This document shows, one piece after another, positions 1-64,000 of a stretch of DNA of 64,000 nucleotides. Location of the stretch: contig NZ_VIKU02000002.1 of NCBI RefSeq assembly GCF_009371985.2, forward strand, positions 434,001-498,000, given 5' to 3'. Made by a program: the position numbers and the translations under genes. The notes under the pieces are model-generated. The model saw nothing but the letters and a program-made list of their open reading frames with translations. It searched no databases and was not told the origin of the DNA. This DNA comes from Pelagihabitans pacificus. GTDB lineage: Bacteria; Bacteroidota; Bacteroidia; Flavobacteriales; Flavobacteriaceae. Numbering within the stretch: the stretch's first letter is position 1; every line of letters begins with the position of its first letter.

Positions 1-2462
1 ATGGTCGAAGCTGCCAATTCCTTACTCTTGCTTTTATTCTCTATTTCCAGTCGCTCGTTCTTGATTCTTATAATTTCCTTCTCGTTTTGAACTTGGGTCA
101 ACTCCAACTCACGTTTGTTTTTTTCTATAAGTTTTTGACGTTGCTTCCTATAATACCGTTTGTAGGCGAAATGCATAAAGAATGAAAGCAGTACCATTCC
201 CAATACATAAAGAGCGATCATCACGTTGGAGATGTACCAAGGTTTTGCTATCACAAAGGAATACGATGCCGTATTGTTCGACATTGTATTCCCAATTTTT
301 GCCCTAAGGTCGAAGGTATATGCACCAAAAGGGAGGTTCTCATAAAACACCTCGGCCTTTTCCGACCAATTGCTCCATTCGTCGTACATTCCCTTTAGCC
401 GAAATTGGTATTGTGTACTTAAATACTTGTTGTAGACCGGAGCGTAGAAGGAAAAGTTGAAATTGTTTTCATTGCTTGCAAAACTACCTTCCGTCATTTG
501 GTCGAGTAGCGTTTCGTCGGTATTATCGCTGTTGGTAATACTGCCTATATAAACACCAAAATCCTTAGGTTTTATTTCATTGATATTGAATGTTAAATAC
601 CCAGAGGTTTTTCCTACCAAATAGGTGCCGTCCTCATTTAGCTTAATAATACTTTCATAGCCTAGGATGTCGCCCCTCATTTCTTTTGTCAAGGGCACAT
701 TTTTTATTTTCAAGGAATTGGTCAAGCCTATGGGTTCGAAAAAACTGATGTTCGATTTGTTGAAAATCCATAATTTTTTGTCCTCCTCATGGACTACTAG
801 CTTCCCGGATTCATATTCTTCCTCTGTATACGCCCTACTTAAAAGACTGTCTGTCACAAACCTTTGGTCGTCCTCGTCGTAATGGAGAATACCGTTTTTA
901 TAGGCATATAATAAGTTGCCATTGTATTTCACCAGTCCCGAATTGGAACCTTTTAGAAGCGTATCCTTCACCATATGTTTTACTCCGAAAAAGGAATCAT
1001 CCACCTCTATTTTAAACACCCCGTTATACTCATGGTTTACGAAGATTTGATTGCCCAACGTTTCAAAATACCTAGATGAATTGTTAAAACCACTGATCTT
1101 ATTTCGTAGCCTCCACGAATCACCCGATCTTACCAGTACATACAACCCATCATAGTTGCCCTGAAGTAACAGACCCGGCCTATTGGGCAGCTTACCCATA
1201 TTCCATGCCCCTTGAATACTTACTATTTTGGTGGCTTGGTCACCCTTAATTTCAAAAGTTCCGGAATTATGGCCACACAACAGTTTTCCATCAATTTCTT
1301 TCAAAAACCATACCTGTTCCTGGGTACCGTTGATAAACCTAAAACCATTGTTACCATTCAGTGGCTTATAAAATAATCCCTGATTTGTTCCGAGGTATAA
1401 ATTACCGTCGTACACCGCAGATGCATAAACACTGCCTAAAACTCCTTTGGTATCGTTGAACACCCGGTAGGGTGCTTTTAAATTCACATAACTGACGCCA
1501 TGATCAAGTCCCGTCCATATATTGCTATCAATATCCTCAAAAAGCGACAAAACCGTATTGTTGGACAAGCCAGTATCCTGATTGATCCGATACAATAATT
1601 CTCCGCGGTCACTTAAATAGAGTAAACCGTCGGATACAGACCCCAAAACAAAACTTTTATCCCTTAACTGGATTCCCGCATACAAACTAAGATTTGATAA
1701 AAAGGTATTTGGAAAGGCGTTCGACGGTACCAGCACATCATTTTCCAAGGTATAGAAACCATTATTTTTTGTGAGAATCAAGAGATCCTTCCCACTACCA
1801 AAAATGTTTATGACCTCATCATTTCTAACGATGTCATCCTCAAAAAGCAAAAAATCGCTGCCTGATTCCAGTTTAAATATCCCCTCTCCCATCCTTTGAA
1901 AATAGATGTTTTGATCGATTTCGAACATTTTCGTGATGGTACTTTCGGAATCAATCGTTTTCACCATTCCGTTGTTTACATTCCATATGTATATCCGTCT
2001 TAAAGATTGAAAAACAACGTAATCATCAACATTAATAATGTTCCAAAACTCCTCGTCTTCGATGAGTTCCACGGACATTTGTTTGGATATGGAAGTGTAG
2101 GACAAAGTGCCCAGATTATTCTTTTGCCAGTAACCGAATTCCATAAAACAACCGGTATAAATACGGTCATCGACCACCTTTACGGAGCGCATAATCGTTT
2201 CATTGGGAGAAGGATATAACTGCCAGCTTGCTCCATTGAACTCCATGAGCCCCTTGCTATTGGCAACGTAAACCAGTCTTTTGGGGGACTGTGAAATAGC
2301 CCAGTTCTGATTTTCACCATGATAGTCTTTGGGGTAAAAATTTTGAATGGGCGGAAGCTCCTGGGATAGTAGTCCAATGGTTGTGAGGAGGAAAAAGAGG
2401 GAAACGTATTTCAAATTCGAGTTTTTCAATATTCTAAGTGGTAATATAGAAACTTTATTCAT
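1..2462 (-). CDS. Beta-propeller/Y_Y_Y membrane sensor, probably with C-terminal LuxR-type HTH (3' end outside window)
   Basis: About 820 codons are present; the gene runs off the window. I start it at an ATG at 2462, which overlaps the stop of the upstream channel gene by 8 nt (ATGAATAA), implying translational coupling. The N-terminus has a basic stretch and a hydrophobic segment ending near SQELPP, a signal peptide. The body is a two-component-regulator-type beta-propeller with short repeated blades, then a Y_Y_Y-type beta-sandwich (about residues 650-735), one membrane span (about 742-762), and a charged coiled coil (about 768-815) ending KELAASTM. In this Bacteroidota family that KELA-ST stretch usually leads into a LuxR-type DNA-binding domain, which would lie outside the window. 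It would sense a periplasmic ligand and act on DNA from the membrane. Domain identity is clear; the HTH is inferred. Confidence 0.82.
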
Positions 2463-3549
2463 CCAACCCATATTTCTTTAGCGATTCATTCCACGATACC
2501 GATTGAATGCGGGTAATAAGCTGTTTGTTCACCTCATTGAACAAGGGCTGGGATTTCGGCATAATGAAGCTCCTATACTGTTTTTGAAAAGTCAGTGGAA
2601 GTAGCCTGATGTCATTTCCCATGTCATTGGTTTTGATGAGGTACTTCGTCGTGGTCTTATCGGAAACCAAAATCTCAATTTCTTTTCTCGCCAAGGCCCT
2701 AAGGGCCTGTAACGGGGTTCTATACACCTGTGACGCTTGCAAATCGTGTTGATGCATAAAGAGTTCGGCATCAGAGGCTCCCACAACACCCATTTTTTTG
2801 GCGCCCTGTAGGTCTTCCAGTCCACTGATATCCGCTTCGAGCGTATTGACCGTTAACGTTGAAGCAATGGTGGCGGTAAATCCGGAAATGATGATAATTG
2901 CGGTAAACATCCAGATGATGGCTATGGTCTTTCCCAAGTGTGTCTTTGGCGCCTTATCACCATAACCGACCGTGGTCATGGTCACCGCGGCCCACCAAAG
3001 GCCATCGAAGAGACCCCTGATACCAGGCCTGAACTGGTATTTGTTCGTCTTTCGTTCGGCAAACCATAGGATAGTTCCAAAAGTCAATAAAATCACTAGC
3101 AAGAGTAGTACTATGTTTAAAAAATCACGGGAGAAAAAGTTATTGACAAAAATTTGAAATTGACCTTGGCTGCTGGTCGTAGTCGCGACGCCCACACTCG
3201 AAATATAGAAGGGCTGACTTACCTGAAACCGCTCTATCCGACTGGGGCTATTGCTCAACGGATTGATGGAAATATCGAGCTCGTCATAGTCGAGGGAACG
3301 GATGATACCCACCGCATCACTATATTCCACATATTCATAGGCGATATTCATCTCGGTTGCCATATGCTCCCAAAGATCAATCGAAACCCCGGCATAGCCC
3401 TGTGACTCCTTTACAACAAATGGTGGATCCTCGTAGATACCCACCAACAGGGTATCCCGAAAGGCATTGGCATTTCCTATGAGACCCATGGAAAGAACCG
3501 AAATAAATAATACTGTTGAAGAGAGTTTGTCCATATTATTTGAGCTCAT
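2455..3549 (-). CDS. Ionotropic glutamate receptor-type K+ channel (GluR0-like)
   Basis: 364 aa with the architecture of prokaryotic glutamate-gated channels. A signal peptide (about 1-29) precedes the first lobe of a family-3 solute-binding domain (about 33-125). A membrane span (about 144-163), a pore loop with the K+ selectivity filter TTVGYGD (192-198) and a second span (about 205-230) follow, then the second binding lobe to the C-terminus. [14 protein letters not shown] (101-114) matches the ligand-binding segment of this fold; R104 is the expected carboxylate-binding arginine. By analogy with Synechocystis GluR0 it should be a tetrameric inner-membrane K+ channel opened by an amino-acid-like ligand. 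The start at 3549 overlaps the upstream sensor by 14 nt; a second ATG at 3534 would begin just after that stop and is equally plausible. It lies between two sensor genes. Confidence 0.9.
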
Positions 3550-6433
3550 CGTTAGCGTTTACCGACAAAAACCGGACGAGAATTCCCAACAAGGCACTGA
3601 TTTGCTGTGAAAACGCATTTTTTTCCTTGGAATAAATGCAAAAAACCGCCGTGCCGCCATTCTTTTGATCGAAGGGTACATATATTCGTGATACATATCC
3701 GATACTATCTTGTTGGCTTACGTAGTCCCCAACTTCTTTGGTAAAATCATGGATTAAAAGGGGTTTTTCGGTAACCATAACATAACTTGCCAAGTTGTTC
3801 CTTTCATTAAATGCCTCCTCCCGTTTGATCATTTCATGATTCCCCCGAAGGTACCCCTTGAATCTGATTACCTCCCCTTGTTTGTAGGCAAGCTCAAAAA
3901 CATCGATGCCCGTTGGAAGCTCTACCAATTTGCTGAGAATGGGTAGTACGGTCTTCCAGCTAGAATCCTCGGGAATTTGTTTGATCAACCTATGGAGTAG
4001 GTAAATATTGACTCCCGTACTCTTCAGTTCGTTTTTTTTCTGCTTGAGGGTACTACTTTGCTCGACCAATTCGGCCTCTTTTTCTGCCAGTTCCTTTTGT
4101 TTATGGTATAGCGAAGCTTGTAAGCTCCCAACCCGTTTCAGCAGCCAGCGCCTTACGAAGAACCAAAAGAAAAAGAATCCAATGGTCACCAGTAGGAAAA
4201 CGCCCCACCAGGTGCGGTACCATCTTTGCGATACATCCAACTCTACTACCACGGGTGCGCTCCATCTAAACCCCCCGGTTTTTTGACCCTGAACCAATAT
4301 CCGATAGTTTCCGCCCTTCAGTTCCTCTAAGACAAGCTCAGGGGTCGGGACATCGGACCAAGCGACATCGTCTATGTCTTCCCGGGGTAAACCACTCTCG
4401 AATATTTTATATCGATAGTTGACATCCTCGCTTGGGAATGTCAGCGTTGCCATGGTAATCCGGACTTTTTGGGATTCCTTCAGTTGGATGGTATTTTGCC
4501 CTTCAATCTCGCTATTATCTACCCTAACCTCTTTAATAATAGGTGTCTTTGTTTGATACGGCCAAGGGTTGGTCCGTGAGGAATACACCACCCCTTCCGG
4601 CGTACCGACCCAGAGCTGTGAGTCGTTATAAAGAACCATACAACGGTAAGAGGATATCTTTGAGGGGGTTCCGCTATCCTCGTCAAAAATCACGTAGTTC
4701 CCTTCCCCATCCAAATGTATAAGCCCGTTGGTATCGGTAGCCAACCAAAGCGCATTATCGGGCATGGCGGTTATTGATCGAACCTCATTGTCGGTATACT
4801 GCCCGAGGCGGACCTTCCTAATGGTCTCGGTATCGTATTTAAGAAGTCCGTCGGTAGTCGCTAGCCAAACGATACCCAAACGGTCCACGGCCATATCATG
4901 AACTTCAAAATTACCGCTGACCTTAAATGGAAACGGCAAACTCTTGTTTTGAAATCGGTCGGATAAAGGATCGTATTTATATAAGTAGGATGATACACCG
5001 ATGCCAGCGGCGTACAATTCGTTTTTACCACCTTCTCGAATGACCAATATACGATTGTCAAAGCCTTTCTCCTTTCCGTATTCAATAACATCCCCTTTCG
5101 GATTGATCTTTGCGGTACCTACGATGGGTTGATTGGAGGCCGCCTGACAGAACCACAGATTTCCGCTGTGGTCTGCCGAGATAAAGAAGATACCACTACC
5201 CCTTGCGCTAAGATCATAGGTTCTTGCCAATTGACGGCCGCGATATTGAAATATCATTCCTTCCGCCGAACCATACCATATGTTATCGTTCAACGAGCCG
5301 ATACCGACGATGCCATTGAGATTATCCTCTTTTTCAAACCCTTTGGATATGCCTTGGTCGCGTATCCGCGATACATCGCCTTGAGAAATTAGGATGGGGC
5401 CCTCCGGGTTGGAGTTCATCGCTCGAATATTGTCATGTCCCAAACCCGAAACACTTTGAAAAAAGCTAGACCACATTAAGGTAAGCCCTTTGTCGGAACA
5501 TACCCAGATGACCTCATTCGATGCATTTTCATCTTTGGTAAAGTGTAACCGATTGATGGTGCCAAAGGAGAGTTCCTCTACCCTGTGTGGATCATTGGCA
5601 CCAAATACCTTGGATAACTTGGCGTTGTTTCCATCGTTTTGAAAGGTGTAGATGGCCGACTCCGTATTTAGGAACATACTGCCCTTATGGTTTACCGCGA
5701 TGTGCCGGAATTCCTTATCCACGGCAAAGATTTGCCTGTTAACAACATTCCGACTACGGGTTACCGTAAATTTTTCAAGCCGATCTCCTACTAACCAAAT
5801 AACATCATCCGCTACCAAAAAGTGATGGCTCCGACCGACATTTTTAAAGAGCGCAAATTTTTGGGAAGTATCGTCTAGGTAGAAAAGACCTTGCCCCGGC
5901 ACCAATACCCAAATGGTCCCGAATGTATCCTCCCCGAAGAACATTTTTGGGGTTTTTACGCGGGATACCGAATCAAACAGCTTCCCTAAATCTTCTTCTT
6001 GGGAAAACATAAGAATGGATCCGTTCATTTGACCTGTCCACAACCTGTTTTGACTATCCTTAAAAAGTCCAGTAGGGTAATGAAAGTCCGTACTTGTCTT
6101 AAATGACGCTATCCGGGGTTGGTCATTGGCGTAGAAAATCCTATGTATCCCGGTATCGTTCGAGAATAGCAGGTTGTTTTCATCCCAGGAAACAAAGGTT
6201 CGTATGGTCTTGCTGCGCAAGGTGGTATTAAAATCCTCAAAAGTATTGCCATCAAATCGAAAGAGCCCTTGATCGGTCGCCAACCAGGTATAGCCCTTGA
6301 AGTCCCGTATTACCTGATTGACATTTTTAAAAGGAACTTCCTCCCCGTGATAATAAGCATACTTGAACTTCTGCCCGTAGGACCACCCGGCCATAAACAG
6401 GAATACATATAGGAAGAATATTTTGAATCGCAT
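3536..6433 (-). CDS. Beta-propeller/Y_Y_Y membrane sensor with C-terminal coiled coil and GAF-like domain
   Basis: 965 aa, first gene of the minus-strand unit. A signal peptide (about 1-20, ending WSYGQ) is followed by a long reg_prop-type beta-propeller with repeated blade motifs such as [14 protein letters not shown] and [14 protein letters not shown], a Y_Y_Y-like beta-sandwich (about 645-735), one membrane span (about 743-760), a Glu/Lys/Gln-rich coiled coil (about 768-808), and about 150 residues that look like a GAF fold (about 810-955). No histidine-kinase, HTH or cyclase motif is visible, so the output is not obvious; it may pass a signal by protein contact. The stop overlaps the next gene, which codes for an ion channel. 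Propeller and membrane topology are clear; the GAF assignment rests on pattern only. Confidence 0.82.
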
Positions 6434-6613
6434 AGGCTCATGGTCCGATTCCTAAAGATAAAAAAAGCTGGCGATTCATTTTTTTGAGGAAGCGGAGGCC
6501 AACCATCGTTGCGATAGCACCTTCCTTTGGGTACGTAGGGCTTCTATGTAAACAATTGTTTTTGATAGCAACAGCGACCAAGATTGATGTAGTTTCCAAT
6601 AAAATGAACTAAA
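6434..6613. other. Intergenic, upstream of the sensor operon
   Basis: AT-rich non-coding stretch between the sensor gene start and the integrase fragment. It should hold the promoter of the minus-strand sensor unit, but I see no convincing TAnnTTTG box or strong dyad in it. Confidence 0.4.
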
Positions 6614-6808
6614 CTACCCCCAAACATTCAGGGGCCAAAGACCGATGGGTTTGGATTCATATTGAAAGTCGGCCAAAGTGCAACGATTTATGCACAGTTC
6701 CGCCCGCTGTTTGTTGACGGTAATCCGCACGTAAATATCCAATCTTTCGGGATTGTTCCGTTTTTTCCTTGTGAAGAAAATCACTCCTAAAATGCTGTCC
6801 GTACACAT
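6614..6808 (-). pseudogene. Truncated tyrosine recombinase (N-terminal arm-binding domain only)
   Basis: 64 codons. The segment VIFFTRKKRN..ERLDIYVRITVNKQRAELCINR resembles the first 40 or so residues of Bacteroidota phage-type integrases, whose SAM-like arm-binding domain begins with a strand-turn-strand of this kind. Full-length members are about 400 aa with a catalytic R-H-R-Y domain; here the frame stops after 64 codons and no catalytic part follows. It sits about 370 bp from a tRNA-Pro gene whose 3' end is repeated nearby, the usual setting for an integrated element. I read it as the relic of an element that has otherwise been lost. The fragment is short, so family assignment is moderate. 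Confidence 0.55.
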
Positions 6809-6955
6809 GTTGCAAGTCTTTTTAGTTAAACATAATTTGTTTAAAGACTACATCCAGAAGGCCTGAATGCTACTTAAATTTACAACAAATTGCACACCGA
6901 ATTACACACCAAAAGGGTGGTTTCAGATGATATCGTATGAATGCAATAAAAATAA

Positions 6956-6989
6956 AAAGCACTGTCAATCAGTCAGTTGACAGTGCTTT
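6956..6989 (-). terminator. Perfect 13-bp hairpin, terminator-like on the minus strand
   Basis: AAAGCACTGTCAA (6956-6968) pairs perfectly with TTGACAGTGCTTT (6977-6989) around an 8-nt loop. On the minus strand it is followed by a T-rich run (TTTTTATTTTTATT), as in a Rho-independent terminator. It lies about 150 bp beyond the terminator of the tRNA gene, so either read-through or a second transcript ends here. Confidence 0.55.
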
Positions 6990-7011
6990 GATACCCACTG
7001 AAAAGTGGTTC

Positions 7012-7029
7012 GTCGGGATGACAGGATTT
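7012..7029. repeat. 18-bp direct repeat of the tRNA-Pro 3' end (att-like)
   Basis: The 18 bases at 7012-7029 (GTCGGGATGACAGGATTT) are identical to 7179-7196, which cover the last 16 bases of the tRNA-Pro gene plus two flanking bases. Integrating elements that use tRNA genes leave exactly such a copy at the far end. With the recombinase fragment at 6614-6808 it looks like an attL/attR pair brought close by deletion. The alternative is a degenerate second tRNA 3' half. Confidence 0.5.
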
Positions 7030-7085
7030 ACAGAATCCTCGGCAGCCCTTTGCTGCAAATGGAAAAGCGAAGCCGTCGCTCCCGC

Positions 7086-7145
7086 TTTTTTTGTTCCCGG
7101 CCCCGTGCCTAAACTTTGTTTTGGACGATTCCGGGAACAAAAAAA
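7086..7145. repeat. 15-bp inverted repeat (TTTTTTTGTTCCCGG / CCGGGAACAAAAAAA)
   Basis: 7086-7100 is the exact reverse complement of 7131-7145, with 30 bases between. The arms are GC-rich inside and T/A-rich outside. It overlaps the A-run of the tRNA terminator on one side and another hairpin (7063-7069 with 7083-7089) on the other, so the segment can fold in several exclusive ways. Confidence 0.6.
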
Positions 7146-7171
7146 GTGATTTGCCATGGCAAATCACTTTT
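7139..7171 (-). terminator. Rho-independent terminator of tRNA-Pro
   Basis: A perfect 30-bp palindrome (7142-7171, centred on CCATGG) begins 10 bases beyond the 3' end of the minus-strand tRNA. Read on that strand, the stem GTGATTTGCCA / TGGCAAATCAC is followed by seven T residues (7145-7139). Position and shape fit a terminator for the tRNA transcript. Confidence 0.75.
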
Positions 7172-7180
7172 CCGCTTGGT

Positions 7181-7253
7181 CGGGATGACAGGATTTGAAC
7201 CTGCGACCACTCGGCCCCCAGCCGAGTGCGCTACCGGACTGCGCCACATCCCG
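7181..7253 (-). tRNA. tRNA-Pro (GGG anticodon)
   Basis: The reverse strand folds into a full cloverleaf of 73 nt: acceptor CGGGATG / CATCCCG, D-arm GCGC..GCGC, anticodon stem CTCGG / CCGAG with loop CTGGGGG (anticodon GGG, preceded by T33), variable loop TGGTC, and T-arm GCAGG-TTCAAAT-CCTGT. CCA is not encoded. A terminator follows at 7139-7171. Its 3' end is copied at 7012-7029 and its first bases are contained in the 108-bp tandem repeat on the other side. Confidence 0.95.
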
Positions 7254-7470
7254 AAAGTTTATTAAAGGATTCTAAAACTCATAAATCCCTATGGTTTTTG
7301 ACAGACCCAGAACGTACTGTGGTGCAGTTTATCCTGAGCGAAGCCGAAGGGCCACATCCCGAAAGTTTATTAAAGGATTCTAAAACTCATAAATCCCTAT
7401 GGTTTTTGACCGACCCAGAACGTACTGTGGTGCAGTTTATCCTGAGCGAAGCCGAAGGGCCATATCCCGA
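7243..7470. repeat. 108-bp tandem repeat (two full copies and a partial third) containing a REP-like motif
   Basis: The unit GCCACATCCCG... begins at 7243, again at 7351, and in changed form (GCCATATCCCG) at 7459, an exact period of 108 bp. The two full copies differ by one base (GACAGACC versus GACCGACC). Each unit starts with 11 bases of the tRNA-Pro 5' end and ends with TTTATCCTGAGCGAAGCC followed by GAAGG, a motif familiar as a dispersed REP-like sequence in environmental Bacteroidota that is often mis-translated as ILSEAEG. An open frame crosses the array only because 108 is a multiple of three. Confidence 0.85.
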
Positions 7471-7711
7471 TTTTGGATTGCAAAAATATAAAAGTTTATC
7501 AGAAATGCATCACAGTTCGTCCTTCTTATTTTATGAACTTGCATTCGCGAGAATTGAAAAAAAGAGCTACCTTATTGTCCATAAGCCTTCCACTACCAAT
7601 TCTTACGGTATTTTGACGCTCGGAACTCCAACTGGGTTTCCAGTCCATCATTGGCTATGATTCAAAAAAAATAGTGATAAAACCCCATTTAGTTGACTTA
7701 ATTTATTTTCT
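7471..7711. other. Intergenic, upstream of the aldo/keto reductase
   Basis: AT-rich sequence between the tandem repeat and the reductase start. It should carry the promoter of the plus-strand reductase, but no clear box or hairpin is visible. Confidence 0.4.
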
Positions 7712-8635
7712 ATGAAAACATTTTCAAGGCGGGAGGCCACAAAGTCCATAGCGTGTTTCACCTTAGGTACGGCCATCTTACCCGCTTTACCCTCTGTAGG
7801 GACCAATGAAATGACAACACGAAAAATTCCGTCTTCAGGTCAGCCCCTTCCCGTTGTGGGTCTAGGGACCTGGCAAACCTTTGATGTTGGAAACGACAGT
7901 GCCGCTCGGGAAAGACTCTCGGAAGTACTTACGAAAATGAAGGAAAAAGGTGGAAAAGTCATCGACAGCTCTCCCATGTACGGTAGCTCGGAACAGGTGG
8001 TCGGCGATCTCACCTCACGATTGGGAATCCAAGACGATTTTTTCTATGCGACCAAAGTGTGGACCTCCGGAAAGCAAGCGGGACAAGACCAGATGGAAAG
8101 TTCTTTGCGCAAAATGAAAAGGGAAAAAATCGACCTGATGCAAATACACAATCTGATCGATTGGCAAACACATCTTAAAACACTCAAGGATTGGAAAGAG
8201 CTGGGAAAAATCAACTATTGGGGCATAACCCATTACACCGATGCATCCCATGACACCCTGGCGCGAATCATCAAGGAGGAACAGCCCGATTTTGTGCAGT
8301 TCAACTATTCCATCAACCGACGTAATGCGGAAATCAGCCTTCTAAGAACCGCAGAAGAGCATGGCACTGCCGTGATTCTAAACCGACCTTTTGATGGCGG
8401 TTCCCTATTCAGCTCGGTCCGCGGAAAAATACTGCCGGACTGGTGCAAAGAGCTCGGCATCAACTCTTGGGCCCAATATTTTTTGAAATACCTTCTTGCC
8501 GACGAAGCGGTTAATTGCGCAATACCCGGAACATCAAAACCAAAGCATGTAGTCGATAACATGATGGCGGGATATGGAAGGCTTCCGACCCAGCGGGAAC
8601 GTCAAAAAATGCTCGATTATCTTAAGACATTTTGA
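7712..8635 (+). CDS. Exported aldo/keto reductase
   Basis: 307 aa. The N-terminus MKTFSRREATKSIACF resembles a twin-arginine signal and is followed by a hydrophobic stretch (13-30). The rest is a single (beta/alpha)8 aldo/keto reductase domain with the catalytic tetrad D85, Y90 (IDSSPMYG), K115 (FYATKVW) and H146 (LMQIHNL), and an AIPGTSKPKHV cofactor-binding end. It should reduce a carbonyl with NADPH, probably in the periplasm after folding with cofactor. It is alone on the plus strand and converges on the esterase gene. Substrate unknown; as an exported sugar-type reductase it fits the other oxidoreductases in the window. Confidence 0.88.
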   Translation: MKTFSRREATKSIACFTLGTAILPALPSVGTNEMTTRKIPSSGQPLPVVGLGTWQTFDVGNDSAARERLSEVLTKMKEKGGKVIDSSPMYGSSEQVVGDLTSRLGIQDDFFYATKVWTSGKQAGQDQMESSLRKMKREKIDLMQIHNLIDWQTHLKTLKDWKELGKINYWGITHYTDASHDTLARIIKEEQPDFVQFNYSINRRNAEISLLRTAEEHGTAVILNRPFDGGSLFSSVRGKILPDWCKELGINSWAQYFLKYLLADEAVNCAIPGTSKPKHVVDNMMAGYGRLPTQRERQKMLDYLKTF

Positions 8636-8664
8636 AACAGCTCATTACGATTCATAAATCGACA

Positions 8665-9582
8665 TCATTCCAAGGCCTCCATCCATTCGAACATCCGTTC
8701 TGTCCACCCGCGCAAATGGGAATCTTTTCTTGCTAGGGAAAATCCGTGTCCCCCTTTGGGATACACATGCAGGGTAGCTGGGACACCTTTGTCTTTCAAA
8801 GCCTTTAAAAAGTCTAAACTGTTCCCTACCGGAACGGCTTCATCGTCCATTGCATGGAACAAAAAGCTAGGAGGCGTGTTTTCGGTCACTTGTTTTTCGT
8901 TGGAAAAGTAGGTCACTAGATCCGCCGGCGGATTTTCCCCCAAAAGATTGTATTGGGAACCTTTGTGGGTCGATGTCTCACCAAAGGTAATCACCGCATA
9001 TCCGAGCGCCATAAAATCCGGACGGGCACTTTCAGCATCGATTGCATCCATCGGTTCGTAGACCGTTTCGTTAAAATGGGTGCCCAAAGTAGAAGCCAAG
9101 TGTCCCCCGGCAGAAAAGCCAATAATCCCAATTTTATCCGGCTCTATGTGAAAGTCAGTAGCCATGCTACGCACCAGACGCATCGCACGCTGTGCATCGA
9201 TCAGGGGTACCAGGTGCTTTTCCTCTTGTGAGGTATCCGAGGGGAGCCGATACTTTACAACGATTCCTGCAATCCCTTTCCCATTCAAAAACTTGGCAAT
9301 ATCGGTTCCTTCCCAATCATAAGCCAAAATTCCATAGCCACCTCCGGGAAATATGAGCATGGCTTCACCAGTGGCATTGGATACCGCCGGTAGATAAACT
9401 TCTATAGAAGGCTGTTGTACCTTACTGATACGCAGAATTCCGTTGACCTCCCGCACCTCCTTTTCGCCAGACTCGATGCGATTCGGGATTTTGTCCTGCG
9501 GCCATAGTGGCATAATGGTATCTTGGGCACGTAAGGATACCTGTATCAACATAAAAATAGCCCCTAGTTTTAGTAGTCTCAT
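8665..9582 (-). CDS. Secreted alpha/beta-hydrolase, acetylxylan-esterase-like
   Basis: 305 aa from the ATG at 9582, 13 nt after the sulfatase stop; a longer upstream frame would overlap that gene and lacks a signal peptide, so I reject it. The signal peptide is MRLLKLGAIFMLIQVSLRAQ. The fold shows the oxyanion HGGG-type loop FPGGGYG, nucleophile elbow GFSAGGH (Ser near 158), acidic residue in HAMDDEAVP (near 247) and histidine in KGGHGFS (near 279). This is the BD-FAE/axeA-type carbohydrate esterase group that removes acetyl groups from sugars. It is last in the minus-strand run 15026 to 8665 behind a sulfatase, which suggests de-esterification of the same glycan. Confidence 0.85.
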   Translation of the reverse strand: MRLLKLGAIFMLIQVSLRAQDTIMPLWPQDKIPNRIESGEKEVREVNGILRISKVQQPSIEVYLPAVSNATGEAMLIFPGGGYGILAYDWEGTDIAKFLNGKGIAGIVVKYRLPSDTSQEEKHLVPLIDAQRAMRLVRSMATDFHIEPDKIGIIGFSAGGHLASTLGTHFNETVYEPMDAIDAESARPDFMALGYAVITFGETSTHKGSQYNLLGENPPADLVTYFSNEKQVTENTPPSFLFHAMDDEAVPVGNSLDFLKALKDKGVPATLHVYPKGGHGFSLARKDSHLRGWTERMFEWMEALE

Positions 9583-9595
9583 AAAAGATTTCTTT

Positions 9596-11146
9596 TCAAT
9601 CCATACCTGGAATCGGGTCGCTGGAACCGATGGGTTTTCCCTGCCAAAAAATTCCTTCGTCACGATATTCCAGCACACGCTGAAAATCACCGGTATACGG
9701 CAGGCGGTTCTCTTTCGGGAGCCAAGCAGCTAAGCTGTCGGCCTTCGACCGATACTCTGGCCTACCGATAAGATTCGTCCATTCGTTCGGATCCTTCCGC
9801 AAATCGTATAGTTCTTCGCTACCGTCGGCATAGCGAATATACCGCCATTCCTTAGTGCGGACAGCATGATTGTTCCAATTGTTGGTGGTGATCGCAGGCC
9901 ACGGCCTGGTAGCTTTTGCATCCTTTAAAAAAGGCACCAGACTATGGCCCTCCAGATCTTCTTTTTCCGGCATGCCGCAAAGCTCGTTAAGAGTAGGGTA
10001 GATATCGAGCAACTCCACCGGCTCGTTGGTCTTTTGACCGACACCGATTCCTTTTCCGGCAAAAATCAAGGGGACCCTGGTAGACCGCTCCCATAACGTA
10101 TTCTTCCCTGAAATTTCCTTTTCCCCAAGATGGAAACCGTGATCGGACCATAAAACAATGATGGTATTTTCGGCCTGTCCGTTTTCCTCCAAAGCATCCA
10201 AGACCCGTCCCAACTGACGATCCATAAAACTGATGGCGGCTAGATAGGCCTGTACGAATAGTGTATCCTGGTCCTTTTCCTGAAACCATTTCCATCGGGG
10301 TTCGGGAACGTCCCAATGGTTGTACCAAGATGCCCTCGGCGTATCTTCCCGGTCATCGGCCAACATCGGCGGCATTTGAATGGAGTCTTTGGGATACTTT
10401 TCAAACTCTTTTGTGGGAGCGTAGAGCGGTACATGGGGTAGAAAGAATCCTACCCCCAAAAAGTAGGGGCCTTCCGGTCGGCTTTCCAACACATCCACGG
10501 CCCAATTCGCTACTTCCCAATCCTGGACGTCTTCATCCTTTAAACCAAAATCGCCCCAATCGACCCAAGGATTGTTACCTCCCGGTGTCTCCCCTGCCAG
10601 TTTTCGAGGGGGCTGCTTCTTTACCCCTGACGATGGTCCCAAACTATCAAACTCGGTATCCTGTTTTCCTCTTCCATAGCCACCGTGAAAAATCTTTCCC
10701 GTTGAATAGGTCTTGTATCCGTTCGTGGAAAAATACTGGGGCAACGTTACTAGGTCTTTCAATTCCGGAACCTCCCGTATCCATGGGGAGAGGCCATAAA
10801 TTCCAGTGGTAGAAGGTCGATATCCCGTCAGCACACTGGTGCGTGAGGGATTGCAGATTGGCGATTGGGTATGGGCATTGGTGAACAAGGTTCCGCTGGT
10901 AGCCAAACGGTCGATATTCGGTGTTTGTACCTGCGGATGACCCTGTAGGCATCCCACCCAGTCGTTCAGGTCATCTACCGCAATAAACAACACATTGGGT
11001 TGGGTTTCTGTTTCCACTTCTTTTTTTGGAGCCTCCTCACATGATTGAAATAGAAAAAACAGCATCCATGCCACCAGTAATACCCGTCCTATAATACCAG
11101 TATTTGACTTTTGAAACCGTGTACTTTGAACTTTGGACCACTTCAT
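9596..11146 (-). CDS. Family S1 sulfatase lipoprotein (iduronate-2-sulfatase-like)
   Basis: 516 aa from the ATG at 11146, which overlaps the stop of the upstream peptidase gene as ATGA; two ATGs slightly upstream (11158, 11152) are possible. The lipobox is FLFQSC (Cys36). The sulfatase signature C-N-P-S-R at 98-102 has the cysteine that is converted to formylglycine, and AVDDLND (56-62) provides calcium-binding aspartates; a second metal-site motif is WSDHGFHLGE. Ending LYDLRKDPNEWTNL is typical of the S1_7/iduronate-sulfatase-like branch. It should hydrolyse sulfate esters at the outer membrane or periplasm. It is co-transcribed with a VanX-like peptidase and an esterase. Maturation enzyme is not in the window. 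Confidence 0.92.
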   Translation of the reverse strand: MKWSKVQSTRFQKSNTGIIGRVLLVAWMLFFLFQSCEEAPKKEVETETQPNVLFIAVDDLNDWVGCLQGHPQVQTPNIDRLATSGTLFTNAHTQSPICNPSRTSVLTGYRPSTTGIYGLSPWIREVPELKDLVTLPQYFSTNGYKTYSTGKIFHGGYGRGKQDTEFDSLGPSSGVKKQPPRKLAGETPGGNNPWVDWGDFGLKDEDVQDWEVANWAVDVLESRPEGPYFLGVGFFLPHVPLYAPTKEFEKYPKDSIQMPPMLADDREDTPRASWYNHWDVPEPRWKWFQEKDQDTLFVQAYLAAISFMDRQLGRVLDALEENGQAENTIIVLWSDHGFHLGEKEISGKNTLWERSTRVPLIFAGKGIGVGQKTNEPVELLDIYPTLNELCGMPEKEDLEGHSLVPFLKDAKATRPWPAITTNNWNNHAVRTKEWRYIRYADGSEELYDLRKDPNEWTNLIGRPEYRSKADSLAAWLPKENRLPYTGDFQRVLEYRDEGIFWQGKPIGSSDPIPGMD

Positions 11147-11871
11147 TCGCATTCCCATTTAAAATTGGCAACTTTATCCTTATGGGCACCCGATAAATTA
11201 TAATGCCACCATTCGGTTCTGGTAGACCAAAAACCGTGTTTTTCCATGGTTTCCTTAAGTAGCTTGCGATTCTCTAGGATTTTCCTCGGTAGCTCGGTCA
11301 TATCATGATAGGCCCGCTTACCGAAAAAATCGAAGTCGGTACCCATATCGAGCTCCTTCCCATCCAAGGTCTCCAAGGTAATGTCGACTGCCCCACCCTT
11401 GTTATGGATCGATCCCTTTTTGGGGTTTGCCACATATTGGGGGTTGGGTACGATGGCCCACATCTTGTATTGTACCGAATTGGGGCGATAACAATCGAAA
11501 AACTTGATACGGACACCGTACTTCTCAAATTCCTTATTCGCCATCAACAAGGCTTTTGCGGTCTTCACCCGGGTATAGCATTCGGCACAGTCGTATACCT
11601 TCTCCTTTAAGAAATTATTTTCCGTAGCGTACCGGAGGTCGTAAGCAAACCCATCGCTAAAATCGGCCAAACGGATAAACGTTGTATCCGCTAGGTTCGT
11701 GAAGGTCCTAAAATTTTTTTCGGGTTGTTTTTGTACTTGGGGGGTAGCATTCCTTTCCTCGTCCGTCATCCGAAACCCTTGCTTCGATTCCTCCTTTGCG
11801 GATGGATCTTCTTTGCAGGCCACCATCAAAATGGCTATTGTGAACGCTATTCCAAACTTCCCCATGTACAT
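11143..11871 (-). CDS. D-Ala-D-Ala dipeptidase family lipoprotein (peptidase M15D, VanX-like)
   Basis: 242 aa. Lipobox ILMVAC (Cys19) after a short hydrophobic N-terminus; a second ATG (M3, 11865) could also be the start. The zinc motif SIHNKGGAVD (S154, H156, D163) and EWWH (E220 base, H223 ligand) are complete, and R80 in YDLRYAT matches the conserved arginine. The family cleaves D-Ala-D-Ala dipeptides released from peptidoglycan. As a lipoprotein it acts outside the cytoplasm, so the role is more likely peptide or murein scavenging than vancomycin resistance. It sits, oddly, between a serine hydrolase and a sulfatase whose start overlaps its stop. Confidence 0.9.
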   Translation of the reverse strand: MYMGKFGIAFTIAILMVACKEDPSAKEESKQGFRMTDEERNATPQVQKQPEKNFRTFTNLADTTFIRLADFSDGFAYDLRYATENNFLKEKVYDCAECYTRVKTAKALLMANKEFEKYGVRIKFFDCYRPNSVQYKMWAIVPNPQYVANPKKGSIHNKGGAVDITLETLDGKELDMGTDFDFFGKRAYHDMTELPRKILENRKLLKETMEKHGFWSTRTEWWHYNLSGAHKDKVANFKWECE

Positions 11872-11972
11872 TTTTAACTATACAAATCTATAAATACTTA
11901 ACTAAAAAAATACACGGAATTTGTATCCTTCACACTAAATAAGTGCCACAAACGACCGATATCCCCCACTTC

Positions 11973-13076
11973 CTAATCTTTGATAGCCAAGGCCATTCTT
12001 TTAAAAAACGAATTGTAAACGTAGGGTTTTCCCTTTGCAGGATTCCCGTCTTCGCCCCTTCGTACAAAAACCATGTTCCATTCTGGAATTACAAAGCACA
12101 TATTGTTATGTAGACCACTTGCATAGTAGAGCGATTTAGGTGCATCGGGCATGTGCCATTTTCCTGTTGGCATTTCTCCGTTTACCCACCAATTGTAGCC
12201 ATAACAGCCACGACCATCGACATTACTGCGGTCGGTATCGGCTACCTCATCGGTAAACACCTGATTTTGCGTGGCTTTGCCAATCCATTCCCTTGATAAT
12301 AGCCGTTGTCCGTTCCAATTGCCTTCATTAAGGTAAAAATGACCGAAACGGGCCAATTGTTCCGCATTGATCATGACGCCCGTACAACCATTGTTAATCG
12401 TTAGTTCCGGCAAATTCGGATCTTGTTCGGTACCCCATTCGTATTCCCCCAATCCAATGGTTTTCCCGATCTTCTCGTCAAAAATAGACTTCAAGCTTTT
12501 TCGCGCTTTCATGGTAAGGAGCCGGCCGAACATCATTTGTGCCTCGTCCCAATAGGCATATTCGGAACCGGGTACAAACAGGGCGGAATCGATCGCGTAG
12601 GGGGTCCACGACCAGTCCGCACTCGGTTCGTTCCACCGACTTTCCCCATTACCACTGTAACCCGAGGTCATGCTGGCAAAATGTTTTAACCGTACCTCTG
12701 GATATAGCTCTGCCAAAGCCGTGTCGATTTCCTTGGCGAAAGTTTCCTCGCTGAGCATCCCTTGGTCGGTTAGTATTCCCAAAACCGTACTGGTAAAAGA
12801 CTTGCTGGAAGAGTAAATATTGTGCTTTTTATAAATACTATCGCCTCTGTAAACGACGTAGCCATTACGCGCGATAAAAACCTCCTCCAATCCGTCCTCC
12901 CCGGACTCGGATGCCAAATAATCCAGTGCCTCCTGCATTTTTTGGGAATCGATTCCCAGCTCTCCAGGTTGCTTTTCTATCCATGTATCCCCCGGAAAAA
13001 CCATGGGCAACGGTTCTTTTTTTCCTACGCAGGAAAGACAAATGATACCAATAAAAAATAGACTGGGAAGTTTCAC
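11973..13076 (-). CDS. Beta-lactamase-fold serine hydrolase lipoprotein
   Basis: 367 aa. Lipobox ICLSC (Cys16). The fold is a class C beta-lactamase/penicillin-binding-type hydrolase, with SSSK in IYSSSKSFTST as the SxxK nucleophile motif, YAYWDEAQ in the position of the YxN motif and GYNWWVNGEMP toward the C-terminus. Such proteins are esterases or D-amino-acid peptidases; no substrate can be read from sequence. It lies about 100 nt upstream of the VanX-like gene and about 90 nt downstream of the DUF5060 gene, all on the minus strand, so co-transcription is likely. Confidence 0.82.
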   Translation of the reverse strand: MKLPSLFFIGIICLSCVGKKEPLPMVFPGDTWIEKQPGELGIDSQKMQEALDYLASESGEDGLEEVFIARNGYVVYRGDSIYKKHNIYSSSKSFTSTVLGILTDQGMLSEETFAKEIDTALAELYPEVRLKHFASMTSGYSGNGESRWNEPSADWSWTPYAIDSALFVPGSEYAYWDEAQMMFGRLLTMKARKSLKSIFDEKIGKTIGLGEYEWGTEQDPNLPELTINNGCTGVMINAEQLARFGHFYLNEGNWNGQRLLSREWIGKATQNQVFTDEVADTDRSNVDGRGCYGYNWWVNGEMPTGKWHMPDAPKSLYYASGLHNNMCFVIPEWNMVFVRRGEDGNPAKGKPYVYNSFFKRMALAIKD

Positions 13077-13169
13077 TGATTATGATTTTTGCTTTTCTTT
13101 TATTAAGTTATTAAAAATTGGGCGGTTCCAAATCTGCCCGAACGGATTAATCCATTACTAAAATGACAA

Positions 13170-15026
13170 CTATTTTCGCATGATGACGATTACCCAATCC
13201 ATGTCGCCCTTCCCGTCCAAGGCCGAAAGCGTAACACTATTCGGTTTGGTAATCTTCCAACCACTATTTTGCATATCGTAGAGTTTGCCCCCTCCCTTAG
13301 GGTCGTAAAAGGCGATTGTAAAGGCGCCATCACCTATTTCCAAATCGGTGGTTTCCCCCTTGGGCAGGTACACCACATAAATCTCATTCTTTTTGGCAAA
13401 ACAATAGGCCTTTTCGTTGCTTACCAGTTCGTCGTGGCCCTTCATCTCCCAAAATGGCAAATGGTCTTGAAAGAACACCCGTGCGTTGTTACTGGTTTCC
13501 CACCACTGGTTGCGGGCACGAAAGTCCTCCGCGGCCATGTCGTTATGTGCGGTATCAAGACCGCCGAAATACCAAGAGGTACCGGCTCCACCAGACAGTA
13601 AACTGCCCCATAGACTAGTGCGCATGACCATGTCATGGTTATTGTTTGCGGCCGTATCGGTAGTGACCCCGATATCCCAATGCCCTATCTCATCCAGATA
13701 AACCACCCAGGGTTTCTTTTTTCCCATAGAAAGGTCGATCCACTTCCGAACTTCTCGATGTACTTCGGTCGTGTCGAACATTTGCAGCGACGGTATCTCA
13801 AAATCCCGATATCCCAATAGCGGTGTTAGCGTCTCTTGGATAGGATCCAATGGTCTTCCCTCCATGCGCTTCCCGGTCACACGAATATGATTATGTACCG
13901 CAATCGGATGGTCATAGGGATCAATACCTCTTATATAGGAGGCATAGCTCTTCAGTTGCTCGGGGCTACGATTGGTTTCCTCCCCTAAATTCCATACCAC
14001 CCCTAAATGATGTCCAAAACGCGCAACCAGTTCCTTATAGTAAAGCTTTCGTTCCAGACCTAAATCCCCTTTGTTCAGGATGGTGTCGTTTTCCGTTTCT
14101 TGGGTAAATACGTTCATAGCCATTCCCAACTGATCCATATGGGTGAAGACCACTTCCCACTGGGCCAACTTGCTGACATCATAGCGGGTCTGTTTCCCCG
14201 GGGCGGTCCACGGCCAAACATCGTCACCATCACCATGTTCGTTCATAACCAAAAAATAAAGGCTGTTCATCCCTTTCCCTGCCAAATAATTCAATGCGCC
14301 AATGATACCCTTTCCCTTGTCATCTCCCCAAGTGGGATCTCCTGATTTCCAATCGGCCACATGTGTAGCAAATTCATGCAGTCCTTCGTTTAAGGTCGGC
14401 GTTTCGGCACCACCATTGTCAAAGGTGCCATCGAATTCGTGATAGGCCAAAAAGTTCTCCGGACTGCCCACCCCATTTTTTAAAAAAGGCTTTCCAGTCT
14501 CCGCCTCTTCCAAATAACGCTTTCCAGCGTAGGTGAGCCTACCGGTTTTATAAAATCCCTTAGCGGTCGTATCGACTTCCATCACCTTAAATCTTCCCTT
14601 GGTTTTCCATAAAGAACTATACGCCCCGGAAGATTCAGCGACGGAAACAGCAATCTCTTTTCCTTTCAATAGCTGTGATTCGAATTGCCAATCACCGGCC
14701 GTCGACGGGGTAAATTTTACCCGCCATTTATTCCCTGAAACCGCTCCTGTATTGCCGGCATCGCCATCCGCAGCGAAGTACCCATGTACCGGTACGGTAT
14801 CTTTTCCATTATGGAATCGCGTAATCAAACTGTAGTCCAGGAACGGATTGATGCTATCGGTCTCGGAAAGTTCGGGCCCATCGAAGGTAATGGTAATCGG
14901 GTGCCATTTTTTTAAGCTCCCTTCCAACACATAATTTTTGGTAGTTTCCTTTTTCGTACAGGCTGCAAGAAAAAAGAACGAAGCGCAGGCGAAACCTGCA
15001 AGCTTCTGCCAAGGTATGGTTTTCAT
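13170..15026 (-). CDS. DUF5060 / apiosidase-like TIM-barrel glycosidase, lipoprotein
   Basis: 618 aa. Lipobox FLAAC (Cys23). Residues about 35-125 form an Ig-like DUF5060 domain (WHPITITFDGPELSE..), about 165-480 a TIM barrel, and the C-terminal 100 residues a putative collagen/carbohydrate-binding beta domain. VVWNLGEETNR and VYLDEIGHWD offer the pair of glutamates expected of a clan-A-type retaining glycosidase; this is my reading of the motifs. It heads the minus-strand run and is divergent from the GH1 gene (180-bp gap), so both runs may share a control region. Likely a glycosidase of unknown specificity. Confidence 0.78.
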   Translation of the reverse strand: MKTIPWQKLAGFACASFFFLAACTKKETTKNYVLEGSLKKWHPITITFDGPELSETDSINPFLDYSLITRFHNGKDTVPVHGYFAADGDAGNTGAVSGNKWRVKFTPSTAGDWQFESQLLKGKEIAVSVAESSGAYSSLWKTKGRFKVMEVDTTAKGFYKTGRLTYAGKRYLEEAETGKPFLKNGVGSPENFLAYHEFDGTFDNGGAETPTLNEGLHEFATHVADWKSGDPTWGDDKGKGIIGALNYLAGKGMNSLYFLVMNEHGDGDDVWPWTAPGKQTRYDVSKLAQWEVVFTHMDQLGMAMNVFTQETENDTILNKGDLGLERKLYYKELVARFGHHLGVVWNLGEETNRSPEQLKSYASYIRGIDPYDHPIAVHNHIRVTGKRMEGRPLDPIQETLTPLLGYRDFEIPSLQMFDTTEVHREVRKWIDLSMGKKKPWVVYLDEIGHWDIGVTTDTAANNNHDMVMRTSLWGSLLSGGAGTSWYFGGLDTAHNDMAAEDFRARNQWWETSNNARVFFQDHLPFWEMKGHDELVSNEKAYCFAKKNEIYVVYLPKGETTDLEIGDGAFTIAFYDPKGGGKLYDMQNSGWKITKPNSVTLSALDGKGDMDWVIVIMRK

Positions 15027-15206
15027 TGGTAGTGGTTTGATTTAATGCATTGAAGATAGGTATATTTTTTTGTTGTATAAATCCATATACTTTCAAATTT
15101 GTATTTGAATTTGTCAGTATATTGGTGGTGGTTCTGCTTATTTTTATTGACTTTTATAAGCCTATTCCATTTTTAAAAAGTTGATGTACCCTTTAACAAA
15201 CAACCT
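15027..15206. promoter_or_regulatory. Divergent control region between the DUF5060 run and the GH1 operon
   Basis: 180 bp, very AT-rich, separating two divergent gene runs. It contains closely spaced TTTG-rich stretches (CAAATTTG..TATTTG..AATTTG) that may hold promoters on both strands, but no clean TAnnTTTG box at the right spacing. Regulatory role is inferred from the gene arrangement. Confidence 0.4.
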
Positions 15207-16616
15207 ATGCTACAATTCCCTATTGATTTTGTATGGGGTTCCGCTACTTCAAGCCACCAGATAGAAGGAGGGGCCACCGAGGATGGGAGGGCGTGGAGTA
15301 TCTGGGACGCCCATACCCATACCCCTGGTAGAACCAACAACAACGAAACTGCCGATGTTGCCTGTGATCACTATCACCGCTACAGGGAAGATGTACAATT
15401 GATGGCGAATCTTGGATTGAAGGCCTATCGATTTTCCATCTCATGGAGCCGGATACAGCCCGACGGTCAAGGGGCTATAAATCCAAAGGGTATTGAATTT
15501 TACAATAATCTCATCGATGAGTTATTGAAACATAACATCACCCCTTGGATTACCCTGTACCACTGGGATTTACCTTTGGCCTTACAAACTGAAAAAGACG
15601 GATGGCTGAATCCTGAAATTGCCGATTCGTTCGCCCAATACGCCGGTATCTGTTTTGAAAATTTTGGGGACCGGGTAAAACATTGGATTACCTTGAACGA
15701 ACCATGGGTAGTGGCCATATTAGGGCATGGTGAGGGTGTGTTCGCCCCGGGGCGAATATCGAAAAGCGAACCCTATCTAGTAGCCCATCAATTACTTCGG
15801 GCGCATGGCAAAGCAGTACAATGCTACCGGGAACACTATCAACCCGAACAACAGGGACAGATTGGAATCAGTAACAATGGCGATTGGCGGGAACCGTCGA
15901 GCGAAAAGCAGGCGGATAAAGATGCGGCGACACGGTCGCTGGAATTTTTTCTGGGTTGGTTCGCAGACCCCATTTACCTTGGGGATTATCCACAGGTAAT
16001 GAAAGATCGCGTAGGTGAACGACTCCCAAAGTTTACCGAGGAGGATATCAACCTGATCAAAGGCTCTAGCGATTTCTTTGGATTGAACCACTATACGACA
16101 CTCTATGCCTCGGACGTAGACCCAAATGCCGACGTACAAAACGAGGTCTATGGCAATGGTGGCATCTTTGAAGATCAATACGTGCAACTAACTGCAGATC
16201 CCGAATGGAAAATGACGACCATGAATTGGGCAATCGTTCCATGGGGATGCCGAAAACTGATAGAATGGATCAGTGAACGTTATGGGAATCCACCGCTCTA
16301 CATTACCGAAAACGGCTGTTCACTCGACGATCAGATTGAAAATGGGGAAGTAAACGATACCGTGCGGAAAGAATTCATTGAAAGTTATTTGGCCGCCTGC
16401 CATAAGGCCATCAAGAACGGGGCTAACCTGAAAGGTTATTTTGTCTGGTCGTTCATGGACAATTTTGAATGGGCGCTCGGCTATTCGAAACGTTTCGGTA
16501 TTCATTTCGTCGATTATGGGACCTTGGAACGAACGCCAAAAAATTCGGCCCTATGGTACAAACAAGTCATTCAAAACCGCGGATTTGAATTCTCGCAACC
16601 CGACTCTAAAATCTAG
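15207..16616 (+). CDS. GH1 beta-glucosidase/beta-mannosidase family enzyme
   Basis: 469 aa, full length for GH1, without a signal peptide, so cytoplasmic. FVWGSATSSHQIEGG at the N-terminus is the family signature; the acid/base is E165 in TLNEPW and the nucleophile E368 in YITENGC. The C-terminal GYFVWSFMDNFEWALGY is the aglycone-side W/E motif. It should release terminal beta-linked glucose, mannose or related sugars from imported oligosaccharides. It is the first gene of a five-gene plus-strand operon (GH1, GH130, GH92, sulfatase, GH26), with only 5 nt to the next gene. Confidence 0.95.
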   Translation: MLQFPIDFVWGSATSSHQIEGGATEDGRAWSIWDAHTHTPGRTNNNETADVACDHYHRYREDVQLMANLGLKAYRFSISWSRIQPDGQGAINPKGIEFYNNLIDELLKHNITPWITLYHWDLPLALQTEKDGWLNPEIADSFAQYAGICFENFGDRVKHWITLNEPWVVAILGHGEGVFAPGRISKSEPYLVAHQLLRAHGKAVQCYREHYQPEQQGQIGISNNGDWREPSSEKQADKDAATRSLEFFLGWFADPIYLGDYPQVMKDRVGERLPKFTEEDINLIKGSSDFFGLNHYTTLYASDVDPNADVQNEVYGNGGIFEDQYVQLTADPEWKMTTMNWAIVPWGCRKLIEWISERYGNPPLYITENGCSLDDQIENGEVNDTVRKEFIESYLAACHKAIKNGANLKGYFVWSFMDNFEWALGYSKRFGIHFVDYGTLERTPKNSALWYKQVIQNRGFEFSQPDSKI

Positions 16617-16621
16617 GACCC

Positions 16622-17743
16622 ATGCTAAAAAGATTGCCCCTACTATTTCTGCTGATGGGAATATGCTCTTGCAAGGAAGCGAAAACCCTGGCTATCGACA
16701 AAAAGGAAACACCTCAGGAAAAATGGCTATTGGGATTTGAGAAAACCAAACTGAATCCGATCATGATTGCCGATTCCAGCTATGTTTTCCTCGACCCCAT
16801 TACCAAAAAGCAGGTAGCATGGCAAAAAGCCGACGTCTTTAATCCCGGGGCCATTGTTCGAAACGATACCGTATTTCTTTTATTTCGGGCAGAGGACAAT
16901 CCAGCTGCAATTCTAGGTAGAAGAACATCCAGAATCGGTTTGGCCTATAGTGCCGACGGCATCCATTTTACAAAATACCCCGAGCCGGTCTTCTTTCCTG
17001 CCGAGGATGAATTCCGCCAGTGGGACTACCCCGGCGGGGTAGAAGATCCCCGTGTTGTGGAAATGCCCGACGGCAGCTATCTCATGTTGTACACAAGCTG
17101 GAACCAAGACGTCGCCCGTTTATCTTCCGCTACCTCCCAAGACCTGAAAAACTGGACCAAGCACGGCCCGGTGTTCCGGAAAACGTACGATGGAAAGTTT
17201 ATGGACATTTGGAGCAAATCGGGATCGATCGTTACCGAATTGGTCGACGGTCGGCTAAAGGCAAAAAAAATCAATGGAAAATACCTCATGTACTGGGGAG
17301 AACTCTTCGTAAATCTAGCACAATCCAAGGATGGCATCCACTGGGAACCAACGCTCGATGAAAACGGGGAACTACTCCATGTTTTTGAACCTACATCGGG
17401 TGACTTTGACAGCCATTTGACAGAACCCGGACCCCCTGCACTGTACACCGAACAAGGTATTCTTTTGCTCTATAACGGAAAGAATTTGCAAGGTGAGGGC
17501 GCTAGCAGCCAATATCCCGAGGGCACCTATTGTGGAGGTCAGGTATTGTTCGACAAAGAAAATCCAGCTGAGTTCATCGGTCGACTGGAAAGCCCTTTTA
17601 TTTGCCCTAGTCTTCCCCACGAAATTAGTGGACAATATAAAGCCGGTACAACCTTTATAGAAGGTTTGGTCTACTTTAAGGACAAGTGGTTCCTCTATTA
17701 TGGAACCGCCGATTCAATGGTAGGGCTGGCAATAAAAGAATAA
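16622..17743 (+). CDS. GH130-family lipoprotein, mannoside hydrolase/phosphorylase
   Basis: 373 aa with lipobox GICSC (Cys at about 17). The five-bladed propeller of GH130 is recognisable by VFNPGAI, LLFRAED, SRIGLAYSADGIHF, GGVEDPRVVEMPDGSYLMLYTSW and GTTFIEGLVYFKDKWFLYYGTAD. GH130 enzymes act on beta-mannosides, either as phosphorolytic enzymes in the cytoplasm or as hydrolases (beta-1,2-mannosidases) in the periplasm. A lipoprotein signal favours a hydrolase; this is inference. It stands between the GH1 and GH92 genes, agreeing with a mannose-rich substrate. Confidence 0.88.
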   Translation: MLKRLPLLFLLMGICSCKEAKTLAIDKKETPQEKWLLGFEKTKLNPIMIADSSYVFLDPITKKQVAWQKADVFNPGAIVRNDTVFLLFRAEDNPAAILGRRTSRIGLAYSADGIHFTKYPEPVFFPAEDEFRQWDYPGGVEDPRVVEMPDGSYLMLYTSWNQDVARLSSATSQDLKNWTKHGPVFRKTYDGKFMDIWSKSGSIVTELVDGRLKAKKINGKYLMYWGELFVNLAQSKDGIHWEPTLDENGELLHVFEPTSGDFDSHLTEPGPPALYTEQGILLLYNGKNLQGEGASSQYPEGTYCGGQVLFDKENPAEFIGRLESPFICPSLPHEISGQYKAGTTFIEGLVYFKDKWFLYYGTADSMVGLAIKE

Positions 17744-17770
17744 CGATTCCAATCATAATACAATACGCCA

Positions 17771-20047
17771 ATGAAGCTATTCCCATCCCTTATTCAACTC
17801 TTCGTGCTTTGCTGTATCATCTGCGCATCAAACGCTCAGAATGTAGTCTCCTATGTAAATCCCTTGGTGGGATCCGATTCGTCTTTCGACCTTTCCAATG
17901 GAAACACCTACCCCGCCATAGCGCGGCCATGGGGCATGAATTTTTGGACCCCCCAAACTGCCGAGAACAAAGATGGGTGGACGTATGCCTACGACTCGAA
18001 TACCTTCAACGCTATCAAACAAACCCATCAGGCCTCCCCGTGGCTCAACGATTATGGCACTTTTTCCATCATGCCCCGAACCGGCAAAAGTGAAACCACC
18101 GAGGAAGGGCGAAAATCGTTTTTTAGTCATAAAATCGAAGTATCCAAACCCCATTATTATAAGGTCTATGCGGCCGATTACGATGTTTGGGCCGAAGTGA
18201 CCCCGACCGAGCGGGCCGCCCGCTTCCGTTTTACCTATCCCGAAACCGATGATGCCCATTTGGTCATCGATGCCTTTGGTATGGGTTCGCATCTAAAAGT
18301 GGAAGGTAACACCATTACCGGCTATAGTCAGTACAATCATGGGGGCGTTCCACAGAATTTCAAAAATTATTTCGTGATTGAACTGGATAAACCGATTGAA
18401 AGTGTTGAGTTATACGACACCCACGAGCTATTAAAAGATAACCCAAATGAAGCTACGGGTGAACATATCTTGGCCGTCGTTCGTTTCCAAACCCAAAAGG
18501 GTGAAGTAGTCGAATTAAAGACTGCTTCTTCCTTTATAAGCCTGGGGCAGGCTAAATTAAACCTGGGAAATGAAATAGGGGACTCCGATTTTGAAACGAT
18601 AAAACAGCAAGGGGCCGATACTTGGAACCAGTGGATGGGAAGAATTCAAGTGGAAGGCGGTTCCTTAAAAGAACGCCAAAACTTTTATACGGCCCTTTAC
18701 CGCTGCCTATTATTTCCACGGAAGTTTTATGAAATCGATGCCGAACGAGATACCATACATTACAGTCCGTTTAATGGAAAGGTCGAGGCCGGGGTACTCT
18801 TCACCGATAATGGCTTCTGGGACACTTTCAGAGCCATCTTTCCACTTTTTACCCTGGTGTATCCCGATATGAACGCCCAAATGATGCAAGGGCTGGTTAA
18901 TACATATAAGGAAAGTGGTTGGCTTCCCGAGTGGGCCAGCCCCGGACACCGTTCGGCTATGATCGGATCCAATTCCGCCGCCATCATTGCCGATTCCTAT
19001 TTGAAAGGAATCCGTGGGTATGATATTGACACCCTTTATGAGGCCATCCTTAAAAACTCGGAGAACGAAGGGCCGTTGGCATCCGTAGGCCGACTTGGGG
19101 TCGATTATTATAATAAATTAGGCTATGTGCCTTATGATGTCGATATCAAAGAAAATGCTGCCCGCTCCCTGGAATATTCCTTTGACGATTTTTGTATCTA
19201 TCAACTGGCAAAGTCGCTCGACCGCCCTAAAAAGGAAATCGAGTTGTTTCGGGAACGCGCCGACAATTATAAAAAACTGTTTGATTCCAGTACCAACTTC
19301 ATGAGGGGCAAGAACAAGGATGGCACTTTTCAATCACCCTTTAACCCCGTTAAATGGGGGGACGCCTTCACTGAGGGGAACGCTTGGCACTATACCTGGT
19401 CGGTCTTTCAGGATATCGAGGGACTCATTCACCTCATGGGCGGTAATAAAGCCTTTAATGAGAAATTGGATGCCGTTTTTACCACAGCCCCGGATTTTGA
19501 TTATAGCTATTACGGATTCCAAATCCATGAGATTACCGAGATGCTCATCGCCGGTATGGGGCAATATGCGCACGGCAACCAACCTATTCAGCACGGTATT
19601 TACTTATATAACTATTCGGGACAGCCCTGGAAAGCACAAAAACGTGTTCGGGAGGTTACGGAGAAGCTTTATCTGCCTACTCCTGACGGCCTTTGCGGTG
19701 ATGAGGATAACGGTCAGACCTCGGCATGGTATGTATTTTCCGCCATAGGGATGTATCCGGTGAGTTCGGCTACCAATCAGTACGTATTTGGATCACCGCT
19801 TTTCGATAAAATCACCCTACACCTAGAAAACGGGAATACCTTTACCATCCGGAATAAAAATAATCGTCCCGAGAATGTGTATATCCAAAACGCCCTCTTG
19901 AACGGCACTGAGTATACCAAAAATTTCATCACCCATGAAACGCTTTGGGAGGGAGGGAATCTACAATTCACAATGGGGACCGAATCCAACACGGAACGAG
20001 GTACACAGCCGGAAGACACTCCCTACTCCTTAAGTAAAGACCTATGA
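17771..20047 (+). CDS. GH92 exo-alpha-mannosidase
   Basis: 758 aa, usual length for GH92. A signal peptide ends near CASNAQN. Family hallmarks are YVNPLVGSDSSFDLSNGNTYPA at the start, NFWTPQT, DNGFWDTFRAIFPL, AHGNQPIQHGIYLYNYSG and GLCGDEDNGQTSAWYVFSAIG. These calcium-dependent enzymes invert at alpha-mannosides of N-glycans, yeast mannan or algal glycoconjugates. Its stop overlaps the start of the sulfatase by 4 nt (ATGA), which couples the two products. The linkage specificity cannot be told from sequence. Confidence 0.96.
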   Translation: MKLFPSLIQLFVLCCIICASNAQNVVSYVNPLVGSDSSFDLSNGNTYPAIARPWGMNFWTPQTAENKDGWTYAYDSNTFNAIKQTHQASPWLNDYGTFSIMPRTGKSETTEEGRKSFFSHKIEVSKPHYYKVYAADYDVWAEVTPTERAARFRFTYPETDDAHLVIDAFGMGSHLKVEGNTITGYSQYNHGGVPQNFKNYFVIELDKPIESVELYDTHELLKDNPNEATGEHILAVVRFQTQKGEVVELKTASSFISLGQAKLNLGNEIGDSDFETIKQQGADTWNQWMGRIQVEGGSLKERQNFYTALYRCLLFPRKFYEIDAERDTIHYSPFNGKVEAGVLFTDNGFWDTFRAIFPLFTLVYPDMNAQMMQGLVNTYKESGWLPEWASPGHRSAMIGSNSAAIIADSYLKGIRGYDIDTLYEAILKNSENEGPLASVGRLGVDYYNKLGYVPYDVDIKENAARSLEYSFDDFCIYQLAKSLDRPKKEIELFRERADNYKKLFDSSTNFMRGKNKDGTFQSPFNPVKWGDAFTEGNAWHYTWSVFQDIEGLIHLMGGNKAFNEKLDAVFTTAPDFDYSYYGFQIHEITEMLIAGMGQYAHGNQPIQHGIYLYNYSGQPWKAQKRVREVTEKLYLPTPDGLCGDEDNGQTSAWYVFSAIGMYPVSSATNQYVFGSPLFDKITLHLENGNTFTIRNKNNRPENVYIQNALLNGTEYTKNFITHETLWEGGNLQFTMGTESNTERGTQPEDTPYSLSKDL

Positions 20048-21831
20048 AAAAACCAACCGCCTACATTGTATTGGTCATTGTGCTACTATTGCTGGCTTGC
20101 GCTGAAAAAAGGAAAGAAGAAGCCGATGATACCATCCCACGAAAACCAAATATCGTCTTGATATTGGCCGATGACCAAGGCTGGGGAGATTTAAGTTATC
20201 ATGGCAATACCAACCTACGAACCCCAAATATCGATTCGCTGGCATTTAACGGGGTGTCTTTTGAACATTTTTTTGTACAACCTGTATGTTCCCCTACCCG
20301 CGCCGAACTGTTGACAGGAAGATATTATACAAGAACAGGTGTACACTGGGTCTCTGAAGGTGGGGAACGTATGAATCCCGAAGAACGGACCATTGCCGAA
20401 ATCCTTCGGGAAAATGGTTATAAAACCGGTGCTTTCGGAAAGTGGCATAACGGAATGCAACCGCCTTATCACCCAAATTCCCAGGGTTTTGACACCTACT
20501 ACGGTTTTGCCTCAGGACATTGGGGCAACTACTTTAGTCCGCTGCTTGAGCAAAATGGAAAACTGGTGAAAGGCGATGGCTTTCTAACGGATGACCTTAC
20601 CAATAAAGGCCTCGCGTTCATGGAAGCACATCAAGACGAATCTTTTTTTCTCTTCCTTCCCTATAATACGCCCCATAGCCCCATGCAAGTACCCGACACC
20701 TATTGGGACCGTTTTAAAAACAAAGAGTTGGAACAACGCTATCACGGTGATGAAATCGAAGACCTTAATTTTACCCGAGCGGCCCTCGCCATGGTCGAAA
20801 ACATTGATTACAATGTGGGTCGCGTATCGGCCAAACTCAAGGAACTGGGATTGGAAGAAAATACCATTGTCATCTACCTATCGGACAATGGTCCGAACGG
20901 ATGGCGCTACAACGGAGGTATGCGCGGCAAAAAAGGTAGCACGGATGATGGCGGGGTACGGAGTCCGTTTTTTGTCCAATGGAAAACGGTCTTGCCGGCA
21001 GGAAAAAAAATCCCAGAGATTGCTGGTAGCATCGATTTAGTACCCACGCTGATGAACCTGATAGGTGCAGAAACATCTTCGCAACCAGCAATGGATGGAA
21101 GAGACCTATCTCCTTTGATGAGAGAGGCAAACCCCACTTGGAACGATCGGTTCATTTACAATCACTGGAACGGGCATACCAGTATACGTTCCCAACGATA
21201 TCGACTCGACAACGAAAACCGTTTATACGACATCATCAATGACCCCGGTCAGATCCATGATATTTCCAAAGACTACCCGCAGTTGACCGATTCCCTGATG
21301 CAGGCCAAAGCGAATTGGCTTAAGGAGACCAGTCCCCTGACTTGGGAAACCGACCAACGCCCCTTTACCCTGGGCCATCCCGAAGCCCACTATACCCAGC
21401 TACCCGCCCGGGACGGCATTCCGCATGGCCATATCAAACGAAGTAACAAGTACCCAAACAATACATTCTTCACGAATTGGAAGAGTGAAAAGGATTCCAT
21501 AACCTGGGACGTGGAAGTCCTGGCAGATGGGGAATTCGAAGTGCTGTTGTACTACACCTGCAAACCGGAAAATGCCGGGGTCGGACTCCTACTGAGCCAT
21601 GGAGAAAGTAAGTTGGCTACCCGATTGCGCCAGGCACACGACCCACCACTTACCGGTATGGAAAACGATCGCGTACCTCGAATGGAATCGTATGTGAAGG
21701 ATTTCAAGCCGTTCCGCATGGGAACCATACGGTTACGAAAAGGAAAAGGCCCATTGTCCCTAAAAGCACTTGCATTTTCCGGGGAGGAGGCCATCGATGT
21801 ACGCCTACTACAATTCCGAAAAATAAAGTAA
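20044..21831 (+). CDS. Family S1 arylsulfatase-type lipoprotein
   Basis: 595 aa. Lipobox LLLAC (Cys19). C-S-P-T-R at 82-86 is the formylglycine motif, with LADDQGWGD (41-49) for calcium binding, GAFGKWHNG for the lysine/histidine site and SDNGPNGWRYNGGMRGKKG in the active site. About 170 extra C-terminal residues after the usual IINDPGQ segment form a beta-rich domain of unknown role. It should remove sulfate from an exported or periplasmic glycan. The start overlaps the GH92 stop and the stop lies 1 nt before the GH26 start, so it works with mannosidases, suggesting a sulfated mannose-rich substrate. Confidence 0.94.
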   Translation: MKKPTAYIVLVIVLLLLACAEKRKEEADDTIPRKPNIVLILADDQGWGDLSYHGNTNLRTPNIDSLAFNGVSFEHFFVQPVCSPTRAELLTGRYYTRTGVHWVSEGGERMNPEERTIAEILRENGYKTGAFGKWHNGMQPPYHPNSQGFDTYYGFASGHWGNYFSPLLEQNGKLVKGDGFLTDDLTNKGLAFMEAHQDESFFLFLPYNTPHSPMQVPDTYWDRFKNKELEQRYHGDEIEDLNFTRAALAMVENIDYNVGRVSAKLKELGLEENTIVIYLSDNGPNGWRYNGGMRGKKGSTDDGGVRSPFFVQWKTVLPAGKKIPEIAGSIDLVPTLMNLIGAETSSQPAMDGRDLSPLMREANPTWNDRFIYNHWNGHTSIRSQRYRLDNENRLYDIINDPGQIHDISKDYPQLTDSLMQAKANWLKETSPLTWETDQRPFTLGHPEAHYTQLPARDGIPHGHIKRSNKYPNNTFFTNWKSEKDSITWDVEVLADGEFEVLLYYTCKPENAGVGLLLSHGESKLATRLRQAHDPPLTGMENDRVPRMESYVKDFKPFRMGTIRLRKGKGPLSLKALAFSGEEAIDVRLLQFRKIK

Positions 21832-21832
21832 G

Positions 21833-22852
21833 GTGGCTTCTCCTAAAGACAGAAAGATCACCAAACCCACCCGACGGCAGTTGCAAAAACTTAGGGACCT
21901 TCCAAAAGTGGGCTATGCCTTCGGACACCAGGACGCCTTAACCTATGGTATTGGTTGGAAAAATGACGGCAAACAGTGGAAGAGCGATGTGCAACTTGTA
22001 TGCGGAGAGCATCCGGCGGTATTCGGTTTTGAACTGGGAAATCTGGAACGGGGGCTCCCTGAAAGTATTGATTCGGTCAACTTCGGAATTATGAAAAAAC
22101 TGATTCGAAAAGCGTATCGAAAAGGAGGTATTGTTACCCTTAGCTGGCATCCGGACAATCCGGTCTCCAACAAAAATGCCTGGGACACTACGAGGGCGGT
22201 GCATACCTTGCTGAGGGGCGGTACCCTTTACGGGCAGTATCGTATATGGATGACACATCTTGCCCGTTTCCTTAAAAGCCTCAAGGACAAAAACGGAAAA
22301 CGAATCCCTATTGTCTTTCGGCCCTACCACGAAATGAACGGCAGTTGGTTCTGGTGGGGAAAGGGGCATTGCAGTACCCAGGAATATACAGCGCTCTGGC
22401 GTCAAACTTTTCATCTATTGACCAACGAATTTGATGTTCACAATCTACTCTATTGCTATTCGCCGAACCTTTTAATGCATAAAAAAGATTATCTGAAGTA
22501 TTATCCCGGCGATGCCTATGTGGATGTTCTCGGAATCGATGTCTATCAACATATCAATAACACCTTGTTCAAAAGGCATTTGAAAAAAGATTTGCGGCTG
22601 TTGAAAAAAATAGCCGAGGAAAAAGACAAACCCTTTGCCCTGACCGAAACGGGATTGGAGAAAATCGGCAAAAAAAATTGGTTTACAAAAGTATTACATC
22701 CATTGCTGGTCAACAGCGGCATCTCCTATGCCGTCGTATGGAGAAACGATAGTCCCGGACACCATTACGCTCCCTATCCGGAACATCCGATTTGTAAAGA
22801 CTTCATAACCTATGCTGCCTTTGTCGAAGTGCTTTTTTTAAAGGATATTTAA
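21833..22852 (+). CDS. GH26 beta-mannanase-like enzyme without signal peptide
   Basis: 339 aa starting at GTG, the only sensible start because an in-frame stop (21824-21826) lies 6 nt before it. Catalytic residues are visible: acid/base E167 in FRPYHEMNGSWFWWG and nucleophile E272 in ALTETGL, with the FGHQDA N-terminal motif and the IGIDVYQ strand. GH26 enzymes cut beta-1,4-mannan, mixed-linkage glucans or beta-1,3-xylan. The N-terminus (MASPKDRKITKPTRRQL) is polar with no signal peptide, unusual for an endo-acting enzyme; it could act in the cytoplasm on imported oligosaccharides, or an exported start may have been lost. Last gene of the operon. Confidence 0.88.
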   Translation: MASPKDRKITKPTRRQLQKLRDLPKVGYAFGHQDALTYGIGWKNDGKQWKSDVQLVCGEHPAVFGFELGNLERGLPESIDSVNFGIMKKLIRKAYRKGGIVTLSWHPDNPVSNKNAWDTTRAVHTLLRGGTLYGQYRIWMTHLARFLKSLKDKNGKRIPIVFRPYHEMNGSWFWWGKGHCSTQEYTALWRQTFHLLTNEFDVHNLLYCYSPNLLMHKKDYLKYYPGDAYVDVLGIDVYQHINNTLFKRHLKKDLRLLKKIAEEKDKPFALTETGLEKIGKKNWFTKVLHPLLVNSGISYAVVWRNDSPGHHYAPYPEHPICKDFITYAAFVEVLFLKDI

Positions 22853-22873
22853 AAAGTATCCTTTGCAAAATAC

Positions 22874-24526
22874 CTACTGTTTGATGGGTGCAAGATGTCC
22901 ATCCTTACCTGTCATTTGCCAATGCCCCAAAGAGATGGGGATGTTTCCGATAGCATTTAACGAATCAAAGAAATCCTTCACCTTGAACGGGACGTTCTCT
23001 GCCTCCCGTTTTCGAGCAAATTCGGCCATAGCTTCTTTCAACAAGTACTTTCCGGTAATATAACTGGTGCCATAGCCCGGCTGTCTCAGATAGAGGTGTT
23101 GTTCAAAAATGAGGAGGTCTTTTTCGGTTTTCATCCATCCCCTTGGGGTGTACCCGGAATGAATGCCCCCCGCCTCCTCCATCGTCATTTCATTGGCATG
23201 GGCATACAATGACCCCAAGCCCCTTGCAGCCCTTTGGGCCATCATGATGTAAACGATTTCCCTGGATCGAGGACTGTCGTCATATAGCCCAGCTTGCATA
23301 AATAGTTCTTCTACCGCAGTGGCCGTACCTTCGTTTCGGGAATCGAAAATGTTGTATAGCAAGGGGTCGCGCCGAATCTTACTGGCATGTGGCTCATTAT
23401 CCATTCGAGCCAGTTCGAACCAGTGGTAAAAATGGGAAAAGAGCGGCCGTGGGTCGTAGTGGGCGGTTATCCAGAAAAAGTTCCGTTTTTCTTCGGGAAC
23501 AAAATGCCCTAGATGCTCCTTTAGTGCAGGTTCAAAATAGTCCTTAACAGTCACAATCTCTTGCTCCCTTAAAAATGACATTAAACTTTCCGCGGCATTT
23601 TCCGCTAATTTTTGATAGGTTTCCGGGGAATCTGCAGCGACCAGATCCGGTAAATTACGATTACGATGTTCTTCCAGCTTGAGTCCCGACCAAGCGTTTG
23701 CCAACTCGGTTTTTAAAATGGTCACCTCATCTTCCCAGGTCAAGGGTACCAAATGTACATTTTGTAAATACCAGGAGTAGTTTTCCTTACCGATGCCGGA
23801 AGGGCCTGTCTTTGAATCCGCTTTTGCTTCCAACCAGGCGGCCAGATTATCGGTGGATTCAATCGCCTCGTTGATCGCATTCACGAGCTCCTTGTTCTCG
23901 TTTACTCCGGGCAAGTCTAGCAATCCCTTTAAATGATTACTTTGGGTTTTGATATCGCGTATGCCGGCAATCCATAAGTCTCGGGCGTTTCCCGTGAGGT
24001 TATATTGGGCTTGGGCATTCAAAGTAGGGATTATGCTTATTTCTTGGAGAAAACGTTTTTGTTCACCCGCTTCCAAAGGAAAATCGTACGTCCATACCTC
24101 CAATGTTGCGTGATGCGTGGGTCCTTCGTGGGCGGGGACATCACTGCGATTCATCCAAACCGTTTTATAATACGCCGGATCCCGCTCCCAAGGTTTAAGG
24201 ATGCGGTGATTAAAATCATAGCCGTTCATTTCGGCCCATACCAACATCCAATCCACTTTTTGGGCTACTGACCATCCTACGGTATCGATGGCGGCCAAAT
24301 TAGATCGGAGCGTTTTGAACTCCGTCCAGCGTTTTTCAAAGGTCGCCCGGGTATAGTCGGGTACTCCTTCCAATGTAGGTGGATTTTCGAAACTGCGCCA
24401 TTTCTTAAATAGCGCTACTAATTCCTTATTACCGTTAGCGGAATCCCCGTTTTGGGCGTACGTCAAATTTTGGACACCTACAAAAAAAATGGACAGAAGT
24501 ACTACGAACAAGTTGGTTGGTCCCAT
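22874..24526 (-). CDS. Exported DUF885-like protein
   Basis: 550 aa with a signal peptide ending near NLTYAQ. Mostly alpha-helical. [20 protein letters not shown] and the final [19 protein letters not shown] resemble the second half of DUF885, a zinc peptidase-like family related to M3/M32 folds. The family's HExxPGHH zinc motif is not found; the corresponding stretch reads [14 protein letters not shown]. It may be a diverged or non-catalytic member. Convergent with the GH26 gene and followed upstream by a bidirectional hairpin. Role unknown. Confidence 0.65.
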
Positions 24527-24615
24527 AAAACGAATTTGTGCCGAACAAGATACGTAATCGCTGCAATTATTTCCTTCATTTTATACATACAAACAACAAG
24601 ACCATGCATTAGGAG

Positions 24616-24651
24616 AAAAACGCTCTTCCCATAATTGAAAAGAGCGTTTTT
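24616..24651. terminator. 12-bp hairpin terminator downstream of the BlaI/M56 operon
   Basis: AAAAACGCTCTT (24616-24627) pairs exactly with AAGAGCGTTTTT (24640-24651) around 12 bases. The GC core is flanked by A and T runs, so it can act on both strands; on the minus strand it lies just beyond the M56-ankyrin stop. Confidence 0.8.
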
Positions 24652-24677
24652 GGTAATACAGTAAGCAGGCCAACCAA

Positions 24678-26396
24678 TTATTCCTTGGCACCCTTTGATT
24701 TCAGGTATTTGGTTATTTCGGTATGCTTTTTTTTCTTGGCCATTTTAAGTGGTGAGCGGTAACGCCCAGAGGTATCGGTCGAGGATTGGTTGATATCGGC
24801 CCCATTCTCGACTAGGTACTTGACTACGGATAGATGCCCCTGTTCACTCGCATTGATCAACGGGGTTTCATCATCAATGACTTCGGCATTGATATCCGCA
24901 CCCAAGCCTATCAGGTATTTTACAATATGAAGTTGACCGCCTTTTGCTGCCATAATTAGGGGATTCCCATCTCCTTTTACGCCCTTGTTTACATCCGCAC
25001 CAGCTTCCACCAAAATTTTCATGATGCCCAAAAAGCCATATCTAGCGGCCTGTATCATGGCATTCCCATCCCCAGGGAACGATCTATTGACATCTGCACC
25101 CCGCTTTATCAGCAAACGCACCATTTCTTCGTCTCCGCTGGCTATGGCCGCCATTATCGGATAACCATCCGACGTGGAGCCCAAATTGGGGTCGGCACCA
25201 CTTTCCAACAACAAACCCGCAATTTCTGAATTGGAGTGCTGTAGGGCCCTATATAGGGCAGTACCTTCCCCATATAGCATTTCATTGACATCTACCCCAT
25301 TGGCAATTAGGATTTTAACCGTTCCGAGTGCTCCATCCGCCGCTGCTCGCATCAACGGAGTTTGGTTTTCGGAGTGATTATTTTGATACTCCTCCCCATC
25401 CCAATTGTATTCGGCATCATCGGTATAGGAAGTTTGGCTTTCTTGCGCACCCAGCAAAAAAGGTTGATTCATAAACAAAACGGTAGCAAAGAGTACCGGT
25501 GCGATAAAAGCATACTTGAAATAATTGTTTCGATTTGATTTTTTTGTGTTCATCATGACGATTCGTTTTTTGATTAATGAATGATTATAACTAGAAACTA
25601 TGGTTAATGGTTTTTGTTGAGTGGCAATTTCCAATAGGTTTATCTGATATTTTTCGGACTCTACAGTTTTGGCTTTTAGCAGGTAGTCATCGGTTTGATA
25701 CTCGATATTTTTTTCAATCTCCTTTCTGTAAAACCAGGCAAACGGGTTGAACCATAAGAAAATAATCACCAATTCAGCTAGTAGCAGATCTAAAGAATGT
25801 CTTTTTTGCACGTGTACTTTTTCGTGTTGCAATACTTGTTCGTAGGTGTCAAGGCTATATTTACCGGGGTCGATGAAGATATAGTTAAAAAAGGAACAGG
25901 GACCACTAGGGCCTTCACCGTTGATAATGATGGCATTACCATCAACCACTTGGTCGGCCTCCTTTCGAATTCTCCGAAACAAAGTTAGAAACTGACCTAT
26001 GAGTCGTAAGGACAGTACCGACACCCCAAACACATAAATCAAGGAGATCCAAAAGAATGGTCCCTTAGTTCCGGAAGCTATCCGCTCAATACGCGTGCTT
26101 GAAGCATCCATGCTCTCATTTCCAGCAACATCAGTACTTTCCAAAGAACCCAAGATATCCGTATCCTTTAAGGTATTCGTTGCATCTACTCCCACGTCCT
26201 CCAACACATTGCCGATGATACCCTGGTTCGAAATCAATTCGGGAAGGGCAATGAACGGCAATAGAAAAGCGCAAAACAATCCCGCAACTAGATACATACG
26301 GTTCGCCTTGAAAAAACTCTCCTTTTCCAATAGGAGTTTGTAGAACACCCATAGGATAATGATGACGAGGGAGGCTTTGATCAGCAAGGATACCAT
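24678..26396 (-). CDS. BlaR1/MecR1-type M56 metallopeptidase fused to ankyrin repeats
   Basis: 572 aa. N-terminal membrane segments (about 1-20, 36-52, 113-135) and a cytoplasmic zinc peptidase with the motif H191-E-K-V-H195, then LLLAELVIIFLWFNPFAWFY and a last span (about 290-310), as in BlaR1 sensors. Instead of a penicillin-binding domain, the extracytoplasmic C-terminus (about 345-572) holds seven ankyrin repeats, for example TPLINASEQGHLSVVKYLVE. BlaR1-type proteins cleave the partner repressor when a signal is sensed; here the ankyrin block would be the sensor or docking part. It is 3 nt downstream of the BlaI gene. Confidence 0.88.
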   Translation of the reverse strand: MVSLLIKASLVIIILWVFYKLLLEKESFFKANRMYLVAGLFCAFLLPFIALPELISNQGIIGNVLEDVGVDATNTLKDTDILGSLESTDVAGNESMDASSTRIERIASGTKGPFFWISLIYVFGVSVLSLRLIGQFLTLFRRIRKEADQVVDGNAIIINGEGPSGPCSFFNYIFIDPGKYSLDTYEQVLQHEKVHVQKRHSLDLLLAELVIIFLWFNPFAWFYRKEIEKNIEYQTDDYLLKAKTVESEKYQINLLEIATQQKPLTIVSSYNHSLIKKRIVMMNTKKSNRNNYFKYAFIAPVLFATVLFMNQPFLLGAQESQTSYTDDAEYNWDGEEYQNNHSENQTPLMRAAADGALGTVKILIANGVDVNEMLYGEGTALYRALQHSNSEIAGLLLESGADPNLGSTSDGYPIMAAIASGDEEMVRLLIKRGADVNRSFPGDGNAMIQAARYGFLGIMKILVEAGADVNKGVKGDGNPLIMAAKGGQLHIVKYLIGLGADINAEVIDDETPLINASEQGHLSVVKYLVENGADINQSSTDTSGRYRSPLKMAKKKKHTEITKYLKSKGAKE

Positions 26397-26399
26397 AAT

Positions 26400-26762
26400 C
26401 TATACTTTTTTAGATTTTATAATAGCAATCAATTCTTGTATTTCCTCATCGGTTAATTGTTCCTGTTTGGCGAAATGGGCCATCATTTTTGAAAAGGAGT
26501 TATCAAAATACTTCTTCTTGATATTGCTGATATCCTCTTTTCGGTATGCTTCCATACTCACGACAGCATTGTACCTATCGACATTTCCTAACTTTTCAGA
26601 AGTCAAAAAACCTTTTTTGACCAAAATCTTTACGATGGTGGCAACCGTATTATAATGAGGTTTGGGATGGGGTAGCCGTTCAACAATGTCGCGAATGAAC
26701 ATTCCGTCGGATTGCCAAATAAGCTGCATTATTTGATCTTCCCTTTTAGTCAGTTTTTGCAT
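26400..26762 (-). CDS. BlaI/MecI-family transcriptional repressor
   Basis: 120 aa, the standard length. Winged-helix DNA-binding half (MQKLTKREDQIMQLIW.., with HYNTVATIVKILVKKGFL as wing region) and a C-terminal dimerisation helix pair. BlaI proteins bind TACA/TGTA-type dyads as dimers and are cut by their M56 partner, which lies 3 nt downstream. Two dyads immediately upstream (26788-26805 and 26809-26824) fit autoregulation. Confidence 0.94.
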   Translation of the reverse strand: MQKLTKREDQIMQLIWQSDGMFIRDIVERLPHPKPHYNTVATIVKILVKKGFLTSEKLGNVDRYNAVVSMEAYRKEDISNIKKKYFDNSFSKMMAHFAKQEQLTDEEIQELIAIIKSKKV

Positions 26763-26787
26763 GAAAAATCAATATTAATATACAATA

Positions 26788-26805
26788 CTACTAAATACTT
26801 AGTAG
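26788..26805 (-). promoter_or_regulatory. BlaI operator dyad 1 (CTACTAA-ATAC-TTAGTAG)
   Basis: A perfect 7-bp inverted repeat with a 4-base spacer, 26 bp upstream of the blaI-type start. It matches the BlaI/MecI operator shape (TACTA..TAGTA). Its centre is 20 bp from the next dyad. Confidence 0.75.
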
Positions 26806-26808
26806 ATA

Positions 26809-26824
26809 TACTAATTTATTAGTA
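26809..26824 (-). promoter_or_regulatory. BlaI operator dyad 2 (TACTAA-TTTA-TTAGTA)
   Basis: A perfect 6-bp inverted repeat with a 4-base spacer and the same half-site as dyad 1, offset by 20 bp, about two helical turns. The pair would let two repressor dimers bind the same face of the DNA. Confidence 0.75.
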
Positions 26825-26879
26825 GAATTTTTATGGGTAGTATACCATCAGATTATGACTTCGCTGATAGCTTACTTAA

Positions 26880-28511
26880 TTATTGGTCGGAATAGGAAAG
26901 CGTATCGCTATCGACATATCCGATACGTTCCGCTTTGGCATGGAAAGGCACATCCTTCGGTAATGCGCCGCCATAGATGTTCCAAATGGAGTCTTGAGGC
27001 CGTTTCCAAACAATGGTGGCATCCGACCGTTGGGAAAATAGGACGATACCATTCTCTTTCTCTTCCATTTCAAGCGATGGCAGTTGTGGTTGTTCTCCGG
27101 TAGGAAGCCATTTGGCTATTAGTTCCTTTTCAGGAATACGGCCCAGGTCATTCGTTTCCGTTATCCAGTCGGATAAGATTGTACGGTACCGAACTAGGGT
27201 GTCTTGCAGTTCCGAATGATGGACCAAATTGTTTAGTTCGTAGGGGTCATTTTCCAAGTCGTACAACTCCTCTTCCGCTTTTGGGGTATTCAACCAGGCG
27301 GCTTGTTCCTTTGTCAAACCCTTTTCTGCATGCAGCTTTCTTAAATTCCGCATCATGGGCATCTGCTCCCGGTAGGATACCGGAAGGGCGTGGGGTAAAC
27401 TCGTGTCAAAACTTTTGATATACTTATACCGGGGGCCTCGTACGGCACGCAAGCGGTCGTAGACCTCATCGAAACGATCGGATGAATGGAAAGTGTATGC
27501 AGGTTTTTGGTTGACCTCATATATGCCGAACTGGGCCACCCCTTGCATTACTTTTGGAGGTTCGATTCCAGCCAGCGACAATACCGTTGGAGCTAAATCG
27601 ATAAAACTAAGCAAACGATCGTCCCTGCTTCCTGCATCTGTATTCCCTCGGAATTTAATAACCATGGGTACCTTGGTTCCTGTTTCATACAGTGCCCTTT
27701 TATGGCGTGGAAAAGGTCCACCATGATCTCCATAGAAGAAGATAATACTGTTCTCATAGAGGCCATCTTCCTTTAATTGCCTCAACACCTCCCCGATTTG
27801 ATCGTCCAACCTTTTCAGATTACTGTAATTAACCGCCAAATCATGACGTATGGTATCATTATCCGGAAAATACGGGGGTACCGAAACCTCGGCTGGGTCA
27901 ACGAACAAGGAGTCCTTGCCCCTTTTCCAAATTTGGGATTCATGGCAGACCGAAAAATTAAAGACGGTAAAAAACGGTTGTCCCGCGGCACGTTTGCGCC
28001 AGTGACGTTTATCACTACTTTCGTCCCACGCGGCATCGGTCTTTTCAAAGTTGTAATCTTCCTTGGGCCCGTTGGCACAGTAGTAACCTTTTTGCCTGAG
28101 GTATTCCGTAAACATTTTCACACCTTCGGGCACAACGGGAGAGTAGCTTGGTATTCCGATAGTCGGTTCATTGTTCTTTCCTCTCCAAGAGGCGTGTGTT
28201 CTCATATTATGGGTTCCCAGTGTGGTTGGATACATCCCGGTAATGATGGCACTTCTCGCCGGGGCACAAACAGGCACCGGGGAGTATGCATTCTCGAACA
28301 CTGTCCCATCCTTGGCCAAGGCCTCCAGATTTGGAAGTGAGATGGTCGAGTCGCCGTACATCGGGAACCATTCGGGAGATTGGTCCTCGGCCACCAACCA
28401 AACAATATTTGGCAACATTTCTTTTTCAGTTGATTCCGTTCCGGTTTTTTTTTCGGTACAACCCACTAACAAGAGCGTCATACCTACCCAAAAAAGAATG
28501 CTATTTTTCAT
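26880..28511 (-). CDS. Family S1 sulfatase lipoprotein (heparan N-sulfatase-like)
   Basis: 543 aa. Lipobox LLVGC (Cys18). Signature C-A-P-A-R at 82-86, cysteine type. The first metal motif is LVAEDQSPEW rather than the usual ADD, a feature of the S1_8/sulfamidase-like branch, and FFYGDHGGPFPRHKR is the second. The C-terminal 80 residues form a small beta domain that may bind carbohydrate. Stands alone behind the BlaI operators, on the same strand; its own promoter region is 28512-28617. Sulfate ester or N-sulfate specificity cannot be fixed. Confidence 0.92.
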   Translation of the reverse strand: MKNSILFWVGMTLLLVGCTEKKTGTESTEKEMLPNIVWLVAEDQSPEWFPMYGDSTISLPNLEALAKDGTVFENAYSPVPVCAPARSAIITGMYPTTLGTHNMRTHASWRGKNNEPTIGIPSYSPVVPEGVKMFTEYLRQKGYYCANGPKEDYNFEKTDAAWDESSDKRHWRKRAAGQPFFTVFNFSVCHESQIWKRGKDSLFVDPAEVSVPPYFPDNDTIRHDLAVNYSNLKRLDDQIGEVLRQLKEDGLYENSIIFFYGDHGGPFPRHKRALYETGTKVPMVIKFRGNTDAGSRDDRLLSFIDLAPTVLSLAGIEPPKVMQGVAQFGIYEVNQKPAYTFHSSDRFDEVYDRLRAVRGPRYKYIKSFDTSLPHALPVSYREQMPMMRNLRKLHAEKGLTKEQAAWLNTPKAEEELYDLENDPYELNNLVHHSELQDTLVRYRTILSDWITETNDLGRIPEKELIAKWLPTGEQPQLPSLEMEEKENGIVLFSQRSDATIVWKRPQDSIWNIYGGALPKDVPFHAKAERIGYVDSDTLSYSDQ

Positions 28512-28617
28512 TGTTAATTCGTTATTTGTTAAAAACTAGTGATTTATTCCTAAAATCGAAAGCGCCGTCCCTTGGTGAAGGAACAACGCTTGAACGCAAC
28601 GAAAACCGATTGGGACG

Positions 28618-30204
28618 TTATTCCAAACTCTTTAAGTAATCAAGGCTTTTCGGAACCTGGTCCACTACGCGGGAAGATTCATCCTCAATGAACAAATACT
28701 CCAACCCTAATTTCTTCGCTTCTTCCACAACGCTTGCAATATCGACCTGTCCGGTGCCCAATACAACATTGTTCTCGACATCGGATTCCCCGGTATGGCT
28801 AATTCCGACCCCTTTTTCGCAGTCTTTTAAATGCATTAATTTGAACTCGTTCGGATAGCGTTTCAACCACACCACCGGATCTTCGCCCGGCAATGCGAAC
28901 CAATACACGTCCATCTCAAAATCGAAATTATCTGATTTTTTTACCATATAATCCATCAAAGTAGCCCCTTCGTATGGTCTAAATTCGTAGCCATGGGGAT
29001 GATATACCAAACGAACCCCTTCATTTGCCAGAAATTCTCCTGATTTGTTGAATACCTCTATGGCTTTTTCGGTGTCGGCCAAGGTAAAGTCGGTACCGTT
29101 GTGGGGAATCCAAAAACAAACTACGTATTTAGCATTGTAATTTTTTGCCCTGGCAAGCACTGTCTCCGGGGAATCCTGCAGCTCTTCGAAAGGTGCACTG
29201 ACGCTGACCATGGTCAGGTTATTCTTAGCCATCAGCGCCTTATACTCTTCCATGGGATACCCATAAGTACCGTCGTTGCCATCTTCCAAGTAGCGAATAC
29301 CCCACTCGTTAATCTTGGCGAAGGTACCGGGAACGTCTTTTGGGAACTCGTTTCGCAGGCTATACAGTTGAATCCCTATTTGTGGTTCGTTTAGACTATT
29401 TAGATAGTCGAGGCTCTGCGGCACTTGCTCTACAACCCGTGAAGATTCATCCTCAATAAATAGATACTCGATTCCCAATTTTTTGGCCTCGGCAACGGTC
29501 CCGGCAATATCGACCTGGCCCTGACCTAGCACCACATTGGTCTCTACATCCTCATGGCCCGTATCGTTCCCTTCTACACCGTGTTCCATATCCTTCAAAT
29601 GCATCAGGGTAAACTTGGAGGGATACTTTTTCATCAAGGCCAATGGGTCTGCTCCTCCGTGATGCGCCCAGTACACATCGAGCTCGAAAGTAAAGTCCTC
29701 TGCATTTTGTGCCATGTAGTCAAAAAGGGTCCCATCTTGCCAAGGACGAAATTCATAGCCGTGTGGATGATACGCAAGTATGAGTCCGTTTTGTTTTAGT
29801 TGCTTTCCTGCTTTATTGAAAACTTCGGTGGCATGTCGGGTCTCTTCCAAATCCCATGTATTGTCATCGTGAGGCACCCAAGCACACATGACGTATTTTG
29901 CCCCAAAAGCCTTGGCGTTATCGATTACCTTTTGTGGATTGTTCTCCAAATCCTCAAAACCTGCCCCGACACTCACCACATCCAGTTGATTATCGGCCAG
30001 CATTTTTTTAAAATCCTCGATTGGAAGACCGTAAGTGCCACCCCCTTCGATTTTGGTGATCCCCCAATCCTTGATGATTTTCAAAGTGCCGGGGACATCT
30101 TCCTTAAATTGGTTTCTTAAGCTGTAGAGCTGAAGCCCCACTTCTTGCGCATCGGTTGAAACGACACAGAGTGCCGATACAACTATCAGTAACATTTTTT
30201 TCAT
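28618..30204 (-). CDS. Exported protein with two tandem AP2Ec (xylose-isomerase-like) TIM barrels
   Basis: 528 aa. Signal peptide MKKMLLIVVSALCVVSTDAQ. Two homologous halves (about 21-272 and 273-528) each begin with (V/I)GLQLYSLRN or IGIQLYSLRN and end in YLFIEDESSRVV followed by QVP; both keep the putative metal ligands in the LAYHPHGYEFRP / LVYHPHGYEFRP, FELDVYW / FEMDVYW, LMHLKD and FIEDES motifs. The fold is that of sugar-phosphate isomerase/epimerases and of C-glycoside lyase subunits. As an exported protein it cannot use sugar phosphates easily. It follows the GMC oxidoreductase pair by 37 nt, suggesting isomerisation or elimination chemistry on an oxidised sugar. Confidence 0.85.
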   Translation of the reverse strand: MKKMLLIVVSALCVVSTDAQEVGLQLYSLRNQFKEDVPGTLKIIKDWGITKIEGGGTYGLPIEDFKKMLADNQLDVVSVGAGFEDLENNPQKVIDNAKAFGAKYVMCAWVPHDDNTWDLEETRHATEVFNKAGKQLKQNGLILAYHPHGYEFRPWQDGTLFDYMAQNAEDFTFELDVYWAHHGGADPLALMKKYPSKFTLMHLKDMEHGVEGNDTGHEDVETNVVLGQGQVDIAGTVAEAKKLGIEYLFIEDESSRVVEQVPQSLDYLNSLNEPQIGIQLYSLRNEFPKDVPGTFAKINEWGIRYLEDGNDGTYGYPMEEYKALMAKNNLTMVSVSAPFEELQDSPETVLARAKNYNAKYVVCFWIPHNGTDFTLADTEKAIEVFNKSGEFLANEGVRLVYHPHGYEFRPYEGATLMDYMVKKSDNFDFEMDVYWFALPGEDPVVWLKRYPNEFKLMHLKDCEKGVGISHTGESDVENNVVLGTGQVDIASVVEEAKKLGLEYLFIEDESSRVVDQVPKSLDYLKSLE

Positions 30205-30241
30205 CTTCTGTTATTTCAAAATTATCTTCTACAAACCGTTC

Positions 30242-30958
30242 TCAGGTCAAAAGGTTGCCCTTCTCGTCCCATTCGGCAATGACTGCACGTTGGCTCTGAT
30301 CGACGCATTTGGCCACCCATTCCGGGTCGTAGGACATTCCGTGTTTGGCCAGTACGTCTTCGGGTACCCCGTCCCAAACATTGGGCATATTGCCTTTATA
30401 TCCCAAATCCCCAATGCCGACCTTAGAGGTGTAATAGCCAGTTACGGTGAGCCCTCGCATCAAAAAGAAAAACTGAATTTCAAGAGGCTGTTCTTCCAAG
30501 GGAATCTCCGGGTCGTGAAATGCGATTGGGTCCAAAATTGCTTTTTGTTGTTCCAAAGTGGCATTTTTGAACTCCACGCCATATTCCGTGTTGCTCTTAT
30601 GGTCGAGCCACATGAGTCCGCCTAGAAGGGTAGTTTGCATTTCGGGAATATCCTTGCCCATAAATTCTATAAATGCAGGGACATCCGCCTCAATTGGGCC
30701 TCCATGGGGTTCCTTGGGTGGAAGTATGACCGTGCTCAATACGGCGATGGTTTCCATCTCGTGTTCGTTGAACAATTGTTCGGCGTCGAGCTTTTCGATA
30801 AGCTCCAGTTCTTCCGGGGTTCTGCCAAAATACTTTGTATCCTCCGCCGCGGGAATGTCTTGTGTTATTTTCTCGCCCTCGGTCTTACAACCATGGAAAG
30901 CCAAAGCGGAAGCGCCGGCACCTAGGATAATCGTTTGTATACTCTTTCTTCTGTCCAT
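30242..30958 (-). CDS. Gluconate 2-dehydrogenase subunit 3 family protein (Tat lipoprotein)
   Basis: 238 aa. N-terminus MDRRKSIQTIILGAGASAL has a twin arginine, followed by AFHGC as a lipobox (Cys24). The rest matches the small chaperone-like subunit of membrane FAD-dependent sugar dehydrogenases (DUF1403-type gluconate dehydrogenase subunit 3), with PHGGPIEADVPAFIEFMGKD and MRGLTVTGYYTSKVGI as typical segments. In characterised enzymes this subunit carries the Tat signal and takes the folded catalytic subunit across the membrane. Its gene starts 3 nt after the GMC stop. Confidence 0.85.
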   Translation of the reverse strand: MDRRKSIQTIILGAGASALAFHGCKTEGEKITQDIPAAEDTKYFGRTPEELELIEKLDAEQLFNEHEMETIAVLSTVILPPKEPHGGPIEADVPAFIEFMGKDIPEMQTTLLGGLMWLDHKSNTEYGVEFKNATLEQQKAILDPIAFHDPEIPLEEQPLEIQFFFLMRGLTVTGYYTSKVGIGDLGYKGNMPNVWDGVPEDVLAKHGMSYDPEWVAKCVDQSQRAVIAEWDEKGNLLT

Positions 30959-30961
30959 CTC

Positions 30962-32683
30962 CTAAATGTTTTGCTGTTTTAGTTGTTCGATGATATAATC
31001 CGATGCCCTCCATGACAAAGCCAAAATAGTCCATGTACAATTTTTATCCGCTTGGGAGACAAACGGACCGGCATCAACGATGAATACATTATCCGCGTCG
31101 TGTAACTGCTGGAATTTGTTGGTGACAGAGGTTTTTGGGTCGTCGCCCATTCGTGTGGTACCTACTTCGTGGATGATTCGCCCAGGGGCCAACAGACCAT
31201 AATCCTGCTCCTTGGTCGGCGTATCACCCAAGGGTGTGCCACCCATGTTGTGAATCAGTTCCTCAAAGGTTTCCTGCATATGCTTGGCTTGTTTTTTCTC
31301 GAGGTCGGACCACTTGTAGTTAAACTTCAAAACAGGGATACCGAATTGATCAACGGTAGTAGGATCGATCTCGCAGTAATTTTCCTTCCTCGCGATACCT
31401 TCTCCCCTGCCCCCGAAACCAATGACGGAACCATAGTATTTTTTAACATCGTCCCGTAGACTGTCGCCATACCCTCCCACTGGAAGATTAAAGAATTTAT
31501 TGAATTCGTTCGGACTGAAGCCAAAACCGTAATTCGGCATTCCCATGCCGCCCCACACCTCAATATGATAACCCCTGGGAAAATCCAGTTTGGAGTTATC
31601 GCCCCACCAAGGTGAATACACGTGCATGCCACCAACACCATCCTCATTGTAGGAGACATCCCGATTCATTAAGCCAGGAATAAAACCGGCACGACTGCTG
31701 CCGGTAGAGTCATGAAGATATTTCCCTACCACATCGCTACTATTACCTAGACCGTTCGGATGTTGTTTACTTTTTGAATTCAATAAAATACGGGCCGAGC
31801 TGCAGGCCGATGCCGCCAGCACCACTACTTTTCCTTTCAGCTTGTATTCCTTTCGGTCTTCCTTACTTATATAGGAAACCCCTGTAGCCTTTCCCTCCTC
31901 GTTCGTGGTTACCTCCCTCACTACGGAATTCACGAAAATCTTGACCCGTCCCCCGTTTTTTTGCGCCGGGAAAATGAGGCAACTTCCCGCGGAGAAATCG
32001 GCATATACCGAACAGGAACGTCCACATTGTCCGCAGTAGAAGCAAACACCCCTATCGTTGTTGATTTTTTTGGTCAGCATCGACATGCGACTGGGTATCA
32101 CCGGAATACCTGTCTTTTTAGCTCCTTCGATGTAGAATAACTCGTGTAATCTCGGTTTGGGGGGTGGCAGGAAGAATCCGTCCGGGTCGTTTTCAAGCCC
32201 CTCATTGGTCCCGAATACCCCGATCAACTTGTCCACTTTATCATAATAGGGTTTTACATCATCATAACCAATGGGCCAGTCCTCACCATACCCATCACGG
32301 GTTTTTCCCTTAAAATCCTTTGGGCCAAAACGGAGCGAGATCCGCCCCCAGTGGTTGGTGCGTCCCCCTAGCATGTGGGAACGGAACCAATCGAATTTTG
32401 TACCCTCTTCATGGGTGTAGGGCTCGCCTTCTATCTCCCATCCACCATAGGCCATGTCCCATTCGCCAAAGGCACGGGTTGTGTTCGCTCCCCTTCTGGG
32501 AGATTCATAGGGCCATTTCAATTGGGTCATGGTCTTCGGGTCTGCGGGATCGAAAAACGGTCCGGCTTCGACTACTGCAACATTCAGGCCTGCATCTGCC
32601 AATTGTTTCGTAGCCATACCGCCACCGGCCCCCGAGCCTACAATTATTACATCGTACACCTCCGATGATTCTTTTATTTGCAT
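30962..32683 (-). CDS. GMC-family FAD sugar oxidoreductase, catalytic subunit
   Basis: 573 aa from the ATG at 32683 (a longer frame from 32740 adds 19 residues unlike the family). FAD-binding VIIVGSGAGGG (12-22), a GMC substrate domain, and the C-terminal HEVGTTRMG with a FIVDAGPFVSQADKN active-site region. C214, C217, C220 and C224 (CFYCGQCGRSC) form a cysteine cluster like that reported to hold an iron-sulfur centre in FAD glucose dehydrogenases. No signal peptide: export by hitch-hiking on the Tat subunit encoded next door is expected. It would oxidise a sugar or glycoside in the periplasm and pass electrons to a cytochrome or quinone; substrate unknown. Confidence 0.92.
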   Translation of the reverse strand: MQIKESSEVYDVIIVGSGAGGGMATKQLADAGLNVAVVEAGPFFDPADPKTMTQLKWPYESPRRGANTTRAFGEWDMAYGGWEIEGEPYTHEEGTKFDWFRSHMLGGRTNHWGRISLRFGPKDFKGKTRDGYGEDWPIGYDDVKPYYDKVDKLIGVFGTNEGLENDPDGFFLPPPKPRLHELFYIEGAKKTGIPVIPSRMSMLTKKINNDRGVCFYCGQCGRSCSVYADFSAGSCLIFPAQKNGGRVKIFVNSVVREVTTNEEGKATGVSYISKEDRKEYKLKGKVVVLAASACSSARILLNSKSKQHPNGLGNSSDVVGKYLHDSTGSSRAGFIPGLMNRDVSYNEDGVGGMHVYSPWWGDNSKLDFPRGYHIEVWGGMGMPNYGFGFSPNEFNKFFNLPVGGYGDSLRDDVKKYYGSVIGFGGRGEGIARKENYCEIDPTTVDQFGIPVLKFNYKWSDLEKKQAKHMQETFEELIHNMGGTPLGDTPTKEQDYGLLAPGRIIHEVGTTRMGDDPKTSVTNKFQQLHDADNVFIVDAGPFVSQADKNCTWTILALSWRASDYIIEQLKQQNI

Positions 32684-32877
32684 ATTTTTTGTTTGATCGG
32701 TTAATGAGGATAAGATACATTTTTTAAGCGATTCCACCATCGCGCTGAGGGCTTCTTGTCACTTTTTGATAAGAATGTATCCTAAAATAATAATTAAATA
32801 TGTAATTTATTCCTCATCGAAGGGGCGTTTGCCGGACATCAAAGCCAAAATGTTCCCTACAATCACTTATCGTTATC
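32684..32877. promoter_or_regulatory. Divergent region between GMC operon and enolase-type dehydratase
   Basis: AT-rich 190-bp gap between two divergent genes for related chemistry. It should contain both promoters. I see no clean dyad or consensus box. Confidence 0.35.
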
Positions 32878-34164
32878 ATGCATAGAAGACACTTCCTCAA
32901 TCGACTTGCCTTTGCTTCCGCCGCAACCGGTGTGGTTACCCACAGTGCTTTTGCCACTGAATTATTAAAGGAACCCTTGAAAATCAAGGACTTGGAAATC
33001 TGGAAGTTTGATGGTTCACGACCCCCCTCGGAAGGTTTTATAGGATGGATCAATTCGAATCCCTCCCAAATTTATGGTGCAAGCGATGCAGTGCCCTTAA
33101 CGAAGGCAAAAGAACCACGCGGTGACAAGATTCCCTATTCAGCCCTGTATCTGGTGGTCAAAACCAATACCTCCATGACGGGCGTTTACGGCCCCATCGA
33201 TTGGGAAGCGGCCCTAGTAGTACACCATCAGCTAAAGCGGCAGCTCATCGGCCAATACGCTTTGGACATCGAGTTTATCTGGGATCGATTGTATCGATCG
33301 AACCGTCATTCCCGCTCGGGTCATTACATGATGGGCTTGAGTGCAGTGGACAACGCCCTGTGGGACTTACGTGGCAAATTCTTGAAAACACCCGTCTATC
33401 AGCTCATCGGCGGAGCAGCTAGAAAACAGGTGCCCGTCTACGGCAGTTGCTTGGGCTTTTCGGTCGATCCGGAGTTGGTAGCGGAGCGTTGTAAAAAACT
33501 GGACGGACAAGGATTCACCCATCAAAAGTGGTTCTTTTCCTTCGGGCCGGTGCATGGAAGAAAGGGTCTGGAGTACAATGTACTTCTGGCAAAAACCCTC
33601 CGTGAAACCTTGGGCAACGAATCGGATTTTATGTTTGATGCGTATATGGGATGGAATCCGGATTATGCATTATCCTGGGCACGCAGGGCGGAGGTTTACG
33701 AACCCTTTTGGCTCGAGGAAGCCTTTCAACCAGCTGAATCGAAGAGCTTCGCCGACCTCCGAAAAAAAACCAGTATTCCCATCGCAGCAGGCGAGCATCT
33801 ATACAATCGATGGGAGGTTGCGGACTATCTACGGGCAGATGCACTTTCGTTTGTACAGGTAGACCCGGAATGGGGCGGTGGTATCTCTGAACTTTTAAAA
33901 ATCTGCTCGTTGGCCTCGGCTTTCAACGTACGGGTGGTACCACACGGACACAACCTGCATGCAGCCCTGCATGTAGTGGCAAGCCAATCGCCCGATGTTT
34001 GCCCGATGGGGGAATACTTGTTGAACAAAATGGATCACTATTATATGTTCGAACGGGATTCGCTAGTTCCCATCAATGGAAGAATCACCCTTGCGGACCG
34101 ACCAGGGTTCGGGATTGAGTTCGATGACTCCAAAATTGATAAAAGGGAACGGCTATTCTCCTGA
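32878..34164 (+). CDS. Tat-exported enolase-superfamily sugar-acid dehydratase (rhamnonate dehydratase-like)
   Basis: 428 aa. MHRRHFLNRLAFASAATG is a good twin-arginine signal ending at AFA (about residue 28). The remainder is a mandelate-racemase/muconate-lactonizing-type protein, with metal ligands D254 (FMFDAYMGW), E280 (WLEEAF) and E306 (AAGEHLY) and a base H356 (VVPHGHN), the arrangement of L-rhamnonate/related dehydratases. It would remove water from an aldonate to give a 2-keto-3-deoxy acid. Sugar-acid dehydratases are normally cytoplasmic, so an exported one is unusual. It is divergent from the GMC oxidoreductase, which could supply the acid. Confidence 0.85.
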   Translation: MHRRHFLNRLAFASAATGVVTHSAFATELLKEPLKIKDLEIWKFDGSRPPSEGFIGWINSNPSQIYGASDAVPLTKAKEPRGDKIPYSALYLVVKTNTSMTGVYGPIDWEAALVVHHQLKRQLIGQYALDIEFIWDRLYRSNRHSRSGHYMMGLSAVDNALWDLRGKFLKTPVYQLIGGAARKQVPVYGSCLGFSVDPELVAERCKKLDGQGFTHQKWFFSFGPVHGRKGLEYNVLLAKTLRETLGNESDFMFDAYMGWNPDYALSWARRAEVYEPFWLEEAFQPAESKSFADLRKKTSIPIAAGEHLYNRWEVADYLRADALSFVQVDPEWGGGISELLKICSLASAFNVRVVPHGHNLHAALHVVASQSPDVCPMGEYLLNKMDHYYMFERDSLVPINGRITLADRPGFGIEFDDSKIDKRERLFS

Positions 34165-34224
34165 ATCGACCAACTATTTGATGCGATCGCAGTTCATTTC
34201 CGGTTAGTTTTCCCGGCTTCCGTC

Positions 34225-34983
34225 TTAATGATATAATAAGGGGTTGTTTCCTGCGTTACCACCACGGCAGTGATAGATTTTATGGGTCTTGTTGCCCGGG
34301 TGTTCCCTATTCAAGACCAAATCGGTGCTAAAATAGCGCATGGTGTAGCCGGTTCTTCGATACTCACTGGTATTGGCATTGGCACCATGGATGATACGGG
34401 AATCGTGTAGGGAATAATTGCCTTGCTCCAGTTCGAACCACACCACCTCTTCCTCCTTGACCTCGGTCTTTATTTCGGTATCGAAGGTTGCGGCGTTTCC
34501 GTCGATGGCTGCATATTCCGAGAATCCGTTTTTATGGGTACCAGGTATCACGCCCATACAGCCGTTTTCCTTAAACGAGGGATCGATGGCCAGCCAGACG
34601 GTCGTTACCTTATCAAAACTATCGAAACGGCCTTTCCAGTAAGCGCTGTCTTCATGCCATGGGGTGCGTTTGCCCACCTTGGGCTCCTTGCAAATGAAAT
34701 GACTACTCCATAATCCGATGTTCGGTCCTATCAAGCCCTCAACTACGTCGAGCACCTCATCGGCCATTAAAAAATCGAACAGGCGATTGTCTTTAAAATG
34801 GGGCACATCGAGCTGATCGGCCCCCAACTCCCCCTTATTTTCCAAATGCTCTTCAAAAATCCCATACAATCGGTCAAAATCTTTTGGATTGAACAAGGGG
34901 CGTCCGGTCAAGAGATAACCGTTGTCCACATAAAATTTTTTTTCGACGGTCGACAAGCCATTTTTGTTTTGAATACGCGCCAT
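34225..34983 (-). CDS. Phytanoyl-CoA dioxygenase (PhyH) family Fe(II)/2-oxoglutarate enzyme
   Basis: 252 aa, cytoplasmic. The iron-binding H-x-D lies in TPWHEDSAYW and the distal histidine in SRIIHGANANTSEYRRTGY, whose arginine holds 2-oxoglutarate. Members hydroxylate or oxidatively demethylate small molecules. It follows two AraC genes on the same strand (107-nt gap) and converges with the dehydratase. One of three PhyH paralogues in the window, each next to carbohydrate genes. Substrate unknown. Confidence 0.9.
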   Translation of the reverse strand: MARIQNKNGLSTVEKKFYVDNGYLLTGRPLFNPKDFDRLYGIFEEHLENKGELGADQLDVPHFKDNRLFDFLMADEVLDVVEGLIGPNIGLWSSHFICKEPKVGKRTPWHEDSAYWKGRFDSFDKVTTVWLAIDPSFKENGCMGVIPGTHKNGFSEYAAIDGNAATFDTEIKTEVKEEEVVWFELEQGNYSLHDSRIIHGANANTSEYRRTGYTMRYFSTDLVLNREHPGNKTHKIYHCRGGNAGNNPLLYH

Positions 34984-35090
34984 GATATCGTTTTAGAAAT
35001 TAATTCACCACAAAGTTCGTCTTAATATCCGCTACTAAAAATGAAAAAACTGGTGTATATGGCACATTTATAGGTCTATATGGATGCGGT

Positions 35091-35942
35091 TTAGAATGCA
35101 ATGGTATTCTTCTTTCGAAACTCGTTTGGACTAAACCCAAACTCCGCTTTGAAAAGCTTATGAAAATAATTGACATCCTTGTAGCCCAGTTCGTAGGCAA
35201 TTCTCTTAATTCCCTTGTTCGTAGTGGCCAATCGCTCTTTTGCTTCCAGCAGACGGAGGTGATTGACACACTGGGTAACATTCTGTCCGTAGTACTTTCG
35301 AAGGCTCCGATTCACATGAGCCCTGGAACGTTTGCACAAATGCAGGAATGCCTCCACGCCACCTTTGTACAGCCCTTCCGGATAACCCGACTTAAACTGT
35401 TGCAGCGCGTATGCCAACCAATGGGGGACTCCCTGGTCGGAAACTTTGGAGAAATGCAGCAATTTAAACACATTCATCAAGAGTTGGTCCAAATAAAAAA
35501 GACTTCTCGACGCTTCCAATACGACATCGGCACGATGGGAAAGGGATCGCAGCTGATCGGGAGTCAACCACAATGGGGGAAGGTTTTCCGCCATTGACCA
35601 GAAAAAGACCTCCTCGCCGTTAAAATAGCGTTTTTTGAACAGTGCCACATCCCTCGGATAAAAAGCGAGGTTGTACAGTATCAATTGCTCTTTGGGTGAT
35701 TCAAAGTCAAAGGTGTGGCAATCATGGGGTCTCATAAATACCAAGGTACCTTCTTTCAATGTATACTGTTTGCCGTTTAAAAGATGTGTTCCCGTACCGT
35801 TGGCCACCCAAAAGACTTCAAAATAATCGTGATAGTGGTATTCGAGCGGCGTATCTTTCGACAGGAGGTTTTTTGATAGATGAAACTGTTCGGAAGGTCC
35901 TAAAAATGTCTGTAGATCAAAAAGGGTCGCTGTACGTCTCAT
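35091..35942 (-). CDS. AraC-family transcriptional regulator with cupin sensor domain
   Basis: 283 aa. The N-terminal half has cupin features (PLEYHYHDYFEVFWVANG, MRPHDCHTFDF), as in rhamnose- or sugar-sensing AraC proteins, and the C-terminal 100 residues contain two HTHs, the second being IKRIAYELGYKDVNYFHKLFKAEFG. It starts 9 nt after the stop of another AraC gene, so the two are co-transcribed. Likely controls the neighbouring PhyH, dehydratase or symporter genes. Confidence 0.92.
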   Translation of the reverse strand: MRRTATLFDLQTFLGPSEQFHLSKNLLSKDTPLEYHYHDYFEVFWVANGTGTHLLNGKQYTLKEGTLVFMRPHDCHTFDFESPKEQLILYNLAFYPRDVALFKKRYFNGEEVFFWSMAENLPPLWLTPDQLRSLSHRADVVLEASRSLFYLDQLLMNVFKLLHFSKVSDQGVPHWLAYALQQFKSGYPEGLYKGGVEAFLHLCKRSRAHVNRSLRKYYGQNVTQCVNHLRLLEAKERLATTNKGIKRIAYELGYKDVNYFHKLFKAEFGFSPNEFRKKNTIAF

Positions 35943-35951
35943 GGTATCGGT

Positions 35952-36830
35952 CTACAATACCCTTTTGATGCCCGAAAAATCTTCCCGATAGCGGGTGGGG
36001 GTTCGCCCTTTGCTTTTTTTGAACACCCGGTTGAAATTGGCGATACTATTGAATCCGCACATAAATGCAATCTCGGAAATGCTCAAATCTTTTTCTATAA
36101 GCCAGCGTGAGGCATACCCGATTCGCACATCGTTTAAATACTCCACAAACGTCTTTCCCGTTCTCTTTTTGATGAATCGATTGAATGACACATTACTCAT
36201 ATTCAATAAGTTAGATACTTCACCTAACGTAATTTTCGAAGCATAGTTCTCCTGTACATATTCATAAAGCACTTTTATCTTTTCGCTGTTCTCGAAGTTT
36301 TCCAGATGGATGGTGGAGGTAGAAAGCAGCCGTTGATTCCGTGAATTGGCCAAGTCAAAGAGTATGGATAGCAATTCCATAAAATAATCGATACCATCCA
36401 ATTTGGAAATTTTAAATAGCCTTGGTTGCATCTGTAGGGCCGCTTCCTCTGAAAAAAGAATACCATGAACGGATCGGTTGAAGAGATCCCTTAAGGGCTT
36501 CATGATACTTCTTCTCAGAAATGCATCGTCGAATAGATCTTCATGGAACTGAATGGTTACTTCCCTGATGCCCTTGTTCGTACATTTATGCTGCTCCCAT
36601 CCGTGATAAAGACTAGGCCCCACCAATACTAGTTCCACGTTGGTGATTTCTTCGATACTATCGCCCACGATACGCTGAACCCCTTCTCCGTTTACGATGA
36701 AATTCAACTCCATCTCGGGATGAAAGTGAATTGGAAAATCAAAAAAGTCCTTGGTTCGGTCAAAAACCAAAAAACAGTCTTCACTCGACAATGGGGTGAT
36801 TTCCCGATGTATTTTTTTTAGTATATCCAT
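35952..36830 (-). CDS. AraC-family transcriptional regulator
   Basis: 292 aa. Cupin-type N-terminus (FDFPIHFHPEMELNFIVNG) and C-terminal double HTH with ISEIAFMCGFNSIANFNRVFKKSKG. First of two AraC genes in tandem on the minus strand and divergent from the sodium symporter at 37021; divergent placement is typical for a regulator of the adjacent transporter. It shares only the general fold with its neighbour. Confidence 0.92.
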   Translation of the reverse strand: MDILKKIHREITPLSSEDCFLVFDRTKDFFDFPIHFHPEMELNFIVNGEGVQRIVGDSIEEITNVELVLVGPSLYHGWEQHKCTNKGIREVTIQFHEDLFDDAFLRRSIMKPLRDLFNRSVHGILFSEEAALQMQPRLFKISKLDGIDYFMELLSILFDLANSRNQRLLSTSTIHLENFENSEKIKVLYEYVQENYASKITLGEVSNLLNMSNVSFNRFIKKRTGKTFVEYLNDVRIGYASRWLIEKDLSISEIAFMCGFNSIANFNRVFKKSKGRTPTRYREDFSGIKRVL

Positions 36831-36905
36831 CTATGGCAGGTTCCTTTTGCTTTTTTTTGCATCCGTTTTGACAAAATATAGTCATCGCAATATTAACAAA
36901 TTTTT

Positions 36906-36913
36906 TAGATTTG
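36906..36913 (+). promoter_or_regulatory. Possible Bacteroidota -7 box (TAGATTTG) for the symporter operon
   Basis: An exact TAnnTTTG match about 107 bp before the symporter start. A TTTG lies further upstream than the normal spacing for the -33 element, so the promoter call is weak. Confidence 0.3.
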
Positions 36914-37020
36914 AACAATATTTTAGTACTATTGCCCTGCTAAACTTATTAATTTCTAAATTCGTCCCTTGTATAATTGAAAAATTCTAAATCTTCTAAA
37001 ACCAAACCAGACAAAATCGT

Positions 37021-38844
37021 ATGCTTCAAGCCGTAGACATTGCCATCATTTTGGCCTATTTGATATCTACAGTAGTCATTGGCCTAGTACTCCGGAAGAG
37101 AGCACAGCGAAGCAAGGACGATTATCTTCTTGGAGGCAAATCACTCCCTTGGTATATGCTTGGACTCTCCAATGCCTCCGGTATGTTCGATATCTCGGGA
37201 ACCATGTGGTTGGTGACCATCACTTTCGTATATGGGTTAAAGAGTATTTGGATTCCGTGGCTTTGGCCGGTTTTCAACCAGGTTTTTTTAATGGTATACC
37301 TTTCCGCATGGTTGCGACGAAGCAACGTAACTACCGGTGCGGAATGGATCTTCTTCCGTTTTGGGGAAGGTAAGGGGGGCAAATGGTCGCATACGGTCGT
37401 GGTCGTCTTTGCCATTGTGAGCTGTCTCGGTTTTCTGGCTTACGGGTTTATCGGTTTAGGAAAGTTCGTAGAGATATTCCTGCCTTGGGAAATCGTAGGT
37501 GTCTATATTCCCTTCGAGGTCGCTCCAGAATATGTTCCTCATTTGTACGGCACTGTTTTCACCTGTTTTGCCGTTTTTTACTCTGTTTTAGGGGGAATGT
37601 CGGGGATTGTATGGACCGATCTCTTACAGTTTACCATCATGACGGTATCGGCCATAGCCATTGCTTTCATCGCTTGGTCGGCAATGGGGGAAAATAGCCT
37701 AACACTTCCCGAAGGCTGGATGGACCCCTTCTTTGGCTGGAATCTCGATATCGACTGGACCGGTATTATTACCGAGGTCAACGATAAAATTGCATCGGAT
37801 GGCTTCTCCCTTTTCGGAATTTTCTTTATGCTCTGTGTTTTTAAAGGCATTCTTTCCAGTATTGCGGGGCCGGCACCCAATTATGACATGCAAAAAATAC
37901 TTTCAACCAAATCCCCCAAAGAAGCTGCCAAGATGAGTGGTTTCGTATCCTTGGCCCTAATGCCCGCAAGATATCTAATGATCGGTGGGTTTGCCGTTTT
38001 GGGACTTTTATTCTACGAGCAGTTAGATCTTCAAAGGGCCGGACAGATTGATTTTGAACAGATTCTTCCTTCCGCCATTAGTCAATTTGTACCCGTGGGG
38101 CTCATGGGACTTCTTCTCGCCGGGCTTTTGGCGGCCTTCATGTCGACCTTTGCAGGCACTTTGAATGCAGCACAGGCTTATTTGGTAAACGATATTTATC
38201 TGAGATACAAGAAAGATGCCGCACCAAAACAGGTGAACCTCATGAACTATACGAGCGGTATTGTCGTCGTTATCGTAAGCATTGTCCTAGGATTCTTTGT
38301 TGAGGATGTCAATTCGATTACGCAATGGATTGTGTCTGCCTTATGGGGAGGGTACATCGTATCGAACATCTTGAAATGGCATTGGTGGCGCTTTAATGGG
38401 GAAGGCTATTTCTGGGGGATGCTCTCCGGATTGATTCCCGCCATATTGTTTCCGTTGGTCTTCCAGGAAACTTTGGAGCTCTATCTCTTCCCCCTTTTAC
38501 TACTCATAACCACGGTTGGATGCATTTTGGGAACCTACACTGCAGGCCCGACCGATGAGCGAAAATTGATGGACTTTTATAAAAGAACGCGCCCCTGGGG
38601 TTTTTGGAAACCTATTCGGGACAAGGTCGTGGCCGAAGACCCCAATTTCAAGGAAAACAAAAGCCTAAAAAGAGATATGTTCAACATTTTTATTGGTACC
38701 GCTGCACAGACCCTTTTGGTAATCATACCCCTATATCTAGTGTTAAGGGAATACACTTCCCTATGGATTTGTTTGGGCATTTTTGCCGTTTGTGCCGTAC
38801 TCCTTAAAAAATTCTGGTGGAACACCTTGGATGAACAATTATAA
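37021..38844 (+). CDS. Sodium:solute symporter (SSS family)
   Basis: 607 aa with about 13-14 membrane spans. RKRAQRSKDDYLLGGKSLPWYMLGLSNASG is the typical first-loop motif of SSS transporters, and LLLAGLLAAFMSTFAGTLNAAQAYLVNDIY the conserved TM8 region with the sodium-site serine/threonines. It imports a sugar or other small solute with Na+. Its stop overlaps the first base of the next start (TAATG), so transport and GH130 phosphorolysis are coupled; mannobiose or mannosyl-glucose is a reasonable guess for the cargo. Confidence 0.93.
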   Translation: MLQAVDIAIILAYLISTVVIGLVLRKRAQRSKDDYLLGGKSLPWYMLGLSNASGMFDISGTMWLVTITFVYGLKSIWIPWLWPVFNQVFLMVYLSAWLRRSNVTTGAEWIFFRFGEGKGGKWSHTVVVVFAIVSCLGFLAYGFIGLGKFVEIFLPWEIVGVYIPFEVAPEYVPHLYGTVFTCFAVFYSVLGGMSGIVWTDLLQFTIMTVSAIAIAFIAWSAMGENSLTLPEGWMDPFFGWNLDIDWTGIITEVNDKIASDGFSLFGIFFMLCVFKGILSSIAGPAPNYDMQKILSTKSPKEAAKMSGFVSLALMPARYLMIGGFAVLGLLFYEQLDLQRAGQIDFEQILPSAISQFVPVGLMGLLLAGLLAAFMSTFAGTLNAAQAYLVNDIYLRYKKDAAPKQVNLMNYTSGIVVVIVSIVLGFFVEDVNSITQWIVSALWGGYIVSNILKWHWWRFNGEGYFWGMLSGLIPAILFPLVFQETLELYLFPLLLLITTVGCILGTYTAGPTDERKLMDFYKRTRPWGFWKPIRDKVVAEDPNFKENKSLKRDMFNIFIGTAAQTLLVIIPLYLVLREYTSLWICLGIFAVCAVLLKKFWWNTLDEQL

Positions 38845-40043
38845 TGTGCCAAACTCGACCAAGCATTATGACTACTGAAAAAATCAAGAATTACGACAAA
38901 ATCGTCGCTGAACACAACAGGCTCTTGGAACGCCATAACCCCCCTACCGATTTTACAAACGGTATCTACCAACGCTATACCTACCCGATTATTACGGCGG
39001 CGCATATTCCTATTCATTGGCGGTACGACCTGAATCCGGAAACCAATCCCTATGGGTTGGAACGTATCGGAGTGAATGCGGCCTTTAATGCAGGTGCCAT
39101 TAAATGGAATGGCAAGTATGTACTGGCCGTTCGAACCGAAGGTTGGGACAGGAAATCGTATTTCGCCTTCGCGGAAAGCGATAACGGTATCGATAATTTC
39201 AAGTTTTGGGACACTCCTCTTTTGGTGCCCCAGACCAGTGAGCCCGATGTCAACGCCTATGATATGCGCCTGACCCTGCATGAAGATGGCTATGTCTATG
39301 GCATCTTCTGTACGGAAAGAAAAGACCCAAATTCACCAAAAGATGATACGTCGGCCGCCATCGCGAATGCCGGCATCATCCGCTCCAAGGATATGAAACA
39401 ATGGGAACGACTTCCGGATCTTATTTCGGCATCGAAGCAACAGCGAAATGTGACCATACACCCCGAATTTGTCGATGGGAAATATGCCCTATACACACGC
39501 CCTCAGGATGGTTTTATCGAGACCGGTTCGGGCGGGGGTATCGGATTGGGATTTGTAGATGACATGGCCCATCCCGAAGTGAAAAACGAGGTTATCCTAA
39601 ATCCAAAGACCTACCATACCGTGTATGAACTTAAAAATGGACAAGGCCCCTCTCCTATACGAACTCCCGAAGGATGGTTACATTTGGCCCATGGGGTTCG
39701 CAATACCGCAGCGGGCTATCGCTACGTATTGTATATGTTTATGACCGCTTTGGATGATATAACGAAGGTAATACACCAACCTGGAGGTTATTTTATGGCC
39801 CCGACCGATGAAGAAATGATCGGTGATGTAGGAAATGTGCTTTTCAGCAACGGATGGATCGCCGACGATAACGGGAAGGTATTTATCTACTATGCCTCCT
39901 CCGATACCCGTATGCATGTAGCTACATCCAGCATCCCGGTACTCTTGGATTACTGCAAGAATACACCACAGGATAAGCTATATTCCAATGGCTCGGTTCA
40001 AAGTGTCATCGATTTAATCGAAAGGAATAAGGGATATTATTGA
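38844..40043 (+). CDS. GH130_1-type 4-O-beta-D-mannosyl-D-glucose phosphorylase
   Basis: 399 aa, no signal peptide. NAYDMRLTLHEDGYVYGIFCTERKD, IHPEFVDGKYALYTRPQDGF and GQGPSPIRTPEGWLHLAHGVRNTAAGYRYVLYM are strongly like mannosyl-glucose phosphorylases of GH130 subfamily 1, including the aspartate of YDMRL. The reaction splits Man-beta-1,4-Glc with phosphate to mannose 1-phosphate and glucose. The ATG at 38844 overlaps the symporter stop; MTTEKI at 38868 is an alternative start. No epimerase (AGE) gene is next to it, unlike classic mannan pathways. Confidence 0.87.
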   Translation: MCQTRPSIMTTEKIKNYDKIVAEHNRLLERHNPPTDFTNGIYQRYTYPIITAAHIPIHWRYDLNPETNPYGLERIGVNAAFNAGAIKWNGKYVLAVRTEGWDRKSYFAFAESDNGIDNFKFWDTPLLVPQTSEPDVNAYDMRLTLHEDGYVYGIFCTERKDPNSPKDDTSAAIANAGIIRSKDMKQWERLPDLISASKQQRNVTIHPEFVDGKYALYTRPQDGFIETGSGGGIGLGFVDDMAHPEVKNEVILNPKTYHTVYELKNGQGPSPIRTPEGWLHLAHGVRNTAAGYRYVLYMFMTALDDITKVIHQPGGYFMAPTDEEMIGDVGNVLFSNGWIADDNGKVFIYYASSDTRMHVATSSIPVLLDYCKNTPQDKLYSNGSVQSVIDLIERNKGYY

Positions 40044-40082
40044 GAAGCACATCTTTTTAGTTGATTTATTTGAATAGTTTGG

Positions 40083-40122
40083 CAACGCCCTTGAATCCCC
40101 CGTCGAGGGTGTTGTTATTTTA
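40083..40122 (+). terminator. Hairpin terminator of the symporter/GH130 operon
   Basis: CAACGCCCT (40083-40091) pairs with AGGGTGTTG (40106-40114), one G-T pair, then TTATTTTAT. It follows the GH130 stop by about 40 nt. Confidence 0.5.
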
Positions 40123-40168
40123 TCCAGTTACATTTTATATCCATACTTTCCTTTCCTTGTTGGGACCA

Positions 40169-42289
40169 TCAGAAATTCCGTATCTGCCCAATCGCCTTTT
40201 CCGCAGTATCAACGGGAAGCTTACAGCTCGTATCCTGGCAGACGAAAATGTAGGTGCCCTCTTCTGCATACCGTCCCTTAAACAACGGAAGCTCACTTTC
40301 CACGGTAGTAGCTACCACCAAGGTGTTCGGAAGATGGGTCTTGTTCAGTTGAGCCACCAACTCACCTGCATCCCGACCTACTACGGCAACTTCGTAAAAA
40401 GGAGCGGTGTGATGCATGAGTAGTTTTGCCCATCGCGCATAACTGGGAGCGCCTTCGGTAATTGACTCGGTCATTGATGCTAACATCCCTTTCGAAGCAT
40501 CGACCATATCTGTATCGTACAGGATATGTCCCAGTCGAAAGAGGTTGTGCGCCATTACGGCATTGGGTGACGGCAAGACACCGTCGTCGGTCTTAATAAT
40601 TTTGGCAATTAAATCATCATCGCTGTTATATCGAAACATTCCGGACGGGTCTCCGAACTTTTCCATTACCTCTTGGGTCAAAAGTTCGGCAAAGTCCAAA
40701 TACGACCTATCGTAAACCGCGGTGTATAACTGCAGACTCGCATCGATTAGGAAGGCATAATCCTCCAAAAAGCCTTCCCTCATTTTGCTTCCTTCTTTAT
40801 AGGAATGCACCAATGCACCGTCTTTGTAATTATTCTTTTTTAAAAACGTAAAGACGTTCTTTGCTTTCTCCAGATGTTCGGGTTGTCCAAACGCTTTATA
40901 CGCATCGACAAACGCATTGATCAAGAGGGCATTCCAAGAGGTGATTATTTTATCGTCGCTATTGGGGCGCACCCTTTTATTTCGAACTTCCAACAGTTTT
41001 TTCTTCCACTCTTTTTTGGCCTCTCCCAACGCTTCGATGCTCAAATCGTGCTCCCTTGCAAAGGCCTTATCACTAGTGGATCTATGAAGCACAAAGTTTC
41101 CATCTTCCCAAACGGTATCGGGCCTGATTGTATAATAGGCGGCAAAAAGTTCGTAGGTCGCTCCCAATACCGATTTTAGCTCGGCATCGTCCCACAGGTA
41201 GAACTTCCCTTCCTCCCCTTCGCTATCGGCATCGATTGCCGCTTGATAGCCACCGTCCTTATCTTTCATCTCACGTTCCAAAAAAGCGATTGTCTCCAAC
41301 ACCAATTCCTTGTAGGCCGGTTCCTTAAAAACCGCGTACGCTTCAGAGAACAGGCTAATTGCCTGTGCATTGTCATAGAGCATTTTTTCAAAATGTGGTA
41401 CCTTCCATTGGGCATCGGTGCTATATCGGTACAGCCCTCCCCCTATGTGATCGTAAATACCCCCATTGACTATCTTATCCAAGGTGTTCTTTACATGGGC
41501 CTTGGCTGCATCATCATCGGACAAAATGGCGTAGTCCAATAAAAAATCGAGGTTGGATGGAAGCATGAACTTCTGTGGACCTCGGTCCCCTCCTTGTTCG
41601 AAATCCCAAAAGGAACGCCAATTGGCTACGCTTTTCCGCAAGACTTCGGTCGTCAACGTTTCAAATCCCGATGTCGGCTGTACCAAATTGGCCTGAGCGA
41701 TTCCTTCGGCCACCATATCGGAGTATTCCGCTGCCTTGGCCGGGTCATTGTGATAGAGCTCATTGATTTTTGTCAATACCTGTGTCCATTGATCCTTGGT
41801 ATGGTAGGTGCCCCCATAAAGGGGCTTTCCGTTGGGTAGCGTTATGACATTCAGCGGCCAGCCACCCGTACCGTTCATCAGTTGTAATGCCGTCATATAG
41901 ACTTGGTCGATATCGGGTCGTTCTTCCCGATCTACTTTGATATTGATAAAGTTTTGGTTCATGATTTTGGCCACTTCCTCGTCCTCAAAAGTCTCCTCCT
42001 CCATCACATGGCACCAATGACAGGAAGAATAACCGATGCTCACCAGCACCAGTTTGTTCTCTTTCTCGGCCTCTTGCAACGCGGCCTCGCTCCAAGGCCT
42101 CCAATCTACGGGATTATGGGCATGTTGTAATAGATAGGGACTGGTCTCTTCGGCGAGGGCATTGGTATATTGATGGCGGACCCCTTGTTTCTCCCCTTTT
42201 TGCTTGACGTCTTTCTCCTGACAGGACATCAGCACAACTAAAAACGATAAAACCAATAATTTCCTGCTTCGAAAACGTATGGGATGCAT
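40169..42289 (-). CDS. DUF255/SSP411-family protein with thioredoxin-fold domain, lipoprotein
   Basis: 706 aa. Lipobox VLMSC (Cys23). Domain one (about 40-180) is a thioredoxin-like DUF255 fold with [14 protein letters not shown]; the rest is an (alpha/alpha)-barrel similar to N-acylglucosamine 2-epimerase-type folds ([34 protein letters not shown]). This widespread family (YyaL/SPATA20) has no firmly established reaction. It is transcribed alone. Confidence 0.88.
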
Positions 42290-42314
42290 AGCACTCTTTT
42301 ATAGCGCGAAAATA

Positions 42315-42322
42315 CAAATTTA
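42315..42322 (-). promoter_or_regulatory. Possible -7 box (TAAATTTG) for the DUF255 gene
   Basis: An exact TAnnTTTG match on the minus strand, about 25 nt before the DUF255 start. No clear -33 element accompanies it. Confidence 0.35.
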
Positions 42323-42355
42323 CGGGGCAAGCGCGGTGTTCGGCATCGTATTATC

Positions 42356-43735
42356 TTAATCGCTCGTAAAACTTGAAGCTGGTAGCCCGGCCCCATTGAA
42401 CAATTTGGCCAGGGCCGTATTGCTCCACGCAAAACGCACGTGTTTAGGGTCGGCTACCTGATCGGAAGAAACGATGACCCGATCTGCTTGAATGGTTGCT
42501 TTTGCAGGGTGGAATTTTCCATCACTGCCGGCCAATTCGAATTGGGTGATTTCCTTGCCTCTACTTGTCAGCCCGGTCGCATGGTCAAAAAAGACAGTGA
42601 CTTTTGATCCATTTGTTTTCATTTCCCTGAACAATGGTCCGAACACCTCCGTATCCATCCGATTATAGCGCTGTTTTAAAGCAATATTGGCCAGCCGTAT
42701 CCCTACATCTTGCTTGTTTTGAGGATGGATATCATCAATAGTACAAATATCACTCGTTACTACCATTCCGGTATTCGGGAGCTCCATCGCCCTACGCTGC
42801 TCATCGCGTACTCGAACTCCCTCCTCGGGGTTTCCATAGTTGTAGGGAGCAATCTGAACGTAATAAAATGGAAAATCATAGCCCCAGGCCTGTCGCCAAG
42901 AACCGATCATAGTGGTAAAGAGATTGCGGTAGTTCCCCGCATTGGCGGTATTTGACTCCCCCTGATACCAAAGCGTTCCTGCTATTTTGAAGAAAGTCAA
43001 AGGTGCAATCATGCCGTTGTAGAGGGTTGATGGCTCCACGGTCACCCATTGATTCGGACGTATTTTTTTGGCGGATTCCCTTAAATCGGGATGTGTCTCA
43101 AAAACCTTGCCCGGGGTCCATACTTCCGCACAGGAAGCCCCCCAGGAGGCATCGATCAGTCCGATGGGGATATTCATTTCATCTTGCAGCCGTCTGGCAA
43201 AGAAATAGGCGACCGCACTAAAATCGGGCATGCTCCTCGGCGTACAAATATCCCAATAGCCAGACACGTTATCCTGTGGGTGTTCGGCGGTTCTTTTGGT
43301 TACGCTAAAAAATCGAATCGTTGGGTGATCGGCATTTTTGATTTCGATTGCCGCGTTGTCAATACCACTATGGGCACTCCATTCCATATTCGACTGACCT
43401 GAACAAAGCCAAACCTCCCCGATAAGGATATTCTTGAGTGAAATCTCGTTCGATGCCCCCGTAAAACCCATCTCAAAGGGGCCTCCCGCATCAGGGGTGT
43501 TCACAATCAAATGCCACTTTGCGTCGGTTGCGGTTTTTAGGTCGTACTCCTTTCCATCCCAACCGGTCATTATGGTTAATTCCTCTCCCGGAGCTCCCCA
43601 ACCCCAAAGCGTAACCTCCGCATTCCGTTGCAAAACCATGTTACTGGAAAAGATAGTGGGTAGTTCGATTTTAGCAAATAGGAATTGGAAGCTACATGCG
43701 GTCAACGACAATATCAAGAGCAGTCGATATTTCAT
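42356..43735 (-). CDS. Sialate O-acetylesterase family SGNH hydrolase
   Basis: 460 aa from the ATG at 43735, which gives a signal peptide (MKYRLLLILSLTACSFQFLFA); a longer upstream frame would run into the opposite-strand oxidoreductase and lacks export features. Catalytic serine in WLCSGQSNMEWS, and block motifs WGASCAEVWTP, LWYQGESNTANAG and SDICTIDDIHPQNKQDVGIRLA with the Asp/His pair. Removes O-acetyl groups from sialic acids or, in environmental bacteria, from acetylated polysaccharides such as xylan or mannan. Divergent from a Tat-type Gfo/Idh gene (103-bp gap). Confidence 0.92.
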   Translation of the reverse strand: MKYRLLLILSLTACSFQFLFAKIELPTIFSSNMVLQRNAEVTLWGWGAPGEELTIMTGWDGKEYDLKTATDAKWHLIVNTPDAGGPFEMGFTGASNEISLKNILIGEVWLCSGQSNMEWSAHSGIDNAAIEIKNADHPTIRFFSVTKRTAEHPQDNVSGYWDICTPRSMPDFSAVAYFFARRLQDEMNIPIGLIDASWGASCAEVWTPGKVFETHPDLRESAKKIRPNQWVTVEPSTLYNGMIAPLTFFKIAGTLWYQGESNTANAGNYRNLFTTMIGSWRQAWGYDFPFYYVQIAPYNYGNPEEGVRVRDEQRRAMELPNTGMVVTSDICTIDDIHPQNKQDVGIRLANIALKQRYNRMDTEVFGPLFREMKTNGSKVTVFFDHATGLTSRGKEITQFELAGSDGKFHPAKATIQADRVIVSSDQVADPKHVRFAWSNTALAKLFNGAGLPASSFTSD

Positions 43736-43838
43736 AGATACATTTTCAAAAGTTACCTTTAAATATAATGATTTCACCCATACGCCGGGCAATTCGGTTT
43801 TTTCAATATCTTTAGGGGATACTGATAATACCCGACCA

Positions 43839-45203
43839 ATGGAAAACAAAAATTTCTACATCAATAGACGGCGTTTTTTAAAGGGCACCACTGCTGCCAC
43901 GGTACTCTCTTGCTTTGGTGCCTACGGAATGGATTTGATGCACCAAAAAAAACCCTTACGCGTGGGACTCATTGGTACAGGATGGTATGGCAAGAGCGAT
44001 TTGTTCCGTTTGATACAAGTTGCAAATGTAGAGGTCATATCCTTGTGTGATGTCGATCGACACCAACTTGAAAAAGCTGGAAAATTGGTCGGCGAGAGAC
44101 AACGATCCCGTAAGGTACCTAGGTTGTATACGGACTACAACAAAATGTTGGCCGAAAGGGATCTGGATATCGTACTGATAGGGACCCCCGACCATTGGCA
44201 CGCTCTTCAGGGCATCGCCGCCATGAAATCCGGAGCCCACGTATACTTGCAGAAACCCATTAGTGTCGATGTGCTGGAAGGGGAAGCATTGGTGGCTGCA
44301 GCAAAAAAATATGATCGGGTCGTGCAAGTAGGCACGCAACGCAAAAGCACCCCACACCTGATCGAAGCCAAAAAGAATATCGTAGATAAAGGATTGTTGG
44401 GCAAAGTATCGCATGTTGAAATGTGCTGCTACTATCATATGCGCGATAAGGGCAATCGTCCGGTTGTGGAAGTTCCGGATTTTTTTGATTATGATGAATG
44501 GACAGGTCCCGCACCCTTACGGGAGTTCGATGGGATTCCACACCGAAGGTGGCGCGCTTTTATGGAATATGGCAACGGTATTGTAGGGGACATGTGTGTA
44601 CACATGTTGGATACGGTTCGATGGATACTAGATCTCGGATGGCCCAAACGTGTCAGTTCTACCGGCGGCATTTTCGTTCAAAAAGAGGCAAAGGCAAACA
44701 TCACCGATACGCAGACCGCTATTTTTGAGTTTGATGAACTCGATTGTGTCTGGAACCATCGCAGTTGGGGCACGCCTGCCGATCCAGCATATCCCTGGGC
44801 GTTCAAATTGTACGGCGATAAGGGTACCCTTTCGGGAAGCGTTATGCAATACGACTTTATCCCAGAGGGTGATGGGGAGAAAATACATAAAAATGTTATT
44901 TACGAGCGGGAAAAATATCCCGAGGACGTCACCGAAAAGGACATTGAATTGCATGCCGCTCCTGCCACGCGATTGCATATGCTCGATTTTCTAAAAGCCA
45001 TCGACCAAGGAAGCCTTCCCGTTGCCCATATCGAACAAGGACATATTTCTACAGCCAGTTGCATCTTGGCCAATATGGCGATGGATTTGAAACGTCCTCT
45101 TTCCTATAATCCGGAGGAAAAAATTGTTCGAAACGACCCCGAAGCTACCCAACTATTGCAACGGTCCTATCGCGAGGGCTGGGAGCACCCTGGAGCTGTA
45201 TGA
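43839..45203 (+). CDS. Tat-exported Gfo/Idh/MocA-family oxidoreductase
   Basis: 454 aa from the ATG at 43839; an earlier in-frame start lies inside the opposite gene and is not credible. INRRRFLKGTTAATVLS is a textbook twin-arginine signal. The Rossmann domain shows VGLIGTGWYGKSD and SLCDVD; the catalytic lysine sits in VYLQKPIS, a variant of EKP. Exported Gfo/Idh proteins fold with NAD(P) tightly bound; some (GH109) use it for glycoside cleavage, others for sugar oxidation. It has a parallel in the second Tat Gfo/Idh at 50255. Confidence 0.9.
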   Translation: MENKNFYINRRRFLKGTTAATVLSCFGAYGMDLMHQKKPLRVGLIGTGWYGKSDLFRLIQVANVEVISLCDVDRHQLEKAGKLVGERQRSRKVPRLYTDYNKMLAERDLDIVLIGTPDHWHALQGIAAMKSGAHVYLQKPISVDVLEGEALVAAAKKYDRVVQVGTQRKSTPHLIEAKKNIVDKGLLGKVSHVEMCCYYHMRDKGNRPVVEVPDFFDYDEWTGPAPLREFDGIPHRRWRAFMEYGNGIVGDMCVHMLDTVRWILDLGWPKRVSSTGGIFVQKEAKANITDTQTAIFEFDELDCVWNHRSWGTPADPAYPWAFKLYGDKGTLSGSVMQYDFIPEGDGEKIHKNVIYEREKYPEDVTEKDIELHAAPATRLHMLDFLKAIDQGSLPVAHIEQGHISTASCILANMAMDLKRPLSYNPEEKIVRNDPEATQLLQRSYREGWEHPGAV

Positions 45204-45514
45204 TTCTAATGGTAGAATCACACTGTTGATAAAAGCTCTTGCCGGACTACCCAACATATTTCGAATGCTAAAAGAAATTTTCATTTCCGATACTATCGGC
45301 ACCTGTCCCTTACAACGGTACTTTTTTTACCGACAAAATTGGCAGAGCATACCCTAGCGGGTAGCTCCATTGCAATCACCCATGTGAACGGTAAGCAAGC
45401 CTCGTACACGACGTTTCCCAGGGTGAATTCGGACTGGTTCCATTTTTAGTTGCGAAGGTCGTAGACAAATAACGGTAATCCCTTTTGCAGGAATCGTGTC
45501 TTGTTACACTTGGC
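45204..45514. other. Intergenic stretch between convergent genes, possible degraded gene end
   Basis: 311 bp. Neither strand shows a full gene. A plus-strand frame ending at the TAG near 45447 reads AEHTLAGSSIAITHVNGKQA then PRVNSDWFHF, which looks like the end of a beta-sandwich domain and is not obviously noise, but I do not recognise it and the frame is not continuous with any start. Confidence 0.35.
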
Positions 45515-46420
45515 TTAAACCCCCTCCTCCATCAACTTTTGATCCAAGAATTTCTTTGCGCGGGGTATGTCCTCTTCTTCCAAGTGTTCAATAATAATGG
45601 GCAGATTGGGATGTGCCTTCGCCAGTCGTCTAAGATATAGGTTGTAGTTAAGGTCTCCAAGCCCAGGAGCTGGTAGCTCTATTTTACCGACCCCTCGTAA
45701 AGAGTGCCCCTCGGTAGCAGTTACTTCGGTAAGCTGTACACCCTTGTCTTCCTGAACCAATTTGACATCCTTTGCATGTGCAAAAACTATTTTGTCGCTC
45801 AGCGCATCGAATATTCTGTTCAAAGTACCATCGATATCCCCAATATTATGTTCTTCAAAATAGTTCGTTGGATCCATTGCCAATTTCAAGTGTGGGTCAT
45901 CGATATCGGCGAACAGGCGCAAGCTCTCCTCGATAGACCCTATCACATTATTTACGTAAGTTTCTACAACAAAGGTGACCCCATGATCTCTGGAAAAATC
46001 CACCAGTTCTTTGATAATGTCCCTACATTCCTCGTACCCTTGCTCCGTTTTGTTTTTTGGATGGTGAATCCAATCGCTGTCCGGATGAAATGTCCCAGTT
46101 TCGCTTGGCACGTAGGGTGAACCCAAATCATGGGCATGTTCAATAATTTTTTTAAGACGATCCAAATTGGCTTTGCGGCGCCCAGGAATGGGATCGGTAA
46201 GATTTGTATAGCTGGAGATACAGGAAATTGGTAAGTTGTAGCGCCTAAAGGTGTCCCTTATCTTGATACATTTTTCCTTGGTAATGTTTTCCGTGGAAAG
46301 ATCCATGTCTTTGAAGGTAAGGTCTAATTGAACCGTATTGAAACCCAAATCCCTGATTCGTTTAGCGGTCTCTTCCAAACCATATGGAAAGTATCCCGTA
46401 AATATGCCTACTTGTAACAT
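45515..46420 (-). CDS. AP2Ec-fold sugar-phosphate isomerase/epimerase-like protein
   Basis: 301 aa from the ATG at 46420; a longer upstream frame overlaps the preceding gene and adds residues unlike the family. No signal peptide. TIM barrel with likely metal ligands in FVVETYVN, LAMDPTNY, VFAHAKDV and PIIIEHLEEED. It follows a Gfo/Idh gene by 23 nt, the usual pairing in inositol- or keto-sugar-type catabolism. It may isomerise or dehydrate the oxidised product of its neighbour. Confidence 0.88.
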   Translation of the reverse strand: MLQVGIFTGYFPYGLEETAKRIRDLGFNTVQLDLTFKDMDLSTENITKEKCIKIRDTFRRYNLPISCISSYTNLTDPIPGRRKANLDRLKKIIEHAHDLGSPYVPSETGTFHPDSDWIHHPKNKTEQGYEECRDIIKELVDFSRDHGVTFVVETYVNNVIGSIEESLRLFADIDDPHLKLAMDPTNYFEEHNIGDIDGTLNRIFDALSDKIVFAHAKDVKLVQEDKGVQLTEVTATEGHSLRGVGKIELPAPGLGDLNYNLYLRRLAKAHPNLPIIIEHLEEEDIPRAKKFLDQKLMEEGV

Positions 46421-46443
46421 AGTGCTGTATATTGGTTCTTCTT

Positions 46444-47550
46444 TTAGTTGACAATCTCTTCTATGGCTACCGCCCGCTTTTCCCTTGCCGAACGGTAACA
46501 AGCATCTACAAGGGCCATGGTCAACAAGTTGTCTACCCCACTAATTTCGGGCTCTGTTCCATTTTCCAAGGCCACAAGGAGCTGTGCCATGGTTCCAACA
46601 AACGCATCGGGGAACCAAACCTCGTTCCATTTAGGTTGTTTCCATTCCTTTCCGATGCCTGTACTGGTAAATTCGAGTGTACTGGGGGTAGGTTCGGGGT
46701 AGCTAGGCCAACCGATTGTTCCCTTTGCCATACCCTCTAAACCCTCTATTCGATATTTGATATAAATATCATCGGCCGCACCTTCCCTTGCCGGGCCGGT
46801 CCATACATCGTCACAGGAAAATGCCCGTAGTCCGTTTTCGTATTCAAGGATGTACATACAGATACCATCGTCATGACGGAAACTTGTACGGGGATCGGGC
46901 CTTACACTGGCATAGACCGATTTTGGATCTCCGAACCAATAGCGAAAGGTATCCAAGTGGTGTATACTCATATTTCGTAAGGTCAAATACCCAAGGCTTT
47001 CGTGCCATGGCAACCAATGGGGTATGGCCCGCATGTCGATGGTGGCCAGTACCGGGCCGCCTAAATACCCTTTTTCCAAAATAGATTTACACGCCCTAAT
47101 CGATTGGTCGTATCGCATATTCTGGTTGACGGCCAGGACAATACCTGCATCTTGACATAATCGCACGATCGTCTTCGCATCCTCATACGTATCCGCTATC
47201 GGTTTTTGGGCTAAAATTCCCTTAATGGTCGTTCCCCGTTTCACTACCTGTTCAATGATGGCTTTTTGCGCATTGGGTGGTACCGCAATATCCAACACCT
47301 CTACTTTTGGATTGTTCAAAAGGTCTTCCAACGTTTCGTGAACGCTGGGAATGTCATGTCTTTCCGACACTTCCCGGGCTCTTGATGGCGTGCGGGAATA
47401 GATGGCGACAGGATTGAAATCGGCTTTTTTGTAGGCCACCAAATGGCAGTCGGCCATAATAAAACCCGCGCCGATACATCCGATACCGATCGATCTGTTA
47501 TCGGGCATCCGGGGCAGATAGTCGAGCGGTGTAACGCTATTCTCCTTCAA
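46444..47550 (-). CDS. Cytoplasmic Gfo/Idh/MocA-family dehydrogenase
   Basis: 368 aa. Rossmann motif [14 protein letters not shown], catalytic lysine in LAQKPIAD, and a C-terminal beta-sheet domain with ISHH-like [15 protein letters not shown], whose histidine lies in the usual active-site position. The start at 47550 overlaps the PhyH stop by 14 nt and keeps the PLDYLPRMP lead that is usual for this subgroup; M15 at 47508 is an alternative. Middle gene of the PhyH-Gfo/Idh-AP2Ec operon. Confidence 0.9.
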
Positions 47551-48385
47551 GCTTATTTTCTTTAGTCTTTAATTGTTCCTTGGTTTTGTCAGAATCGGGT
47601 GATACCCAATCAACCGGATTATCTTGATTTGACCCGTCGAATTTGAAATTCTTGATTGCTTCCCTGTTTACTATCTTTAATGGGGTATAACTAGCGTGTT
47701 GCCCTTTTTTGTAAGGATTGTTCCTGGCCGAATTATAACAGCAAATTAAAGACCATCTAGAGAAATCGGAGCGATTCTGGTCCGATCGGTGCAAAATGTT
47801 GCAATCAAAGAACATCGCATCGCCCGGTTCCATCTCACAGTATACCAATGGAAATCGTTCCATTGCCGCATTTACACGTTCCATATCGGCCCCGGCTTGA
47901 TCGCCCGTAAGGGAATGGTCTACCCTTCCCATCGCATGTGACCCCTTTAGGACCTGCAAACAACCATTCTCCCGAGTTGCCCTATCCACCGCAATGGTAA
48001 CGCTTGTTAGCAGCGGTTCTAACAGTCCAAAGTTGTACCAATAGCCATAGTCTTGGTGCCAAGTCCATGCTCCACCTACTTTGGCATCTTTCAAGATCAT
48101 TTTTGAATGATAGTGGTATACCTCGCCACCGAGTAAGTCTTCGGCAGCTTTGACAATTCGCTCGTTTCGGGAAAACATTCCGTAGATGTTATTTCCGGGA
48201 TGGTTCCAAATCGATAATCGAACGGTGCCCCCTTCGCCATCGGCACGCCCATACGAGCGTTTGTCCAATTCCCGATCGGTCTGGGCTGTTTTTTTCAATA
48301 AATCTATTTCCTCGGTATCGAATAGATTCCTTAAAACTAAGAAACCATCTTTTTGATAGGTCTCAATTTGTTTTGAAGATAACAT
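47537..48385 (-). CDS. Phytanoyl-CoA dioxygenase (PhyH) family enzyme
   Basis: 282 aa, no signal peptide. N-terminal [19 protein letters not shown] is typical of PhyH. Iron ligands H-x-D in [12 protein letters not shown] and the distal His in [20 protein letters not shown], with the arginine for 2-oxoglutarate. First gene of a three-gene operon with Gfo/Idh and AP2Ec proteins; it may hydroxylate or demethylate the substrate before oxidation. Divergent from a sulfatase/Gfo/PhyH group. Confidence 0.92.
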
Positions 48386-48686
48386 GGATTTGAATTATGA
48401 CACTCCTTTACCATGCGCCCGAGCATTCCAGGCGATAGCAAGTGTTCGTCAATATACTTGTAAGGTACAACACTATATAACATCACACAATACCTTATTT
48501 GTCAAAAGGTTATCTAAAACCAACTCGTATCAAAGAGTAAAAAGGTATGGAAAATCGACTGTTTACGACAGTTTCCATTCCATAATATTTAGTACTTTCC
48601 TTTTCTAAAAAAATCCATAGGTGTTCAAACCATCGAATTGTAGAAAAATGATATGGCACTCGGAAACTTTACAAAGAAAGGCTACT
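48386..48686. promoter_or_regulatory. Divergent control region between PhyH operon and sulfatase operon
   Basis: 301 bp between divergent genes. No clear TAnnTTTG box. Near 48549-48586 an imperfect inverted repeat (GGAAAATCGACTGT..ACAGTTTCC) could be a protein-binding site. Confidence 0.35.
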
Positions 48687-50228
48687 ATGGGCCAAATTCG
48701 GTTCTTGGCAATCGCCTTTCTAGTGATGTTATTTTCTTGTCGCGACGAAAAACAGTCTGCAGTTATGAAACCGAATATCATTTTCATTTTTGCCGACGAC
48801 ATGACCTACTCCGCTATTCGTGCGTTGGGCAACCAGGAAATACAAACCCCTAATCTCGACCACCTGGTCGCCAAGGGCACTACCTTTACAAATGCCTACA
48901 ACATGGGGGCCTGGAACGGGGCGGTCTGTGTAGCCTCTAGGGCTATGATCATTTCGGGGAGAAGTGTATGGGATGCATATGACCTAAAAGATCAATGGAA
49001 ACAAGGCGAGGCGTTTGATAAGACCTGGGGACGACTCATGGCGAAAGCTGGTTACGAAACCTATATGACTGGAAAATGGCATGTAGATGCACCTGCCGAC
49101 AGCGTTTTTCAGCACGTGGTGCATGTACGTCCAGGAATGCCCGGTGATGCGTGGATCAATGCCGGGAAAGGGGCCAACTTCCAAGTAGATGACGGTACCG
49201 CCCTTCCGGTCGGTTACAATCGACCCTTGAACGAAAACGATTCGACCTGGTCTCCTACCGACCCAAAATTTGGAGGCTTTTGGGAAGGAGGTACGCATTG
49301 GAGCGAAGTGGTAAAGGATGATGCCCTGAGTTTTATCGAGAACGCCGATAAAAGTAATCGTCCATTCTTTATGTACCTGGCATTCAATGCGCCGCACGAC
49401 CCACGACAGGCTCCTCAGGAATATCTCGATCTATATCAATTGGAAGGAATCCCGGTTCCCAAAAGTTTCCTACCTGAGTATCCCTTCAAAGACAGTATTG
49501 GAAACGGAAGGGATTTGAGGGACGAGGCATTGGCCCCTTTCCCACGCACCGAATATGCCATCAAAACCCATACAAGGGAATACTATGCCCTGATAAGCCA
49601 TTTGGATGCCCAAATCGGACAAATACTCAATGAATTGGAAGCTTCAGGCAACAAAGACAATACCTACATTATCTTCACGGCGGACCATGGACTCGCCATG
49701 GGGCACCACGGTCTCATGGGAAAGCAAACACAATTCGACCATAGCATTCGGGCACCCTTTATTATTTGTGGTCCCGATATTCCAAAAGGTCAAAAAATTA
49801 ATGCCGATATCTACCTTCAGGATGCGATGGCCACCAGTTTGGAATTGGCAGGAATTGAAAAACCGGAGTATGTCTTTTTTAGCAGTATCGTCGATTTAGC
49901 AAACCAATCGAGGCAACAAAGCCATTACGATGGTATCTATGGTGCTTACATGAATTTACAGCGTATGGTCCGGAAAGATGGTTTTAAGCTCATAGTATAT
50001 CCCAAATTGGACAAAGTATTGCTATTCGATATGGAAAATGACCCTCAGGAAATGAACGACCTTGCCCATGATCCCGAACACCAATCGGACATTAAAGCAC
50101 TGTTCGAAGCGCTGTTGCAAAAGCAAAAAGAGTTGAATGATCCGTTGGATCTCTCGCATATTTACCAACAAACCATCCTTCAGCGAGATAGCGCTGGGCA
50201 GCTTGACAAGATATCATTAAAACCGTAA
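48687..50228 (+). CDS. Family S1 sulfatase lipoprotein
   Basis: 513 aa from the ATG at 48687, which places the lipobox VMLFSC at Cys18; ATGs further upstream (48621, 48648) would bury it. The signature is C-V-A-S-R at 81-85, cysteine type but with Ala in the usual Pro place. FADDMTY (35-41) and FTADHGLAMGHHGLMGKQ complete the metal site. The choline-sulfatase/N-sulfatase-like short C-terminus is present. It stands before a Tat-type Gfo/Idh and a PhyH gene and probably releases sulfate from the sugar they then handle. Confidence 0.91.
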   Translation: MGQIRFLAIAFLVMLFSCRDEKQSAVMKPNIIFIFADDMTYSAIRALGNQEIQTPNLDHLVAKGTTFTNAYNMGAWNGAVCVASRAMIISGRSVWDAYDLKDQWKQGEAFDKTWGRLMAKAGYETYMTGKWHVDAPADSVFQHVVHVRPGMPGDAWINAGKGANFQVDDGTALPVGYNRPLNENDSTWSPTDPKFGGFWEGGTHWSEVVKDDALSFIENADKSNRPFFMYLAFNAPHDPRQAPQEYLDLYQLEGIPVPKSFLPEYPFKDSIGNGRDLRDEALAPFPRTEYAIKTHTREYYALISHLDAQIGQILNELEASGNKDNTYIIFTADHGLAMGHHGLMGKQTQFDHSIRAPFIICGPDIPKGQKINADIYLQDAMATSLELAGIEKPEYVFFSSIVDLANQSRQQSHYDGIYGAYMNLQRMVRKDGFKLIVYPKLDKVLLFDMENDPQEMNDLAHDPEHQSDIKALFEALLQKQKELNDPLDLSHIYQQTILQRDSAGQLDKISLKP

Positions 50229-50254
50229 CTTGTAGGATACAAATAACAGCCGCT

Positions 50255-51571
50255 ATGTCCTCATCAAAAAAGAAACAACGACCTCCTACATCTATTAATC
50301 GTAGAAGATTTCTACAAAAAACGGCCCTTGCCGCCGGGGCAATTACCATTATTCCCAGACATGTCTTGGGGCGTGGGTTTACCGCACCCAATGACAAGAT
50401 ACATCTCGGGTTCATCGGCTTGGGACGACAGAGCAACGGACTCGCCAAACGATTCGTATCGAGTACCGAAGCACAAATCATCGCCGGAAGTGATGTATGG
50501 ACCACCAAAATGGACTGGTTCCAAAAACATGTATCCAAATTATCCGCTGACCAGCGCAAGGTGGAAAAATTCGATGGTTTTCAGCTTTATGGTGACTATA
50601 AGGAATTATTGGAAAATTCCGAGGTCGATGCAGTGGTGATTGCGACGCCGGACCATTGGCATGCCCTGATGGCCATCGATGCCCTAAAAGCGGGAAAGGA
50701 CGTTTTCCTAGAAAAACCCTTGACCCATCGAATTGCAGAAGGCATCGAACTGGTGAATACGGTTGAAGGTACAGGTAAGATATTACAGACCGGAAGTATG
50801 CAACGTTCCAACGAAAATTTCAGAAAAGCCTGTGAGCTGGTCCGTAATGGTTATTTGGGAGAAATTTCAAAAGTATTGGTGAATGTGGGAGACCCTGCTA
50901 TCGATTATGATTTAAAGGCGGAAGCCCTTCCAAAAGAAGTCGACTGGAACAAATGGTGTGGCCCCGCTCCGCTATTGGCCTACAATCACCGGTTGGCACC
51001 CTCGACTAACGAGGTCGATTTTTGGCCCGACTGGCGCAAATATAAGGAAACCGGGGGCGGTATTTTATGTGATTGGGGCGCGCATATGTTCGATATTGCC
51101 CAGTGGGCCTTGGACATGGATCGATCGGGACCTATTCGATACCTACCCCCGCAAGACCGTTCCGCTGTCCGTGGTCTGCGGATGTTTTACGATAACGGTA
51201 TCGAGATGGTACATGAAGATTTCGGTCGGGGTTGGGGAGTGCGTTTTATAGGATCCGAAGGTACCTTGGACATCAGCCGAAGTTATTTTGAGACAAGCCC
51301 GGAGTCGATACGCACAGCGGAACTAAAGGATTCCGATATCCGATTGTACAACTCAAATGGCAACCATTACCAAGATTGGTTGGATGCCATTAAGAACAAC
51401 ACCTCCCCTTTGTGTGATGTGGAAACCGGCCATCGATCGGCGAGTATTTGCAATATTGCCAACATTGCCTACCAACTGGGAGAGGATCTTGAATGGGATC
51501 CGGTAGAACAACATTTCAAAGGCAATGCAGCAGCCAATGCCCTTAGGCACCGACAGAATAGAATATTCTAA
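50255..51571 (+). CDS. Tat-exported Gfo/Idh/MocA-family oxidoreductase
   Basis: 438 aa. Twin-arginine signal INRRRFLQKTALAAGAITI, then DKIHLGFIGLGRQSNG as nucleotide-binding loop and VFLEKPLTH with the EKP lysine. ICDWGAHMFDIAQWALDMD is the conserved helix of the substrate domain. It follows the sulfatase by 26 nt. Like its parallel at 43839 it probably holds NAD(P) and acts on sugars in the periplasm. Confidence 0.92.
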   Translation: MSSSKKKQRPPTSINRRRFLQKTALAAGAITIIPRHVLGRGFTAPNDKIHLGFIGLGRQSNGLAKRFVSSTEAQIIAGSDVWTTKMDWFQKHVSKLSADQRKVEKFDGFQLYGDYKELLENSEVDAVVIATPDHWHALMAIDALKAGKDVFLEKPLTHRIAEGIELVNTVEGTGKILQTGSMQRSNENFRKACELVRNGYLGEISKVLVNVGDPAIDYDLKAEALPKEVDWNKWCGPAPLLAYNHRLAPSTNEVDFWPDWRKYKETGGGILCDWGAHMFDIAQWALDMDRSGPIRYLPPQDRSAVRGLRMFYDNGIEMVHEDFGRGWGVRFIGSEGTLDISRSYFETSPESIRTAELKDSDIRLYNSNGNHYQDWLDAIKNNTSPLCDVETGHRSASICNIANIAYQLGEDLEWDPVEQHFKGNAAANALRHRQNRIF

Positions 51572-51664
51572 GAATATAGAACAGCAAATCCCAACAACGG
51601 AAGTTGGTTAAAATTTCAAAAAGACAAAATCCATTGCACTTTTGAAATAAAACTTGAAAAAAGG

Positions 51665-52540
51665 ATGGTAAAAGACTTGGCAACGTATCATGGGTTATGT
51701 TCCGATTTATTCGAGTGGCCCGAAACCCCGGCGGATTGGAATCAATATCGGCTTAGCGAGGAACAGGTAGCCCATTTTCATGAGTATGGTTATGTTTCGG
51801 GCATCAAACTACTCAATGAAGAACAGATCGAAGTACTTCGGAAAGACTTGGAAGCCGTGATGGACCCAAAACATCCGGCACATCACCTGTTTTACGAATA
51901 CCATAGCAATGAATCGGAAGACTCCGATTCGGTCTTGTTCCATTCCCTGGGACACTGGCGCATCACCGAGGGTTTTCACGATGTGCTTTGGAATCCCGCT
52001 TTTGTGATGGCCGCCCACCAGTTGTTGGAAGACAAACCGGTTCGTTTCTGGCACGACCAGCTTTTCTGCAAACCGGCCAAACATGGAGGGGTCGTAGCCT
52101 GGCATCAAGACTATTCTTACTGGACACGGACCGTGGCCATGCAACATTTGACCTGTTGGACCGGACTTGACGATGCCACCGTCGAGAATGGATGCCTACA
52201 TTATATTCCGGGCAGCCATCGATGGGGTCTATTGGATGCCCCTTCCCTAGCAGGGGATATGAACGGATTAATGGAATACCTTACCGAAGAACAAAAAGCA
52301 GCATTTAAACCGGTGGCCATCGAATTGAAAAAAGGGCATGCCTCCTTTCACCATCCATTGTTGGTGCACGGCTCGTATGAAAACAAATCCGAACTACGCA
52401 GAAGGGCCTTTGTACTGAACGTATTTGCGGATGGCACGGTCAGCAATACAAATGAGGAGTTGCTGAAAGGTGTGCCACCAATTCCCAAAGGCGGGAAAAT
52501 GGGGGGAAAATTTTTCCCCTTGTTGTTTGAGGGAAATTAA
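51665..52540 (+). CDS. Phytanoyl-CoA dioxygenase (PhyH) family enzyme
   Basis: 291 aa. QVAHFHEYGYVSGIKLLNEEQIE is the family N-terminus; iron ligands in VAWHQDYSYWTRT and the distal His in HHPLLVHGSYENKSELRRRAFV. ENGCLHYIPGSHRWG is the usual strand before the distal site. Third PhyH of the window; preceded by the Tat Gfo/Idh gene (93 nt) and followed by a DUF763 gene (32 nt). Substrate unknown. Confidence 0.93.
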   Translation: MVKDLATYHGLCSDLFEWPETPADWNQYRLSEEQVAHFHEYGYVSGIKLLNEEQIEVLRKDLEAVMDPKHPAHHLFYEYHSNESEDSDSVLFHSLGHWRITEGFHDVLWNPAFVMAAHQLLEDKPVRFWHDQLFCKPAKHGGVVAWHQDYSYWTRTVAMQHLTCWTGLDDATVENGCLHYIPGSHRWGLLDAPSLAGDMNGLMEYLTEEQKAAFKPVAIELKKGHASFHHPLLVHGSYENKSELRRRAFVLNVFADGTVSNTNEELLKGVPPIPKGGKMGGKFFPLLFEGN

Positions 52541-52572
52541 TTCACAACACACGATAATCGCAAAGGGTAAGA

Positions 52573-53790
52573 ATGAAACGTTCGGGCACTGCAGATCTGG
52601 CATTATATGGTGGAGGTATTCCCCCGTGGCTCTTTCGTAGAATGAAGGAACTGACGCTACCAGTGGTAAAGGCCATCATCGCCCAAAAAGGAACCGATGA
52701 TTTCTTGGAACGCCTGTCGGACCCCTTTTGGTTCCAAAGTTTCGGGGCCGTTATCGGTATGGACTGGAATTCTTCTGGGGTGACCACCGCGGTGATGCGT
52801 GCCTTAAAACAAACGATCAATCCCCATTCCAAAGAGCTGGGACTGTATATCTGTGGCGGAAAGGGAACCGAATCTATCAAGACTCCCAACGAACTTTTGA
52901 CCGTGGGCGACCGAACGGGATTGAACGGACTGGCATTGGCCCGCGCAAGCAAGCTTAGTGCCAAAGTGGACAATACGGCCCTTCAAGACGGCTTTAGTCT
53001 GTATCTGCATAATTTTGTGGTAAGCGACACTGGAAAATGGACCGTTGTTCAACAGGGGATGCATCAATCCAACGGGAGGGCACGACGCTATCACTGGCAT
53101 TCCGAAAACTTGAAATCGTTCGTCGAAGAGCCACATGCCGCTGTTTGTGGCGAAAACCAGGGGGAAATTCTAAATCTCGTACATAAGGAAGCCCGAGCGA
53201 CACAAAGAGGTATTTTGAAGATAGCGGCAGAGCATCCTGATAAGCTACTGAAGGAGATTCCCCGTTTAATCGTACCTACCTATTGCGATGTAAAGCCAAA
53301 AGACATCGATTTAAAGCGATTGGGGAGTGTTTTATGGCTGGCACAGGAAAGCGAGACACAAAAATTTGATGATCTGTTGTTGCTAAAAGGCCTTGGCCCC
53401 AGAACGTTACAATCGCTAACGCTCGTCAGCGAAATCATTCATGGTACACCCTCCAGATTTTCAGATCCCGCCCGTTTTTCCTTTGCCCATGGTGGAAAAA
53501 ATGCCAAGCCCTTTGCGGTACCCACCAAAATCTACGACAAGACAATCTGCACGCTGAAAGAAGCTGTGGATAAATCACGAATAGGAAATAGCGATAAACT
53601 GAGGGCTATCGAAAAACTGACCAAAATTGCCCAAAGAGCGGAAGCCGGTTTTATGCCCAATGCCAGTTTTGATAAGGTCGTCGCCCACGAGAAGTCGAAG
53701 GCTGACGAATATGGGACCAAAGGTATGCCCTTGGCATCTAAAAAACCTAAAGATGAACAGTTGCGGCTGTTCGATAACCAATATGACTGA
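52573..53790 (+). CDS. DUF763 family protein with helix-hairpin-helix-like region and C-terminal QLRLF motif
   Basis: 405 aa, usual length. MKRSGTADLALYGGGIPPWL and FGAVIGMDWNSSGVTTAVMRALK are the DUF763 hallmarks, with QQGMHQSNGRARRYHWHSE in the middle. LLLLKGLGPRTLQSLTLVSE (about 273-292) looks like a helix-hairpin-helix DNA-binding unit. The last residues contain Q396-L-R-L-F400, which matches the QLxLF bacterial sliding-clamp-binding pentapeptide, at an exposed C-terminus. The function of the family is not established; these two features point to DNA metabolism. It is placed behind carbohydrate genes, possibly by chance. Confidence 0.88.
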   Translation: MKRSGTADLALYGGGIPPWLFRRMKELTLPVVKAIIAQKGTDDFLERLSDPFWFQSFGAVIGMDWNSSGVTTAVMRALKQTINPHSKELGLYICGGKGTESIKTPNELLTVGDRTGLNGLALARASKLSAKVDNTALQDGFSLYLHNFVVSDTGKWTVVQQGMHQSNGRARRYHWHSENLKSFVEEPHAAVCGENQGEILNLVHKEARATQRGILKIAAEHPDKLLKEIPRLIVPTYCDVKPKDIDLKRLGSVLWLAQESETQKFDDLLLLKGLGPRTLQSLTLVSEIIHGTPSRFSDPARFSFAHGGKNAKPFAVPTKIYDKTICTLKEAVDKSRIGNSDKLRAIEKLTKIAQRAEAGFMPNASFDKVVAHEKSKADEYGTKGMPLASKKPKDEQLRLFDNQYD

Positions 53791-53808
53791 AAAGTGCTAC
53801 TGGTGTCC

Positions 53809-54627
53809 CTATTCAATGACCAACTCGAACTCGTCCGCCTCCGAAATCAAAAAATATCCCAGGGGATAGTTGTCAAAATTAGTCGTATTGATCATATTGC
53901 CTCTGGTAGTGGCAGGAACTGACTGAAACGGACCACCGCCTTCCCCCGCCTGTTCGATTACCAGTTCAAAATAGGTATAGTATTGCGCACTGATCCCATA
54001 GGCTTTAATCGTAACGGTATCGCCCGGCTGTACATCGTCGGAATCGTAAAAAGAGGAAAACACAAAATCCTCGCCCTGGAAAAAACGATCCTCCAAAGGC
54101 CTGAAAATATCGAAACCGAAGTCGTAAAGATAGTAATCGTCCCGACTGCCATCGTCGGTGAACTCAACGATCACCTCGGTCTCATCCCCATCGAATAGGG
54201 TATTGGTGCCTTGCCGTACTTCGTTGATCGGGGCTACGGGAATAAAGGAAGTGACACCCCTATAGGTTTCGCTATCGTAGATGATAGTCAGTTCATATTC
54301 CGTATCAAAATTGCCCAACACAGCAGGGTTTTCCGGACGATAGTATTCCGTAGTCCCATCGTAAAGTAGCGGGTATTCGATGCCGCTTCCCAAATCGGTG
54401 ATAATTACCGTTGCGTCGTTAACCAAGGGAACCCCATCTTCAAAGAAGTCGGAAGAAAGGGTCAATCGTACGCCCCCTTCAAAGCGCAATGGGGTTTCTT
54501 GGGTAAACAGATTAAAATTGGCATCAATACTCAAACGAGGTTCCGAACTGGGTACCTCCACTTCGATGACGTCTTCACAACCGAGGTAAAAAAGAGCTAT
54601 CCCGACCAAAAAAATAAATCTCCGCAT
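53809..54627 (-). CDS. DUF4249 domain-containing lipoprotein
   Basis: 272 aa. Lipobox FYLGC (Cys17), then DVIEVEVPSSEPRLSIDANF, the usual DUF4249 beginning; mostly beta strands. Such proteins are encoded directly behind a TonB-dependent receptor, here with a 3-nt gap, and are thought to be its surface partner. They form a SusD-less alternative pair; ligand unknown. Confidence 0.93.
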   Translation of the reverse strand: MRRFIFLVGIALFYLGCEDVIEVEVPSSEPRLSIDANFNLFTQETPLRFEGGVRLTLSSDFFEDGVPLVNDATVIITDLGSGIEYPLLYDGTTEYYRPENPAVLGNFDTEYELTIIYDSETYRGVTSFIPVAPINEVRQGTNTLFDGDETEVIVEFTDDGSRDDYYLYDFGFDIFRPLEDRFFQGEDFVFSSFYDSDDVQPGDTVTIKAYGISAQYYTYFELVIEQAGEGGGPFQSVPATTRGNMINTTNFDNYPLGYFLISEADEFELVIE

Positions 54628-54630
54628 GGC

Positions 54631-57006
54631 TTAAAATTTAAAGTTATAGGTAACCGAGGGCACAATACCGAAGATAGAGGTTCGAACGGCCTCGTTATTA
54701 CCCGTATCCACATTCTCCCTAAAATTGATAGCCGCCGCATTTCGCCGATTGTACAGATTGTAAATTCCAAAGGTCCATTCCGCTTGCCAGTTACGTCCGG
54801 TATTCTTCAGGGGTGTCAAAGTTGCCGATACATCCAATCGGTGATAAGCGGGCAGGCGCTCCTGGTTTCGGAGGCCGTAAATGGGAACTACCAAACCCCG
54901 CTGCTCATATTGCCCAATAGGATAGTTGGTCGGTTGACCGGTTTGGAACAGAAAGTTACCGTTAAAACTCCATTTCCCGTTCAGTTCGTAGGAACCATTC
55001 AGGGAAATGTCGTGGGTTTTATCAAAGGGCGTATGGTACCATTCTCCCCCATTGATACCGGGCTCTTCGGGGGTGCGCCCCGGGGTACGCTGTTCAGACC
55101 GTGATAAGGTGTAGGCCAACCAGCCCTTTAGCCTTCCATTATTCTTTCTTAGTAATAACTCCAAGCCGTAGGCTCTAGCGTCTCCGTTGAGTATCACTTG
55201 CTCTATGTCATTGTTGGCAATAAGATCGGCCCCATCGATATAGTCAATCCGGTTATCAACATCCTTATAGAAGGCTTCCGTTTCCAAGGAGTAATCCCCA
55301 TTTTTAAAGTTTTTGAAATACCCGATGGCATATTGGTCCAGCAGTTGTGGCTTTGCGTATGGTCCGCTCGGAGTCCATACATCCAAGGGGGTGGGCGAAC
55401 TGGTATTCGACAACAGATGAAGGTACTGCGCCATATGATTATAACTGGCCTTAATGGAATTGTTCTCGTTGATAAGGTAGGAAAGGCCTACCCTTGGTTC
55501 AAAATTGTTAAAAGTAGCCAAGGATTCGCTTCTACTTACATTGTCGACCCGAATGGGATTGGCCCCCTGATAGATCTGAAAATCTTGGTTGAACAACACT
55601 GGAGCATCATTTTCGTATCTATTGAATTCATCCTGACCCAATCGTGCAAAATGGCTCCAACGTACTCCATACTGGACGGTAAGCTCAGCGCTGATTTTTT
55701 GTTCCGCCTCTAAATAAGCCCCAAACTCATTGGCATACTTATCGGTAAGTTTATCGGGCACAATGCCCGAGTCTTCCCGGTTGGGTCTTATCTCCCCAGG
55801 ATTGAACTTGTAGTAAATATTGTTGATTCCATAGCTCAGTTGGAAGTTGCTTGCTAGGTAATGTTTGAAGTCATATTTGATATTGAAATTGCGGATACCG
55901 GAATCCCACTGGAAACCTAATAGGTCTAGTTCAAGCCCGTAGTAATAGTCCGAATAAATCAAGGAAAGGTTGGAGAACAATTTATCGGAGAACAAATGAT
56001 TCCATCGAAAATTGGCCACCGTGTTGCCATAGGTATTCTCAAAACTTTCCGCGATTCCAAATACATCCCTGCCAAAATAGCCGGAAAGGTATAGGTTATT
56101 CCTATCATTCAGTTGGTAGTTCAGCTTGGTATTCAGGTCGTAGAAATAGGCCAAATTGTCGTTATCGGCCAAGGCCAGGAACAGATGTGCATACGAAGCC
56201 CTTCCCCCAATTAAATAGGCGCCCCGGTCTTTTTCCAGGGGGCCTTCGGCCAAGAGACGGCTGGCGACCGCGCCGATACCACCGTTCATTTTAAATTGCT
56301 TGCTATTCCCCTCTTTCTGGTAGATATCAAGTACCGAGGAAACCCGACCCCCATATCTAGCCGGAATACCCCCCTTGTACAATTTTATATCCTTGATGGC
56401 ATCAGGATTAAATACCGAGAAAAAACCGAATAAATGGGAAGAGTTGAATACGATCGCCTCGTCCAACAATATCAGGTTTTGGTCCGCCGCGCCCCCACGT
56501 ACGTTGAAACCCGAAGCACCTTCCCCCGCACTGGTAACGCCAGGCAACAGTAAAATAGACTTGATAACATCCGCCTCCCCCAAAACAACCGGAATCTTTT
56601 TAATGCTGGCAGCGGTTAGTGCATTTACGCTCATTTGTGGTTTTCTGATGTTGGTTCTCTCCACATTCTCCACCACCACCACCTCGTCCAATTGTTCGGC
56701 TTCCTCCGCTAGTTGAAAATTGATCCTCTGATCTTGATCCAACGTAATGGTGCGCACGATATTCTGAAAACCAATAGAGCTTACCTGTACCTCATAAGTA
56801 CCCTGCGGAAGGGAAATGGAATAAAACCCATATTCGTTGGTCACCACACCAGTACCTAATTCCGGAATTGCCACGGTAATCCCGATCATGGTTTCGTTGC
56901 TTGCTGCTTCCGTAATAGTACCACTCAATGTAAACCTGCCCTGTGCATGGCCCATGGAAAAAAAGAATATAGCGATGAAAACAAGAGGATAGTGGAACAA
57001 ACGCAT
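54631..57006 (-). CDS. TonB-dependent outer-membrane receptor with carboxypeptidase-like N-domain
   Basis: 791 aa. Signal peptide ends MGHAQ. Residues about 22-105 are a CarboxypepD-type regulatory domain (GTITEAASNETMIGITVAI), followed by a plug (TSAGEGASGFNVRGGAADQN) and a beta-barrel ending YNFKF, with the final Phe typical of outer-membrane proteins. It imports a ligand with TonB energy. Paired with the DUF4249 lipoprotein; no SusD-type gene. Divergent from the TetR gene. Confidence 0.95.
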   Translation of the reverse strand: MRLFHYPLVFIAIFFFSMGHAQGRFTLSGTITEAASNETMIGITVAIPELGTGVVTNEYGFYSISLPQGTYEVQVSSIGFQNIVRTITLDQDQRINFQLAEEAEQLDEVVVVENVERTNIRKPQMSVNALTAASIKKIPVVLGEADVIKSILLLPGVTSAGEGASGFNVRGGAADQNLILLDEAIVFNSSHLFGFFSVFNPDAIKDIKLYKGGIPARYGGRVSSVLDIYQKEGNSKQFKMNGGIGAVASRLLAEGPLEKDRGAYLIGGRASYAHLFLALADNDNLAYFYDLNTKLNYQLNDRNNLYLSGYFGRDVFGIAESFENTYGNTVANFRWNHLFSDKLFSNLSLIYSDYYYGLELDLLGFQWDSGIRNFNIKYDFKHYLASNFQLSYGINNIYYKFNPGEIRPNREDSGIVPDKLTDKYANEFGAYLEAEQKISAELTVQYGVRWSHFARLGQDEFNRYENDAPVLFNQDFQIYQGANPIRVDNVSRSESLATFNNFEPRVGLSYLINENNSIKASYNHMAQYLHLLSNTSSPTPLDVWTPSGPYAKPQLLDQYAIGYFKNFKNGDYSLETEAFYKDVDNRIDYIDGADLIANNDIEQVILNGDARAYGLELLLRKNNGRLKGWLAYTLSRSEQRTPGRTPEEPGINGGEWYHTPFDKTHDISLNGSYELNGKWSFNGNFLFQTGQPTNYPIGQYEQRGLVVPIYGLRNQERLPAYHRLDVSATLTPLKNTGRNWQAEWTFGIYNLYNRRNAAAINFRENVDTGNNEAVRTSIFGIVPSVTYNFKF

Positions 57007-57323
57007 AGTATCAATTTAACCTATGAAACGGGTTAGCCGATGCAAAATAAGGGCAGGGAGGTTCGATTCCCCACTATGTTATACCAGCGCGTTCTTTTTC
57101 TCTACGAACTGGACTTTTTAATATATAAAGGCTAAATCAGCTCTAATTTTTTGGTTAAACCGTTTGGTTGATTTAATTTTAAATCCACTATGTTCTGTAT
57201 CTCTTAAAAAAGAGACCTTATATTATTTACTATCAACACTTTACATAAATAGTAATCAAAAGTTTTATCACATAAAGAAGTTATACATCCGTGAATGCTT
57301 TTAATTATCTTTGTTAACACCCT
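57007..57323. other. Divergent intergenic between TonB receptor and TetR genes
   Basis: 317 bp, AT-rich. It holds the dyad at 57157-57169, a small hairpin CTCTT-AAAA-AAGAG at 57201-57214, and TATCTTTG at 57305-57312 just before the tetR start, a possible -7 box giving a very short leader. Confidence 0.4.
57157..57169. promoter_or_regulatory. Putative TetR operator (AACC-GTTT-GGTT)
   Basis: AACCGTTTGGTT at 57158-57169, with a second overlapping GGTT-A-AACC at 57153-57161. Nearly the same dyad lies at 57958-57973 behind tetR, which supports a shared regulator site. Confidence 0.55.
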
Positions 57324-57941
57324 ATGAAACAAGAAGAAAAAACAGAAACCGAACAACTCATTCTCGAGGCGGCCAAAAAGGTCTTTATCGAAAAGGGGTA
57401 TGCCGGAGCACGAATGCAGGCAATTGCCGACGAAGCACAAATCAACAAGGCCATGCTGCACTACTACTATCGCAGCAAGGAGGCGCTCTTTAGCCGTATC
57501 CTGGAATCGGCCGTGGCAACGATGTCGGGTCAGATTATCCCGGCTTTACAAGGGAAAGGTACGGTCATGGAAAAGATAGAGAGTCTCGTGAACAATTATA
57601 TAGATACCATCATCCAAAACCCCTATATACCGATGTTCGTCCTCAATGAATTGGCCCAGAACCGCTTGAACTTCCAAGAAAGTCTCATGGCGAAAATGGC
57701 AACCAACGATACCGTGGAACAGTTTATGAAACAGATCATGAAGGAACAGAAGGCAGGGATTCTACAACCCGTGGGCCCACACCATATCATGCTTACCGTA
57801 ATGTCGTTGATAGCCTTTCCCTTTATAGCCAAACCCGTCTTTACGGGAGTGATGAAGATTCCTGAATTTATGTATTTGCAAATGATGGAGGAGCGGAAAC
57901 AGCTAGTTATGGAAATCATAAAAAAGTCATTTTTAAAATAA
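57324..57941 (+). CDS. TetR/AcrR-family transcriptional repressor
   Basis: 205 aa. N-terminal HTH (ILEAAKKVFIEKGYAGARMQAIADEAQINKAMLHYYYRSKEALF, read in pieces) and an all-helical ligand domain. Such repressors control the efflux genes next to them. Here a TolC gene follows by 83 nt and both borders of tetR carry the same AACC..GGTT dyad, so repression of itself and of the exporter is likely, lifted by an exported compound. Confidence 0.94.
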   Translation: MKQEEKTETEQLILEAAKKVFIEKGYAGARMQAIADEAQINKAMLHYYYRSKEALFSRILESAVATMSGQIIPALQGKGTVMEKIESLVNNYIDTIIQNPYIPMFVLNELAQNRLNFQESLMAKMATNDTVEQFMKQIMKEQKAGILQPVGPHHIMLTVMSLIAFPFIAKPVFTGVMKIPEFMYLQMMEERKQLVMEIIKKSFLK

Positions 57942-57947
57942 ATTTTT

Positions 57948-57955
57948 TACATTTG
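57948..57955 (+). promoter_or_regulatory. Possible -7 box (TACATTTG) of the exporter operon
   Basis: An exact TAnnTTTG match 70 bp before the TolC-like start. The expected start of transcription falls in the dyad at 57958-57973, a good place for repression. No clear -33 TTG is seen. Confidence 0.45.
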
Positions 57956-57957
57956 CG

Positions 57958-57973
57958 TTAACCGTATGGTTAA
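57958..57973 (+). promoter_or_regulatory. Putative TetR operator (TTAACC-GTAT-GGTTAA)
   Basis: Perfect 6-bp arms around a 4-base spacer, directly after the TACATTTG box. The core AACCGTwTGGTT is shared with the site upstream of tetR. Confidence 0.62.
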
Positions 57974-58024
57974 ATCAATTAGTCAACTTTAATTTTCGGC
58001 TCAGAACCACAGTATTTTAAGAAT

Positions 58025-59341
58025 ATGGAATCAAATCGAATTGCGAATACCAACCCTTGTATTTCCTTTTACCTACTGCTGTTGCTTGCCCTTTTTGGTC
58101 ACATAGGCAACATGCGTGCACAATATGCATCCCTCGGACTGGAAGAGGCCTACGGTTTGGCCAGGACCAACTACCCCTTGATAAAAGATGGGCCCTTGCT
58201 CGAAAACATTGCTGAAATCAACCTACAGGTACTCAATCGTAAACGTTTGCCCACCGTAGATTTGGTCGGTCTTGGACAGGTGCAAAGTGAAAACGTACAA
58301 ATCGGAACGGAAGACCCCAATAGTCCGATAAGCGTAAGTGTACCGCTGGAAAGCTACCGAAGTTATCTCGACATTAACTACAATCTTTTCGATGGAGGAC
58401 TGACCCGTGCTAGTAAAAAAGCCGAGACCACCCAGTTAAAAGTGAACCAACAGGCCCTTCAGGTAAATCTTCGCAATCTCAAAGATCAAGTAAATACACT
58501 CTTTCTGAATATCCTGTTGTTGCAACAGCAAAAAGACCTCTTGGCCATTTCAAAAGAAGATATCGTGACGAACATCTCGCTGCTACAGGCCGGATATGAT
58601 AACGGGACCGTCTTGGAAAGCGAACTGGCCAAACTTCAGGTGCGCAAGATAGAACTGGAATCGGAAGAAATCAGCCTGCAAGGCGATATCGATGCTTTTC
58701 TAGAGGTACTCTCCAAACTCCTAGGAGCAGTGGTTACCAACAACACCTTATTGACCCTGCCTGAACCCATATTCCAAGAACAAGCAGCTTTGGCCATTAC
58801 CCGGCCCGAACAAAAACTTTTTGAGTATCAGCGCGAATTGTTGGAAATCCAAAAGAGAAAATTCGATGCGGATCGCCTGCCCAAACTATCGCTTTTTGCC
58901 CAAGGGGGTGTGGGCTATCCCAACCCCTTGAACTTTGCCGATATTTCAACTTCCACCTATGGCCTAGGAGGAGTTAGGCTGAACTGGAACATCGTGGATT
59001 GGGGCGTTTCCAAGAAGGAGAAAAAGAAAATCGACCTTCAAAAACAACAGATTGCGGTCGATAAGGAGGTATTTGAATTCGATATTCAAAAAAGTGAACG
59101 GGAATCGCTTCAAAAACTCAACGCCCTCAATGCCCAAATCGAAAAAGACCGGCAAATCGTTGCCCTGCAATCAGAGATCTTAAAGCAAACTGCCGTACAG
59201 TTACAGGAAGGCGTTATCAATTCAAATGACTATGTAATGCAGGTGAATGCCGAACTGTCGGCCCGACAACAGTTGGAACTGCATCTGGTTCAAAAACAAA
59301 AATTACAAATCGAATATCTAACCCTTTTTGGAAAACTATAG
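58025..59341 (+). CDS. TolC-family outer-membrane efflux protein
   Basis: 438 aa. Signal peptide ends near GNMRAQ. Two OEP repeats of long amphipathic helices (for example LRNLKDQVNTLFLNILLLQQ) separated by barrel strands (YRSYLDINYNLFDGGLT and STYGLGGVRLNWNIVDWG). Forms the outer-membrane duct of the tripartite exporter coded by the next genes; the HlyD gene starts 3 nt later. Confidence 0.94.
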   Translation: MESNRIANTNPCISFYLLLLLALFGHIGNMRAQYASLGLEEAYGLARTNYPLIKDGPLLENIAEINLQVLNRKRLPTVDLVGLGQVQSENVQIGTEDPNSPISVSVPLESYRSYLDINYNLFDGGLTRASKKAETTQLKVNQQALQVNLRNLKDQVNTLFLNILLLQQQKDLLAISKEDIVTNISLLQAGYDNGTVLESELAKLQVRKIELESEEISLQGDIDAFLEVLSKLLGAVVTNNTLLTLPEPIFQEQAALAITRPEQKLFEYQRELLEIQKRKFDADRLPKLSLFAQGGVGYPNPLNFADISTSTYGLGGVRLNWNIVDWGVSKKEKKKIDLQKQQIAVDKEVFEFDIQKSERESLQKLNALNAQIEKDRQIVALQSEILKQTAVQLQEGVINSNDYVMQVNAELSARQQLELHLVQKQKLQIEYLTLFGKL

Positions 59342-59344
59342 ATC

Positions 59345-60259
59345 ATGAAAAAAAACGGCTATAAAACACTATTTTGGAGTCTCTCCATTGTATTGACAAC
59401 CTCTTGTTCGAATAATGAAAAATCGGATGCGTATGGAAATTTCGAGGCGGTTTCCGTAACCATCGGTGCCGAAGGAATCGGAAGGCTGGTCTCCTTTGGG
59501 ATAGAAGAGGGAGAACAACTTAAGGCAGGGGCGCAGGTGGGGCTCATAGATACCACCCAGTTGCACCTGGAAAAATTGCAGCTACAGGCTAAGCTGGAAG
59601 CCATGGACCTAAAACTGCAGGAAGCGGCGCCCGATATCGCCATTTTATTGGAGCAAAAACAGAATGCGGTGCGCGAACGGGACCGTACAAAAGTACTTTA
59701 CGAACAAAAGGCGGCCACCAAAAAACAATTGGACGATTTCAATGGGGAAATCGACGTGATCGATCAACAGATCAATTCCACCAAGCGCCGAATTGGAGTC
59801 GCCAATAGGGGAATTCTTTCCGAGCGGAAACCGATTCAAGCGCAAATCGATATCATCGAAAAACGGATTCAGGACCATCGGATTACCAATCCCATCGACG
59901 GAACGGTGCTGACCAAGATTGTAGAGGAATCCGAGTTTGTCAACACAGGGGCCCCATTATATAAAATAGCCAATCTAAGCACTTTAAAATTAAGGGCTTA
60001 TACCAGTGCTTCCCTATTGCAAAATGTGAAACTCGGTGATACGGTCACCGTATTGGTCGACGATGCTGCCAACGGATATAGAACATTGGAAGGAAGGGTC
60101 ATGTACATCGCCAGCGAAGCCGAATTTACCCCGAAAACGATCGAGACCAAGGAAGAAAGGGTAAATCTGGTATACGCCATCAACGTGGAAGTCCAAAATG
60201 ACGGTAGCCTCAAAATTGGGATGCCCGGTGAAGTCCAGTTCAAACATACCTCTAAATAA
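59345..60259 (+). CDS. HlyD/MFP-family periplasmic adaptor
   Basis: 304 aa. Hydrophobic start ending VLTTSCSN, possibly a lipoprotein (Cys21; lipobox is weak). Split lipoyl domain (SFGIEEGEQLKAGAQVGLID and HRITNPIDGTVLTKIVEES) around a coiled-coil hairpin (about 75-180), then a beta-barrel domain. Links the ABC transporter to TolC, as in YbhG/YhiI-type exporters. Confidence 0.93.
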   Translation: MKKNGYKTLFWSLSIVLTTSCSNNEKSDAYGNFEAVSVTIGAEGIGRLVSFGIEEGEQLKAGAQVGLIDTTQLHLEKLQLQAKLEAMDLKLQEAAPDIAILLEQKQNAVRERDRTKVLYEQKAATKKQLDDFNGEIDVIDQQINSTKRRIGVANRGILSERKPIQAQIDIIEKRIQDHRITNPIDGTVLTKIVEESEFVNTGAPLYKIANLSTLKLRAYTSASLLQNVKLGDTVTVLVDDAANGYRTLEGRVMYIASEAEFTPKTIETKEERVNLVYAINVEVQNDGSLKIGMPGEVQFKHTSK

Positions 60260-60265
60260 CTCACG

Positions 60266-61195
60266 ATGTCAGCAATCACCGCCGCACATATCAGCAAAAG
60301 TTTCGGGGAAGTACGAGCCCTTCAGGATGTATCCTTATCGGTGGAACATGGGGAGTTGTTCGGACTCATCGGTCCCGATGGGGCAGGTAAATCCACCTTG
60401 TTTCGAATTTTGACCACTTTATTACTGGCCGATGAAGGGGAGGCTTCCGTTGCGGGCCACCCAGTAGTTAAGGAGTATAAGAAAATCCGTAGAAAAGTGG
60501 GTTATATGCCTGGGAAATTTTCCCTCTACCAAGACCTTTCGGTACAGGAAAACCTCACCTTCTTCGCAACGATTTTTGGGACTACCATTGAGGCGAATTA
60601 CGAATTGATCCAAGACATCTACGTACAGATCGAACCATTTAAGACTCGTTTGGCCGGGAAGCTGTCGGGTGGAATGAAACAGAAACTAGCCCTTTGTTGC
60701 GCCCTGATACACAAACCGGAAGTACTTTTTTTGGACGAACCCACCACCGGAGTGGACGCCGTAAGCAGAAAGGAATTCTGGGAAATGCTGCAACGATTAA
60801 AAGAAAAGGGCATCGCTATTTTAGTGAGCACCCCTTACATGGACGAAGCGGAACTTTGCGACCGCATTGCCTTGATACAACATGGCAAAATACTGCAGAC
60901 CGATTCCCCGGCACGGTTGCGAACGTCCTATACGCATCCGTTGTATGCCGTAAAAGCAGCGGATACCTATCGCTTGTTAAAAGGGCTTCGAGAAGCTATT
61001 TATACACGCAGTGTGCTTCCCTTTGGAGGTTTCCTCCACTTGAGCACCAGGGATATCATGGATCCCGAGCAAATCAAAAACGACCTCGACCGAAAGGGCT
61101 TTTCCAATATAGAGATAAAGAAAATCGAAGCCACGGTAGAGGATGTTTTCCTGGAACTGAGTGAAACGGACGAACTCAAAACAGCTACCCGATGA
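60266..61195 (+). CDS. ABC transporter ATPase, first subunit (YbhF N-half-like)
   Basis: 309 aa. Walker A GPDGAGKSTL, signature LSGGMKQKL, Walker B VLFLDEPTTGVD and the H-loop region replaced by STPYMDEAE (Pro-Tyr in place of the histidine context). A C-terminal extension follows. The stop overlaps the next start (ATGA). Together with the gene at 61562 it corresponds to the two halves of the fused E. coli YbhF. Confidence 0.94.
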   Translation: MSAITAAHISKSFGEVRALQDVSLSVEHGELFGLIGPDGAGKSTLFRILTTLLLADEGEASVAGHPVVKEYKKIRRKVGYMPGKFSLYQDLSVQENLTFFATIFGTTIEANYELIQDIYVQIEPFKTRLAGKLSGGMKQKLALCCALIHKPEVLFLDEPTTGVDAVSRKEFWEMLQRLKEKGIAILVSTPYMDEAELCDRIALIQHGKILQTDSPARLRTSYTHPLYAVKAADTYRLLKGLREAIYTRSVLPFGGFLHLSTRDIMDPEQIKNDLDRKGFSNIEIKKIEATVEDVFLELSETDELKTATR

Positions 61196-61569
61196 GAGGC
61201 CTCAAGAAGAGTAAGTGGCGTTTTATCTGGATTCTTCCGATAGCACTTCTCGGTATGACCGCGATGGCCGAACTACTCTATCTCGACCTTATCGATAAAG
61301 AGATGGAAACACAGGGCAAGAAACATTTAATCGTTCCTTTGGGAAAGGTTAAACTCCTCTGTGTGACCGCTTTCCTAATTCCCAAAACACGGCGAATCGG
61401 TTTTTTACGCTGTGCTGCCTACATCGGGGGTATCATCGCTGTAGATTGGATCATGAAAGAACCACCCCTTCCAGGGATACTGCTACAAACATTCCTTTGG
61501 GTCGGCATGTATTTCGAAGTGCCACAATTTTTTTATTTGGAACGGACAAAATCACGAAAACATGAATGA
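61192..61569 (+). CDS. Small DoxX-like membrane protein between two ATPase genes
   Basis: 125 aa with about four hydrophobic segments (about 10-30, 48-62, 74-86, 95-112). KVKLLCVTAFLIPKTRRIGF is like the second half of DoxX-like proteins (IPKTRKIG). Overlaps the upstream ATPase gene by 4 nt and the downstream one by 8 nt, so it is made in step with both. Role in export unknown; it could be an accessory membrane subunit or a passenger. Confidence 0.72.
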   Translation: MRGLKKSKWRFIWILPIALLGMTAMAELLYLDLIDKEMETQGKKHLIVPLGKVKLLCVTAFLIPKTRRIGFLRCAAYIGGIIAVDWIMKEPPLPGILLQTFLWVGMYFEVPQFFYLERTKSRKHE

Positions 61570-62284
61570 ATACGCCATCAAAGTGGAGGGGCTCACTAAG
61601 CGCTTTGGTGATTTTACGGCCGTAGACGCGATTACATTTAACGTCTCCAAAGGGGAAATATTTGGTTTTTTGGGTGCTAACGGGGCAGGAAAGACGACGG
61701 CCATGCGCATGCTGATAGGCTTAAGCAAGCCTACCGAAGGAACCGGTTACGTAGCAGGGTTCGACATTCGTACCGAAGCCGAAAAGATAAAAAAAGGGAT
61801 TGGTTATATGTCGCAAAAATTCAGTCTCTACAATGATCTTACCGTCAAGGAAAATATTCGTTTCTATGGTGGCATCTACGGTCTATCCAAAAAGCAGATA
61901 ACCAAAAAGACAACCGAGATCATGGAGGAATTGGGATTGTTCGAAGTAGCCAAAAAGCCTGTAGCCGCACTTCCATTAGGTTGGAAACAGCGTCTGGCGT
62001 TCGCAGTTTCCATGGTTCATGATCCCGAAATCGTATTCCTGGACGAACCGACCGGCGGGGTAGACCCCCATGTTCGACGGCAATTTTGGGAAACCATTTA
62101 CCAACAGGCCGATGCGGGACGTACCATTTTTGTGACCACGCACTATATGGACGAGGCCGAATACTGCGATAGGGTTTCGATTATGGTAGCGGGAAAAGTG
62201 GAAGCGCTGGATAGCCCTGACAATCTGAAAAATCAATATGATTCGGAGACGATGGACGAGGTCTTTTTAAAACTCGCTAGATGA
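61562..62284 (+). CDS. ABC transporter ATPase, second subunit
   Basis: 240 aa. Walker A GANGAGKTTA, Walker B IVFLDEPTGGVD and an H-loop FVTTHYMDEAE with intact histidine. The signature is LPLGWKQRL in place of LSGGQ, as in the second half of YbhF-type proteins. Thus each of the two ATPases has one altered site, suggesting an asymmetric heterodimer. Confidence 0.94.
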   Translation: MNEYAIKVEGLTKRFGDFTAVDAITFNVSKGEIFGFLGANGAGKTTAMRMLIGLSKPTEGTGYVAGFDIRTEAEKIKKGIGYMSQKFSLYNDLTVKENIRFYGGIYGLSKKQITKKTTEIMEELGLFEVAKKPVAALPLGWKQRLAFAVSMVHDPEIVFLDEPTGGVDPHVRRQFWETIYQQADAGRTIFVTTHYMDEAEYCDRVSIMVAGKVEALDSPDNLKNQYDSETMDEVFLKLAR

Positions 62285-62352
62285 CCCATAGCGATCAAAG
62301 CAGGGGAATAAAAGAATAGTAAACCTTAAAAACACTCTAAAAAACAATTACC

Positions 62353-62784
62353 ATGAAAAGATACTTTTTTGTAGTACTAGCACTTCTGTTTGGTGGCATA
62401 GGTCTCGCCCAGGAAACAGGGGATTTGACAATCAGGATCGATGTCGTCAAAAACAAGGGAAAAGGTCAGCTGGTTTTTTTGCTTTTTGATCAAGAAGAAG
62501 GCTTTCCCAGGGAGGCCGATAAGGCCAAATACAGGGCCAAAATAAAAAAAGTCGTATCCAAAATGAGCCATACCTTCACGAACATCCCGTACGGGGAGTA
62601 TGCCGTCTGTGTATTTCACGACGAGAACGAGAATGGTGCCATCGACACCAATTTTATGGGAATGCCGAAGGAACATGTGGCGGCTTCCAATATGACCGGG
62701 ATGGGGCGACCCTCGTTCAAAAAGTGTGAGATCAATCTTGGCGAATCCAAAATGTCCGTCGAACTCGACTTTATAAACGATTAA
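62353..62784 (+). CDS. DUF2141 domain-containing exported protein
   Basis: 143 aa. Signal peptide ends IGLAQ. The rest has the DUF2141 pattern: FTNIPYGEYAVCVFHDENENGAIDTNFMG with a calcium-like DENENG loop, then GMPKEHVAASN. Function of the family is unknown. It lies inside the exporter operon, 3 nt before the permease gene. Confidence 0.92.
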   Translation: MKRYFFVVLALLFGGIGLAQETGDLTIRIDVVKNKGKGQLVFLLFDQEEGFPREADKAKYRAKIKKVVSKMSHTFTNIPYGEYAVCVFHDENENGAIDTNFMGMPKEHVAASNMTGMGRPSFKKCEINLGESKMSVELDFIND

Positions 62785-62787
62785 GCG

Positions 62788-63897
62788 ATGTTCAAGGTCT
62801 TCAAGGCATTCGTTCAAAAAGAACTCTACCACATCCTCAGGGATAAACGTACCCTACTTATCCTGTTCGGCATGCCGGTCGCACAGGTATTGATTTTTGG
62901 CTACGCGGTCACCAATGAATTTCGGGATGCCTACCTCGACATTTACGATCAGGCTGGGGATCACATGAGTCAAGAATTGGTTCAACATCTGCAAAGCTCG
63001 GGGCATTTTCAAGTAAATAACATGATTCGCTCCGACAAGCAATTGGAAGATGGTTTCAAGGCAGGAACCACCAAATTGGCCGTGGTGATTCCCGTAGATT
63101 TCGCCTCGGACCTGTCCAACGGAAAATCGGTAAGCGTACAACTACTGGCAGATGGATCAGATCCCAATAATGCGAATACTTTGGTGCAGTATGCGAGTAC
63201 CATGATCACCAGTTTTCAAAAAGAACGGTTAGACCAATCGGAAAATCCCTATCAGATTGGTGTGCAGACCCGCATGCTTTATAACCCGCAACTGGCAAGT
63301 GCCCACAATTTTGTGCCTGGTACCATCGCATTGATCCTGTTGATTATTTCGGCTATGATGACCTCTCTGACGATTGCCCGGGAAAAAGAATTGGGAACCA
63401 TGGAAATTCTATTGGTATCTCCCCTACCCCCATTGCTTATTATTTTGGGGAAAGTGGCCCCATACGCGGCTCTCTCGTTCATCGATGCATTGTTGGTACT
63501 TATTTTAGGGTATTTCGTTTTCGATGTTCCAATTGTAGGTAATCTGCTACTCTTATTGGCGGTATGTTTTCTTTACGTGGTGGCCGCCCTCGCCTTGGGG
63601 ACCTTGATATCGACAGTTTCCAAGACACAACAAGATGCCATGTTACGGTCGCTTATGGGTTTGATGATGCCGTCGATGCTGTTATCGGGGTTTATTTTTC
63701 CCTTAGCGAGTATGCCCAAAGTGTTGCAGGTCTTAGGGTCCATTATCCCGGCTACCTACTTCATCGAAATCTTAAAAGGTGTTATGTTAAGAGGCGTAGG
63801 TTTCGACCTAGTGGTCTGGGAGGTTATGATACTGGTGGGCATGACCGTTTTTCTGCTGTTCATGTCTTACCGAAACTTTAAAATACGATTGGAATAA
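62788..63897 (+). CDS. ABC-2 type permease (YbhS-like)
   Basis: 369 aa. One N-terminal span (about 20-40), a large periplasmic loop (about 45-170) and five spans in the second half; QKELYHILRDKRTLLILFGMP and REKELGTMEILLVSPL are typical. Works with the two ATPases, HlyD and TolC proteins to export a drug-like or lipid-like compound. Confidence 0.94.
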   Translation: MFKVFKAFVQKELYHILRDKRTLLILFGMPVAQVLIFGYAVTNEFRDAYLDIYDQAGDHMSQELVQHLQSSGHFQVNNMIRSDKQLEDGFKAGTTKLAVVIPVDFASDLSNGKSVSVQLLADGSDPNNANTLVQYASTMITSFQKERLDQSENPYQIGVQTRMLYNPQLASAHNFVPGTIALILLIISAMMTSLTIAREKELGTMEILLVSPLPPLLIILGKVAPYAALSFIDALLVLILGYFVFDVPIVGNLLLLLAVCFLYVVAALALGTLISTVSKTQQDAMLRSLMGLMMPSMLLSGFIFPLASMPKVLQVLGSIIPATYFIEILKGVMLRGVGFDLVVWEVMILVGMTVFLLFMSYRNFKIRLE

Positions 63898-63898
63898 G

Positions 63899-64000
63899 AT
63901 GAAGATCCTCGCCTATTTAATCCAAAAAGAGTTTACACAAATATTTCGCAACAAGGCACTATTACCGATGATGACCATTTTGCCCATTGTGCAATTGATT
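63899..64000 (+). CDS. Second ABC-2 type permease, 5' part (YbhR-like)
   Basis: 34 codons to the window edge from ATG 63899, 1 nt after the previous stop. MKILAYLIQKEFTQIFRNKA, then LLPMMTILPIVQLI, is the typical cytoplasmic helix and first span of an ABC-2 permease. Would form the heterodimeric membrane part with the preceding gene. Confidence 0.85.
   Translation, partial: MKILAYLIQKEFTQIFRNKALLPMMTILPIVQLI

Follow-up and report, generated by a model that had tools for sequence, protein, structure and literature searches.

A propeller/GAF sensor gene and a GluR0-type K+ channel gene form a conserved pair in Pelagihabitans pacificus and its relatives

Gene arrangement at the locus

Three minus-strand genes, here called A, B, and C, lie in succession at the start of the window, the 64,000-nucleotide stretch of the Pelagihabitans pacificus genome (contig NZ_VIKU02000002.1) that was analysed. 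Their open reading frames were located at 3536-6433 (A), 2455-3549 (B), and 3-2471 (C, which runs off the window and is complete in the genome at L004 13625-16471, encoding 948 aa). The features are as follows.

3536..6433, minus: gene A, propeller/Ig/TM/coiled-coil/GAF sensor, 965 aa (ORF; Reg_prop and GAF_2; AF2 pLDDT 84.9; best fold match, the BT4663 periplasmic domain)
4574..6376, minus: double beta-propeller of A, residues ~20-620, predicted periplasmic (AF2 secondary structure, Foldseek, profile match; residue limits approximate)
4229..4546, minus: Ig-like (Y_Y_Y-type) domain of A, residues ~630-735 (AF2 strands)
3980..4222, minus: transmembrane helix and coiled coil of A, residues ~738-818 (AF2 helix 742-818; hydrophobic stretch)
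3554..3961, minus: GAF domain of A, residues ~825-960, predicted cytosolic and C-terminal, with no output domain after it (Pfam, profile match)
3536..3549, minus: A/B junction, a 14-nt overlap with the first ATG of B (ORFs, start choice)
2455..3549, minus: gene B, GluR0-type ligand-binding K+ channel, 364 aa (Pfam; AF2 pLDDT 84.3; Foldseek)
3253..3255, minus: codon of B residue 99 (Ser in the window), the position of GluA2 T480 (alignment)
2836..3129, minus: M1-P-M2 pore of B, residues ~141-238 (AF2 model)
2956..2976, minus: selectivity filter TTVGYGD, B residues 192-198 (sequence)
3..2414, minus: gene C, LuxR-type propeller regulator continuing outside the window, likely TTG start at 2414; a neighbour, not part of the A-B pair

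The preliminary description had these three minus-strand genes overlapping at both junctions, by 14 and 8 nt; the genes stand as described and the overlaps fare less well. That of A and B depends on the first ATG of B, the second ATG giving a 1-nt gap instead, and the corresponding distances in relatives run from about -14 to +10 by start choice and are often -4 (leaving out L114, in which A is split). The 8-nt overlap of B and C is obtained only from the second ATG of C (17 nt from the first) and is probably an artefact of a misassigned start: the two orthologues closest to C start at the position of TTG 2414 here, which leaves a 40-nt spacer after B, and translational coupling across a B-C overlap was rejected on this ground. 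A scan for sigma-70-type promoters was uninformative, with 7 sites against 9.1 expected by shuffling; Bacteroidota promoters differ from this type.

Domain structure of sensor A and channel B

Gene A had been described as a propeller/Y_Y_Y/GAF protein, and this holds by fold and profile, together with Reg_prop matches, but not by Pfam Y_Y_Y, which was not reported in the window A and is present in 4 of 45 A members. The double propeller matches 4a2m by Foldseek (E 1.2e-31) and 3v9f by profile (E 3.4e-36), and Ig-like strands follow it in the AF2 model, ahead of a long helix predicted with low confidence at residues 793-806. A GAF fold at the C terminus is indicated by GAF_2, matched in 41 of the 45 members at E<=0.01 (the window copy lies below the Pfam cut-off), and by a profile match to PDE6C GafA (E 7.2e-7). 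From this model, A is most likely a single-pass membrane sensor with propellers and Ig-like domain outside and coiled coil and GAF domain inside. Heads of this type, with a double propeller and an Ig-like domain, sense glycans in Bacteroidota, and such sensors normally carry a kinase or HTH; the 45 A proteins match 17 Pfam families (E<=0.01), none of them a histidine kinase, receiver, or HTH.

The assignment of B as a ligand-gated channel type with a TTVGYGD filter was borne out. Pfam places SBP_bac_3 (35-361) around Lig_chan (149-252) and also matches Ion_trans_2, and about the full length of the model can be superposed on AMPA receptor LBD-TMD chains (best Foldseek E 2.2e-19), giving a two-lobed ligand domain split by two transmembrane helices and a pore loop. 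The pore is the most conserved part of the protein (mean 0.82-0.83), and the K+ filter TTVGYGD is present in all 47 A-paired channels, the scan patterns used to collect them selecting for part of this motif. Membership of this class predicts that B may carry an amino-acid-gated K+ current.

Pairing of A and B across genomes

In 397 genomes of the host family, scored for at most two candidates per genome, A (E<=1e-60) was found at 19 places in 16 genomes, each immediately preceding a B; conversely, A lies upstream at all 19 places encoding a B of at least 44% identity. Among 80 GTDB loci, A stands ahead of B in 45/45 loci of one clade that could be tested, i.e. for which upstream sequence exists, and in 0/34 other channels; these loci were collected through B and hence are unable to reveal an A without B. 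Three genomes (G126, G149, and G325) contain two separate A-B pairs, every A beside its own B. The A-paired channels form a single clade (support 100/97 in a tree of 46 rows against 35) within which they diverge to 44% identity. Distances among A and among B sequences are highly correlated over 42 loci (r 0.977, Spearman 0.78), as expected from shared descent. The flanks are otherwise unconserved across the clade, and no third gene is conserved. A-B records exist in named strains, for example Robiginitalea myxolifaciens DSM 21019, Winogradskyella vincentii, and Flagellimonas allohymeniacidonis.

The preliminary description had treated a channel lacking either sensor in related genomes as evidence against a functional link. 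Such channels occur in the wider channel family, including a second channel in this very genome that has neither an A-type nor a C-type sensor, and were not found in the orthologous clade, in which every locus with upstream sequence has A. A scan of 345 genomes across the phylum with the A profile, again scoring at most two candidates per genome, gave 25 places in 20 genomes, none of which besides the window's own matches the GAF end; the others end at or before position 848 of 973 and thus look like other propeller sensors. A search of open-access papers gave nothing on the A-B pair among the matches listed. As a separate observation, tRNA or tmRNA genes are present in 7 of 45 scanned A-B loci, three of them tRNA-Arg(tct).

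A possible association with glycans was seen in gene content. A GH16-type gene is present in all 10 genomes with more distant A-B forms and in 16 of 387 others (Fisher 2e-13, a test that ignores phylogeny); it touches A-B in 6 of the 10, in two gene orders, and lies elsewhere in the remaining 4. In the 6 genomes whose only pair is of the window's type, no such gene was found. The pair is perhaps linked to glycans.

Ligand site and clade-specific residues of the channel

In GluR0-type channels an Arg in S1 and an Asp in S2 bind the amino acid, and Thr at the T480 position is not named as defining for the class in the first part of the Results of Ger et al. (PMC2950845). In GluA2, T480 is an amine contact, according to a legend in PMC5766834. 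Both charged residues are present in the B of the window and are kept across the A-paired channels, R104 in 47/47 and D297 in 43/47, whereas position 99, equivalent to T480, has drifted. Thr is found there in 3 of 47 A-paired channels (Ser in 4) as against 33 of 35 unpaired channels; a second unpaired set, which shares 4 rows with the first, has Thr in 21 of 22. Among the positions compared within 30-360 this is the largest loss of constraint relative to unpaired channels, with 12 residue types in the A-paired set. Positions 336, 79, and 67, which are not known to be ligand contacts, rank second to fourth. The B of the window has Ser in place of Thr, as does the GluR0-type chain 2pyy from Nostoc; with R104 and D297 kept as well, amino-acid binding by B may persist.

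Other residues are nearly fixed in the paired clade. L161, Q172, and P175 are found in 47, 47, and 45 of 47 paired channels, compared with 2, 4, and 3 of 35 and 1, 4, and 3 of 22 unpaired ones. They are located on the predicted cytosolic face of B, where the coiled coil and GAF domain of A would be. Among six residues that are invariant in the paired channels but seldom seen in unpaired ones, five are on this face (p 0.0013, with cytosolic ranges of our own choosing from the model and GluR0 topology). R174 and A200 were rejected as pairing-specific because they fail in the second unpaired set (Arg in 13/22 and Ala in 10/22, respectively). Since the A-paired channels form one clade, such residues can be mere ancestry.

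Proposed relationship between sensor and channel

In some marine-type bacteria the gene of B stands immediately after that of A. No other output of A is apparent, and this arrangement suggests that A operates the channel. On balance we favour the reading that A is a sensory subunit that binds B and gates or modulates its K+ flux, the two proteins together making up a single signalling device. The propeller/Ig head would sense a ligand outside the cell, perhaps an oligosaccharide of beta-glucan type, and the GAF domain would read a small molecule inside, both inputs acting on K+ flux and membrane potential. The gene structures, the domains, the pairing, the single clade, and the drift at the canonical amine-binding position are observed, and from there we infer that the proteins form a complex, that A gates B, and what the ligands are. 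A more specific version can be offered tentatively, in which the pair is a receptor-operated K+ channel, the only output of the glycan sensor being a dedicated glutamate-receptor-type pore, so that polysaccharide and a GAF-read metabolite would set membrane potential or turgor and the amino-acid site of the pore would be decaying because the sensor took over gating.

It is rather unlikely that A and B are co-expressed parts of one response without physical contact, with A signalling through its GAF domain to another target and B reporting amino acid or osmotic state. Operon pairing indicates shared function rather than contact, and R104 and D297 are mostly kept, as such an arrangement would have it; yet A has no recognisable output domain, and the clade conserves no third gene. 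We consider it improbable that A serves assembly, localisation, or stability as an auxiliary subunit of an ordinary amino-acid-gated GluR0-type channel. The conserved pairing would fit this equally, and the B of the window keeps S99, R104, and D297, but the spread of residue types at the amine-site position argues against it, and a 600-residue sensor-type head would seem to exceed the needs of a chaperone.

Gene C as a neighbour from a beta-1,3-glucan locus

Of the proposed link of all three genes, the part joining A and B is strongly supported as a conserved pair, and the part joining C is not supported. The C terminus of C probably is a LuxR-like HTH, as had been suggested, with GerE at 22.1 bits (cut-off 23.5) and Sigma70_r4_2 at 23.9 (cut-off 25.7), both just under threshold. 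That A, B, and C form one unit joining ligand, K+ flux, and transcription is very improbable, even though C lies no more than 40 nt from B in the same orientation, so that co-transcription is possible in this genome, and even though at one other locus (L098) B is followed by a 1323-aa propeller hybrid kinase. C directly follows B in the window only, among the window and 46 GTDB A-B loci (a few of which have little downstream sequence), and at 0 of the 18 other A-B loci of the host family. In all 7 orthologous loci, C instead heads a beta-1,3-glucan operon in which neither A nor B occurs; GH16 and GH149 are among the genes downstream of C. The three-gene arrangement was rejected as a conserved unit. 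C was found in 160 of 299 host-family genomes, and in one draw of genomes with both C and A-B, the listed C lay elsewhere in 6/6 other genomes. Judged by these neighbourhoods, C is part of a separate sugar-degradation cluster, and a conserved unit of two genes, A-B, not three, is strongly supported by the genome comparisons.

We give little credence to the idea that A serves other propeller sensor kinases as a decoy or modulator, with B as a passenger: its head is HTCS-like, but B lies beside A at the 19 host-family places and the 45 GTDB loci (the latter found via B), and this genome has only one other Y_Y_Y protein above the Pfam cut-off besides C, in a scan that misses A itself.

Comparison with known systems

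The role of prokaryotic glutamate-receptor channels is largely open (2026 paper on Synechocystis GluR0, PMC13099474, in which GluR0 was expressed in a laboratory E. coli strain deficient in K+ uptake). A constant partner gene, a two-gene unit, and named strains make the question directly testable here. Gating of B by A would mean that a sensor of the glycan type acts through ion flux instead of phosphate transfer or transcription.

With GluR0-type receptors (Synechocystis GluR0; 2pyy; 'Group 1' of Ger et al. 2010, PMC2950845), B shares the S1-M1-P-M2-S2 layout, the K+ filter, the S1 Arg, and, in most members, the S2 Asp. It differs in being paired with A throughout its clade, in an unconserved amine-coordinating Thr position, and in near-fixed residues of the M1-P loop. 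A shares the double propeller and Ig-like periplasmic head of the Bacteroidota hybrid two-component systems (BT4663, BT3049, and BT4673), whereas it ends in a coiled coil and GAF domain, and neither a kinase nor a receiver or HTH was detected in it. C and the GH16 and GH149 genes that follow it match known loci for beta-1,3-glucan use that have a propeller regulator of LuxR type, separately from A-B. Receptor-coupled K+ channels are familiar from eukaryotes as SUR-Kir6 and the G-protein-gated Kir channels; their proteins are unrelated to A and B, and the principle shared with them would be control of a K+ pore through a distinct receptor protein.

Results

The left end of the window (G000:C12:434001-498000, in a genome of 4.56 Mb) carries three minus-strand genes.

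Genes at the left end of the window
3536-6433, minus strand: gene A, 965 aa, with Reg_prop repeats and a GAF-like end (Pfam)
2455-3549, minus strand: gene B, 364 aa, a family 3 solute-binding domain split around a two-helix pore with the filter TTVGYGD (Pfam)
Left end of the window, running past it, minus strand: gene C, 948 aa, complete in the genome

Pairing of A and B across genomes

Matches to B at E ≤ 1e-30 were found in 61 of 397 family genomes. Channels with at least 44% identity occupy 19 places in 16 family genomes (that of G327 is in two pieces in different frames), and A lies directly upstream on the same strand at all 19; no A was seen within the 20 kb fetched around the next-best B places, L082 (40%) and L083 (38%). 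When A was searched against the 397 family genomes, with at most two candidates scored per genome, 19 places in 16 genomes were recovered at E ≤ 1e-60, each neighbouring one of the 19 B genes by coordinates. Three genomes (G126, G149, and G325) contain two A-B pairs apiece.

A scan of 84,980 species genomes with B as the query was carried out, and the best 80 loci of a longer list were kept. Against a B profile made from 18 paired channels, i.e. channels with A directly upstream, forty-six of these score at least 513 bits and 34 at most 440, with none between, a gap that is not independent of pairing because the profile was made from paired channels. A is upstream in all 45 high-scoring loci with upstream sequence (split in L114 and cut by a contig end in some), and was found in none of the 34 lower-scoring loci, for which three ORFs were viewed on each side and among which L134 has almost no upstream sequence. 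These counts are not to be added to those of the family set because the sets share genomes. The gap at the A/B junction runs from about -14 to +10 nt depending on start choice and is often -4 (ATGA); the genes flanking A-B vary between loci. All 46 A-paired channels group as one clade (support 100/97; one label change) in a tree of 81 channels; according to record titles, this clade spans, among the best 80 loci, the Flavobacteriaceae and the Saprospiraceae and Lewinellaceae group. The unpaired channels closest to it, L130 and L131, stand beside different genes, without A. The own genome also encodes an unpaired channel (37% identity), and the best B match in nine same-genus genomes has 36% identity.

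In the L131 channel (5546-6637), which the tree puts beside the paired clade, Tyr replaces the S1 Arg that is otherwise constant, and the filter reads TMATVGYGD. An unpaired channel follows an oxidoreductase and a protein of ~150 aa in L140, L142, and other Salegentibacter and Christiangramia loci, with a 4-nt overlap in three of them; the L140 oxidoreductase is of the Gfo/Idh type, and its ~150-aa protein has no Pfam match. These two genes are perhaps another channel partner. Directly after A-B in L098, from a Croceivirga MAG, lies a 1323-aa propeller hybrid sensor kinase with an AraC-type HTH (9137-13108).

The region upstream of A in the window (6614-6808 and 7009-7196) holds a 64-aa fragment and a 21-nt tRNA-Pro copy. 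The fragment weakly resembles an integrase arm-binding domain (Arm-DNA-bind_5, E 0.076, under the cut-off) and the copy matches the 3' end of tRNA-Pro (7177-7253) at 95%; the two may be the scar of an element integrated at the tRNA. Two tandem copies of a 108-nt unit (7243-7458), 99% alike, adjoin the tRNA-Pro gene.

Gene C and its beta-glucan locus

The C terminus of gene C is a LuxR-like HTH scoring slightly under the Pfam cut-offs, and homologues at E ≤ 1e-150 occur in 160 of 299 family genomes. In all seven orthologous loci fetched, as here, C is followed by a GH2-type protein, a lipoprotein-like protein, GH16, and a PKD-type protein, and then in six by a GH149 beta-1,3-glucan phosphorylase, the seventh contig ending earlier. 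The own-genome locus L004 (193-13354, outside the window) has GH2-type, GH16, PKD-type, sugar transporter, and GH149 phosphorylase genes after C, the last scoring 1819.8 bits versus a cut-off of 1150. Neither A nor B stands beside C in any of the seven loci (about 1.4 kb before C viewed), and the listed C is apart from A-B in all six other genomes of the 299-genome draw that are listed with C and also have the pair. Because C orthologues head the same genes without A or B, A-B came to stand immediately in front of the beta-glucan locus in the own genome.

The preliminary description had taken A, B, and C as one overlapping unit linking ligand, K+ flux, and transcription. The A-B link holds at 19 of 19 family places, but that to C recurs in 0 of 7 C loci; A-B-C is not a conserved design, and co-transcription of the three in the own genome is possible. 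Overlapping B and C frames are indeed there, but the nearest C orthologues (L189 and L190) start exactly at the position of a TTG codon of this C at 2414, and the remaining orthologues have similar lengths; the longest C frame opens with TTG also in L189, L191, and L195. A start at TTG 2414 leaves a 40-nt spacer instead of an overlap.

Predicted structures of A and B

Computed with 45 sequences (pLDDT 84.9, pTM 0.68), the AF2 model of A opens with a hydrophobic helix, likely a signal peptide, followed by the strands of two predicted beta-propellers, an Ig-like domain, one long helix forming a membrane span and coiled coil, and a GAF-like fold. Among PDB entries, the model is closest to the periplasmic domain of BT4663, a heparin-sensing hybrid system (E 1.2e-31), with BT4673 and BT3049 next, and the best solved relative of the GAF profile is GafA of cone phosphodiesterase 6C (E 7.2e-7). 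No kinase, receiver, cyclase, or HTH was found among the 17 Pfam families of 45 A proteins (E ≤ 0.01). For B, 47 sequences gave a model (pLDDT 84.3) that resembles AMPA-receptor LBD-TMD chains over about its entire length (best E 2.2e-19). In a single-sequence search, the top solved match was 2pyy (E 2.3e-13), which is a bacterial homologue of ionotropic glutamate receptors.

Ligand site of B

T480 of GluA2 is an amine contact (PMC5766834). In a profile alignment, B residues 97, 99, and 104 are the counterparts of GluA2 P478, T480, and R485. The position of B D297 is presumably that of GluA2 E705. In 2pyy, D297 is matched by the Asp of lobe 2, which Ger et al. (PMC2950845) name for the amine. 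Across 47 paired channels, P97 and R104 are present in 47 and D297 in 43, and residue 99 takes twelve residue types (Thr in 3, Ser in 4). The corresponding counts in 35 unpaired channels are 35 Pro, 34 Arg, 35 Asp, and 33 Thr; a second unpaired set of 22, sharing four channels with the first (the own paralogue, L050, L052, and L053), has Thr in 21 and Arg and Asp in 22. Among those positions of 30-360 for which both groups have enough letters, 99 ranks first in loss of constraint, and the top 15 include 296, 300, 260, and 101, which lie near the amine site in sequence. Ranks 2-4 fall to positions 336, 79, and 67, which are not ligand contacts known to us. The window's B carries Ser at both 99 and 101, a mild change; by the residue counts and constraint ranks, the classic amine site drifts across the paired clade as a whole. 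This drift in sequence fits partner gating or an altered ligand and proves neither.

Glycan context

GH16-type gene co-occurring with A-B
L079 5524-6378 and relatives: strongly conserved family

This gene, whose product starts like a lipoprotein and has the GEIDIFE motif intact, adjoins A-B in six family-set loci (four before the pair, two after) and in 6 of 46 GTDB loci among the best 80, which overlap with the family-set loci. Of 397 family genomes, 26 have a complete or nearly complete copy, and a 27th, G300, has a fragment. All 10 genomes with more distant A-B forms have it, as do 16 of 381 family genomes without A-B; it was found in none of the six family-set genomes with only the window's A-B form. 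When 19 GH16 loci were compared (10 from A-B genomes and 9 of the other 16), A-B adjoined in six, and every other neighbour recurred in at most four.

Discussion

In the mechanism we propose, A would act as sensor with B as its output, the two proteins binding each other and A gating B; the ligand outside may be a glycan, and the GAF domain might read a ligand inside. The topology of B (ligand domain outside, M1-P loop inside) is assumed by analogy with GluR0, both ends of which are put outside by its authors, although the cytoplasmic fusions in their work fell short of significance (PMC13099474). Among the literature matches listed, none describes a propeller/GAF sensor without output domain that is constantly paired with a GluR0-type channel; the parts of A and B themselves fall into known families.
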